A stretch of DNA of 64,000 bases from Syncephalis plumigaleata (Eukaryota; Zoopagomycota; Zoopagomycetes; Zoopagales; Piptocephalidaceae): the NCBI GenBank assembly GCA_025201365.1, contig JAIXMF010000015.1:1-64000 (forward strand). The letters are read 5' to 3'. The position numbers were made by a program, and so were the translations under genes. Below, one piece after another: positions 1 to 64,000 of the stretch; the stretch's first letter is position 1, and each line of letters begins with the position of its first letter. A model generated the notes under the pieces. It did not search any database and was not told the DNA's origin. It worked only from the letters and a program-made list of their open reading frames with translations.

Positions 1-532
1 AATGCCGGCAATACTTGGAATGTCAGCGTCACACGGAAACTTGCCTTGCCCTTCAAATGGCTTGACGCATAGTTTATCGTGTAGGCTGCCAATAATCCTA
101 TGGCCAAACCGACATTCTTCAAATATACCACACTGCCGCGTAACTTCCTCGGTGATATCTCCGAATGGTAAAGCGGGACAACCGCGTAGGTGATGCCCAC
201 GGCCAATCCAGCAACAATACGACCGATGTAGAGCATTGCTAGTCCATTGGCCGCTATCTGCAATATGCCGCCAATGAGGAACACGGCCGATGCACCGATA
301 ATTGTGTTCCTACGTCCGAAACGATCTGCAAACAATCCTGAGAACATTGAACTGAAAAAGCACCCAAAATGAAACTCGATGCTACAAATCCTTTTTGCGA
401 ATCATTCTTCCACTGGAAATGCTCGATGGATGCGGGCATTGTAAGGACACCGCTAATAACACCGAGATCATATCCGATATAGACGCCACATAATGCCGAT
501 GAAATGATAGCTACATAGAACACAGGAAACAT
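1..532 (-). CDS. MFS hexose-type sugar transporter A, partial (C-terminus beyond left edge)
   Basis: N-terminal half of a sugar-porter of the major facilitator superfamily, a 12-helix plasma-membrane protein that imports hexoses. Visible in order: TM1 with the GYDLGVISG motif, the loop HFQWKNDSQKGF, the inter-helix motif DRFGRR, GRIVAGLAVG, and PLYHSEISPRKLRG (the PESPR-like loop region). The start is the ATG at 530-532; a longer reading would need a non-ATG codon. The gene runs off the window at position 1. Reading changes frame once near 355, at a T5 run where T6 would restore GAFFSSMFSG. Unlike its three paralogues here it shows no intron just before the DRFGRR motif. It is closest by eye to the transporter at 22.4 kb. 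Substrate cannot be told from sequence. Confidence 0.85.
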
Positions 533-550
533 GGTTTCATACGGTAACAA

Positions 551-1095
551 AGTAATACTAATGATATTAGTGTGATAAAAATGATTAGAATGGTGCCGAC
601 AGAATAGTATTACTAACGAGTGTTCTATCGTAAAATGACAAATACAGAACTATTTAAATATATTCTAACAAGAAATACCAAAAGGAAAGTAAGCAAAAAA
701 GAACGGGAAAAAGAACGGGAATTGACAGGAAGAACACTCGTTAGTAGTATATCATAGCAACATAGTTCATACAGGTTAATAGTTTATTTTTCGCATGGTG
801 TGTACAGTTCATGTGATAGAGGGACGCGTACACGTTCGCATATGCGTAATGATAAAAAACCTGTTTATTCTCTTTTAATTCTCTATTGGTACGATTGTTA
901 CCATTGCCATTTAACCTTGGACACTACACGAGCAAACTTGTCATTATATTGGTTACGATAATACATAGGTTTTTACTTCTAATAAACTACATGAACAATT
1001 ATTGCAGTACGCGTGTCAACGATGTACCCGATTCTTGTATTTGACATGGTGATAGTCTTACGTATACTATTTGCATGTCTACTTCTTTCAATAAC
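551..1095. other. Intergenic between transporters A and B; promoter side of A
   Basis: AT-rich DNA upstream of transporter A and downstream of transporter B. The only structure seen is an inverted repeat, 611-626 against 731-746 (16 bp perfect, about 104 bp apart). No coding signal. Confidence 0.5.
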
Positions 1096-2604
1096 TTATT
1101 TTTCGATATACCTTTGCATATGCGTTGTCGTTACGTTCAATTGCATCGGCAGCTTCTCCAGGGATGTCTCCATTGTTTCCGGCAGATAACGATAGACCCA
1201 TAGTGCAACCAAAGCGTAAATGGCAGCGAGTACGAGGTAGGTGCCCCATTCAATTCTGCCCAATAGGAATGGTGCAAGTTGTACCATTAACAGCTTGACT
1301 AACCAGTACAACGAACATGCAAGTGATATGGCGCGTGAACGCAGCCTATTGGGTAATATCTCACGGGATAGATCCAGCCGACTATCCGCCAGCTCATTGC
1401 CCCTGCTATAATGACGATACAGGCCACGATTGCGTAAGCTATAGACAGCGCACTATTGTCAGGCATCGTTTTACGACATGCCGCCAATGTTGTGAGAATG
1501 ACAAATGCCACCGTCATGCCAATACTACCGCCGATCATGAGTGGACGTCGACCGAGTCGGTCAACTGTAAGCACGCCCACACCACTGGTGACAAGTAGGA
1601 TCATACCGATACCGCCTGTTCCTAATAGTGTCGCGTACTTGTCATTATCTATTCCGGCGGCACGTAGTATACCGGGGAAATAGTAGATGTTGGCGGTTAG
1701 TTCACTTGGTTGTTGCAGTGCAAGAATGGTCATGGTCACGATCATGTATCGTCGCATCTCACGTGAAAATAAAACACGCCAACTTCCACCTCCATCCGTA
1801 CTACCAAGACCAATGTTCATGTTGTCCATGCGATCGGCCAGTATGGCAACGCGCATCTCGTCAAACTCGCTGATAACTCGATGGTGTTCCGGTGGTAGGC
1901 CGTTTAATTTACAAAATGCAATATTCGCATCTTTATCATGGGAATGCGCCAACAACCAACGAGGAGATCGGGGCATTAGCATGACACCCGTAAGCATAAG
2001 CATAGCTATGCTGCTTTGAACGGCAAATGGTATCCGCCAGCCTATATCGTCACTCATGCTGCTACACAGGTAGTTTACCATGAACGCGGTAACAGCACCG
2101 ATCGCGATCGCGAAGGGCATGACGGCAACCATTGAACCGCGTAGTCGTGCTGGTGAGATCTCTGCAATGTACACGGTGCAATGGCGCATATCAAGCCGAT
2201 ACCTGCACCGGCAAGCGTGCGTCCAACGCAGAATACGGCCAAGTTTTCCGCTGCGGTCTCCATGCCACTTCCCGCAATAAATACACTAGTTCCCGCAATG
2301 ATGGATATTCTTCTACCGTAGCAGTCTTATTTTACACCCCACCGCCCAATATCTACACGTATTAGTTACATGCTACGTTACGGTCTTCATACTTACCAGA
2401 GAGCGTGCCTGATAAGAACGAGGCGAGCATTGCGGCTATCGTGAAACATAACGCGACGAGCCGTTCCATTGTTGGATCGTCAAGAACGATATGTCTCGTA
2501 AATGATGGCATGGTTCGAATGCCGCTAGCTGCAGCGGTGTCGAATCCAAACAAGAAACCGCCCATACTGGTGGCCATAACCGAAAACAACAAATGCCCGC
2601 TCAT
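1096..2604 (-). CDS. MFS sugar transporter B, divergent paralogue
   Basis: Two exons, 2397-2604 and 1096-2325, with a 71-bp intron falling exactly before DCYGRR, the same place as in two other paralogues here. Sugar-porter landmarks: GFDTAAASG in TM1, GRTLAGAGIG, YIAEISPARLRG, the MPRSPRWLL loop, DRLGRRPLMIG, and a PETME C-terminal motif in place of PETK. The usual QQxTGIN helix is degenerate (QQPSELTANIYYF), so sugar specificity may differ or it may act as a sensor or transceptor (inference). About 479 residues, normal for the family. Two frame changes, near 2175 (APVYIAEI expected) and near 1362 (PVEILP expected), each mended by one extra G. Start chosen at ATG 2604; a longer reading would use TTG. 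Confidence 0.85.
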
Positions 2605-3898
2605 CTCGCGAATACGGAATTGTATCAAGTCGATGAATCAACAACGAGAAGAAAGCAAGCAGACGTGCTTTTTTTGTTTAAATAATAATAATATAATGAA
2701 AATATAGCGACTTGTTAACGACAGATGTTCAAGAGCAATAGCAACAAACTGACGAGCAGTCTGGCAAATGGTGATCAATTTCATCGGCAATTTATTGGCA
2801 GTAAATTAGTAGCCAATTATCTATAAAAAAAAGTAAGTGACTGGAAACATTAATGCAACGCGGTTACCATGATATTAACCCAGTCGTCAATACCAAGTTC
2901 GCCGTGTAATAGTAACAGTTATCTGCGCGGCTTGGTGATCCCAAGCCTTAGGTTACAACTTGTGACGTCATTATTAATAACAAAGTTACTACATAAGTCG
3001 ATGTCGATTGCAGTCAACAACAGAATCCTTATTCGCTTGCGTATCCGTTGTAATTCCTATAATCATTCCTACTTGCTGTATGAGCATCGCATCAACATGA
3101 TGAATACATCCGTACATGGGCTGATTTAGTTTATGTAAAGAATTAGCACATACATATACACACATATATACACACACATACACATACACATACACAAGCG
3201 ATACAAAAATGGTAAATTCCATTAATTAACAACTATATATGTGAGTGGGAGTATGAGTTAGTCAATCATAATGACATTATTATTATTATTGCTAAGATAT
3301 TTATTATACAAATGGCACGATCGAGGCGGTGTCACTTTTAGTATGCGGCTCCCAGGTAAGAACAAAGCATAACGACTAATTCATCAATTGTTCCAAGAAG
3401 AATAAAGAATACGCATGCATGTGTATAGCATGATGGATAGGTCGACATACACCCATGTCACCCAACACTATTGTTAATATACCTGCATTCATTGTAACAT
3501 AATCAGCTTGTGGGGAACATCCAGTGTGTGTCTATAATTCGTCAAATGGATAACATACCGGCTATAAACCGGCTCTGCAACGGGAACCGCGTGAGTACGG
3601 TGGGGTCGTCTTTGGTGGTACGAATGCGACGTTTATCCGCGTGTGTTATACAAAAAGCAACAATGGCGCTAGCATATGGCGAAACTACATTCATACCATG
3701 ATTTCTGCATGTTATGCGTCCATCCGGTCGCTCGTACTAGTTGTATTTAAATATTGAGCAGCTAGTAGTCGCCGCGTCAAGCAACCCTATACTTGTTCTC
3801 TCTCATTATCGCCTCCTGTGCCATTCATTGCTGTTTATCTCATCTCGTCTTACTTTGTTTATCGTACACTCGCCTGTTCTAATTCGTTCGATATCACA
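2605..3898. other. Intergenic with a CA/TA microsatellite
   Basis: Divergent spacer between transporter B (-) and the microexon gene (+). Contains a CA/TA-rich microsatellite at about 3147-3198 and an AT-rich TATA-like stretch at 3746-3756, about 150 bp upstream of the next ATG, a plausible core promoter. No supported gene. Confidence 0.5.
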
Positions 3899-5614
3899 AT
3901 GAAACTCTTTGTCATTACCATTGCCTTGTTTATTGCTACTGTAGCTAGTATCAGGTCGACCTATTCAGGTCCAGTGCCGGATTTCGATTGTATGTCTTGA
4001 GCTTATTATTATCATTGTGAATAGTCAACTCCAACAAGTGACTATCTTGTAGCGATGCATGATGAATTCTTCCCTTCCCCAATTGATTGATCGCACATTG
4101 ATATTCGACTAACATTTACCTTTGCTTCATTAGATCGTAAGTAAACAAGAATAAAGAAAAATACCCCTACCTGTTTATTGTCCAAACGTAATGGCCGGAT
4201 TGATTATTTGACTAAGCAGTAAGTCACGCTAACCGTCATGTCATTCATTCCCTTACTAATTTTCTCGTACCTTAGTTGATAAAATGCATTAAAATCACAC
4301 AATACTATCACTAATTGATTACATCATATTGTTCATAATTTCCGTCGCTTTTCCACCGTAGTACACGTAAGTACCATTCATCGTCATGTCACTTCAGTGT
4401 AATAACTATTCCATGTAATCATGAACATGCTAGCTCGTAAGCATGCCAATGATAGAAGCATCGTCTAACATATACTAACCGTGCTACCATTTCCAACTCG
4501 GTTACAATTATGCCTGGCATAGCACGTAAGTCAATCATTTGCTTGCTTTTATTCGCCATACTAATGCTGTATAATATTCGATTAATAGCTCGTAAGCATA
4601 TCAATCACCGGAATATTGTCTAGCGTACTAATCGTGTTATCATTTCCAACTCATTTACGATTATGCCTTCCATAGCACGTAAGTCGATTATCTACTTACT
4701 TCTACCGGTCATACTAATTATTTACATGCTTATACGTTGATAGCTAGTAAGCATCATTATGATATATGCAATCTATAAATATATATAAATACTAAGCATT
4801 ATGTTTTTCTTATGTTTATTCAACAACTTCATCGATAATAGCACGTAAGTTTTAGAATCATGCATGCCATCCAGCCTACTGATCATGTCGTGATACCTCC
4901 TGTCATACGAATACATTATTAGCAAGTAGTACCTTACCCTTAGAAATGCATATATAATTTGTTATAAGCTGCTTACATGACTGCTTCATTTTTAGTCCGT
5001 AAGTCTACGGTTAATCTAGTCTATACGACAAACTGATCGTCATAATGATACCTGTACCACTATGCCTATCCCTCTTTAGAAAGTAAGATCTACACTAGTA
5101 TTACTGACTAGCTAATTTTGAACATCATTTGACATGAACCATACGCTAACTCGATAATCAGCTAGTAGGTTCTATACAAGAGTACCGCCATCACTGCTAT
5201 TAGCGTGTTAATTTATTCTCTTTTGTTCTCTTTTCGTACAACTTTCCCTACAAAGGGAGTAAGATGATTTGCAATATTTATATACATCTATACTATTTGT
5301 GAACTAACCGAAACATAACATTCAATCTAATGCCATCTCCTATTGCAATTAGAACCAGTGTGAGTATACACATTAGCGTACTTCATACCATACGACATAC
5401 TAATAGTGTATTATACCATGCAATCTAGTGCTCCACTTAGCAGTAAGCATCACGTATAAAGCAGTATAATGATGATCCATCAAGCTAATGATGCAACATG
5501 GACTTATCCGCATAATAATCGTTCTCTTTCAAACAGTGTGTACGTAACAATCGTGTGCGCAACTAGGCCTGTCTGTGATGAACTAACATTGCTCCATGTA
5601 GAATAAGCCGATGA
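3899..5614 (+). CDS. Secreted small protein encoded by a ladder of 3-nt microexons
   Basis: Exon 1 (3899-3989) encodes a 30-residue signal-peptide-like start, MKLFVITIALFIATVA..., then a GTATGT donor. What follows is a run of intron-like units of 63-95 bp (GTAAG(T/C)...CTAA(C/T)...TAG) separated by only a few bases: ATC 4134, TACAC 4362, CTC 4434, CAC 4523, CTC 4589, CAC 4676, CTA 4744, CAC 4842, CAA 4923, TCC 4996, AAA 5080, CTA 5162, GGA 5256, AACCAGT 5353, CA 5441, TGTGTAC 5537, and a last exon from 5602. Joining these gives tail YLHLHLHLHQSKLGNQSCVQ and then TAA at 5604. Two further possible 2-nt exons (CA 4217, TT 4276) would shift the whole tail to a proline-rich frame (YPFTPPPPPTPIQT...) ending at TGA 5612. 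The exon joins are prediction. A proline-rich or Leu-His secreted peptide is the likely product; its function is unknown. Confidence 0.6.
4434..4898 (+). repeat. Three tandem 155-bp units, each carrying two microexons and two introns
   Basis: Microexons CTC, CTC and CTA begin at 4434, 4589 and 4744, an exact 155-bp period, each followed by a CAC microexon. The introns after CTC in units 1 and 2 are clearly alike: both start GTAAGCAT, share a TTTCCAACTC stretch, and end ATTATGCCT then CATAG. The third unit is more diverged. The coding tail therefore grew by duplication of an intron-microexon-intron-microexon block. Confidence 0.75.
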
Positions 5615-6128
5615 TAGTTCGTGTAGATATATACAAGATGTCCAAGGTGCAACTAGTAACCTCCCCCCCCCCCCCCACGGACAAGAGCGTATTAATGAGT
5701 GGGTCCTCCTTAGCGTCAAGTCTCTCAAGTCCATGGCTCTACTTACAAGGTTGCGCGATCTAGTAATAATACATTATCCATTGATTGCTTATTTTAATTC
5801 TTCTATAATATCTCGTATTGAATAAATATACACGTTATTCATTCGCGATTACATTACATCGTAGCAACAGTATTAGCAATAATAATGATAATAATACGCA
5901 TGCTAGCCATTAATATCGATATATCCTTTAAACATTTTTATTTATTTATGAGCTGATGATTTGATTTGATTTGATTTGATTTGATTTGATATGCGTCCAA
6001 TGCCTCTCTTTTACAAACTAAACTGACAATGGTTCGCTTCGTAACTTCAATGTGATACGGATACATACAGTTATGGCATAGATAAAGAGAGCTCACGCTC
6101 TTTTTAATTAGATCTATGCCTGCAGTAT
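5615..6128. other. Spacer with a C14 run and a TGATT pentanucleotide repeat
   Basis: 3' flanks of two converging genes. A run of 14 C lies at 5663-5676 and a TGATT repeat (about 6 copies) at about 5958-5990. AATAAA-like signals occur near 5820. No gene seen. Confidence 0.5.
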
Positions 6129-6644
6129 TTAACAGCGAATAATGCCACGGGCCTGCATTGCTGGCACGTTGCCTTTAGCAATGCGGCCTTGTGTCGCCTC
6201 CAAGAGAGTCATCTCTGCTTGACGACGAATAGAGGCACGGATTTCAAGGAGTTCTGCAAAGTTGCAAAAGTTCAACTTGGCCGCAGGCAAAGAAGAACGG
6301 TCGTAGTCATCAGCGGAATGGGTGTATTCCACTTCTACATCCATGGCGAATTTAACTGATTTGCGTACACGCTCCTGGCGAGGTATCGCGCCATTGATGG
6401 CTGCCTTTGTGCGCATGCGAGCAAGAGCGACCGCGCGACCACGTACGGCGGCAATAGAGGAAGCATCGCTGCTATCGCTACCGATCGAGGAAGATGACTC
6501 GATGGACTCCGTGGGTGAAGGAGGAGGCTGCACCGAGATGGAAGCCGGTGTGTAGGACACGGCGAAATCCTTCACCGGGAAGTTCATGGGGAATGCGGTG
6601 GCCGTGTTGGACACAGCGCAGGTAGAGATGGCCAAGCAAGACAT
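6129..6644 (-). CDS. Small uncharacterised protein with KSVKFA...YDR motif
   Basis: A single-exon reading frame of 171 residues with an ATG start. The N-terminal half is Ser/Pro-rich low complexity (residues about 35-65), followed by a basic stretch (VRGRAVALARMRTK). A conserved-looking block at about residues 93-120 reads RKSVKFAMDVEVEYTHSADD then YDRS; this V(K/R)FA...S(A)xxYDR pattern recurs in fungal proteins, and KSVKFA resembles the RVxF docking motif for protein phosphatase 1. The C-terminus is a likely amphipathic helix. No enzyme domain is recognised. The leader on the minus strand is strongly pyrimidine-rich. PP1 binding is an inference from the motif only. Confidence 0.6.
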   Translation of the reverse strand: MSCLAISTCAVSNTATAFPMNFPVKDFAVSYTPASISVQPPPSPTESIESSSSIGSDSSDASSIAAVRGRAVALARMRTKAAINGAIPRQERVRKSVKFAMDVEVEYTHSADDYDRSSLPAAKLNFCNFAELLEIRASIRRQAEMTLLEATQGRIAKGNVPAMQARGIIRC

Positions 6645-9600
6645 TTTAAGTTAAAAAGAAGAGAAAACAGAGAAATGGATAGAACACGAACGGAATTCAA
6701 CAAGCCGACTGGATGCGGTGCTAGAGTGTAAGAAAACGAACGTGAATAACGTGCGACGACGACGACGACGATGTGTAGTTATTGAGTGGATGTGGTCGAC
6801 CGGCGAACACCAAGTTGCAGTAATATGGTGTGGGTGTGATGAATTGAGTTGGTTAACAGCAGCAGTAGCGGCAGTCGAGTCGAGTTGAGCCGAGGATAAC
6901 ACGCACAGTTGCAAGCGTTGAAATGATACGATAAACGTAAGCAATAGTAGTAGCAAGCAAGCTATAATAGATTAAAGAATAGATTAGTATCAAAAATGAA
7001 TTGATATTATAGCTAAGCGGTAGTAGTAGTAGTAATAATAAAGCAAGGATGATATAATGATGAATTGATGATATTGATGATGATGATGATGAGGATGAGA
7101 TGATGAGATGATGGATTAATGATGACAATGACAATTAACTAGCTTGTAGTTGGATAATAGAACAAGCAAACGATGTATGTTTCTTGTAAAGTGTATGCAG
7201 AGTGAGAAGAAGGTACAAAGAGAGTGCGGCCGGTTATCAAGCAGTACACTGGATTAAGCGAACGCTAAAAGGAAAGGGAACAATTATAGATGTTACACGT
7301 ATGCACGCACACGTACACGCACACGCATAAACTAGACGGAATAGGCAAAAAAAGAAAGCGAGAGAGCGAGGGACACACGCACACGCAGTTGTACTGTCAA
7401 AGAAATCAAAAGCGCACCAGGCGTAAAGTAAAGATGAGCGAAGGTGAAGCAATAAAAGCAAGAAGCAAGAAAACTAGTATATTATAATAGGTAAACGAAC
7501 TACTATTAGTATACGAATGAAGAATAGAAGAAGGAGTAGGAGGAGGAGCAAGTTCAGTTGTGTCAGGAGTGAGAGTGAGAGAGCACTAACTGTGTATATA
7601 TAATATTATTAGAAGCACTAGGGGGGGATAGGAGGAGAAAGTGATCACGGCAGGTATCAAGTGTAGTAGTGGAAGGAGAAAGAGTTTAACTGACAGGATA
7701 GACGAAACACACGAGCAGAATAGGAGGATAAAAATAGAACGACACTGGTTGCTATTTAACAACTGGTGGTAGCAGTAGTTTAAGATGAGGGGAAGTTATA
7801 TAAGACAATAAAGCAAGCGAGCAAGTATGTGAGAGAGAGACAACGGTTTAAGCTGTGTAAGCAGTGCTGTGTTGAAAAACGGAGTTGAAAAGGTGTTCCA
7901 GAAATCAAGGCGAGATCAAGAAAAGGCAAGTATACTGCCAAGTGTCAGCCTATCGAAGAATCATGGGGCACATCCTCATAATTTCTTCCGTACAAATAGA
8001 CGAAACAACTCCACGGACTGTTTTCAAACTCAAACCATATCACAAGGATATGTTACATCTGCATTGATCAGAGTCCCATATATCCTCATCATCCGCACAA
8101 AGCATAGCATCACATTATCAATCCTTGTTTATATCTCTCGGTTCATCGCTCCATAATAATATTATACTATTGCGGTGCTTACCTTGATTGACGAGTACCT
8201 CGAAGGGAACAGAAACCGGACAAAGGTAAAGGTGTAGATACTGCGAGTGGGCGTTGTTGTAGTAGTAGTAGAAGTTGTTGTTTTCAAGGGAATAGACTCA
8301 CTATTGTTAAAAAAAGTCGTTACAAACAATGGTTAATAAAGAGATGGAAAATCAATTTCAAATAGATTCGACAACAAATAATGATGAGCGGATGAAGAGA
8401 GGGAGAGCGAGAGAGAGAGAGCGAGAGGGATGTCAAGATTAGCCAAAACAGAAAAGCCGTGCGTTTGAAAATCGCTAGTTACAATCAAATGTTCAAAGTA
8501 GAACAAAGCATAAAAACGATGATACTAGAAAGGATGATATCCTTGTTGTAGTGAAAGGAGTGAGGATGGCGGTAATATAACAAAAGATAGGTAAGAAGGA
8601 TATTCCGTTGCCGATCTACGAGAGAGAGAGAGAGAACGAGAGCAAATACACACTTGCTAAGAGTGATGCTAATGTGCTGCACGGTAAATCAAGCAGACAA
8701 TACCGTAATAGTAGGACTGACAATGTACCAAAATACAAACACCTATCGTAAGAAAGAGAGAGAGCGTGTATATCAAACTAGCAAAGTAATGATGATGATG
8801 ATGCGCCTATACAAAGAGAGACAAGTAGATAGATAATTTCGCAATGAATGAATAATATGCTCGTCCACTCGAATAGATCATGGACAATCCTTGACCAAGC
8901 AAATGAAGCGTATTGTGCGATAAGTGGTGTATTGAAAGAAGCAGTACTACTACACTAGGGTAAGCAGTGGAAAGATAGAGGTACAAGACGAGTATGAAGT
9001 AATGCAATAAAATGTAAGTGTGGTTGCGAAGATACAGAGGATAGGAAAGTGTTAACGGGAATGCAGAAGAGAGAATGCGAGTAACTTGCAAGGGAAAAGT
9101 AGGGAGAGAGGAAGAAGAAGAAGCAGCAGCAGCAACGTAGAAAGGAGAATAATAAACGAGCACGGCAACACGGTAGTGGTATAGATAGGCAATGGTACTA
9201 GGCTAGGTGGTTAGACAAAGCAAATTGAATGGTACACTGTTGTTTTAAAATGAAAGTGATGTATCTTTCATTCAACAAACGAACAAACAAGCAGATGAAC
9301 TCAAAGGCTATGAAGTGCAATCACATGATACTATTTTGCAACAATACAACTCGTTCCGGCCTATATCTATTCCACATAGCTAGTGTTACCAGCATGGTTG
9401 TAATAATAATAATAACAGTAATAGTAGTCATTACTTTGTTAAACAAAGATAATAATAGCACTACTATTAGAACGGGGTATGGCATAGAGGAAAGCAAAAC
9501 AAAAAAGACACACGCACGCACATGCATACGATACACAAATGAATAGCAATAGCAATATTAGTAGGATGTTACTTACCAGAGCAATATTCCTTATGAATGA

Positions 9601-10963
9601 AGATGAAGATGAAGCGTAGATGAATGTATAAATCGTAGATAATCGTGTAGTAGTTGATAAAAGCAACTTGATGTCTATGGTACGTGCGTTACAGAAATAG
9701 GAAAAAGGATCAGCGTTAAAAAAAGGAAAAGGAAAAGCAAAAGAGAGAGAGAGAGATGGAAAATAACGTCAATAAAGTTGTAGTCCTTAGCGTACTTCAA
9801 AAAGAGCGAGTGAAAGAGAGAGAGAGCAAGTAAGCAAACAAGTGATGAATAATCCTCCTTGTTGTTCTAGTTGTCTTCCTCTTTTAACAAAGGAGTGAGA
9901 GAGAAAAGGCTAAGGATAAGCTAACTTTATCGTTGCACTGGCCCTGGAAAAGAAGACAAAACAAACGTCGTAGCGTTAAATGGTGTCGATACTAATGATG
10001 ATGTGATGACGGATAATAAGCCAACGCGTAATATGTTTGACAGAACAGGCCGCTATAATCCAATCTATGTCTGAATAACGTGTCTAACGTAAAAGAGATA
10101 GGCGGATATAAGAGCAAGTAAGCAAGTAAGCAGATACGGACGAACAAGCGTTATAGTTATGTTTTCTTTTCCGTAAACGGTGCACAGTAGCAAAATAAAA
10201 GAAGAAGAAGAGAAAGAAAGTAAAAGTCGTAATCGTGCTAGTATAGCTGGTATGTAGAACAAGTCGTGCCAAACCATCACAATTCATGTCACCTTTAAAT
10301 AGATCTGTAAGCTGGTTGGCGGACATGAACAACAAGTATGGAAAAGTCAATATTCTTGCTATATCCGCACACGTGTAATTTCCCATTCCGTCCTATCGAT
10401 TATAGGAATACGGAGTAGCCAAATGTGTACCAGTATACTTCCGTTACAGTTGCCTCCGATGTCATAGTCTCCATAACCGCTCTTTTTTTTCTATTGAATC
10501 ACTCTTTCTTCCACTTTCGCTCACTTTCTATATTGGCATTGCCCTGTAAGGAAGAAGGGCGAGTTTCTGTTTGCCCTAGTTTCCAATGCATACGCAACTC
10601 ACACCACATGGGGCAGTGATACAGGTGGCATCTACCTATAGGATGGCCTGACACAATGTATCTACTAGAAATGCCACACGTGGCAGCATGCCATAGAGTA
10701 ACAACGAGGACCACAATGAACATCAATGAGCTGCAGCAGTAACATTGTAAAAAGGTATGCAACTGATACAAAACGCGTATGGACACATTCCAGGATGAAT
10801 GACTGAATGGATAACTGCGGTTCTCGTATATGACACTTGTTACATCCAAAAAAACCCAGAAATATAACAAAAAATGTTTGACATTCGCATGCCGACAGTT
10901 TATTCTAGAAGCCAAAATTGTTACAAATAATTAGATTTAGACAAATTGTAAATAGCGCGGCTA
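6645..10963. other. Long non-coding stretch, purine-rich on the + strand
   Basis: About 4.3 kb without a convincing protein gene. From about 6650 to 10380 the + strand is strikingly A/G-rich, with many GAGA and AAG runs (for example 8400-8430, 8620-8640, 9745-9755). The minus strand carries donor-like sites (GTAAGC at about 8184, GTAAGT at about 9576). This fits a long, pyrimidine-rich, possibly spliced 5' leader of the minus-strand gene ending at 6129, or a non-coding RNA. A 138-codon minus-strand reading frame at 10499-10915 lacks an ATG start and any recognisable domain. Confidence 0.4.
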
Positions 10964-11560
10964 TTACAATATAGTAGATATAGTAGAGTAGGAACTGATA
11001 ATAGTGATAAGTGCCTGCGCCAACCCCCACATGAAAGGCACCCATGGCGACATTCGAAAGTAGCCCGCGTCATAAATGGCGCCTAATACGATACCTGACG
11101 AAGAAGAAGATTAGAAGATAAGCAAGTAGCACGCGCGGAATATCAAATCTATTATACTACTATGACGATTTCTTACCGGCAAGTGTACCACCGATAACAG
11201 CACCTACGGCACCAAGCAGCCCGAATAGAAGAGGAGGTGCCCAAAAGTAGGGACGTCCACGTAGGGAAAACATCGCCCATAAACCAGCGAGGAAATAGAT
11301 TGTACAAACAAAGATGAGTGTCCATATTAGTGTGAAATGCCACACTTCTACATAGAGGTAGCGTTCTATTAATAACTACTAGGCGTATACGCGTGCGTAT
11401 AGTGGAAAGTATACTTGCCTGATTTGTAGAGTAGAGTAATATTGGGCGCATCTTTAGACGGCCAGTAAAGTGAAGGAAATGGCGGTGGATCATAGCCGGG
11501 TGGAGGAAAGAACACGCTAATATCGCCATACTTGTTATTGACGCTTGTTTCGTCAGTCAT
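10964..11560 (-). CDS. TMEM170-like small multi-pass membrane protein
   Basis: Three exons, 11419-11560, 11177-11347 and 10964-11094, sum to 444 bp (147 residues). The N-terminus is cytosolic-looking and proline/aromatic-rich (FFPPPGYDPPPFPSLYW). Three hydrophobic helices follow: WHFTLIWTLIFVCTIYFLAG, a second around PPLLFGLLGAVGAVIGG, and a third around WGLAQALITII. Order, loop RGRPYFW and size resemble the TMEM170 family, ER/nuclear-envelope proteins implicated in membrane-sheet morphology. Intron 1 (11348-11418) has a GC-AG boundary (GCAAGT donor); using it restores an open frame (SEVWHF). Family assignment is by pattern only. Confidence 0.65.
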
Positions 11561-11766
11561 GGCTTAATGCAATCGCTGTATGTTAGTGGAATGAACGTAA
11601 AAGAAACTGTTTCAGATTCCAAAATGCTAATAGAAAAGGACTCATGAATGAATAATAATAAGGAGAAGTAATAATAAAAAGCAAAATTCATTGTATTTGA
11701 TGAATGAATTGTAAGACAACAAACATCCTCATTGAAAGAGTGTTAGGAAAAGAAACCACACACCCA

Positions 11767-14111
11767 TTATACATTAATATCACGTGATACGAGATATAGA
11801 TTATGGATAACGATGGTGATGATGTGTTGTTGCTGTTGTTGTTGCTGGACAAGACCACTGTAACGTTGTGGAGTTTCTGGCTCCTCTTTCTTAACAATGA
11901 CATTATCAGATGACAATGCAGTTGCCCGAGTGGATAATGTTCGAGTGGATTGAATGGCTCTTGGATTGTTACCTATATAAACAAGGCATGGTATTAGTTT
12001 ATATGAACAAAGCATTGAACTAAAATGGATAGTTACCCTTAGATTGACGTGTAGCTACACTGGGATGAACCATACGTGAGGTTTGAATGTCGGGACGACG
12101 ATTGACAGCAGTTCGCTTAGGCTGGGGAACAGCAATATGCTCACTCGTAGGATTAGGTGTAGTACTAGACAAGAATGAGAGTACATGATTAGAACAACTA
12201 TCTAATAATGATGATCATGCCATCAACCAGCTAGTTGAACCAGTTCTACTACTTACCTCGTATCCGTTGTGGCAGATCGTCGTACTTTCCGATAGCTATT
12301 CATGATCGCGTTCACTTTATTAGTAGCAGCTGTACTAGCACTGCGTTTAGGTGTGATACGACGCTCTCTAACCGGTGGCAATTCCCTCTAGTAAGTGAGT
12401 AAACAGTAGATAATTAGCATTGTTATTATTAACAGATATATTCGTATTCTTGTATGACATGTCAATTTACCGGTGGTGGTGATGCTAGCGTATCTGGTTC
12501 CACTTGTTTCTCTGACGATGTACTCTTGAGCCATTGCTATGTAATCAATCATTATCGTCATCATCATAGTTAATCATGTAATCCACTACTAGAATATCAT
12601 AATACACAAGGTCTTACCTCAACGGCTTGAGTTTCCTTCTCAGCTGGTGTATCAAATGAAAGTAGATCCAGTTGATTACCAGGTGTACGCATACCATCCA
12701 ATGGCATATCAAATAGTCGTAGCCGCTTAGGTGTACGTCCGGCCATCTGGGTATTACACTCGGTCTCGGGAATGATCTTACGCGCGGTTGAAGGCGCATT
12801 CATTCTAGAGGGGACGGGTGTGGCACCTGCAAATACGGTGGCTAAACTTGGTGGAGCAACAACATCATCGTCATTGTTGCGAGATGGTTGACTCGTTGGT
12901 CGTTTCATCGACTTCTTTGGTGTATTACCGGTGGCTAGTGGAACGATATTCGTGCTCACTACTTGTAACGCACTACGCTTCAACTCATTCTTTGCTATAA
13001 ATGGAGATGGTGCTGCTGCCATGGATGTTACTCCATTCGATGCAGTATTATCATCTAGTAATCCATATATTAATATATATTAACAATACACTATTGTATA
13101 GATTATATCACTTACTTGAATCCTGTACGGATACAGATCGCAACACTTGTTGCTTATTAATAGTAGGTGTATTGCTAATCCATGGTGTTGATGACTGTCG
13201 TCTTGGCTTGAACACCACATGCGACAGTGAACTCTCCAATACTTTGCCATTGCCATTCGACTTGATAATATCTAGTTGTCATTGTCATTCATATTTAGTA
13301 TGTGTGCACTATTTATTCGTGTATACATCGACTATCTACCTTCTTTACCGTTGCTTTGCTTCAATACTTGACGTAAAACACGCACTTGATCCGAAACACC
13401 ATTCTTCATAGTTGCACCGTTAACGCGATTGGAATGACTTGCCAATGATGCCAACGGTGCACGCTTAACAATGCCACCACGTCCATTTGCCCGCAATGGA
13501 TCCTTGAGTAATGGCTCAGTGCGTAGTGTATTATTAGCCCACATATGTTCATCCTAATTGTATAGTAAAGAATGGTATTATGTTAATGAAATGGAATAGA
13601 AACAAGAGATCATTTACAGTGATGGTGTAAATCATGACATTCATTGTAAGAAAGTCAAAGTGATTACCATAACAACACACCCCGCATTGATCGCGCAATT
13701 TATGCGTACGTATGCATTACAGCCCACATCATACCCATGTACCCCATACCCTATGCCATATGCCACACATAAACGCGCTACTTACTTTGACTCCCCGTTC
13801 AACTGGTCGTTGCTTCGATGCTACTGCTGTTCTATCGTCCAGCTGGTTGACATCCAACTGACTATCGTACATACTCTGACCAGGATCGAAATACTTTAGT
13901 GTGCGCCAAACACTTTGGTCAAATAGGCGCACAACTCGTCGAATTCCTTGTTGGCATTGGCACGTGCACGCGACACCATGTCTGTCAGTGACGAGAAGAT
14001 CGAAGCCGACTCCTCGGACTTGCTGGCTCTCACCAGAGGAGAGCGCCTATGTAGTGTTCTGGCACTAGACATTGGTCTTGCCGGGAGAACTGCTACCTTT
14101 GAACGCTCCAT
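11767..14111 (-). CDS. Unrecognised basic Ser/Thr/Pro-rich protein, about 8 exons
   Basis: Exons inferred from GTAAG/TAG boundaries: 13786-14111, 13341-13553, 13117-13271, 12618-13054, 12471-12536, 12257-12387, 12037-12164, 11767-11972 (each end good to a base or so). The N-terminus (MERSKVAVLPARPM) is basic, with a predicted helix SLTDMVSRARANANKEFDEL. The rest is disordered, with several basic TPK/RP patches (KKSMKRPTS, RTPKRLRLF, RITPKRSAS), TPxx sites suggesting proline-directed phosphorylation, a VKKE SUMO-consensus near the end, and a short glutamine run. One frame change lies in exon 1 near 13905. Composition suggests a nuclear or spindle-associated protein, but no domain is recognised. 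Confidence 0.6.
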
Positions 14112-14711
14112 CAGATTTATACAGTTTAACGCGGCTGGAATATCAAGAAAATCGAATACAAGTTATCAGTAGACGCTCCGTATATGGATAGAACAAGAAC
14201 AAGAAGTATGAGTATGTTGAGGGAGGATAAAGACAAAGACGACAAGAAGGATAAGAGGAATGGGTTAACGTATTAGTATTGAAAATAAACAAGTGGAGGA
14301 AGAAGAGGAAGAGAGAGGAGAAGGAAACGCCCGACCTGGATGAAACGCGTTATAAATTGGTAAACAACAGGCTAAAAATATATGAGTCTATTAGAGAGAG
14401 AGAGAAAGCACCTCACTGATATATAATATATGAATTGGTGCTGTGTTATAAAACCATGTGGCCTATTTTGCGGTAGGTAGATGCGGTAACAAATAGCAAC
14501 TACGACAATAACTACGACAACAACAAATTGTTTTCTTTTCCTTGCCAACGTTGACTGATCCTCTCAACACTTACCACCATCTACAACTATTGATATAGTT
14601 GTTGTTGTTGTTTCTGTTGCGTGTGTGTGTATGTGCCTATCCTCACGTCACAAGGTAACGGCAACCAGGGAGAATACGTAAGATACGCATAATCTACAAT
14701 TATCGATCAAT
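14112..14711. other. Divergent promoter region
   Basis: 600 bp between the unknown basic protein (-) and the REEP-like gene (+). The left part is purine-rich, as expected for the minus-strand leader. A short GT run lies at about 14620-14632. No coding signal. Confidence 0.45.
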
Positions 14712-17244
14712 ATGGGTCTCCTTTATACGATTATTAAATCGTTAGCGTGAGTATTATACAATAGATTACGTTGCAAATATTGAACTAACCTGTACGCATA
14801 AAGGGTTTTCATATCTATTTACCGCTCGTTTAAGGCGCTGCGACACAAGCAAGTGTCTAATCGTCGTGGTTGGCTACAATTCTGGTTAACCGTAGTTTGT
14901 CTACAGCAAGCAGAAGGATTTGCCGACTGGATCTGTTTCTGGTAAGGAGTGCAGCAATATAATAAGTGCCGCTCTAGTTAACACGTAGGCATCGATAGGT
15001 TTCCCTTTTATAACGAGATAAAGGCACTTGCCGCATTATGGTGATTGTCGCAGGTACCTGGGTAAGTAGCGCCCTTTTTAACGATGATATCTTAATAGTA
15101 GACTAAAGAACAATGACCATATCTAGGGTGGTGCCATTCTATATCAAACAAGTGTACGACCATTTATTGCGGTACATGAACGATTTGTCGATTATTATAT
15201 AGTTGGTGTAAGTGAATATATGTAGATATAGATATTATTATTGTTACATGAAAGTAGGATACTAACTAGAATGCCTACGCATATTAGTATGGCACGTTTA
15301 TCTGCCGAGTATTTGCATGGCTAATTAGCAAGATATGGAATGGAAGTGTAGCACTGACTAGACTCATTCTCATGCGAGTAAGTAGTGCCGATTAAACATA
15401 CGTATAGGTTAACATACTAATGGATGACAATAATGATCATATAGTCAACAACAAAGGAGCAAGTAAAGAAATCCAATGATAATATGTTGAGACAACGCGA
15501 ACAACGTCGTCCCAGGAGAAACGCGTCGAATTCGCCTCGGATATGGATGAGACTATTGATCGGCACCATCGAAATCATTAGACTCGAGCTATATTCTACC
15601 GGTTGCCGCTCACGGCACTACTTATCGTAAAGCGGCTAAAGCACTTGAACGGGAACGACTACGTAGCTATGGTCCTCGACAACCATCGCTACCCTCATCG
15701 GCTCAAAGAGCTATACCCAATAGAGCTGCATATCAACTTGGCTCGCCATCGATCTATCATCCAGCAAGCAATGCTCGTCAACCTGCCACGCCCACGGCTT
15801 ACAACAACTCGCGTAAGAAGGTAACACCGGCACTTGCTCGAATTCGAGATCAAAATCCTGCCACATCACCGCGTGCTGCTACTTCTCAACTAGCCGGATG
15901 GAATGCTCCCACTAGTGCACACGCACTACCATTACATCGTCATCCGAACCCCGCTTGGTGGAGGCACCGTCTACTCCTATGCACCATTCCTCGTTTCACC
16001 GTTGGCCGGTCGTTCCACACGACGTGCCAATGTCGAGCGTGTGCCTATGTTCCCGGAACTTGGTCTACTCGAGGATGATCAAGATGGTCCACTGGCGGCG
16101 TCAACACCCGCTCGTCCCAATCGCAAATCCGATAAATCCTACACTACTAAAGGCATGCCATCGCCATTCCTAGTAGACGGCGGTAGTGCAGCCGAGTACA
16201 CACCTTTTCATTATCGTTAGGGCAGCATCCAGCTGAGCTATCCAGTTCATTACCGGGTGTGCCAGGTGATTTCCCCACACCTGTGGTACGTAAACGACCT
16301 GCTGTTGATGAGGAATTACCGGTACAGATAAATAGAAAGGAGAAACGACCATTGTCGAAGGGCAGGCACAAAATCATCTTCATCTTCTGCAACAACAACA
16401 GCAGCACAGATGAGTGATAATCGTAAACGAGCTAAGCATCGTGCTGCTCTATTGCAACAGAAACGATCTCACACAGCCATTGATAAAATGGCCAACGAGA
16501 CTAGTGATATGAACGTAAACGACCACGATCCAATAGTGAGATTAATCGGGAGAAGCAAGCGGAACTAGCCGCAGCCGCAGCAGCAGCAATGGTAAATACA
16601 ATCGAATCCACCACAACTGATATGAAAGAAAAGGAAATGAGCCAATGGCAGATACTACACCGGTATTGCCTAAACGCCCAGTTATTACAGCAAAGATCAA
16701 GGATACAAAATGAATATGGATACTAGACAAGAATTAGATAGCACGCCCGATAATGTGATAGAACCGAGTCCCGCCTCCGTAATTATGATTAATGACACTA
16801 CTGAAGACGAAGAAGACGAAGACGAAGAAGATGGCGACGAGAATGAAATAGATGAAGATGCGGAAGAGACAAACGAGCCTATTACCATAGATTTACCTAA
16901 TCAAGCGTACTTAGTAGTGAAAGCGACGTAGACGATGAACGAAAAGATGCTACGTACACCGAGGAACAAGCAGCAGCGGAAATGTCCGAGTCAGACTTTG
17001 ATATTATCAATCCCACTCGACGTCGATCTAAATCGCGCTATTTATCCCTGCCAAAGATCAGATTCTCACCGGATACTACACGTTCAAAGCCACCATCCTC
17101 TACATCGATTGATGCATCAGCAAACACGATGGATACGAACAGCAGAATGACAACAATGAGGGTAATACTAGCAGTAGCAGTGCTACTACACCAAAGAATC
17201 GTAAGAAATCGCATCAACGTCAGTCTATCAAATCTAATTCATAA
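14712..17244 (+). CDS. REEP/HVA22 (TB2/DP1)-family ER membrane-shaping protein with long disordered tail
   Basis: Exons are 14712-14746, 14804-14941, about 15001-15063, about 15128-15211, about 15289-15376 and from about 15448 on. Conserved core: SIYRSFKALRHK, the block RRGWLQFWLTVVCLQQAEGF, WFPFYNEIKALAALW, then GGAILYQTSVRPFIAVHERF. This matches the YPAY...W...WFPxY...P...GA..LY...RPF pattern of REEP5/HVA22 hairpin proteins, which curve ER tubules. One base is missing after ALW (near 15041). Beyond about 15500 the frame is coding-like but interrupted repeatedly; pieces are Ser/Thr/Pro- and Arg-rich, with an acidic run near 16800-16870, ending KKSHQRQSIKSNS at 17242. Whether the tail belongs to this gene or to a second one is unclear. 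Confidence 0.6.
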
Positions 17245-17538
17245 GCATATGGGCTCAATTCATTTATATACTTCAAATTTATAGCACATGTACATCAATA
17301 AATGCGTAAAATTCATCGTAATAAATTAATAAATAAAAGTCGAATGTATTGCGCTATCATTTTCGTGTTGATCTTAGCCTACAACAAGCACAATCTCATT
17401 CACACATCATTCCTTCAATTCATAGTCTTTTCTTGATTCATTCTACCATACGATTCTCCCTTTTCTCATTCTGTTCACTTTGTCGGCTTGTCTCTTTTTC
17501 ATCCAAATCTAGTTAGTATTCACACTGCTATCGCAACA

Positions 17539-18237
17539 ATGGCAACGCCAAACGATCCATTCCTTGCCACGCATGAATATCAACAAAAGAAATCGGTGCC
17601 TTCATCGGTGCCGGAAGTCGACGAGATTGGCGCGACTAGTGCACCTTTAACCTCGGCTGCATACTTTATCGGCGCGCATTGCCAAGCGTATAATGAGGAT
17701 TTCATGTTATGCAAGGCAGAAAGCGCGAATCCAGCCCACTGTCTAAAGGAAGGACGTAAAGTAACGCGTTGTGCCGCTGACGTGTAAGTTGTTAATACTT
17801 ATGAAAAGTACTCACACAACATATCATCACATCCGAGAAAACACGCGACATATCCTCACTTACTTACTATCAATATGATTTTGCTGCTCCTTTTCGTATT
17901 GTAATAGTATTCGTCAACTACGTGCTAACTGTGCCGAGGAATTTGAACGCCATTGGAAGTGTCTCAACGAGCATAATCTTGAATTTCCTCGTTGTCGATC
18001 GGAGGAACGACCGCTTAACGAGTGTGTCTTTACTAAACTGGTGAGTAGATTGATGACTATTCAATAGCGTGTAGCATGACTCGTCGTATGATACCTAATG
18101 GATATGCGATCAATATATATATACCTGTGCGTGTATATGTGTATATACATGCATGTATTTAGGGATTGAAAAAGGTGATTCCAGGTACCACGCCATCTTC
18201 AGCAATCCACGAGAAGAAAAACCCGATTTACAGCTAG
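17539..18237 (+). CDS. NDUFA8: NDUFA8-like complex I accessory subunit (twin CX9C)
   Basis: Exons 17539-17783, 17908-18040 and 18163-18237 sum to 453 bp (150 residues, intact). The N-terminus holds the family signature VPEVDEIGATSAPLTSAAYF then IGAHC, followed by CQAYNEDFMLCK, the EGRKVTRCA block, and a second set of paired cysteines (CAEEFERHWKCLNEHNLEF then PRCR...C). These are the CX9C cysteine pairs of the PGIV/NDUFA8 subunit, imported by the Mia40 disulfide relay into the intermembrane space and fitted to the membrane-arm/Q-module boundary of NADH dehydrogenase. The start is the ATG with the usual MATPNDPF-type N-terminus; upstream in-frame triplets are leader. Its presence implies a complete complex I, which yeasts such as Saccharomyces lack. 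Confidence 0.9.
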
Positions 18238-18623
18238 ATATCTACTCTATATTAATTGCATTATCAGCCTATTGATTGATTACTGCTAGAATGAAAATAT
18301 GTAGTGGTTGCTTGGTCTTTCTTTAATAATAAAGATGGTCGGGAGATTTGATATGAATTAATCAGCCAGCAAACTATATCAGTAGTAATAGTAGCCACTG
18401 TATATATTATACACGACATTACAATTAAATGGAGAAAGCGAAAGAAAGACTAGCTTGTGCATACTTTTTAGACAAACAATTACTTATTTTTTATTCAATT
18501 ATTAGTTTGCACGTAACATAATAGTGCAATAGCACTCACATACGCAGGAATCAAAAAACGATAAAGAGAAGGGGTTTCGTCGTAGTAGTAAGAAGACGAG
18601 CGGAAAGTGGATTATTAGTTCGT
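18238..18623. other. Convergent 3' spacer
   Basis: Spacer between NDUFA8 (+) and transporter C (-). AATAAT/ATTAAA-like polyadenylation signals on both strands. Nothing else seen. Confidence 0.4.
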
Positions 18624-20126
18624 TTAGTGACCACCGGCCGATTTCATGACTTGAGCCTCGAGTGGCGATGACACGCCAGCTTGTCCGAATACCACGTCGA
18701 TCTCCTCGAGGACTTGTTCTTTGTCTCGGGTACGCAGAAGAACACAAAGGTGCACATGATTATCAAGAAGGCGACGAGGATCAAGTAGAACTTCCAGCCA
18801 ATGGCTTCCATGAGCACTGGCGATAGAAGACCGATAAGGATGTTGAACAACCAGTTGGCCGCGGTAGTGATGGCCACTGCCTTGGCACGAATACGAAGCG
18901 GGTAGATCTCCGATGGAATAACCCAGCAGATGGGACCCCAACTGTAGGCGAAACCGCCCACGAAGATGCACATCATGACGAGGCAGACCCATGGAACGGC
19001 TTGGTTAGCGAAGCCAGTTGGCTCGTAGACTGCAATGAGCACGGCGAGAATGGTGAGGGCGGCACCCATGACAACATCGCCACTTAGCAGTAAGGGACGA
19101 CGACCCACTCGATCGATGAAGTACATGCCGGGCAATGTCATGATAACATTGACGAAACCGGTGAGTGCGGTACCCAATAGCTTAACGCCCAAACTGGCGA
19201 AACCGGCACTTTGCAAGATACGAGTGGAGTAGTACATGACGACATTGATACCGGTCAATTGCTGGAACATCTGGAGGAGCACACCGATAGCGACGCGACG
19301 CCACATGCCATTGGAGATGAGATCGCGCCAGCCACCGTCACCGATTTCTCGTTCAATACGGATTGAATCCTGGATTTCGTCAAGTTCCTGTTGGACAGAG
19401 TTGCCGACATTATCGCGCACGCGCATCAAAGCGGTCTCAGCCTCCCTGACTCGACCATGAGCCACCAGCCAGCGGGGAGAGTCGGGCAGGAATAACATGG
19501 CGGCAATCATGCCGACCGAGAATACCATCTGGATACCGAAGGGAATACGGAAAGCCTTCTCACCCTCAAGGTAGGAAGTGCCGAGATTGAGGAGGAAAGA
19601 AAAGAAAATACCGAGTGTAATGGTAAGTTGTTGCGTTGTAACGAGACGACCACGCTGCTCCTTGGGCGCTACCTCGGATAGGTAGAGTGGCACCACAGTG
19701 GATAGGATACCGATGGATAGACCAGCGATAGCTCTACCGGTGATGAGCACTTCAATTTGAGTGGCGACAGTTTGAAGTAATGCACCGGCAGTGAAGACGA
19801 CAGCACCGGCAATACAAGAGAGCTTACGACCAAGACGATCTATTGAACGGTAAAAAGGAAGAGTTAATAACAATATCACATTATAATAATAATAGTAAGA
19901 TAAAATACTAACCTGCTATATAGGAGGTGAGTAGGGCACCGATCAAACAACCGATTGTCAATGAGGATACGACAAATCCAACGAGCAATTGATCATGGTC
20001 AATTGGGAATCGATCCTTGAAGGCTTGCATATCGATACAGCCACCAATTACACCAATGTCGAAGCCGAATAGAAAACCGCCTAGGGCCGAAGCCGCGGCC
20101 GTCATGGCCATGAATGCCTTGCCCAT
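18624..20126 (-). CDS. MFS hexose transporter C (canonical)
   Basis: Two exons, 19913-20126 and 18624-19839. Every sugar-porter landmark is present: GFDIGVIGG in TM1, DRLGRKLS at the exon 2 start, GRAIAGLSIGI, VPLYLSEVAPKEQRG, LPDSPRWLV, QQLTGINVVMYYS (the sugar-binding helix), DRVGRRPLLL, PSEIYPLRIRAKA and PETKNKS. With one base restored near 18716 the frame runs on as LEEIDVVFGQAGVSS and stops at 18624, giving 476 residues; without it the protein would end in an unrelated tail. This is the most conserved transporter in the window and the best candidate for a genuine hexose/H+ symporter or facilitator. Confidence 0.92.
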
Positions 20127-22360
20127 GATTTGATATAATCAATATCGAGCAATGTTAGGCGTGGTGTAAGTAAACGTTACGTTAACCAAGAAAAAAGAAC
20201 TCGTCACAACAATCAAACACCACACACACACACTTGTTGTTGCTGTTTTGGTAGTTTTCAACGAATAAATGATGTTTAAAAGTGATGCACGTTAATAGAT
20301 GGGCGTGAATGTCACACCACTTCAAGAGTTGGATAAATGAATGAACGAATAAATTGATAAATAAATAAATAGATAGTTGGATAGACGATATAGCTGCAGA
20401 GTAGTATCCGTCGACAAGAGATGGCGTATAGATGGAAGAAAACAAAAAGTGCTCGTTTCAAACAAACCGGCTTCGCTTTGGCTCTCTTATAGATGGGGGG
20501 ATGAAATGCGCGAGTGGCATTCGACACCAATCAGCAGACCAGTCATGATTGTAGAGAAACAGGAGTGTCGGCTAATTGGAGCGATGCCAGAGAACAAGAG
20601 AGAGAGGGAGGGAGAGTAAGAGAGCGTGGGCGAGGAGAGCAAGGAAAAGATAGGGCCTAGGTGATACACCTGTATGCATCCGCCTATGCTCTACTCTTTA
20701 CAGTAGTGATGGCAGTGACAGTTGCCGCTACCACACCGAATAAGAGACGAACAAGAGGACAGTTTCGCGGGGTTAATCTACGAAAAATTATAACGGTTCA
20801 TGAGATGCCAGCCTACTAGCCAAGGCGCAACTATCGTCGTGTTCCTTGCTCTTCATGTTTTTTCTTCTTACTACAGCGTTTACAGGTGTGTCCCACGTGC
20901 AGAATACGCTTTATGTTATAACCTAATGATGTGGCAGGGCTTATATTACTTGTACAGGACACAAAGTAGGAATGTGTTAGCAAACTTTATTCAAACAATG
21001 CTACACCTATGATGATGCTCATTCCATTTAACTACAGTGCCAATGCTGTTAGTACTACTTAATTGTATCGTACAAACTGATAAATCAATAAATGAATGAA
21101 TGAATGAATGAGCAAGTGCCAATGACGATTTGTATTCCATGTCACGATCTAAAAATGGATACATGTCCGAAATGATGCCCATACCGTACATTATGATGAG
21201 AACAAGTTGCTTTGGTTAATTGTCAAATGCTGCGGGTCATGCTTCTTTTCTGCTTTCCCCCTTTCTTCGCTCATTTACCAATAAGCCGGTTATGTCTAAT
21301 GCGTATGCATATTGTTACTGTAACACTGTGTATATCATTTACGAATACAATAATGAGAAATGAGTATAGATGATGATAAATAAAAATATATTGCTATAGA
21401 ACAAAGAGAAAGTGTGTGACTGGGCGAGATGCCATGCTGGACTACAATCAAATGAATGGGTACATGTTTAGCATCTCACCTATCGTGTAACTAGAGCCTC
21501 GTCTTCTTCTCTTTGTGAAGAAAAAAGCAACCAAGCATTGTGTACCCACACCAACGCATCTCAAAAGATAATCTGACGACACGGAGATATGTCAATGGGA
21601 CAATGCTTTTTTAAGCAACACATGTAGAATAGTGACCTTTTCTACGACCTATTCTTCTACTTGAACAAATATAGGCCGAACCTGGGCAGAGTCGCGGTAT
21701 ATTCCTACTTGATACGTAGCATTCGTACTAATTGTGTAGATGATCAGGCACACACGCAAGTGTACAATTACCTGTACAAGTTGTAATTCACCGATGACTG
21801 AGCTCTTTTATTGTAATGATAAATGGCCTCGCTCCTTCTTCATTGATATACGTATTACTAGATAGGTTGTGTATGGCACGAAGATTAATATTCTATAAAA
21901 TAGAAGGATTTCACCGAAAAGTCACTTTATCGTCATTAGTAAGTAATGAAATTTGTTAATCATCGACATTGCTTACGTTAACGTATTATGACCTATCTCG
22001 TGACACTTGCTAGTATTGCTCTATTCGAACATATTAGCATGGATATTGTCTTAGATACCATCAGTAGTGGATAGTAATCAATCGATAGTCATAGCGTATC
22101 CGCAATTCATTATTCCCTATAAACCTACCCTATTTCTAATAGTGACAAGGTAAGGACAAAGCCTTGGCATAGTCAGTGAGCGTTGCTGTTATGTGCATAA
22201 TAACCGGAAGAGATGACGTACATAACACGTATTCATGCTAGCATCGGTACTCCTTATACCATTGCTTTCTCATTTCATATTCTCCTGTAGATACATTTAG
22301 TCTGTCTTCTTTTCTTTATTTATCCTTTATCGTATTAAATAGGGTTATAATTAATTAATA
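20127..22360. other. 2.2-kb divergent promoter between two sugar transporters
   Basis: Shared upstream region of transporters C (-) and D (+), much longer than the usual spacers here, which suits complex regulation (inference). Contains short CA and GAAT microsatellites (about 20221-20233, 21091-21111). No supported coding region. Confidence 0.45.
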
Positions 22361-23807
22361 ATGCAAAGTACACTTTTACTTGCTACAGTATCAGCATCAT
22401 TCACTGGTCTTTATCTCGGCTATGATTACGGTGTTATCGGTGGATTCTTTACTTTACCAGCATCCTCGGCGTATTTCCAATGGCCAAATGATTCGGCAAA
22501 GGGATTTATCGCATCGAGTTACGTGCTAGGTGGACTGACATCGACAACGATAGTAGGACTGATGGTTGGTAAGTAGTGCATTGACATCTGCGCACTGTAA
22601 GTTGATAATGACCATACTCAACTAGATAAGTTGGGTCGTCGTACAACATTGCTGATCAGTGCTGGTTTCGCACTACTCGGTGGATTATTACAAACGGTGG
22701 CCGTCAACCTAGCCATGATATACACGGGTCGTTTCATATCTGGTCTTGCCGTTGGCATGTCGCTAGTGGCGGCGCCCCTTTACATTGCAGAGATTGCACC
22801 GAAGCAATTGCGTGGTACCTTAGGCTATACCATACAGATTAATATTGGATTGGGCACAGTAGTTGCTTCCACCGTTAGTTATGGCGCTATATTTATCAGG
22901 GCAATGCAGTTTTCGATGCATACTTGCCATGCAAATCATTCCCGCTTTCGTTATTGCAACGGGTATGTGGTTTTCGCCAACATCACCACGTTGGCTTATC
23001 CATAGAAATAGGGAGAAATCGGCGCGTTACAACCTGGCACGACTTCGAGGGTTAAGCGTGGATGACCCGCGTATTAGCGAGGAAATAGAGTCGATACAAC
23101 AATCTATCAATATGGACAATGACGCCGAACAAGCTGGTTGGCGTGTCATCATTGACAATGGCATGTGGCGACGTTTATTGCTGGCTTGCGGTGCCGGTGC
23201 CCTACTACAACTCAATGGTATTAATGCCGTCACCTATTACTCGCCCGATATTCTTAGGATGTCGGGTATTACGGATCCCGTACAACAGCTGGCCCTCACT
23301 ATTGCCACAACTGTATCCAATGTGGTAGGTGCCATCATTGGCACAACCATCGTGGATCGATATGGTCGTCGTGCCATTATGGTGACGGGTGGTATGCTGA
23401 TGGGTGTGGCACTCGTTGCCATTAGCGTTCTTCTGGCTACGCACGACGAGAATGAACGTGGTCGCACGACAGGCTACAGTGTACTGGCACTGGAATGCCT
23501 CTATATTGCTGCATTCGCGTTTAGTTGGGGTGCTATCACTTGGATCTACGTGTCGGAGATATTCCCGCAATACGTACGTGGCAAGGCGATGACGGTGGCG
23601 GCCATAGTATGCTGGACGTGCAACTTTTGCGTATCTCAAATATCACCACTGCTGCTATCATCCATCGGTTGGGCGACATTCGTTATCTATGGCGGCATTT
23701 GTCTAATTGGTAGCACATGGGAGTTCTTTGTGTTTCCAGAGACAAAGCAACAAAGTATCGAGGATATTGCCCGTATGTTTACGAAGAAACCACGTAATCC
23801 AGCGTAG
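22361..23807 (+). CDS. MFS hexose-type transporter D
   Basis: Exons 22361-22568 and 22626-23807, with the intron again just before the DKLGRR motif. Landmarks: GYDYGVIGG, the loop FQWPNDSAKGF shared with transporter A, GRFISGLAVGM, APLYIAEIAPKQLRG, SPTSPRWLI, a shortened sugar-binding helix LLQLNGINAVTYYS, DRYGRRAIMV, VSEIFPQYVRGKA and PETKQQSIEDIA. One frame change near 22895 at a TTT run is mended by removing one T, the only clear insertion-type case here, giving 462 residues. Plasma-membrane sugar uptake is the family role; the sugar is not known. Confidence 0.9.
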
Positions 23808-23976
23808 AATGATATTGATGACCAATTAGCAGTATATACAATGCATTATAATAGATACTGGTCATATCATATTAATAATTGTCTATAATAAATCATGTGT
23901 AGATACATGTGAATACAATCTATAATCATTTTTGATATTGAATATAAAATAAAGTAGCATCGTTTAATGTAAATAG

Positions 23977-25265
23977 TTAATTCTTGCTAAATTCTGCAAG
24001 TAAGCATACGCTCTTTGTTGCGCGGAAGCCGGCATATTCCGAGTGATGCTCCCATGATAGTTGCGTACAAACTTGCATTTCGCTACATTCGCTATCTGTT
24101 TCATTCTTGCAAATCACCATTTTTGGCGAGGCAGGATCTGGACAGTAGATCTCCTTGGCGCCAGTCGCGTGTCGTACGCGCGATTCAATCTTTTTACGCG
24201 CATTATTGTCATACCACAGATTGGGCACGACATCATTGGATGAAACGAAGCGTAAAAATGGTGTGGGTTGTATCACATCCACCGACCAGTCCTCGAATAG
24301 TGCATTGCCGATAATCGGCTTGCCATAAGTGTAAACGGCCGTCAGCGGTAGTTCAGTTCGATATTTGACGCGAGCGTGTAGTGCGGCCAATTGAGCCACA
24401 GCACCACCCAATGAATGTCCAGTGATGATCACGAGTAGTCGGTGTGCGCTTGGTAAGCGGTCATCAACGCTTTCACCGCCGTTTCTATTTGACTCTTGGC
24501 AGATCGAGCGAATCCACGAAACATACGTGTTCCCGATTTCATAGGTGGTATGTCATTCGCGGTATCGTTAGCTGGCACATTGTACAATACGGGATCGGGC
24601 GAGGTCTCGGTGACATCGGCAGCGTCGAGGAAGTTACGATTATTATTCGAGCCGCGGAATGCCAACACCACCGCTTTTTGTTGCTCGTTAACCGCCACAT
24701 AATGTCCCACCGAGTCAATATCATACCAGTGGGTAATGGTCGCGCCAGTCAACGGGATGGCAAGTGTATCCTCTTGTAGCTTGACGCCGGTCAGTTTCTT
24801 AACTACATCGCCATTCTCGCAGTAAGTTGCAGCGGAATAAAAGGCATACCGATAGAGTAGAGGTAGTGTAGCGAGCACGTTTACTTTGTCATCTAACGCT
24901 GCACTTTTCTCTACGGTGGGTTGCGGTGCCAACACATCAGCCTCACCCTTAATGACGGAGGTAAGATTAGCGTAGGCATTGGCTACATCGATGGGCGATC
25001 CAGCTGCATTACTACTACTCTTCCACAAACGATTGTAGGCATAACCGGCGGTAGCGCCGAAACGATGTAGTCGACAAGTGGTGCTCAACAAGTGTTTCCA
25101 CATGGAATCAAACATCGACGGTGCTCTACGTGCCAACGACACTTTGGCATTAATACTGGCGGCGGCAACTGTACTTGTTGTCATTGTTGTCAGGAGTGTG
25201 CACGCCATTATGGTCATCATAAGGGAGGACCATAAGGCGACAGCCAGCTGCCGCGATAATGCCAT
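23977..25265 (-). CDS. Secreted class 3 lipase (alpha/beta hydrolase)
   Basis: Single exon of about 429 residues. It opens with a signal peptide (hydrophobic LWSSLMMTIMACTLLTTM). Lipase_3 features: YRYAFYSAATYC in the cap, VVLAFRGSNN (oxyanion region), the nucleophile elbow GHSLGGAVAQLAALHA, TYGKPIIGN, the likely catalytic Asp in SSNDVVPNLW, and the His in WEHHSEYAGFRA. Six cysteines near the C-terminus could form disulfides, as in secreted fungal triacylglycerol lipases. The frame changes once near 24430; one extra G gives SVIITGHSLGG, so the catalytic serine is joined correctly. Expected to hydrolyse extracellular acylglycerols. Confidence 0.9.
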
Positions 25266-26263
25266 TATAGCTGCTTTATGTGTATAGTTAAGAAATGATA
25301 AGAAAGCGAAAGGAGAGCGAGGAGAGAAATGATCGATACTAGTCTAATAAGACGGTAGATATCGTGAAGCGATACGTAACTAACGGATAGCAATTTGGTA
25401 TGCAATGGATGATGAACGCGTTAAATGTAAGTCGGACAAAAAAGAAAGCAGAAGATTTTGAAAGTCTAAAAGATCCTGTCTTTTAAAATAGGAGTACTTG
25501 TATTTGTATACCATGCGACCTCGAGATACTCGACTACAACAAGAGAGAAAAAAGCTCTCTCCCCCTTCTAAGCACATGATACACGGTTTTATTTGGATCG
25601 GGTTAGAAAACGAGGCTACAAATACTAGATTTAGCCGGCGCACAATAGACGCTTCCATTTCCGATTGTACGTCTTGTCGGATTGTAATGCCTCTCCGCCA
25701 TAATTAGACAGGACAATCCACGTGGCGCGGTAGTTTACTGGGATAAGCGAGGAAAATAGAAGGAGAAGGAATGGTTCATGGATGACATATAGCCAACTCT
25801 TGTATCTTCTTGTAAGAAATAGGTCTGCGTTACCTCACCAAGTCGTACCAATGTATGAAGAATGTTTATTTGTCACTATTAGTGAGAATAACCTAGTACG
25901 ACACGCTAATGAGACGGCTTTACTCTCTAGTCGGTGTTAACATCATAATTACGTGTATAATAGGCGCGTACATATATATTCGTGCTTGTTTCAGCAATCA
26001 ATGTCAGCCATGCTGCCTCGCTCTCTCCTTTCTCTCTTTCTTTTTCTCTCCGTGTTATCCTGTAACAGATTGAGGAGAACCTCATTGCCCCGTATATCTA
26101 TTTTCAGTAAATTGGATCTACGAACAATACTATCATTATAATAGTATATATGCTATGTAAATGATTGATTAAGTAGTATGCTTCTTTTGTTTATTTATAT
26201 AAAAAAGAGGATCGACCATAATAACTGCAGTAGTAGTAGATGACGATGATGATCTCAGTTTGT
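25266..26263. other. Spacer between lipase promoter and thiolase 3' end
   Basis: Upstream region of the lipase (-). Its first part, 25280-25330, is purine-rich as other minus-strand leaders are. No gene is supported; the short reading frames lack codon structure. Confidence 0.4.
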
Positions 26264-27538
26264 TTAAACATTCTCCAAAACAACGGCAATACCCTGTCCT
26301 CCACCAATGCAAGCAGAACCAATAGCGAATTGTTTGCCCTGACGACGAAGCTCATGAGTTAGATGACTCAAGATACGACTGCCTGAACTGGCGAGTGGAT
26401 GACCAATAGCAATGGCACCACCGCTAGCATTGGTGATCTCGCGATTTAATCCTAGTTCGCGTTCAACTGCCAAATATTGAGCGGCAAATGCTTCATTCAC
26501 CTCGACGAGTGACATATCCTTCAGTGATAGATTGGCACGAGCCAGCGCGCCCTTAATAGCTGGCACTGGTCCAATACCCATAATGGACGGTTCTACGCCG
26601 GATACTTGATAGGATACCACACGAGCAAGTGGTTTAAGGTTATACTTGCTGACTGCCTCACCGGATGCTACAACGACAGCCGCGGCACCATCACAAATAC
26701 CGGATGCATTACCAGCTGTGACTACACCATCGGGCTTCTTGAACACGGCTTGTAGCTTATTCAACGATTCAATGGTGGTCGATGAACGTGGATGCTCATC
26801 GACACTGAATGTCTCCGTGCCTTTACGTGTTTTAAGCTCCATTGGCTCGATTTCTGCATTGAAAATACCAGCTTCTTGCGCTATTTACCATTGTTGTTAT
26901 GTTAATAAATTAGTATAATGGCTGATGATTTACTTGAACGGATCGTTTGAGTTTCTTACCTTTTGCGTAGCGTTGCTGACTCTCTAGCGCATATTGATCG
27001 CATTCTTGCCTACTGATTCCATACTGAGTAGCGAGATTCTCGGCTGTCACACCCATTGGACAGGCATTAGGATATTGATCGATCAATGCGACAGCCAATG
27101 TATCCTCGAGCTTCTGGTCAATACCGTAGCGTGTACCCCAACGTGCGCCACGTAACGCGTAAGGCGCTTGACTCATACTCTCACTACCGCCGGTAAGTAC
27201 TACTTCCGCATCGCCTAGACTTATTTCGTGGGCGGCATTAATGACAGCTTGAAATCCTGAACCGCATAGCCGGTTGACGGTGAGAGCGGGCACTTCACGG
27301 GTAGACCCGAGCGTAAACCAACATGACGCGCTAGGTAAGGTGCATCCTTTGACGTTTGAAGCACATTGCCAAAGATTACGGAATCGACGGCAGTACCAGC
27401 GGGCAGCGTAGCAAGTGCAGCCTTCGAGGCTTCCGCGCCTAATTCATTGGCAGTGAAATCGCGTAATTTACCACCAAAAGCTCCGAAAGGTGTACGCTTA
27501 GCCGCAACGATAAATACATCAGCTAACTTTTTGCTCAT
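26264..27538 (-). CDS. ACAA2-type acetyl-/3-ketoacyl-CoA thiolase
   Basis: Exons 26960-27538 and 26264-26880; 398 residues once one G is restored near 27290 ([16 protein letters not shown]). Acyl-CoA + acetyl-CoA thiolysis, or its reverse. Motifs: [13 protein letters not shown], the acylated Cys in [39 protein letters not shown] with its His/Glu surroundings, [17 protein letters not shown], and the second catalytic Cys in [12 protein letters not shown]. Sequence order and the [10 protein letters not shown] and [14 protein letters not shown] blocks match animal mitochondrial ACAA2 more than peroxisomal POT1 or cytosolic ERG10. As in ACAA2, there is no long cleavable presequence. Role: mitochondrial beta-oxidation, or acetoacetyl-CoA supply for sterols (less likely). 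Confidence 0.9.
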
Positions 27539-29634
27539 GATGACAGGAGAATATTACTAAATTGATAGAACAAGTGTTGTAAGAAGAAAGAGAAAGAAAG
27601 AAAGAGATTGCAAAGCGGTTAAAGAACAAGCAGTGGCACAACGACGAGTATAGAATAAAGTAGACTAGGAAGCGAACGCGGAACTGGATTGCCGATATCT
27701 CATGTGCACATGAAGAGTCAGGCATGGCACCATTGGACCAATATTCGATTTGCGTCATCATCATCCACTAGATCCATGTGAGAATATCTACGACTTGCCA
27801 ATATCAATATCAACTAGTCAGACTAGTTAATTATTCTTCGTAGTAGCAGTAGTATGATCATTTTACACTTTCTATGAGCAATAAGGCTAGTTTGGTAACA
27901 TTATACAAGTGTTTCAAGCAAGCTAGATAGCAATATACATAGACAAGCCAGTTCATTTGTAACTATTTTAGTGATATCATTTATTCAAATGAATAATACT
28001 TGATTCCATTAACAAACAATGATCCTATTTTATAAAGTCATTGTGTACATTCAAGATGTTAATTGCTACGTGTAAGACGAACAACTCCAGTCTGTAATTT
28101 ACTCTTATTGACTAAACATCACAATGATGTTTGGCTTAGAGTCCGTTAACAAATGGTTGTGTGTAGTGAAACAAAAGTCGATGCTTCAGCACAAGCCCTT
28201 ATGATGGCAAAGTCGTCAACAGATGTAGACTTACAAGGCAGAGTGACATCTACCATCGTCAGATCTAGAGCAAAGGTTAAGTTTCGAGTCGATTCATATA
28301 CACTATACGCTAGTGTTCATACTAATAGTATGTCATAGGCTATCACTAACCCACCCCTTAGTACTAGTAGGATGATTAGCATTAGCATTAGTATGTTACT
28401 ACACTAGAAAGCCAAGCATCTACTAATAGGGCCGTATCTCTCAGTATATTAAGGATATGGATGACTATTAAGCGGTAGCTATAAATAGGTTTAAACTTTG
28501 CGATAAACCCGAACATCATACAACGCATGGCCCTAAGCAAATAGGGCTATACTATTTTTAATAAAGCACTATGTGCGTGTATAAATACTAGCCATGATCA
28601 TGTATCCAGTAGGATATGCATGAAAAACATTAACGCATAAACTTGCCATACTTTCTATACGTCAGCCATACTCAACAATAGACAGACAGACAGACAGGCA
28701 GATTAGACAGACAGACAGACAATACAGATTAGACAGCACAAGTGGTCATCATAGTGAGTGTCAACAGCAGCAACATCATCATCATACATGCAGCGGAGTT
28801 TTACATTGCAGCATTTCTAAATTGCTTGATTTTGTAACAGAATAACACTATAACATACGCATACATCTAAGCGAGACTTCTCCTTTTCGTTTACTCGCCA
28901 TCCTAATCCTTACTCCTGCTTCAAACCTCCTTCTTTATTATACTATAGGTAAGTTCAATGATGCCATATGTACTTGATGGATTACGCGTACAGCCATGGG
29001 AGTCTAAATACGTACACTAGGACATGTGTGTGTATGTGTGTGTGTATCCACTGACAACAGGTCCATGTGGATACATGTGAGCGTATGGTGCGTATGGTGT
29101 GTATGTACATACATACATACGTATGTATGGTATGTATGTGCCTCGCTTGCTCTCTCTCTCTCTGTATTATGTGTGTGTGACGGAGATAAACACCGCTTGC
29201 TCGCTCACTAACTTTTTAGAAAAGACACACCTCTCTTCCCCTGGGTTCATTATTTTTTGAACAGCGCAACTTGTCGAGTTACACTTCTTTTCTACACTCA
29301 CCGCATGCACACTAACACACACTAACACACACACACCTAAACTCTCGTTTCCTTCTTCTAAACGACTAGTACTAATACTGTTGCTGTGGTTATCGTCGTT
29401 CGCACATCTCTTCTAGTTGCATTGTACTGTACTCGTGATTACATAGAGCTTGATCCATTGTCGACGCATACCTGTTAGACTTGGCACTTTCTCTATTATA
29501 CACTTCTACCACGACTACTATCACCACCACCATTACCATTACCACCTTCTCAAAGCAAGTGTGCACCAAGAGGACAGTAGCAAGCGTATTCCTCGAGTCT
29601 CTCGTACTTGTGTCGGTGTAATAAGCGTGAAATT
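27539..29634. other. 2.1-kb divergent spacer with microsatellites and a splice-like element
   Basis: Between the thiolase (-) and RasGAP (+). Contains CAGA repeats at about 28679-28735, a GT-rich run at about 29025-29046 and ATAC repeats at about 29106-29130. At 28946-28954 an intron-like 3' end (TAG, with a CCTAATCC branch-like motif upstream) abuts a GTAAGT donor with nothing between, probably in the RasGAP leader. No protein gene supported. Confidence 0.4.
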
Positions 29635-32600
29635 ATGACCGATATATTATTGCCTGCCAGTAGAAGTAATAGCGACGGTAGCACTGGCATCTACATGGAA
29701 GGCATTACTCATAATAATAAACAGGAGCCTGGTATTGTCCGGGCAGGTCCACTCTGGATGTTCGGTAAGTATTGCCTCTGTCTTTTCTTCTTTTGCTATA
29801 AAGTATCCTATAATAGCTAATACTAACCAGCGGTATTGATGTTGATTTAGTACCTAAACCGGGTAGTGGTAGCGGTAGTAGTACAGTTGGTGAACTAAGT
29901 GGCCAATGGCAACGAGTCGTATGTACACTACGCTCTAATGGCTATTTCTCTCAGGCTGACGCTGAGGTAAGCAAGAGACAGCATAGTCGTTATTATTATT
30001 ATTACGTACGTCTGAGCATAATTTGCTAATGTCACGCTATCACATCGTCGTGATCCCCTTTTATCATAGACGGGCGTACTAGGCGATCTACTGAATATGC
30101 GCGATCGAACTCGTCGTGATGCACGGCTTGTCGACGACTCTGTACTTGAACGTCGTCATTGCTTCTCCATTCGTGGCCCATTAGGAACTACATTCTATGC
30201 GGCCGATAATCGAGCCACCCGTTTAGCATGGTGCACATTATTGAAGCAAGCGGCAAGCGAGGACATGGAAAGCCGTATTACCGCACTGATTGCCTCGTTA
30301 AACTTGCAAGAATCGAGTGCGTTCACCAGTGGTCATCCTCATCATAAGCCGATCACCAGTAGTTTTAGTCATTCAGGGGTTGAACGTAGCAGTAGTAACT
30401 GGTCAAGTCACTCAGAGAGTAGTAGCAATGGCAATGGCAATAATATTAGGGGTAAAGGAATGGATACAGAGCCCAAGGGGATTCAAGACGCTATTCAGTC
30501 GGCACGATCCATATCAGCACTGGAAGCCGATAGATTCCGTGTGGAGAGACGTTTACAAATACGTATTAACGAGGCACGCAAACTGCCATTGGATGATCGT
30601 CGCTGCTGGATTGCCGTAGAAATCGGTAATGAATTCCACGCTAGAACGTGTGCAGTCGATGGACCTGAACCATCATGGAGTGAAGAATATACCATCAAGT
30701 AAGTATATATATATATATATGTGTGTGTGTGTGAATAATGGACCATTAACATTATTATAATAGTGACATTCCGAGTCATATCGATGAAGCACGTCTTGTC
30801 GTGTATAGTCGCACGAAGAACGATAAGAATACGCGTATTGGCGTGGTACACGTACCATTGGGCTCATTACCTAAAGTGCAGCCATTCGATAATTGGTATC
30901 CAATTGTACGTGACCCGATGGATTTAACGACAATGAACTGGCAGGATCTCATTTGGGCGATGTACGATTACGACTACGCTACGAGGAACTAGTCGTACTT
31001 CCCGCGGTAGCCTATGAAGAACTATCAAAGGTATAGAGGTGATCATAAGGTAATAATGAATTTCGATGATACTAATGATATGAGTAGATTTTGTTAGATG
31101 AAGAGCCGATGCTTGCCATTGCTGTGGCAGGAGCCACTCGTAATCTTGACTGGTTTGCCGAACGTCTAGTGCTTGTACACCAGGCGAACTATCGTGCCGT
31201 GCAATGGTTACAATTCTTGGCCGCGCATGAAATTACGAAAACACCCGATGCCAACATTCTATTTCGGTGAGTGTGAGAGTGTGCGCGTTGTATATTGACC
31301 AACGTTGAATGACTAAATCAAAACAATCTAGAGGAAATTCACTGGCCACTAAAGCCATCGATGCCTATATGAAACTAGTTGGTTGGCAGTATCTCGATGA
31401 TACAATCGGCGGAGCACTTCGCTACATTTGTGCCAATCGTGTATGCTGTGAGGTAGGTTTGAATGGAATAATGATTTGAACATTAATATGAACACACACA
31501 TGTACACATAGATGGATGCCTCACGAATGGATAACCCCGCTGATGTTGTAAAGAATGGCGAGGCACTTAAAAGTCATGCACAAATGATCTGGCGTGCCAT
31601 TGAAGGCTCAATCGAGGAATGTCCAATGTAAGTGAACTACACTCGTTGCAACTATTAATTCGTCTAACAAACTCATTTATCGAATAACAATGAGCAGGGA
31701 GCTACGTCGATTGTTTTCGCATATTCAAAATCAAGTCATGGAGAAGCATGGTATGCGTGATGGTGCATCATTAAACGTACGCTACACGTGTGTTAGGTAA
31801 GCATTGTTGCTAGTACAACATGATAATTACGTAAATTCCTAATTATTGATTGATTAATTCTAGTGGTCTACTCTTCCTACGATTATTCTGTCCTGCCGTA
31901 TTGTCACCGCGACTCTTTGATCTTGTACCAGGTAGGTGCAGCATACAAGTAATCTAGACAATACGGAATCATTTATACATTTGATGATAGAACATCCTGA
32001 TACGGGCACTCAGCGTACACTGACACTTTTAGCCAAGACACTTCAATGCTTGGCGAATATAGTTGAATTCGGTGCAAAGGAAACATTCATGACACCGATG
32101 AACTCATTCATACGGGTAAGCATGATGATATTATACGATAGCATTAGTTAACATCTATATCTACTTACTAGGAGAACATGGACGGATTCAAGCACTTCGT
32201 TGATAAGTTGGCCGGTGTCGAGGCCATTCCCGATCGTTCACCCGAAGTAAGCAAGGGCCCCTCGCTTAATGGTCGTCAGCGTCGTCGTCGTGGTCTAATA
32301 TTCAACAAGCATCGACGTCCCGTATCAGAGTCATCTGTAAGCGGTGTGCTTGCAGCTAATCTACAACAACCGGTACCTGCATCGATCGATGATCTATCCA
32401 CTCAACCTGCCCTTCCCTATATGATTGATCCAGATCGTGAATTGGCCGCTATCGCCGACTATATTCACAATAATAAGGAACGATTATTGGCACTAGTGAG
32501 TGAACTGGACGAGGCTCGTAATCAACGACAAGTGACCAGTCCCACCATGCCTGGTAGAACGAGCTCACTCGTTCGTCCCTGTGACCCGGCGGCACTATGT

Positions 32601-32660
32601 CGTCTCATTAATGTATGCGAACAAATTCACGTACGCGTACTAAGAACGAAACAGCTCTAA
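29635..32660 (+). CDS. PH-C2-RasGAP domain protein
   Basis: Eleven exons: 29635-29764, 29851-29966, 30070-30698, 30764-31030, 31088-31266, 31332-31452, 31512-31627, 31698-31796, 31864-31931, 31991-32115, 32172-32660. About 779 residues. An N-terminal PH domain (LWMFVPKPGSG to about residue 190) is followed by a Ser/Asn-rich linker, a C2-like domain (LQIRINEARKLP ... VVLP) and a RasGAP domain. The GAP signature includes the arginine finger in LFRGNSLATKAIDAYMKLVG and the FLRLFCPAVLSPRLF block. It should stimulate GTP hydrolysis on Ras at the plasma membrane, reached through PH/C2 lipid binding, as in the GAP1/SynGAP/RASAL class. One base is missing near 30958 (WGDVRLRLRY expected). The basic tail (NGRQRRRRGLIF) may be regulatory. 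Confidence 0.9.
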
Positions 32661-33210
32661 GAAGTATGAGCAAGTAAGACAGTTAGCTGGACTGACTGTC
32701 TTATACATACTTCTATATATCTATATATTTATATCTATATCTATATCTTAACTAATGGCAACGTATATCTCTTGTATATTTGGTTGCTTTTTTGATTTTA
32801 TTCCAATTTATTTACAACTGATTCTTACACTTTCTATTTACATATTACTTTTACTATACGCGACATCCAATTACTCTTACTATCACCATCGTTATTTTAT
32901 GATTAACCTCTTTCTTTCCAAATACCATAATGTAGTGCTATAATTATTATCATTTATTAATACATATACATATACATATTTAAACAATTAGTAATAAATA
33001 CTAAATAAACATTTTTAGTTACATTTATCGAAATAAGCAGTATGGCGATATGATTATAATTGAGCTGTGCAAGAATCCAAGTATTTGGCTACAATCAAGC
33101 CCTTGTTAATATTCCGGTTCATGTATCCTGTAAGATAAAATAACTTGAACTGCATTCCAATAGACATGTTGGACTAGAATACCACGCGTCTACATGCACC
33201 TATGTACTTG

Positions 33211-33241
<31 letters not shown>

Positions 33242-34578
33242 ATACTTGTATATGCCACTCTGACCTGCATCAAATCCACGTGTCATTTCTTCTCTATAGG
33301 CTATCGCGTATAATAGCAGTCATGTTGCATCTCCACACTTGCCTTTTTACTAAATACTTTGTAAACAAGCTTACTCCATATATCAATGAAATTTAGATAC
33401 ATATACGCGTTTATATAGCAACTATTGACATGAAACATCGATGGCCTATGCTATTGGAATAAGCTTCGTTAACCAGTGCATAGATGAATGTATAAACAAT
33501 TGAATAAGGCAAAAAGATGAGAAGAACACAAGGAACGAAGGCTAGGATTACTTGACAATTAGTCAGCGTGGCATCAGTGCACGATGCTCAATAGTCACTA
33601 AATAGTTTATGCGAGTGGATGGTACATACTAATATGTAAAAGAGAAGCTTCTTCTATAAGCAATGATATCGAGAAGGAAACATGTGTGTGACTATACCAA
33701 AGCAGGCAATGATAACATGGCAGATAACAAAGTAGACAAAGAGGTAGCCAGACAAACAAATCAATGAATGAATGAATGAATGAATCTAGACTAGACTAGA
33801 CAGTCGCGAGGAATGAATGACATTTTCTTTTGCCATTTGTAAAATCGAGCCAAGTCCTTGCACATTGGCTCATGCTTTGTCTATTCATTTCTATGATGAA
33901 TACTGCTACTAATATTGTTATTATATTAAAGTATATTAGTTACTTTTATATATAATGAATAGTAATCTAACAATGAATACACTTGTTACTATCATTTCTT
34001 ATCATTGATAAACAATAGTAATAGAAGCAGCAGTAGTAATGATATCAGCCATGATGAAATGATGCGTGTATATCACCGACGTTTCAGGGCCAGAAGAACT
34101 TGACACGACTCGTTCCCACCTTTATTTAGCCATGTACATCAGTAACAATGTATAGCAACATATAACAATCTAGTAATAATAATGTGAGTGTGAGTGAGTG
34201 AGTGAGGAGTGGATTCCTCTTTAAAATAAAGTTGATGGCTGCTTTTTCTTCTATCGCCGCCACTGCTATTCAATTCTTTTCTTTCTATTCCGCTTTCTTC
34301 TCCTCTTTCACTACACTTTCTATTCCAACTGCGACTACCGTCTACTCTATTATCACTACTATTGCACTACTACTGCTGGCACTATTAGTATTAATACTGC
34401 AGTTACGGTAGTAAGCAGAAATAAATACCACCCACATCTAATCAACATCTCATTCCTTACCACCGTTACTATAATTCGACTGGTTTCTAAATAAACGGTC
34501 GAGTCGTCTCTTATCCGTATTTACGACTGCTTGACTAATAGTCACACTTTCACTGACTGCTCTGCTCATTTATTCATC
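32661..34578. other. Spacer/promoter with GTGC and GAAT microsatellites
   Basis: 3' flank of RasGAP and 5' leader of the MAPKK. Contains a (GTGC)n run at about 33210-33241 and (GAAT)n at about 33766-33785. The leader next to the MAPKK is C/T-rich. A hydrophobic 69-codon frame at 34202-34411 lies within that pyrimidine-rich tract and is probably not a gene. Confidence 0.4.
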
Positions 34579-36022
34579 ATGACTACGCTTATGGCCGGTG
34601 GCGGTTCTATCCGCAAGAAGCGCAATATGAAGAACCTTATGCTTCCCAATACACCACTTGTACGCAATCGAAGTCCGTCCCTTGGTCAGAATGAGGATCA
34701 GTTCTCACTAGAGATTGGCTTGGAATTTAAGCTGGACTTACAAGCCGAGGACTTGCAAATGATCAAGGAACTTGGCGCGGGTAATGGCGGTAGTGTCGAT
34801 AAGGTACTACACGCTCCCACCAAAACGATTATGGCCAAGAAGGTGAGTAAGCAAGCATGTTGATACAAGATGTGTATCAATAGTTGTGAGGGATATTATT
34901 TAAACATTGCTACATGTGTGCGTATGTGTGTTACGTCATCCTTGTACTGACGCTGCTATCTTATATTACCTTAGAATATTCATGTAGAAACTCAACCGCA
35001 AGTAAAGAAACAAATTCTACGCGAACTACAAGTACTCCACGACTGCGACTCACCCTATATCGTCTCGTTCTACGGTGCCTTCCTTAATCATGGCGAGATT
35101 TGTATGTGTATGGAGTATATGGACACAGGGTAAGTTGTTTATCAATGAACAAAGTAAGAATGATATCAATACAATGTATTAATGACTATGCTATGCTATG
35201 CTATTACTATTACTAGATCGCTGGATAGCATCTATCGTAAAAAGGGTCCCATCGATGTTGAGATTGTAGGCAAGATCACCTATAATGTGTTGAGTGGTCT
35301 TATCTATCTCTACGATAATCATCGTATTATTCATCGAGGTAAATTAAATAATGTGTATTCATTATATGCTTGTGTGATTAACCAGTTCATTACATCGCAT
35401 CACTTCTTTATTGAATTCATTTAGATATCAAGCCATCGAATATTCTACTAAACTCGTCTGGTCAAATTAAAATATGCGATTTTGGTGTGAGCGGTGTTCT
35501 TATCAACAGTATTGCGAGTACATTTGTAGGCACTAATGCTTACATGTCGGTAAGTAGGACAATTCACTTACAGCACTGCCATCGAAATGACTGACGTATT
35601 TCTATACTGTACGATAGCCTGAACGTATTCAAGGTAGTCCCTATTCGGTCAAGTCAGATGTGTGGAGTGTTGGTATTACGGTAATGGAACTCGCACTAGG
35701 TCGATTCCCCTTCCCACCTGATGGCAAGCAATTAGCCATTCTTGAATTACTCAATTACATCGTTAACGAACCAGCACCCACCCTACCCGATGGCATGTAT
35801 CCTAATGATCTATCACAATTTATAGCAGCATGGTAAGTCATCTTATTACTAGTTAGCTGTTAACTAATAATGAATGAACTCTATTTCATAATGACTAGTT
35901 TGCTTAAGGATCCAGATCAACGACCTACTCCGGCACAATTACTCGATTCACCATTCGTGACTCGCTGCCAACGCACCTCAGTTGATCTTAAGCAATGGGC
36001 GGAACTCGTATCACAGAAATAA
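34579..36022 (+). CDS. MAP kinase kinase, Ste7/MEK type
   Basis: Six exons, 34579-34842, 34975-35129, 35217-35338, 35425-35549, 35618-35832 and 35899-36022, sum to 1005 bp (334 residues, intact). Complete kinase core: a glycine loop [11 protein letters not shown], the ATP-binding Lys in TIMAKK, a Glu in [21 protein letters not shown] (catalytic loop), DFGVSG, and an activation segment [20 protein letters not shown] with the S/T phospho-acceptors expected between DFG and APE. The short basic N-terminus ([12 protein letters not shown]) resembles a MAPK docking site. The VGT.AYMSPERIQG form is typical of the Ste7/Fuz7/MEK1 branch of fungal MAPKKs (mating/filamentation/infection pathway). It should act between a MAPKKK and an Fus3/Kss1-type MAPK. 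Confidence 0.93.
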
Positions 36023-36316
36023 GCACATCTACGATTGTTATTGTTGTTGCTGCTGTCTTATTGATATATTCGCGTTCGTCTTACTCAATTTCTTTCTTTC
36101 TATTTCTCTTTTTTTTACTATCATTTTCATTCACTTACATTTAACAACACATTTCATTAATGATAATTCATTCATTCATTTACAACTTACTATTGCCTAT
36201 ATACATATACATATATAAGTACATTTATCAAATAAATCATATTATCTTAATTATAAATATATAGCATGTTCATGTTTAGTGGAAATAATGACTATGTGTC
36301 CTCTTTATTTCAATAG

Positions 36317-37398
36317 TTAGTCAAAACGAGTGACACCATTCCGGGTAATCACTGGTATGAGACTACCATTAACGACAGTGTCCTTGTTGGTGGCCCAAGC
36401 GAATAGTTTTCTATTGATTACGAGAAAGTAATACTACATAAGTATACATTGCTATGTTATCATATCATTACATGTCACTTACGCGTTGATATCATTCAAT
36501 GGTGTCCATGAAGTGAAATCGGCATTTGGCATACCAGCACGATTACCTGGTGTATCCAATGTTTCTCTAAATATTCAATGTGTGAATAAGAGATTATACG
36601 CATCATTGTAGCATGTCACTTACGGAAGAATAGCGACAACGCGTGTACCAGAAGGTAAGCCACTAGCATTGCCGGCGTAACTTGCGGTCAACTGATGTAC
36701 AGCTGCTTTGGCTGCACCATAACCAACCATTGCTATGTAGCATTATCATGATTATATGAGAAAGTATATGAGTAACTGTATAGTATAATAATAAAAGTAC
36801 ACTTACTGCTTGTTCCTTCTCTGGCAGCCAATGAACCAGTAAGTACTAATAGGCCATTTCTAGTAGTAAGTAGTCATTGATTTTAGTTATTCAAGTTTAC
36901 TGATACATGTATATCATGTAAGCTTACGGCTTCAAGTATTGACCAGCGATGTAACCGGCTACTAATGTAGTATTGACACTTTGTTTCCACATCAATTCTG
37001 CATTAGCCAATGAATCTATATCATCATAGTGAGTAATAGTTACGAATAACTTGCTTGTTACATACCAAGGCTTACAACACTACCACCGGCCCAACCACCA
37101 GCGACACATAATATCGCATCAAGTTGACTGCCAGCCAATGTCTCTTGGAGTGTTTTCGCTACTTGTTGTGCTTGTTCAACTACTGACTGGTTTGGATCAA
37201 CGATAACGTTGAAGGAAGCATCAGCGCTAGGGCGTACGTCCACCGAGAACACCGTCTATCAATATATATATATATAGTTGTTAGAATAATAGAAGAAGAG
37301 TAAAATAAGCTAATTACCCAGCCTTGTTCCTTAAAATACTGAACAGTTGATGCGCCAAGTGCACCAGCACCACCATAAACTAGAGCGGTAGAAGTCAT
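36317..37398 (-). CDS. QDPR: Quinoid dihydropteridine reductase
   Basis: Seven exons, 37318-37398, 37066-37255, 36928-37015, 36807-36859, 36624-36732, 36483-36566 and 36317-36410, sum to 699 bp (232 residues, intact). A short-chain dehydrogenase: Rossmann motif [16 protein letters not shown], the QDPR signature [26 protein letters not shown], the YxxxK catalytic pair in [18 protein letters not shown], and the C-terminal block [20 protein letters not shown] then TP, matching animal QDPR nearly position for position. The enzyme reduces quinonoid dihydrobiopterin with NADH, recycling tetrahydrobiopterin for aromatic amino-acid hydroxylases. Most yeasts lack this; some early-diverging fungi keep it. 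It starts 595 bp from ILV3, head to head. Confidence 0.92.
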
Positions 37399-37993
37399 GT
37401 TGAGTAGACGTATCCAGCAAATGAATAGAAAGACGAAACGAAACGAAACGAAACGAAACGAGAAAGGCGTTGTGAAGAGGTGAACGAGTTGTTGTTGCTA
37501 CGTCATCATTCCTGTTATACCAGTTCCAGTTTCTTTTAGTAGTTTTACATTGATTGCGTAAATGATGCTCAGGTAGATTCATTCATCGTATCATTACATA
37601 TTAACTAATTACTTACAGTATTATTATATGAATATTTATTCGCGCAGATTACATGATTAATATTCGATATAGCGGTTCAACTCATTCTATATTAGAATGG
37701 AATACGCATGTGATTATAGATTACTGATCAAGCATCATCAACATCAACATCATCATCATCATCATTGCAGTCACATCAAGATCAATACAGATTCATCTCT
37801 CACTCTCACACTCTCACCCATGCTTGCATACACGAATGCACGTATGAGGTAGCAAATAAAAGATACGTGTCTCGATGAAACACGAATGATTTGTATCGTT
37901 TGCTACGTCTTTCTCTACTTTTACCTCGATTATTATTATTGCTACTGTGTATTTCTCTTATCTCTTGCTACTCATTCGTCAGAAAGTAATATC
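37399..37993. promoter_or_regulatory. Bidirectional promoter region QDPR / ILV3
   Basis: The 595-bp gap between two divergent starts. A GAAAC pentanucleotide repeat (about 5 copies, 37435-37460) lies just upstream of QDPR, and a CAT/CAA trinucleotide run at about 37736-37768. No ORF supported. Confidence 0.45.
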
Positions 37994-40608
37994 ATGTCCT
38001 ATTCTTCCGCGTTACGTGGTGGACGTGCTATTCGTTCGCCATTAGCCTCAGTCACTGGTTCAGTTCACATGTAAGTAGTGATATGATATGTAGAATAGCA
38101 AGTACACTTACACCGTAACAATACACTGTATGGAATATACGCGTCTATTTGTATTTGTATTTGTATTTGCTGTATATAGTTGGCCTCGTCAACCGACACG
38201 TCATCTATCGAGTCAGTCAAGCGGTAGTGATGACAATGAGGTTAAGCTAAATCGATACAGTTCACGTATCACACAACCAAAGTCGCAAGGTGCCTCGCAA
38301 GCGATGTGTAAGTAGTAGACATGGCGTATCAGCCGGATAAACAAACGAGTGAGCCATTCTGCTAATCGAGCTTATCCATTGATAATTAGTGTATGCCACT
38401 GGATTAAAGGAAAATGACATGAATAAGGCGCAAGTAGGCATTTCCAGCGTGTAAGTTGTTTAGTGATTGAGTACTGCTACGTGAATATTCACATGTATAC
38501 ATTCTAGTTGGTATGAAGGCAACCCGTGTAATATGCACTTAAACGGCCTAGCAGCCAAGGTTAAAGAGGGCGTAGAGAAAGCAGGTCTCGTCGGGTATCG
38601 CTTTAATACAATTGGTGTTAGTGATGGTATTAGTATGGGTACCATTGGTATGCGATACTCATTGCAATCACGCGAGATTATAGCCGATTCCATTGAGACA
38701 GTAAGCAATAATCGAGTAATAAGAAGATAGTAATAGATAATAATGTATTTATTAACTAGGTAATGGGTGCACAATGGTATGATGGTAATATTTCATTACC
38801 AGGTAAGTTAGAAGCAATTGTAGTAGTAGCAATATAGCTAATAATCATTATTATTATAGGTTGTGATAAGAATATGCCAGGCTGTATCATTGCTATGGGT
38901 CGTATCAATCGACCATCTTTGATGATATATGGCGGTACTATTAAGCCAGGTCGATCTGCTTGTAGCAATGAGCCATTAGACATTGTTTCCGTGTTTCAAT
39001 GCTATGGCAGCTACATTGCAGGCAAGATTGACGAGGAACAGCGCAAGGATATTGTTCGACATGCTTGTCCTGGTGCAGGTGCATGTGGTGGCATGTACAC
39101 CGCTAATACAAGTAAGTAGTAGTCTAGCGATACATACATGCATATAATACTAACGATATATAAATTAGTGGCCAGTGCTATTGAAGCCATGGGATTGACA
39201 CTACCGTATAGTTCGTCTACACCAGCGGAAGATCCACAAAAGTTGAACGAATGCATTGAAGCCGGTCAAGTAATGCGTAAACTACTTGAACTTGACTTGA
39301 AACCACGCGACATTGTCACTAGAGAATCATTGGAGAATGCTATGGTATTAACCATTGCTCTTGGAGGTAAGGAATAATCAAGTGAATAGAAAGGGATGAT
39401 ATCGTACAATTACATGCTAATAACGTATGTTTATTCTAGGTTCTACCAATGCTGTACTTCACCTGATTGCTATTGCTCGTGCATTCAATATTAAATTGAA
39501 TCTAGATGATTTCCAAGCAGTGAGCGATCGTATTCCATTCATTGCTGATCTCAAGCCAAGGTAACTAGTCTAGTCATTGTGATTAACCAGTCATTTAGAC
39601 TAATGATTCACTATCATGTATGTTCACTGTATAGTGGTAAATACGTTATGGAAGATTTGCATAATATTGGCGGTACACCAGGTATACATATATATAGTAA
39701 TTCATGTTAATTAATCTAACTATTTATATGATCTTATTAGCTGTATTGAAATATCTACTCGCTGAAGGTGTCATTAATGGTGATTGTATGACTGTAACGG
39801 GTCGTACACTATCCGAGAATCTACGTGATCTACCGGCATTACCGGAGGATCAACCCATTCTACGACCACTCGCTGATCCTATTAAATCATCTGGACACTT
39901 GCAAATACTTCGTGGTAATCTGGCACCGGAAGGATCTGTAGCCAAGATTACAGGCAAAGAAGGATTGCACTTTGAGGGAGAGGCGCGTGTGTTTGATAGA
40001 GAGGAAGCAATGCTTGCGGCATTGGAGAACGGCGAGATTGGTAAAGGTCACGTAGTGGTTATTCGCTATGAAGGACCGAAAGGTGGACCAGGCATGCCAG
40101 AAATGTGTAAGTTTTCCTTTATGTATATATATATATATATATACACATAAATATATAATGAGCTGCTTATTTACTAATGACGTATGTTAATCATGACTAA
40201 TAGTGACACCAACGAGTGCCATTATGGGAGCAGGTCTTGGTAATGATGTGGCACTATTGACCGATGGACGTTTCTCCGGTGGCAGTCATGTAAGTATACC
40301 ATAATCATTGTATTTAGCTGTTGCTTCGCCATTATTTACACAATAATTTGCTATCCATGAAGGGTTTCATTATTGGTCACATTACACCGGAAGCACAAGT
40401 AGGTGGTCCCATTGCTTTACTAGAGAATGGCGATCGTGTCGTTATCGATGCGACAACCCGTGAGATTACCATGCAAGTGTCAGAGGAAGAGTTGGCTCGT
40501 CGACGTGCTCGCTGGCAGGCACCGCCTTTGAAGGCCACAAATGGCACATTGTATAAATTTATTAAGAATGTCTCATCGGCCACCGATGGATGTGTGACCG
40601 ATGCTTAA
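37994..40608 (+). CDS. ILV3: Dihydroxy-acid dehydratase (mitochondrial)
   Basis: Twelve exons (37994-38070, 38180-38307, 38390-38450, 38508-38700, 38760-38802, 38860-39111, 39169-39366, 39440-39560, 39635-39681, 39741-40106, 40204-40289, 40363-40608) sum to 1818 bp, 605 residues, with no frame break. The N-terminal 60 residues are Arg/Ser-rich ([21 protein letters not shown]), a likely matrix-targeting sequence. Iron-sulfur ligands lie in GCDKNMPGC and [12 protein letters not shown]; other signatures are [39 protein letters not shown] and [16 protein letters not shown]. It dehydrates dihydroxyisovalerate and dihydroxymethylvalerate in valine and isoleucine synthesis. Confidence 0.96.
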
Positions 40609-42361
40609 TACGAGCGATATCTAATATACCACGACATTTCCTGTCTATTCTATGGTATATATATCCTCTATCTATATAGTATAAAAGACCATTTACTACT
40701 TGGAATGATGACATGTGCTTATTGTTTGATATTAATCCATTAGTTCATCTGTGTATTTATACAAATCATGTAGATATACATGCCAATCGTAAATACGGAT
40801 CAGTAAAAGGCCTGTGTTACACGCATTATTGAGTAACCGTGCCATTATCTACTAATCGACCAATCAGTCAATTAATCGATACACTCGTATGTGATATGGT
40901 CTAGTATGTATACTTGTATGATGTGCGTGGGTGTGAACAAAAGTAAATGTGGACATACATAAATATATACGTATGTATTACTCCATACATGTGTGTGTGT
41001 ACGTGTGTGTACGTGTACAATGTAGACAAGTGTAAAAGTATGTTAGGTAGCCGGTTTTTTATGCATGCAGTCAAGTGTGGTGCATGTAACCATCGGATTA
41101 CCAATGAACATCCAGTATAGATTTGTCCTTCTTTTCTCTTGCATTTACATGGCAGTTGTATTTCACTTTATCTTCACAAATGATACGCATTCCTAATGCA
41201 ACCATCGTAACACCAATATCCCTCCTTTACATGCCTTAAGATATTGCCCAAATTACTAATAAACAGTAGAAATGGCGGGTATGGTTATTGTTGTCACTAT
41301 CAATAATAATAACAATAATAATAGCGGATCTACAGTATTTTATTAGTAATGGTCGCCAATAGAGCGGAGTCGTGGCGAGAAAAGAAAAACAGGAAATAAA
41401 TTACCGAATGAGATTTCCATTTGAGTGTGGTGGCGCTTTTTGTATATAAATAGGAAAGCCACTTGCTTGAAACGCGCCTATAAAAGACTTCTTACACTCT
41501 TATACCACTACACTACACTTGCACTACACTTGCACTCCACTTACTCGTACTCTTACACACTCACACTTACACTTACACACTCATATTTGCTCTGTGTTGG
41601 CTCTTTGTTTTGTTCGTCAATTATTATAATACAAGTAGTAGTAGTAGTAGTTCTTTTTTGTGTGATAGTCGAATCTAGTCAATAGTGTCCAGTTCGACGT
41701 ATATTATTTGGTCAAGATAGTGCTGATCAATTAAACGAGTATTTTAACGGCATCCTCATCCGTTGATTTACCGCGCATTCCTGGTGGATCTTGTATGCAG
41801 TGGTAAGTGAATAGCGTGACCATACCCCCCTTATTAGCATATTGCGTGAGTGAGAGATGAGAAAAAGCGTAATAATAATAAGCATATATGCGTATTACTG
41901 TATGCATAGATAGTATATGTGTACACATACACACATACACACACGCACACACGCTATTATGCATCTTTATTGGAGCATGTAGCACGGAGAGACAAGCTTG
42001 TATGCATCGAATATACGAATAACAAATGGTTACGTATCATTCCTTTGTTGCATACAAGCTTGTCTCTAGTTGTGTGTAGCTTTCTTATGTGTAATATCAT
42101 CAGAAGACATGCTATGCCTTCTACTTTTACAATGTTTATCATTTTACGACAACCTATTCATTTACATATTTGGGTGGTAGTTGCCTTTTACCTATTGACT
42201 AATGCAAATAGATGTCCATGCGTTGATTGCCTATTTAGCCGTGGCATTTATTTTACGAACACGATTGTCTTTTTCTATATACTCTATTGTTAAACTGAGT
42301 TTCATTTCGTATCTTCCCCTTCTTTATCTCTCTATCTTTCTCTCTACTATAGTATACGACT
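40609..42361. other. Spacer with a 19-bp inverted repeat
   Basis: 3' flank of ILV3 and upstream region of the TFIIB-like gene. Holds GT-rich simple sequence (about 40990-41015) and an inverted repeat, 41988-42006 against 42049-42067. The last 60 bases before the next ATG are C/T-rich and end in TATAG, which may be a leader intron acceptor. No convincing gene, though minus-strand 41731-41800 has a short open stretch of unknown meaning. Confidence 0.45.
41988..42067. repeat. 19-bp perfect inverted repeat with 42-nt loop
   Basis: Left arm 41988-42006, right arm 42049-42067; both contain the palindrome ACAAGCTTGT, so each arm is itself partly self-complementary. It can form a stem-loop in RNA from either strand. 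It is not part of any recognised gene. Confidence 0.7.
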
Positions 42362-45300
42362 ATGAATGGTCGTAGTCGTCGAGTATCTATTGTCGCCACT
42401 CTACCAGAAGACCGAAGTGGTTCATACGGTTATCCACCCGCTATACCACCATCCTATGCCAATGGTAATGCAGATATGATAGCACCTGATCAAATGGTAA
42501 GTGTAGCGTGTAATGTATACATATAGGTACGCGTATCATTGAATTTAGTTAATCGATTATTATGACTACGAATGATAGGATGCACATCGATATTATCAAT
42601 CGTCACAAGCACCACATCGATCTTCTTCTTCTTCTTCGTTGATGCATCATCATTCAACGCATGGCGGTGTCTCTGCTACACATCGACATGGTGGTGCTAG
42701 TGGTTATTCGACAGCAGCAGCAGCAGCATCATCTCATTCCGATATGAGTGCATCATCGGGTGTACACTATCATCATCAACATCATCAGCAGCAGTCGCCA
42801 TCGCATCATTTGCAACAGTCAGCCTATCATACGCGACATGCACATGGCTATCATCATGCCGCATCGGCAGCTTCATCTTCACCCTTGGTAGGAGCAGCAG
42901 CAACAGGAGGAGCAGCGTATGCTTCCAAACCATCAGGCTCACATACTGGTGCATCACAATCATATCCGTATCATAATGTACATGGAATGCATCATGGTAC
43001 ATCACTTTCACCAGTGCAACAACATCGATCAGCGTATGTTAATGGTAACAGTGTTGCTGCTAGTGCAGTAGTTATAATACGGGACATCCATCAGTACATT
43101 CTCATCATCAACATCAGTATCCGTTGCATTATCGTGAGTCACCGGGCACACCTGCTCAGTCGCATTTTTCACCAAAATTCTCTGAGAAACGAGTCTACAA
43201 TGAAGCACCCGTAGATGCGATGCATCATGGTTATCACCGAGCACAACATGGCTCGTATAATTATCCACCACATGATGGTAGAGTGGTATCAGCATCAGCA
43301 TCGCACGCTCATTCATATATGGCACATCCATCTTCATCGTCATATCATTCGATGGCTACTCCTAATGCTGCTGCTGCTCGTCAACAACATGAATCACCTA
43401 TTATGACACAGCATCGATCACACGTATTGCCTAGTGGTGCCGCATCAACCAATGGTCATTTAGCAACAGGTTCACGATATACTGTACATGATTACGCCGG
43501 TGGTAATAGTGGTACAAATCGAGCTGATCCAAGAGTAAGTTAATAAGATAATACTAGTTAGTTAGTTATTATATACTAATATTTATATGCATATGTATGT
43601 ATAGTTATACTATCCCACTGATTCTCATGATCCACATATTAATCATGCACATGGCCGTATTAATGGTGCTGGTGGTGTACATCAAGATATTCGTGATCCA
43701 TCTATGGCCAACTATCCTGGCTCAGTCTATTCATCGCATATGCACGATGGTGATATTATACGCGAGGCATGGGATCGAGCTGATCGACGCAACTATACCA
43801 TGCCATCTGATTGGCATGATCCTAGTCGATCCGGTATAAGCGCAGCAGCTGGTTATCCCGATATACACGATGAACGCGTTTATAGATCAGTACCATCCAC
43901 CGCTACTAGTGCTGCTACCGACGTGCATCATCGTCGTGCCTCTATCGTGTCATCGGGTAAATTGGCCTCATCTGCTCGAGCTGATCACGCTCATTATCAC
44001 TCGCAAGCACAGCAATACCAGCATGCGCATCAACATCCGCAACGATCATCTACCACGCCACAACCAGCATCATCCAGTGTAATACCAAGTACCGCATCAC
44101 GTAAATCGGAGCATGTTGTAGGTGCTAAACAAGGCTACCAAATATGAGCAATGGTAAGCATGAAGTATCACATTCACGATAGATTCAATTACACGCTATC
44201 CTGTTACTGATGCTAGATCACAACCTTCTTCTGATATTGTTCAATCTAATCTAGAACATCCTTACACAAGTTCTCATGCTGTGCTACTGCTACTGCTGCT
44301 TCTTCATCTAGCAATGCTAAGCAAATGGCCACTTATCCGTATTCACGAGCAGATTCAGCTGTACCCGTTGATCCTGCAAGTGGTGTAGCTGGTATGAAAT
44401 ACGATGATCCTCATCATCATATCATCAATATCCACATTCACACTCACATCCTACGATGACTACAACAGATCGATCGCATACTCGTGCTACTGCTACCGGT
44501 GCTACTGCCGATACTCATGGCATGACTAGATCATCAATGCCTGTAACTGCTACCGGTGCCACAGCTGCACATGGTCAATCGGAACAGCAATGGAGGGATG
44601 CTCGCTACATGCAAACACAATCGGGTTATCGACCAGGCACGAGACATGAAATGATTGAACCCGAAATGCACGCATCTGTAGAGATGACAGCAGCATCCAC
44701 ACGTAAACCATACGATCATGCAATGCTGTCTTCAAACAATCTAGCAGCAGCAACTGCAGCATCTGTCTACAATGATGCCTACTACACGGGTGATGATCAT
44801 TTACCGACTGGAGCATATTCAAAACGACGTGCAAGTTCTGCGTATACCACGATGAATCCACACGGTGACAATGTAGGTGCGGGAATAACATTGCACACCG
44901 CTGGTAAATCAGCCTCATCCAATTACGATCATATTGCCGAGTCTCATCACGAAGCAAGAACGGAGATTAGCGAGGATGATGCTGCCAATATTCTATGCAG
45001 CCTAACTCAACTACCGGCAACGGCACTCGCCATTAATAATGAACCCATCGAGTCGCCCGAGGAACTTGTCTAATGGCTCGTGAGAAAGCCATGGCCGAGG
45101 TCACCCAGGTACAACTTGATCCTATAGTGACGACATGGGCAGCTGGTAAGCGTGCCACCATACTAGCACCATTTGATCCTGTCGTGTCACCCTACGGACC
45201 ATCGCAGATGCTGGTATCTGAACCTGAATTGGCCGAAGATGATGAGGACGACGAGGACGACAAGGATAGTATAAAGTCGAATACTAAGACAACTACTGGT

Positions 45301-47217
45301 ACTACTAGTTGTAATACCACCTCACAACCGGATAAATTTGACTCTGATCGTCAAGGCAATGGAGGTGGTATGTCTGCTAATGGTGCATCCTCATCTGCAG
45401 CATCATCGTCAGCCTATAAGCAATCGGATAATCAAAACAATAGCAGCAATGGTAACAATACTGAATCATCTATGAAGAATGGCAAGCATGATGGTATGCG
45501 AACGGTAACATGCACAACTCACTTGCATCCAGTGAACAACAGTATTCAAAGCGAATGACGATGGATTCAGCTGGATTAGTATCACAAAAACGACGTGCCT
45601 CTGAAGTTGGTCTAGAGGAAAGTCAAACTAAACGAATTGTTACATCTGATGCCAAGTCAGCCCTATCGTTATTAGTATCAATAATGATTCAGAACCGGAT
45701 AGCAATGAGACTAAGCAAGAACTGCCGATGATAATCAGACAGTACAGACACCAGGACAGCAACAACCACCACCCACCATGGCGGTGGCAGTAGCTTCCAG
45801 TCAACATCATCACCAGTCTCCACCAGTTCAGTGTGGTTGAGATAAACGATAAAATACCCTCTGAAACGGAATCACGCGCTACTACTCCATCACGGAATCG
45901 GATGAGAATGGAGGCAATGGCAGTAGTAATAGTAATGGCACCACATTACTTGATGTATCCAACAACTGGCTAATGAAATCGACAACAACGATGATGGATC
46001 TAACGAAGCATCACCACGTCGTCTACATGTATCGCGTGCACCAGCAGTTAATGATAAATCCAATTCAGCAACAACAACAGCAACATCATTATCTATTAGC
46101 AGCAATAATGGCAGTAGCTCCTCACAAGCATCCGCTCAGAAACGATCCAATGTGACGCGTGTAGAAGATGGAAGCGTAAGCTATAACGCCATTGACTGGT
46201 CAGCTCTTGAATTGCCAGATGGGATCAAGGTAAGCATTCATAGAATAGAATATAAGCCTATCTAATGTTCACCATGATTTATTCGTATATATTTAGGATC
46301 AAGCCTGTCAGCTTTTACGCGATGTTCTATCTACTAAAGACCTGCAACGAGTGCGTCCAACCACTCGACGACGTGAAGCACTACTGATGGCACTTACCCT
46401 TATCCTATGTCGTCGATCAAACATTCCTCGTACCTTTGCCGAGTTAAGCAAGGCATCCCAAGTGCCGAAACGAGATATCGGTGCCTGTTACAAATGGCTA
46501 TGCGCCACACTTAACCCGGAGATGGTTATTGTGCGTCATATAGAACCTGATGAATTCATGGTAAGTCCTATTTTGTACACACATTACTACAGAATGATGA
46601 TGCTAACCTATAGTGTTTTGACGTTAGAAACGCTGGTGTAATACCCTTCAGATTGAACCGTACATCCTACCGGCCGCCGTCTTTTGTTATCGAGCAACTG
46701 ATCGAATTGGCGTCTTCTCGGGTAAATGTCCGACCAGTGTAGCAGCTGCGAGTATCTGGTTCGTTATCTGGTCCACCAATCATGCCGCCACTATTCTCGA
46801 GGATTTAAGCGAGGTAGCGACTTTAGCAAGATGCGCTGCTCGTCCTCGTCTATCGTTTTCAATCAACTACACGTACGCGATCGTCAACCGCGTATTCCAT
46901 GTGATCAGAAAACCGTAGCATCAGTGGCCGGTGTAGTTATCGCTACGCTAATGAGTACCTATAAAGGTATGGTACCATATGTACGCGAATTATCACCACC
47001 ACGCTTCCTTGAAGCAATAGTGGCCGACGACATTCGAGTGGTAGCCGATGACACTACCGGTTTCGGTAAATTATACGTGCTAGGTCAATTGATCGAGATG
47101 TTGCCTAGTGTGTCATCCGATACTCGACCATTTATTGATATGCCAACTGATCAAAAAGAAGATGAAGATGAAGTAGAAGATGAATCGTCGCTACCGATTA
47201 CTACTAAAATCAATTGA
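42362..47217 (+). CDS. His/Ser/Ala-rich giant protein ending in TFIIB-type cyclin folds
   Basis: Exon 1 42362-42495, exon 2 about 42579-43534, exon 3 from about 43606, later exons to 46229, about 46298-46560 and from about 46628. The first roughly 1200 codons are low complexity: SSSS, HHH, AAAAA, HQHHQQ, an acidic run at 45232-45262 and Ser/Asn tracts. From about 46183 an ordered part begins (YNAIDWSALELPDGIK) with two cyclin-like repeats of TFIIB: repeat 1 IPRTFAELSKASQVPKRDIG, then FMKRWCNTLQIEPYILPAA; repeat 2 GKCPTSVAAASIW, later QKTVASVAGVVIATLMSTYK with GMVPYVRELSPPRF. There is an unusual insertion of about 50 residues inside repeat 2 and no N-terminal zinc ribbon. The frame changes several times, so the extent as one gene is inferred from splice-consistent joining. 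Likely a Pol II initiation-factor relative. Confidence 0.6.
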
Positions 47218-47469
47218 TCAACGCTAGTGTAGATTTCCCTTGTTTGTTATTTGCTATATAGCTATTGTAGAAAAATATCATGATTTTATTATTGTTTGTG
47301 TAAATAATACGACTATAAAAATCGCTTTATTCCTCTTAGTGCAGTATTATCCTCTCCTTCTATTGTACTAGTAGTAATTAAGAATGACGCATTCAACTAA
47401 TCATGGTATATGAACATGTAATATATTCTACTCTATTCTAACAAATAATACACGCTACTTAGAATCAAT

Positions 47470-48232
47470 TGATAGCATTCTCAATGGTATTGACACAAGG
47501 ATTACGAGTAACATTCATAAACATAATCTCGATATTGAGGTTTAGAGGAACGCGTAAGTACAAATCACTATAGTGTCCATATGTGTATATATCTATTACA
47601 AATAGAATTGATGCATGGAGTAGATTGAGGAGAGAACAGCGTTAATGAAGCAAACGATATCGATATTACAAGAAAGTATACAAAGTGTTAATGGTGGAGA
47701 ACGAACCATAATTGACACGAAAGAACGCAATAGCAATTATTCGTTAGAGCAACAAGTTGAAGCATGCTCAATAGTAAATGGATATGCAAAGAGTGCAACA
47801 CTTGAAGTAGTAGAACAAGAAGTGTATGATCATCAAATGGAATGTTATGGTCGATTTGTATTACGCAATCATTCTGTAAAGTAAGAAGTTACGCTACTAC
47901 ATCGTAAATGTGTATTCATCTCACAATAATCAAGTAGGACAGTTGAGCGAATTGAACCATTTGTATGGATTCCAGCGGATGAACAACCACGACAAGAATG
48001 GCAACCCATACTGTCATGGCATTGTACATCGGATAGTATTGAACCAAATGCCGAGACAATCCTACTCGTACGACTAGTACGCCATTCTACGAAACATCAA
48101 TGGGGCGAACTTGCATTGCGTTGGCTTTTACGATGCATTCCTGTCGACCATGCTGGCGAGTGTGCTATCAAAGATACGACAACACCTGCCATTGAATGGT
48201 ATGTCATGCCATTATCGCTAGATAATACGTAG
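47470..48232 (+). CDS. Unrecognised protein, coiled N-terminus
   Basis: The best-supported part is 47645-47882 joined across a short intron to about 47937-48232, ending SLDNT and TAG. Upstream exonic pieces (about 47470-47557, and IDAWSRLRREQR at about 47606-47640) probably belong to it, but the frame is interrupted around 47640 and the true start was not found. The first half is helical with heptad-like spacing (ISILQESIQSVNGG, EQQVEACSIVNGYAK); the second half is a compact, Trp-rich domain (FVWIPADEQPRQEWQPILSW, HQWGELALRWLLRCIP). No family recognised. A small multi-subunit complex component is possible from its shape, but that is a guess. Confidence 0.45.
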
Positions 48233-50007
48233 CATGATTGCATTATTATAATAAAGGGTGTATACATTAGTAATTATTACTACGATGATATACCTGAGTA
48301 TAGCAGAGTATCTACATAGAACTCTACGTTGATTTATTTATTTGGTTGTTTGTTCTCTATTGTAAAGAAAAAACCAGTTTGTCTCCTTGTTAATAGTAGG
48401 TGTACTACCTCACCATTGTGATGACGCCGTTGACTGCAGCAACAATAGAAACGAACCCCGGCCTTTACTTACAGCAGGCAGTGTAATGTACAAACAAGCT
48501 TGCTTTTCCTCGTCTCCGCTCACTACCCTGACCTTCTTCTTCCTTTTTCCTCTTTGTCCATCCGGCCCGTGGATATTCCGGAGATTTGCTGTATGTCATA
48601 ATGTAATTGATATACAATGTATATACATTTGCTAAGAATGGGAATCTACATGCTTCGCATATGCGTACATGGCCTTGACATTCGTATTATTGGTTAATTG
48701 AGTGCAGCAGCATTATCTATATGGAAGCAGTAATTATTTATTAGGATGTGACTATGCAAAGCACTACAGCAGTAACTGCATGAACATGCGGTAACACTAC
48801 CGCGACAAGGTCTATCAACAGCGTCGAAAAGAGGAGAGAAGGAGAAGGAGAGAGAGAGAGAGATAACAACTGATAATCAGTGATGGTAAATCATTGAATG
48901 AGTGCAGCATGTGCCAGCTAGTATAACCAGTCTAACGTGCGTGCAGTGCTAGTTTGTACGGTCGGCGTTTAGTCATCAATATAGAACTTGTCTCGTCACT
49001 TTCGCTAACACACCGGTTATGACTTGCGTTGTTGTAGTCAAGTTATGAATGCATACACCAATGAATGACAATCCAGCTAGCTGTATTTGTAGCATAGCTA
49101 TAAAATGGATTAGATGAATGAATAGAGACACATTAATTAAGTAGGAAATACAGATAATAGGATGTGTACGTGTGTGCCCTTTGTAGTCGTTATTGTTGCC
49201 GTTGTCGTTGCTATTGATGAGAGAATTGGGAGGGTTTGTACACATTCAGATGGATCAGGAACAGACGTGTCTCCTTACACACGCACCTTGTTACCGCCAT
49301 TACCGCCATCATCAAGGCTAGGCATGTTAACGCGTAGCACAGACAGCACAGACAGCACAGACAACACGCAGACAGACAGATAGTGAGAGAAAGATGAACA
49401 CGCGTATACATGTACATACTCACTCGCTCGCTCATTCACTCACTCATATGGTTGAGTAATCATTGGTCTACGATTGAATGAATGATAATTGTACCGCGTG
49501 GTATTCTAAAGAAATTGGATATGCAGTATCTGGATTACTACTTGAATCATGAACGCGTGCATCTTTATATATATATGTCCAAACAATCATACGTATCTCG
49601 TTAATCATTGTTACTTTCCTCACTTACTCGCTCTCGCTCTCTCATTCATTCATCTTCTATCTATCTATCTATCTTAGTGATATCGTTTAGTTTATTCAAT
49701 ACTTTCTCGTATTTTCGTAGTGTATGTATTTTGATTATTAGGTTTGAGCTTTAATATTTGTTTGCTCTTACCTTAACATCGTGCCAGGTGCACTATAATT
49801 TCATTCTAATATCAGTACATCGCTTTCTTTTTTGTTCAAGCTTCGCACATTTATTCAATGCACCATATTCATTTCTACCATTATTATCATCATTCGTCAC
49901 TTGTTTTTATTTGAATCTAGTATTCTACTTGCTTACTTGCTTACTTGCTTACTTACCATTACTGCTTATATAAGCTGTTGCATCTATTATTTTTTTCTAC
50001 TTTCATT
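48233..50007. other. Spacer with simple repeats
   Basis: No supported gene. Contains a GA run (48849-48862), ACAGACAGC repeats (about 49339-49380), CTAT repeats (about 49659-49673) and a TTGCTTAC repeat (49929-49955). The leader before the next gene is C/T-rich. Confidence 0.4.
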
Positions 50008-51112
50008 ATGGCAGTATCCACATCCAATATACACGATCAATTCATTATGATCAATATTGCATTGGTACTATTCACCGTTGGATGGTACATTTTTGGCGGT
50101 GGTCTCACACAAAGTATTCGCTATCTTATTAAGGATTATCGCAAACCTGTGCCCTACCTTTGCGTTATTCAGTGCACACTCGGCCTAATCTCGACCGCTT
50201 GTTACGTGGCGGCCATTGCACCGTGTGTACAAGTCTCTTGCGGTGTTACACTTATGTTATCGCACGTAGCCTACTCGTTATCGTATATTTCCGTATTAGG
50301 CATCCTACTCATGAAATCCTATTGCACCAATCGACGTAATCGTTTCATTTTTTACACGGGCATGTGTCTACTTATGATCAATGTCATGGTATTGGTCTAT
50401 GCCGCTTGTGTCATGCGTGTGTCCGAGAATGACTACGTCTGTCTACTCGACTACGGGCGTATCTACTCGATACTTCGTCTTATTGTCGATCTATCGACCC
50501 ACGCCTTCCTCTCGATAAGTATCCTCGTGGCAGTATGGTGCCAACTACGCGCTGAAGATCGTTTACCCGATGCTTGGCTATTCTACCAAATCCTATTGGA
50601 GGATGGCCTCATCTACGGATTATCAGTGTGTATAGCCACCTGTATCAGTGCGGTTATTGTTCTCTACGATGTTATGGGCGAGTACACGTCCATCATCTAC
50701 GCCGTGAACTGTAAGTGATCCAGTAGCAAACATATGATGATTTGTTACTAATGCCGTTTATTCTTATTCTATCATAGGGGTTCTGGTGTCTGCTTTGGTC
50801 AGTCATCAGTTACACACGACGCGTGTTCGCATCTCGCGTACGGTCCACTTTTCACAACAAGGTAAATCGACGATATCCACCATTCGTCGTAGTCCTAGTC
50901 CTAGTCCACGTTCGAGAGCAACATCTGTAACGAGATCGACGTACCATGCACGAACTGACTCGCACCATTCGTCGGATGCACCTACCATTATCACCGTAGC
51001 TACACTAAACGGTGATACAATTGTCACTATTCCGAGAACAGTGGTGAACAAATTATTCCTTCCTTGTAGACATTCTTGTAACATAATCAAGCCGCGTAAA
51101 AAAATAGTCTAA
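50008..51112 (+). CDS. Seven-helix-like integral membrane protein with basic Ser/Arg tail
   Basis: Two exons, 50008-50710 and 50778-51112, sum to 1038 bp (345 residues, intact). About seven hydrophobic segments are visible: IALVLFTVGWYIFGGG, YLCVIQCTLGLISTACYVAA, SHVAYSLSYISVLGILLM, FYTGMCLLMINVMVLVYAA, HAFLSISILVAVWC, GLIYGLSVCIATCISAVIV and the segment crossing the exon join (VNCWVLVSALVSHQL). The N-terminus is short and the C-terminal 100 residues are polar, with RRSPSPSPRSRATS giving several basophilic phospho-sites. The topology fits a fungal 7TM receptor-like protein; no GPCR class motif is recognisable, so ligand and coupling are unknown. Confidence 0.8.
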
Positions 51113-51616
51113 TTAGCCGCTTACACGAGTATATACTGGATTAACCTAACCTACTTTCTTCTTCCTATTCAGTGGCGATTCTATCATGTTAACTACAAAC
51201 TGGCACTTTGCCATTTTAGAAGCATGACACTAAACTCGACAGCCACCACCACCACAACAAGAAATAGTTGTGTCTTTTTATTATAGCGAATACTTTTCAT
51301 TGGCATGCTTACTATATTTCATGTCAATTCTTGACTACTCTTGACTCCATCTGTACGTAACTCTAACTTAAAAACAACAATAACAACATTAACAACAACA
51401 ATACTGAACACAATAAATATATTTTACTGATTATTAATTTATAAATTCATATTACATGTAACATGCATTTCTCTCTCTACATGATTTATTCTGATAATAA
51501 TGACACTATAGATAATTGATAGTGGTCGCTGTATTCAAGTACAATAATGCAAGTTCCCTTGATGCTCATTCCTAATTGAACGATCATTGTGTGTTATAAT
51601 CAACTACGTATACACG
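51113..51616. other. Convergent 3' spacer
   Basis: AT-rich tails of the membrane protein (+) and ING gene (-), with AATAAA near 51410. Nothing else seen. Confidence 0.4.
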
Positions 51617-52938
51617 CTACTTCTTTCCTTTACGACAATTAGGACAGAACCATTCTCCTTTGGGTAGTTGTTTAAGCCCAACGCATTCAAAGTGGAACCA
51701 TTCGATATCACACTAATTGTGATCATCATATAGATGTGCTCGTTAATACTGAATCCTTATTTACATTGAATGCTACTTACATCTGGATTATCGCATGCAC
51801 CATTTCACCAAAGGATACTTGCTGACAGAAGCAGTAAGTTGGTTCATTTGGATCAATTGGCATATCCGATGACTCTGATCTAATCATGACATTAGCACAT
51901 ATACACATGAACACTATGAGCTATGATGTAGTCACTTACAATTGATGAGCTCTATCGCGACTGCTGCAATTGCTGCTCCTCGTTGTCCCGATGAACTTGT
52001 ACCCGATGCACCACCACGTCCACCGGATCTTGTTGTTTCTGTGTACCTCCTCCTGCACTGGAACGACTCGTCGACTGACCGGTAGTTTTGCCCTTTTCTA
52101 TTACAAGTAGTAAGTGGGTGAGTAACACCATTCATCTATCCGAATTCTACTTACTTCTCGATGATGCCTCTTGATCTAAATAGCAAACACGTATACATGT
52201 TCATATTAATATGCATATAGTAATCTATGAATACCCGTTAAACTCACTTGCTCCACTGCCTCCTGCGATATTCTCCTTTCTTGCACGCTTTCTAATATTA
52301 CCACCTCCTGTCATACTAGTGGCGGCCATTGTACCAGGTATGCGTGGCTAACTAGTTGCTCCTCCTCGAACCGTTGTAGATCATCGTCAAGACGACGAAT
52401 GTGTCTATCCACCTATTTATTTATTTATTACGCGACTAAATCATCTATCCGTCTGTTCATACAACTACCACTCCCTATGTCTCCTTACCATATCGTAAGT
52501 TTGCGTGGCTAAGGCAAGTTTCTCCTCTCCGTGTTTAACCGTAGTCTCAAATGACGTGAGCAATTGGCGTAGCCAGTCGTTACGTCGTTCCGGCTCTAGT
52601 TCACGTACGCGACTAGTGAATGTCACACTTCAGATTCCATAGATTTGACTATCCCTATACACATCCAGCAATAGATAAGTAACAATAATTCTAACAGGTT
52701 ACTACATCACCACTAGTCACTCACGCTGGGAAGTAGCATCCAATTCGCGAATAAGCGAGAAATTTCTTTGGACTCAAGCGGTAATGCCTCGATGGCTTCA
52801 TTGTATCGAGTTAGTCACGCATTCAAAATAAAGATAATACAAGTAGACAGAGACAGAGTTAAGGGCTTATACTCTGCTATCAACACACTTACTGTCTAGA
52901 TAGTCCTCTAGATATTTCATATTGACGGTAGGTCCCAT
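51617..52938 (-). CDS. ING-family PHD-finger protein (histone acetylation complex subunit)
   Basis: Short exons read down the minus strand. The N-terminus [15 protein letters not shown] is followed by the ING helical domain: [14 protein letters not shown] ... [49 protein letters not shown] and [14 protein letters not shown] basic linker (RKRARKEN) precedes the C-terminal PHD finger: [19 protein letters not shown], then [13 protein letters not shown] and [14 protein letters not shown], stopping at 51617. The PHD has the Cys4-His-Cys3 zinc ligands and the aromatic residues that read H3K4me3. ING proteins (Yng1, Yng2, Pho23) tether NuA3, NuA4 or Rpd3 complexes to active promoters. Frame changes occur near 52759, 52345 and 51795, and the linker is the least certain part. 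Confidence 0.82.
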
Positions 52939-53637
52939 AGTGAAATCTAGCTAGTAGTAGCACTAGTAGTAGTAGTAGTCGTAGTTAACAAATAACAATA
53001 ACAGAGGAAAACAAAATGCAGCTAGTACGACAAGTCAAGGAAAATAAGGAAAATCATCATCGACTGCTCGTCATTTTGATATGAAATCACGGTTATATTC
53101 CTCTCTCTTTCTCTCCTCCTTCGCTATAAACTCAACTATCATGCTATTAGCTTATCAATCATCTTTTCTATATCGTTGCTAGTTGATGATATTCACTTGC
53201 TTTACCCTTATAATATGCTGTATAATATACGCGATAATGGCGTTGTATGCCAATACAGTTTTGTATAGTCAAGAGTGAAATTCCACGTTATCCCTAAAGT
53301 TGGCCAATCAATGTGTTTAAACTACAGACTTGTTGTAATGATGTGTGGCCTATCGAGGACACACAACACACACACGCACTTCTGACGTTCGTCGACCTTG
53401 CTCTCTTTTCTACCACTTCTCTCTCTCTTACTCTACATCCGTCCACGCGCTTCATCCTGCGCTTTCACTCTCGCCATCTCTTTCATCGCTTTGTGATTCA
53501 TCTGTCAAAGACTGTATTCTCCTTCTTCCATCCACTTCTACCACTACCACTACCACTACTCTTCTCCTTCACTTGTTGTCTCTATAGTTTGATATCTGTG
53601 CTTGTCACTTGTGGCTCTTATTGGATCAGTGTTCATC
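52939..53637. promoter_or_regulatory. Bidirectional promoter region ING / PP2A-A
   Basis: 700 bp between divergent starts. The half next to PP2A-A is strongly C/T-rich (about 53400-53600), the usual leader style here. A TAG/TAC trinucleotide run lies at 52952-52978. No gene. Confidence 0.45.
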
Positions 53638-55245
53638 ATGGCTAACAATATGGATGTCCAACCAGCAGCTATTATGGATGGTGATGTACGCGCACTCTAT
53701 CCTATTGCCGTACTTATGGACGAGCTGAAACACGAAGAAGTTGCCAATCGACTTCGTGCTATTCGACGTCTAGACACGATTGCTTTAGCGTTGGGTCCAG
53801 AACGTACTCGAGATGAACTGGTACCCTTCCTTGAAGGTATTGTCTCGGATCAATGCTATATTGCTGATTAGAAAACAAGAAACAGAATAGCTAATAATAT
53901 CCGTATAGAATCTATGGATGACGAAGACGAAGTACTCGTTGCTCTATCCGAGGAACTGGGTGGCTTTGTTCAGTATATCGGTGGACGTGAGCATGCACAT
54001 ATTTTATTGACTCCACTCGAGACGTTAGCTGCCCAGGAAGAAACAGTTGTACGCGACAAGGTAGGCTACCATAACTGATGCTATTTGATTGATAGCGTAT
54101 TAATGCAACGAGCGTGCCATTGTACACCTGATACTACTTGGCTGTTTAGGCGGTTGAATCGCTGGTTAAAGTTGCCGAGGCTATGAATCAACAACAAATG
54201 GAAGAAATGTTTGTACCGCTCGTTAAACGACTAACTAGCGGCGATTGGTTCACCAGTCGTACTAGTGCATGTGGTTTGTACTCGTCCGCTTACAAACTAG
54301 CAGGTCCCGCTACTCAAGAGAGTTGCGTCGGTAAGTCTAATGACAATATAAACTGATTGTTTCCTATGTTACTTATGCTTGTCATCACCATACTAGTATG
54401 TTTGGTCAATTGTGCCATGACGATACCCCGATGGTTCGCCGTGCTGCTGCTAAGCATCTTGCAGTAAGTGTATCCATAGATGTACTGGGAAACTACTATT
54501 ACTAATCTCCTCGTTATGTACATGTAGTCATTGACTCGTAACATCTCCAAGGATCTTGTTCTATTTGATATTCTTCCATATTCAGTCATCTAGCACAAGA
54601 CAATCAGGTAGCGTAGATGATGCCACATACAACTAGCAATCTAAATGATATGACAATGCTCATTATTAATTTGTTATTAATAGGATTCTGTTCGTCTATT
54701 GACCGTAGAAGCTTTGATTGCCATTGCTCAATCACTGTCACCTGAAGAGTGTAAACAACAGCTACAACAGATTATGCAAAACTTGTGCACTGATAGCTCA
54801 TGGCGAGTACGCTATGCAGTAGCTGAAAAGTTCGTCGAAGTAAGTCAATAGCGTGTATATAGAAATAATTAGCACGATATTAACATTACAGTATTAGTTA
54901 TCCAAAGCAGTTGGATCCGATATTACCCACACCGAATTGGTAACCATCTACGTTAGTCTATTGCGTGACAATGAGTCTGAAGTACGTAGTGCAGCAGCAA
55001 CACAAATCCCCGGTAAGTGTTACACGTATTATATTGTATACTATGTTCAGACATTAATCTCTACATTCATCATTTAGGATTTGGTGAATTGGTTGGCAAA
55101 GAAGTGGTACTCGACCGTATTATGGTCAATCTAAAAGACATGGTGTCCGATACATCGCAACATGTTCGTGCATCACTTGCCTCGCAAATCAGTGGATTAA
55201 CCCCGATTGTAGGCAAGGAAGAGTAAGTTGAGATTGGCATGCTTC

Positions 55246-55279
<34 letters not shown>

Positions 55280-56059
55280 TATACTAACTTGTATATTTAT
55301 AGTACTATCGAGCATCTTTTACCATTATTCCTACGCTTGTTGAAGGATGAATTCCCAGATGTTAGGTTGAATATCATCTCCAAGATGGAACAAGTCAATC
55401 AAGGTAAGGCGTATTGAATAGCTTCATTATTGACATTTGTAATAACCAGTATTACTATTATAGTATTGGTGTTGAATTACTATCACAATCATTGTACCAG
55501 CAATCATTGAACTTGCCGAAGATAAACAATGGCGCGTACGTCTGGCGATTATCGAGTACATTCCATTGTTGGCCGGACAACTCGGTGTCGATTTCTTCAA
55601 TGAGAAACTAGGCGACTTGTGCATGTCGTGGTTGACCGACTCGGTGTTCAGTATCCGTGAAGCGGCCACCGTCAATCTACGTCGTCTAACCGAGGTGTTT
55701 GGTGTGACTTGGGCCACACAAACGATCATTCCAAAGGTGCTTGCCATGGCGTCACATCCAAACTACCTACATCGAATGACGACGATATTCGCCATTACGG
55801 CCATCTCGGCTGCATTGACACCGGATGTCATTCGTGATCACGTCCTACCCACGGTTACTACACTTGCCGCCGATCCAATCCCCAATATTCGATTCAATGT
55901 AGCCAAGAGCATTGCTCAATTGGCCCATTGCTACGTGAGGATCCTAGCACCGCTCCATTAATCGAGAGTGAAATGAAGCCAGCATTGTTGCGTCTTAATG
56001 ACGATCAAGACACGGATGTCAAGTACTTTGCTCATCGTGCGTTGCTTGCATGTAAGTAA
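53638..56059 (+). CDS. TPD3: PP2A scaffold subunit A (PR65/TPD3), HEAT repeats
   Basis: A multi-exon gene (about 10 exons) starting at ATG 53638 ([20 protein letters not shown]) and ending about 56059. Fifteen-repeat-type HEAT protein: successive repeats show [160 protein letters not shown] and [12 protein letters not shown]. These match PR65-alpha in order. It bridges the PP2A catalytic subunit with B-type regulatory subunits. Frame interruptions occur around 54390, 55485 and 55940. A TCTA tetranucleotide repeat fills the intron at 55248-55279. Confidence 0.9.
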
Positions 56060-56696
56060 CTATTATCATCGTCATTCATATTAATACTTATTCATGAATA
56101 TCATTCTTATACTATAGAAATCTTTAATTCCTCTGTTTCTATCTCTATGAATTACTTTTTTGTTCGCTGGCAACATACACACAAACACGAACACACACAC
56201 ACAAACACACGAACATACATAAACATACGAACACTTATTATCGTTCACGTTCATATTGCTATTCCCTTCTTCACTGTTATCTTTCACTCCTTACTTACTT
56301 CACTTTCATTCTTTTATTATTTCTTACATCCGGTTCATGTTGTCACACACTCACACACATTCTATTCGTCGTACTTGTACGTACTATTTGTTATTGGCAT
56401 GTGTCAATTATGACTACTACGACCACAACAGCCAATAATCATCACTAGTATTGTCATGAATATACGCGTTAATTAGTACAGCAATAAGAGGAACAACAGG
56501 AACATTTATATATATAAGCGTATATATATGAGTACATAATAGGTGTATTAATCGATTTAATATCACTCTAAATGTGTACATTTCACGAATAGATTGATGA
56601 CAACAGTGGAAATAATACAATATGAACGGTGTTTACCCTTGAATAATAGCGTATCTAGTTATCATATACTAATATAATCAAGTATATAGTAATTGA
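56060..56696. other. Convergent spacer
   Basis: 3' flanks of PP2A-A and the CCDC28-like gene, AT-rich with short CA runs near 56165-56210. No gene. Confidence 0.4.
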
Positions 56697-57690
56697 TTAA
56701 CGTCGTTTATCATGCTGTACCAATGAAGATGGTCTTGTATTAGAGGTATCATTGTGTGTAGTACTATTACCCGTGGCTGTTCTACCACGTAATGGACGAG
56801 ATATCCAAGGAGGTGATCCCGGTGTATGTATCTGATTAGGTAGATTATGATTACTATTATGATGTGGATTCTGTTCCATAGAATCACGCTTTCTATACGC
56901 TATCTTTGATGTATTATCTCGTTCACTTTGATTGGATAAATCATGGAATACCGATCTATTACGTAAATGTACAATAATGTATATTAGATGAGGAATATTA
57001 ATATATATGTACGGGTAACTACTTACAAATCATCACCTAAACGATCCAACTAGATAGATGAATTACAGCAATAATAGCAATGTTTAATATCTTTTATTAT
57101 ATTGCTATATAGTCATTCTAATTACCTGATCGGCTATCTTTTGTAATGCTACTGTTCTTGCATCTAATCGATCTGCTTTACGACGATCTCGTTCAATTAA
57201 CTCGGCATCATCGACATTAACACCGATACTATTCGTGTGTATATATACATGTAAATAGATTGTTAATAACTAGTAAGATATGCATTGTAATACTGCATCT
57301 ACTTCTTACGTGTCATCTTCCTCTAACATCTCTAATGCAATATGACTGGATGCCATAGTCATTTGTTGTTCACGAATACGATCCAACTGTTCGAATATCT
57401 CGTCAGAGTTACGACCTATCCTACTCTGTCAATAAATAGAGTTCCATTTCATAATGAGATACGTCACACTTACCGAAGGCACTCATTTCACCGCGCTCAT
57501 ACATTGTATCCATTTTGAGGAACTCTCGTTCCAGATAGTCAAGTACACGATCGTGGTCTAGTCGATGTTCAGGCAGCAGTTCATTATCCTCCTCCTCCTC
57601 TGCTGGTTGCAATTCCTGCGGTGATGTAGGCAAGGAATCACCTGAACTGTGTATGGGAAAACCATGACGTATAGATGGAAAGTGACTCAT
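56697..57690 (-). CDS. CCDC28-like coiled-coil protein
   Basis: First exon 57474-57690, then several short exons down to the stop at 56697. After an acidic N-terminus (PAEEEEDNELLPEH) a helical stretch reads RVLDYLEREFLKMDTMYERG then EMSAFG; the next exon continues RNSDEIFEQLDRIREQQMTM and ASSHIALEMLEED. This (L..F..G.L.AFG...QM..IREQQ..LA..H..LE) pattern resembles the CCDC28 family. The middle (DDAELIERDRRKADRL, ARTVALQKIADQ) is a basic coiled coil, and the tail is Asn/His/Pro-rich. The join of exons 1 and 2 is off by one base. Function of the family is poorly known; centrosomal or BORC-like roles are speculative here. Confidence 0.5.
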
Positions 57691-57830
57691 AGCGATAACT
57701 CTAGTAACAAGTAAGACACAATAGAATAAAGAGTGAAGGAGTGAAAGGAAAGGAAAGGAAAGAAAGCAGTCGAGTTCAAATGGAAGATTGTCTTCTCCTC
57801 TTGTTTTCCTTTTACTAGTTTACTTGTATC
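57691..57830. promoter_or_regulatory. 140-bp bidirectional promoter CCDC28-like / METTL16
   Basis: Only 140 bp separate the two divergent ATGs. The left side is A/G-rich (GGAAA repeats at about 57743-57762) and the right side C/T-rich, so each strand has a pyrimidine-rich leader. No room for two independent promoters of normal size. Confidence 0.55.
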
Positions 57831-59965
57831 ATGGAATCTACTCAGAAACAGCTCTTACCATTTCACTATGGACATAGTGACTATTCCAGCAAGCTACATC
57901 CACGTAATCGATACTATAATGCACCACCTGACTTTGCTGAACTAGCTAAAACTTACCCGACATTTGCTCCATAGTAAGTTACTAGTTGAGTAATAGACAA
58001 ACTATATTACTAACCACAAGTAATAGTATTATTAAACGTAGTAATGGAACAGTAATAATAGATTTCAAACGACCTGAAGTACAAAGGTATTACACGTTTA
58101 TTATTGGTTATCATTGATTCTATACAAAATACTGAATTGAATATTGCTATTGCTTCAAGAGAGTTAGCTTATTGTTTATTGAAACGCGACTTTTCCATTA
58201 TCTACAAATACCGCTAAATGTACTTTGTCCTATGGTAAGTATGATGATATACTAGTCAATCGTATGTTATTATTAATAGTATATATCGAGTATAGATACC
58301 TAACCGGTAAATGAGTTAATGAATTGATAGATAGATAACTGTCTATCTATTTATACTAATATTCATGGAACAGATTGAATTATCTTCATTGGTTAGAGGA
58401 TTTAATAGGTCAAGAGCGTGTCAATGAGACAATCCACGGTATAGACATGTAAGCATAATCATCATGTATATACATATATATATATATATATATACTAAAC
58501 TAGTAGAATTGTATAGTGGTACAGGTGCTTCTTGTATTTATCCACTACTTGGATGTCGTTTGCATGATACATGGCAATTTATGGCTACTGGTAATAAGCG
58601 TATAATCAGTATAGATGAGCATAATCTGTATTCAATGTAATATTCACACTTGTACATGATAGAATTACAAGAGAGATTAGTTGAAATAGCTAGAGAGAAC
58701 ATTGATAGAAACGAATTAACCTTACAAATTAATCTGGTACAAGCACATGCTGACCATGTATTACCAGTAGAGAGAATAATGGCAGCAACACATGAGTAAG
58801 TATAAATACTCGATTGATATTAATATGAGAGGATAATCAATGAAATAGCTACGATTTTTGTATGTGTAATCCACCATTCTATGCGAGTAAAGAAGAGCTT
58901 GAACAAAGTGCCGCTAATAAACAAACAGAATCCGTATCGGTAAATACATACATAGGATATATAATATTGATATGGTTAACTATATATCTATATATCTATA
59001 TATCTATATGTATTCTATAGGTTTGTCATGCATCCTCTGATGAAATGGTAACACCGGGAGGAGAAGTAGCATTTGTTACGCGTATGCTTGAAGAGAGTCG
59101 AACTACAAGAACTAAAGTCGGTAATGAGATAATATAAGTATATATATACGATCATTATTGCTAATTATTATATTTACATATAGATGGTATACATGCATGC
59201 TAGGCAAACGATCAAGTGTGGATCAATTACTAGCTAAGATAAAGAATATAATGTAAGTATCGACATCTTGTAGAAGCAATCCATGCTTAATAAGCAATCA
59301 TTAGATACTACAAGTAACTGCCACGGAATTCTGTCAAGGACGTACACGTCGATGGGCAGTAGGCTGGTCATATACTGCATTGGATTCAAACACTAGTGCA
59401 ACCACTCATCTAGTAAGTAATTAGCAGTGTGAACAACGAGTATCGATTCCATTTAGTAATCTATGTCATTTAGCAATTTCAACCCACGTCAAAACGACTT
59501 CGTCGTACATTGGAAACATTCCACGAACGAACCCATCCATTCCCTGATGTTACAATGGATCCGTTACGCACAGCAACACGTCATGTACTTGACGCAATTG
59601 TAACCACCAATGACGCCTTAACATGGCATGATGACAACACATCTTTCACAATTAAATTACCTCGTAAAACTTGGTCAAGAGAGGAAAGACGAGGAAGACG
59701 AGGAAGACGAATAATCCGACCAAATCCGTACACATTGACAAGAGATCGACCTCGTCCTAGAGTAGAGGGAGATCCAATGATTATTGTACGAGGCACCATC
59801 GAGTATATATCATTAGCAGCATCCTTAGTAAAGAAGACTAAAGGAGCACACACCATATTACAACTACGTTTAAATTGGATTCATGGCACGAATCGACAGC
59901 TATTTAACTCGTTTGCTGCTCATGTATTTACGCAAATACGAAGTCACATTAATAAGCATAAGTAG
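57831..59965 (+). CDS. METTL16: METTL16-type U6 snRNA N6-adenosine methyltransferase
   Basis: About 13 exons. N-terminus LHPRNRYYNAPPDFAELAKT then YP, followed by RLNYLHWLEDLIG, the SAM-binding motif GIDIGTGASCIYPLLG, FMATD, the catalytic DFCMCNPPF (NPPF), GGEVAFVTRMLEES, WYTCMLGKRSS and VTATEFCQGRTRRWAVGWSY, all in METTL16/YhhE order. The enzyme methylates A43 of U6 snRNA (and MAT2A hairpins in animals), affecting recognition of the 5' splice site. Two very short exons are needed: 58296-58306 (11 nt, encoding IPNR) and 58615-58636 (22 nt). One T is missing in a run near 58193 (RDFFHYLQIPL expected), and the join at about 58669 is uncertain. The C-terminal Arg-rich region (SREERRGRRGRRIIR) and last domain are fungal-specific or diverged. 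Confidence 0.9.
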
Positions 59966-60421
59966 TTCGTTTTACTAAATCTATTATTTCTATAATAAGA
60001 TGTCAATAGGTTAAAATGATGTAAATTACGAATGTTGTATCACATGTAAAATTCTAATCTCATACGTACGGCATTAAGGAACCATTTGTCTCCGCGATGG
60101 CACACACAACGTATACACAACATACACACGAACACGTACACACGAACATGTACACACGTACAAACACATGCATCCAATTATAGTCCCACCAATTAGTTGA
60201 TTCATCTCTCTTCCAGAGAAGGAACGAAAGAAGGAAAGCAAATGAGTAAGTGACTGAGTGTATTATCATGCATTTAACCGATGCCGAGACTCGGTCTATT
60301 TATTTATCGCCCATTTCATTCCGTTTTATCTCCTCTCGTAAATCACCGCCACCACTACTACTTGCTGTCTTCTACTACTACTGCTACCACTACAGGTATA
60401 CTCATCTCTCATTTATTCATC
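59966..60421. other. Spacer with CA-rich simple sequence
   Basis: CA/ACG-rich simple sequence at about 60100-60170, then a C/T-rich leader ending at the hydrolase ATG. No gene. Confidence 0.4.
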
Positions 60422-61773
60422 ATGACCGTTGAAATTGCAAACACATGTCTCGTAGCTACCACTCGACAACCGGGTCCTATTAGTCTGTCGTATAAGATAC
60501 TCGGTGATGGACCACAGCGAGTACTACTTATTATGGGTAAGTCAATATACCGAGTAGAATACGTATACACGCTTATTCACATAATATTTATATTGTACGT
60601 TATTGTAGGCTTGACTGCTTCTGGTGATGCTTGGTTACCACAAGCTAAAGCATTTGCAGAACACGAATTCCAAACATGTATCTTTGACAACCGCGGTGTT
60701 GGCTATTCCGGTAAGTATATGCGCATACATACATGTATAGCATATAGTATGACAGTTACTTACTATTATCATTCATGTCGATACATTCAATAGATGCACC
60801 CAATAGTTATTACACGTGAGTACAATAGAGAACTTTATTATGTCGTATGATAGCGTGCTAATAATAATAATGATGATGTACTTATGCTTTGCTTAGTACG
60901 AAAGAGATGGCACATGATACGCGTGAGCTGTTAGATCATCTTGGTTGGACATCAGACGTACATGTGGTTGGTGTTAGTATGGGTGGTATGATCGCCCTTG
61001 AACTTGCCAGCATGTATCCCGAATACATATGCACCCTAGGTCTAACGAGTACACACGCGGGTATGACTATACCACCTGTAAGTAGAGTAATCAATATACA
61101 TTACATATACATGTATGTCACTATTACTAATGATCATTGATCATAGTTGATAGGTACCATAACAATGCCACGTCTTATGATGATGGCCGATGTCGAGAAA
61201 CGTATTAGTACGCAGTGTAGTCTACTATTTCCTCGGGTAAGTGAAATGATCAATGCAAAGAAGAGGCATTACCAATTAATACACTATATACACATATATA
61301 TTATAGTCTTGGTTAGATAAGCCATCTAATGAAGATCCAAAATGACTAACGAACAACAAATGAGCGAGGTAAGTATTGCTTATTATTATTGATACAAATA
61401 CTAATCTAACATGATGTACATATACATATTTATTGCTTAACTAGATGTTTAAACGAAAGATTATTGACTCACCTCTGCAACCACCAAGTGGTGCCATGGT
61501 CAACTATCGGCTGTAATGCGTCATCACGTTAGCCGTGATCGTTTAATAAAGATTCGCGATACCGGTATACCCATCCTTGTGTGTACAGGCACCTATGACA
61601 CTCTAGTACGACCGAGTAACTCTTACTATATCGCAGAGGTACTTGAGGCACGACTCGAGGTATTCCAGGATTGTGGTCATGTCATTGCATTACAAGAACC
61701 GGAGCGTTACAACAATCTATTGATGGAACACTTTCGATCCATTCAACCTGCCAAGATTAGTGCTGCTGAATAA
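60422..61773 (+). CDS. Alpha/beta-hydrolase fold protein
   Basis: At least seven exons: 60422-60536, 60609-60710, 60794-60815 (22 nt), 60897-61077, 61147-about 61239, about 61307-61368 and about 61444-61773. Core motifs: GDGPQRVLLIMGLTASGDAW (oxyanion loop), FDNRGVGYSDAP, the nucleophile elbow VGVSMGGMIALELA, the acid in TGTYDTLVRPSNSYYI and the His in DCGHVIALQEPERYNNLLME then HF. All three catalytic residues are therefore present. Frame changes sit near 61343 (one A lost) and near 61500 (GQLSAVMRHHVS expected). It belongs to the lipase/aminoacrylate-hydrolase-like group of small serine hydrolases; the substrate is not predictable. No signal peptide, so probably cytosolic. Confidence 0.85.
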
Positions 61774-62803
61774 GCAATTCTCTCCCTTTCCCTCATCTCT
61801 TCTCGATGATACAATCATATAATGTATTAATGCCTTCGTAAACCAAGTAATATAATCATCATTTAATGATGCTTCAGTAGTATGATGATGTCATCATAGA
61901 AATCAAGTAATTCCAATGAAATAACATGCTTCATTAATTATTTTATACAATTACGAATTTATTAAGATAAACAGAAAGCTATTTGATATTCAATTCAACT
62001 TACTAATGCTAAACTAATGCCAGAGAGTTAATCTAGAATGATTTATTAATGCGTAGAATTAGAATACTAACAAAATGTGGATAGCCAATCTAAGCGAAAG
62101 CAATATGATATAATCTGCGTTTAAATTATATATACTTTACCTAGGCGATTAGATTATGCTAGAGATATATGTCGATAGAATATAGAAATGAAATTGACCA
62201 TTAACCGATGAATAATAGGATTATTATCGGCCATAGTAGATGATATGAAAATAGGATATACCTATCTTGATAACGACATATAAGAATGGAATAAGCAGAA
62301 GAGATAGATAAACAATAGCATACGTTGAGTGCACATTCAATAAAGTAATATATGTGTGTATATATTATTATTACTTGTACGAGATCAATCACACATACAC
62401 ATACACGTACTCTGACGAAACAATTAGCGAGATAAAAGCATAATATGAATGAATGGTTGGATAGATGGATAAGACACGCTAAAGAAAATAACTAGGAAAA
62501 AGAAGAAAGAATGGCAACAATAACAATACCATAATGATGCTGATGTTGATGTTGATGATGCTGATGATAACCGCGGTCAACGTGTCACGAAATGAATGAA
62601 GAGAAAAGGAGCGAGCACGTACGCATATAAATGAATAAGACTAATAGGAATGAGTGTTGACACTAACAAATATTAACGCGTTTAAAAAGGTATATACACA
62701 TATACATATACAGATATGTATGTAGATATATATACCCTTTTATACTTGGCGGTCATCTCGGCTTCGTTATGGTATGTGTGGATGCTTATTATTACGTTCT
62801 TGC
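61774..62803. other. Convergent spacer, AT-rich
   Basis: Long AT-rich region between the hydrolase (+) and the acidic protein (-), with TGATG repeats near 62534-62565 and TA-rich sequence at 62690-62735. No supported gene. Confidence 0.4.
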
Positions 62804-64000
62804 TTACTTCTTCTTAATGATAACCTTCTTGACCTTATGCCAGAAACCCTTCTTCTTCTTCTTGGGCGTTGCTGTCTCGTTTGTTGCTTCCGATGCGAGT
62901 GATGGCTCGATCGAGCGTGTTGTTGGCTTGGCTTCAGGTGCAGTCTTGTTGGACGATACAGGCACCGGTTTAGTCTCCTCGACCTTGGAGATTAATACTG
63001 CGCCACTTTCCACGCTACGTGTTGTGACTCCTGATATTGGTACCTCTGTACGTGTTGCCTCAGTTTCTTCTTCAGCCTGTTGTTGTTGTTGTTCCTCCTT
63101 TACTTCCTCCTCGACTATTGGCTTGGCTTCCTCAGTCACCACTTCCTCCTTGGCTGATTCTTTCTGTTCAGCATCTTCGGTGGTAGTGGTGGTAGCTGCT
63201 GCCTCGGTGGTCACTTCCTCCTCGTCCTTCTTGATATCCTCAACAGACACTACTACTGCCTCCTCATCCACTGCTTCAACTACTGCTTCAACAGCTTCAG
63301 CTGCCTTTTCAGTGGATTCCTCGACTGGTGCCACAGTTTCTTCAACTGGTTGTGCAGCAGGAGTCTCTTCCTCTGTCTGTTCTGGTTCGGTTTCCTCGAC
63401 AGATTCAGCGGCGATCTCGACTACCTTCTCCTCTTCTTTGTCTTCTTCCTTTGCTACCTCAGTAGTCTCTACTGCTGGTTCTACCGATAGCATCCGCAAT
63501 AATCATAATAAATATTAGTTTAATCCATTGAGAAAGTAGCAATGATCAAGTGTTAATTACCTTCTTCTTCAACAGTAGCAGCAGCCTTGACTGGCTCTTC
63601 TTCGACCTTCTTTACCTTCTCCACCGCCTTATCGTCTTCGGAGGCGACATCTGTGTTGGACGACGTGGATTGACCGCCCGAGCTGTCTGTCTTGGCCAAT
63701 AGGATGGATTCAGGATTTGTCAACAAATCTTGAGCGCTCTGGCGTTGCTTACTATCCAGAGTGCTGTGCTTGGGTGTTGTCGCGCCCTCAGTCTCACTGC
63801 CTGAGGCATCTGAGGCAGCTTCGACAAATAGATGAGTGGCGGCGAGTGCGGTGGCCTTAGCTGCGGCGGCCTCTTCGGCGGCACGCTGCTGCTTACGCTT
63901 GCGCTTAGCGGCACCGCTCTTGCTCTTCTTCTTGCGACCACCAGTGCTAGATGATGGTGGGAGCTTCTCGGAAGCCACTACATTAACGGGCTTTGCTTGA
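62804..64000 (-). CDS. Acidic Glu/Ala/Val/Thr-rich protein with basic ends, partial at right edge
   Basis: Exon 2 is 62804-63480 and the preceding exon runs from 63561 past the window edge; the frame is still open at 64000, so the start lies outside. The upstream exon has a lysine/arginine cluster (GGRKKKSKSGAAKRKRKQQR), an Ala-rich helix and a Ser/Thr/Asp-rich linker. Exon 2 is a long, highly charged segment made of loosely repeated VEE/EEET/EAVEAV units with Q5, and ends in PKKKKKGFWHKVKKVIIKKK. No known domain; composition suggests an extended, disordered protein that could bind membranes or nucleic acids through its basic ends (inference). The opposite strand carries a 249-codon open frame that is only a mirror of this biased composition. 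Confidence 0.75.

Follow-up and report, generated by a model that had tools for sequence, protein, structure and literature searches.

Predicted runs of single-codon exons in a putative secreted-peptide gene class of the fungus Syncephalis plumigaleata

The micro-exon genes (MEGs) of schistosomes encode secreted products, carry a signal peptide in the first coding exon and contain exons with lengths that are multiples of three. A different arrangement is found at the ratchet sites of recursive splicing, where an AG is joined straight to a GT with a zero-nucleotide, non-coding spacer. The microexons of MEGs are typically 6–36 bp in size, according to the available part of PMC12998952, while the aphid bicycle genes, in the accessible text of PMC9168663, contain around 17 exons on average, the internal ones almost all in phase 2. 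Exons of 1 nt in Arabidopsis APC11 and Fusarium CYP621A and of 3 bp in Drosophila homothorax, as given in excerpts of PMC12940212, PMC4674806 and PMC7392893, show that exons of 1–3 nt can be spliced, but these are isolated exons in ordinary genes, unlike the uninterrupted runs (“ladders”) described here. A functional fungal microexon also occurs in Trichoderma Xlr2, although in the portion of the literature available it is a single, regulated one, again unlike the ladders. Syncephalis is mycoparasitic, according to part of a review (PMC10386755), and no description of ladder genes was found in the accessible sections of open-access literature on microexons, tiny exons, Syncephalis, early-diverging fungi and Zoopagomycota.

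The DNA analysed (the window) is a 64,000-nucleotide stretch of contig JAIXMF010000015.1 of S. plumigaleata (GCA_025201365.1). A preliminary description had placed in it a gene with a 91-nt exon encoding a signal peptide, followed by a ladder of eleven 3-nt exons between compact introns. The length and position of exon 1 were confirmed, as were the eleven triplets (CTC to GGA, 4434 to 5258; Table 1), each with AG before it and a GT donor after it, and the size of 63–95 nt for the gaps preceding them. The branch-like motifs were only partly recovered: across the eighteen intron-like gaps of the gene, CTRAY lies 20–50 nt from the end in twelve, while of the other six one has CTRAY at 16 nt, one has TTAAT only and four (4137–4216, 4367–4433, 4747–4841 and 4926–4995) have no such motif. 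The ladder itself is real, with ten strict steps (YAG-NNN-GTRRG) in 3899–5614 against a mean of 0.06 and a maximum of two in 2000 dinucleotide shuffles of the same interval; elsewhere in the window, strict steps are scattered (ten on the + strand and nine on the - strand). The window further contains several clustered sugar-transporter genes or pieces of them, at 1–2600 and 18600–23800, recognised by Pfam Sugar_tr or by similarity to one and the same protein. One protein of the window is 100% identical to an S. plumigaleata sugar transporter over 97% of the query.

Table 1. Pieces of the predicted ladder gene in the window.
Feature	Position	Strand	Remarks
Exon 1	3899..3989	+	Begins with ATG; 30 codons plus one nucleotide, leaving phase 1 at its end; N-terminus hydrophobic (MKLFVITIALFIATVAS...), signal peptide judged by eye
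Intron	3990..4133	+	144 nt, GTATGT...GACTAAC...TTAG
3-nt exon ATC	4134..4136	+	
Possible 2-nt piece CA	4217..4218	+	Between AAG and GTAAGT; doubtful, may be skipped
5-nt piece TACAC	4362..4366	+	Similar to the family's phase-switch exon of 5 nt: TACTT (L041), TACCT (L032), TACCA (L042)
3-nt exon CTC	4434..4436	+	Preceding intron without branch-like motif
3-nt exon CAC	4523..4525	+	
3-nt exon CTC	4589..4591	+	
3-nt exon CAC	4676..4678	+	
3-nt exon CTA	4744..4746	+	
3-nt exon CAC	4842..4844	+	Preceding intron without branch-like motif
3-nt exon CAA	4923..4925	+	Weak donor GTAGTA
3-nt exon TCC	4996..4998	+	Preceding intron without branch-like motif
3-nt exon AAA	5080..5082	+	
3-nt exon CTA	5162..5164	+	Donor GTAGGT
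3-nt exon GGA	5256..5258	+	Acceptor AAAG
7-nt piece AACCAGT	5353..5359	+	
2-nt piece CA	5441..5442	+	
7-nt piece TGTGTAC	5537..5543	+	Alternative: TGT with donor GTACGT
Last exon, start	5602..5607	+	AATAAG; TAA in one of three frames

The pieces had also been thought to join into one open frame, closed by a stop codon of the final exon, and this did not hold. With no piece left out, so that the 2-nt CA at 4217 and the 5-nt TACAC are both kept, a TAG arises across the CTA at 5162 and the GGA at 5256. Omission of this CA gives an open frame (YLH-LHLHLHQSKLG) that stops at the TAA in the exon at 5602, and omission of both CA and TACAC gives another (PPPPTPIQTR). The frame thus hangs on two phase-shifting pieces and is ambiguous, and codon-usage scoring gave no decision between the three frames (the list for frame 2 includes its own stop codon). 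A protein database search returned no homologue of the two alternative products, and no paralogue or allele of the gene was found in the 32.6 Mb, 383-contig assembly. The sole match in the window to the intron profile of the family described below is weak (E 0.039) and lies inside the ladder. Together with the 2-nt pieces and the missing branch motifs, these features lend some weight to the reading, appreciable though not our preferred one, that the class is real but this locus has decayed or become a pseudogene, with pieces that no longer give a functional frame. However, ten strict steps persist, exon 1 is open, and a second short ladder without any match to the intron profile (L040) indicates that divergent members of the class exist. 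The window gene is probably such an outlier, one that is old or has diverged within a large class of ladder genes. The other modelled loci have the same architecture, far cleaner and with codon-like triplets, and it is as a gene class that the proposal of fungal secreted-peptide genes made of single-codon exons stands, while for the window gene itself both frame and splicing are conjectural.

The pattern is abundant and strand-asymmetric throughout the genome. A search of the whole 32.6 Mb for three successive AG-NNN-GTAAG steps, 45–75 nt apart, yielded 1,611 triples (904 + 707 by strand), against four (4 + 0) for the reversed pattern, and a spacing of 4 nt instead of 3 yielded none on either strand (0 + 0; reversed control: 6 + 2). 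Combining a CTAAY branch motif with a step gave 2,206 matches (1,104 + 1,102), against 118 (73 + 45) when reversed. None of these totals is a count of genes, since one triple can overlap the next and certain small contigs carry loci a second time; the repeated loci are 95–99% identical copies and were taken as alleles. Contigs C70, C189, C338, C263, C370 and C88 are 1–5% diverged copies of parts of C1 or C2, suggesting that two haplotypes are present in parts of the assembly. The signal exon gave 150 scored matches among 163 candidates genome-wide, its link into ladders being seen for the fetched loci. In twelve ladder loci, which had been picked by the 3-nt pattern, the distance from YAG to GTAAGY is 3 nt in 212 cases, 6 nt in nine and 9 nt in fifteen, with none at 4, 5, 7 or 11 nt, whereas the opposite strand gives zero to five at each spacing. 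No match to the ladder pattern was found in separate collections of viral and genome contigs.

The modelled loci of the main type share one order. A signal exon (MKFSA...VEA..P.L.RR) is followed by small exons, between one and eleven in number, and by a switch exon of 5 nt, which changes the phase from 1 to 0. Next come a ladder of five to about 60 3-nt exons between homologous introns of around 80 nt, an exon in which the frame meets a stop (usually xxx-TAA-GCR) and a common 3′ exon. Fifteen splice models, built blind to frame, contain 400 internal exons, 339 of which are 3 nt long; those that are not multiples of three are the 5-nt switch exon (ten exons) and seven pieces of 1–2 nt. The 266 ladder introns measured have a median length of 80 nt and mainly GTAAGT donors, and 233 of them contain the branch motif, with the branch A at a median of 43 nt from the 3′ end. 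For an ordinary gene of the window, a sugar transporter, an intron of around 73 nt with a likely branch around 25 nt from its end was read. No consensus RNA fold better than column shuffles was found in 60 ladder introns. A TATAAA box lies upstream in L039, L043, L044 and L051, the four loci for which the reading extended to that region, and by inspection the hydrophobic N-terminus is kept in ten aligned ladder-gene products. A Pfam search with seven products returned no family above cut-off; sub-threshold matches were those of P0126 to the N-terminus of the mating-factor alpha precursor (E 0.31) and of two products to DUF families.

Several loci vary this plan. The giant ladder of L034 (reverse strand, 380–7100; 76 modelled introns, with 58 strict steps in a first scan, one an artefact) has the 3′ exon of the family, lacks an evident signal peptide and reads like a basic protein. 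Another ladder gene, in L042 (reverse strand, about 2700–2920), has an exon 1 of repeated RRDHVPPAAFRS-like blocks, suggesting that several Kex2-processed peptides may come out of one precursor. In the paralogues L037, L044 and L051 alike, the intron after a Trp exon (TGG) is of the GC-AG type (GCAAGT). A different style of array is seen in L056 (reverse strand, from about 1097), where phase 1 exons of 6–12 nt (for example CTCCACCTC and CTGAAGRNG) encoding proline- and glutamate-rich repeats lie upstream of a short 3-nt ladder.

The ladder genes resemble the MEGs in their many short exons, mostly multiples of three (as in the 3, 6 and 9 nt spacings above), in their occurrence in a parasite and in forming a multigene family. 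Their predominant exon length, however, falls below the 6–36 bp stated for MEGs in the part of the literature available, and they are set apart by an architecture in which the exons stand in runs between homologous introns, in a fungus. With the bicycle genes and the megacycle gene, as far as the accessible accounts describe these, they share large family size, rapid evolution, a putative effector role and many unusually small internal exons, the megacycle gene containing more than 100 microexons. The bicycle genes are, however, aphid genes with exons in phase 2, as portrayed in those same accounts, while past the 5-nt exon the fungal ladder exons are in phase 0, one codon each, in seven open models.

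These seven belong to eleven loci with the canonical exon 1, and their models, though frame-blind, read without interruption from the ATG to the last ladder exon, where the stop lies. In L037, L039 and L043 the scoring took 3 nt where 5 nt were needed at the switch exon; L037 and L057 each contain one 2-nt piece, and their frame is broken if it is kept; and the model of L033 is not open owing to three single-base deletions in exon 1, which is intact in its allele L045. Among eight further exon-1 loci, six have a frame that stays open until a stop, and four of the six are alleles of earlier loci; no stop is reached within the fetched stretch of L057, and one intron was missed in L051. Outside these counts are L049 and L055, where the stretch begins inside the gene, L036, where the model region began inside exon 1, and L034, L042, L040 and the window gene, which have another exon 1.

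The triplets after the switch exon contain no stop in 330 codons from sixteen loci (L034, L042, the window gene and two 2-nt pieces left out), whereas positional base composition predicts 7.0. The two other frames contain three and 39 stops in 314 codons, and because one wrong frame is itself stop-poor, the test rests on the expectation of 7.0 and on the other frame. When pre-switch triplets are mixed with the ladder, the counts are 0/335, and 8/320 and 36/320 in the other frames. A lone TAA in a first count of triplets (1/266) was read as an overlapping match inside GCA-GTAAGTGAG of L034 and rejected. Six loci (L037, L044, L051, L054, L055 and L058) encode a CC pair with each cysteine in its own exon; a cysteine precedes the pair in the five that are uncut at their start and another follows it in five of the six (L051 ends earlier), with TGC and TGT interchanged at the conserved positions. 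Moreover, the same stop codon is TAA in L035 and TGA in its allele L046. The ladder triplets behave as codons. This bears on a reading in which each ladder is one long intron removed stepwise, with AG-NNN-GT as ratchet-like re-splicing sites and the triplets absent from the mRNA. Acceptor and donor do almost adjoin at each step, as in recursive sites, and the ambiguous frame of the window gene would suit such a mechanism. Discarded triplets, however, would hold stops, the paired cysteines and the stop codon would not be expected to be kept among paralogues and alleles, and known ratchet sites are spacer-free, whereas a 0-nt spacing occurs once against 212 at 3 nt in the twelve loci. We consider this reading very improbable, and the triplets are better read as exons.

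A GenBank gene model lends indirect support to the exon reading. The protein P0127 (BDF22DRAFT_685769, partial) has its best exon-1 match on C362, the contig from which L058 was taken. Of the 43 chained 3-nt exons modelled in L058, P0127 contains 38, in the same order, and by reading also the same 5-nt switch exon; its second exon extends into a stretch modelled here as intron. Four of the five exons missing from P0127 have donors other than GTAAG (GTAGG twice, GTAAA and GTAGA), suggesting that it may be an ab initio model; the remaining one belongs to a pair of neighbouring TGT exons. Three more relatives of the signal exon (P0138–P0140) carry the source label ‘jgi’ alone; taking this label to mean metagenome data, the family seems not to be limited to this assembly. 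P0140 continues unbroken past RR and is a possible candidate cDNA.

The introns of fourteen loci fit a single 81-nt profile, and in the young arrays (five of fifteen loci) neighbouring introns are 0.76–0.79 identical, against 0.63–0.66 for units more than eight apart; in the other loci this trend is weak or absent. The young arrays are clear tandem repeats, and it could be supposed that the ladders are non-coding repeats with splice-like motifs arisen by chance. Conservation of the sequences around the arrays (5′ end, signal-peptide-like exon, 3′ exon), together with spacing fixed at 3 nt and codon-like triplets, makes this supposition scarcely credible. Introner elements are homologous introns found at single sites in many unrelated genes, and the shared profile, together with the flat relation of similarity to distance in older ladders, would also fit introner-like mobile introns inserted at codon boundaries rather than duplication of units. 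We regard such an origin as unlikely, since in a search of the window and of loci that had been picked for their ladders all 532 profile matches in 24 modelled loci fall inside the modelled ladder gene (not counting L050, with ten matches and no model; L040 had none), the single match in the window falls in its own ladder, and adjacent units are most alike in young ladders, near-identical ones lying side by side in one allele pair.

In this pair, L046 has two adjacent CTT units with introns matching intron 7 of L035 at 1.00 and 0.97, while L035 has adjacent GGT units, the introns of which (11 and 12) both match intron 12 of L046 at 1.00. The alleles thus differ by intron-plus-codon units, and whole residues distinguish their predicted products, AVTGLGGKGG for one and AVTGLLGGKG for the other. 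The simplest account would be two fresh duplications, with loss from a longer ancestor as the alternative; under either, this one case would be a change of one residue at a time, in frame. Across five other allele pairs, four of 335 nt changed in the small exons, none in a phase-0 ladder codon, against 157 of 9,082 in the introns; the L044/L049 pair covers part of its ladder, and L035/L046 was left out of the sum as its units are rearranged. Where introns are 85–90% identical, the identity of the triplets is 0.47, against 0.27 at random (122 pairs). Positive selection is not claimed, since shuffling of units could yield the same divergence.

Judging from the DNA, which strongly supports the ladder-gene structure, S. 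plumigaleata appears to have a large gene family in which nearly every residue of the mature product occupies its own 3-nt exon. We propose that a phase-1, signal-peptide-like exon and a few small exons would be followed by a 5-nt exon resetting the phase to 0, and then by tandem units of an 80-nt U2-type intron and one codon, leading to an exon with an in-frame stop and the common 3′ exon. The spliceosome would work by intron definition on uniform short introns, each with a GTAAGT donor and a TACTAAY branch 43 nt before YAG. Splice sites 3 nt apart could hardly be occupied at once, and thus the introns are most likely removed one after another and their codons joined serially. The product would be a secreted precursor from which cleavage at Arg-Arg, presumably a Kex2-like site, releases a short, sometimes cysteine-rich peptide, and gain or loss of whole units would add or remove exactly one residue without ever shifting the frame. 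That the genes are spliced, translated, secreted and turned against fungal hosts is what we infer from the letters of the genome; a role in attack on such hosts would fit the secretion, the RR processing site and the rapid divergence. We consider this explanation as a whole likely, with the window gene as a divergent member of a class in which each exon of the mature part supplies a single residue. On balance we also favour, with less assurance, a view of the ladders as codon-cassette genes, in which each mature residue would be a 3-nt exon in a unit of around 82 nt, unequal exchange or duplication between near-identical introns would add, remove or reorder residues in frame, dozens of such exons would be joined serially, and in-frame skipping could be a source of variants.

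Annotation can easily overlook or garble such genes, and similar classes may hide in other genomes. Confirmation by transcripts would make the ladders an extreme case of exon recognition, with dozens of consecutive exons too short to be recognised by splicing factors on their own. Should the proposal be true, introns would serve as recombination spacers through which a protein gains or loses single residues, a testable route to faster diversification.
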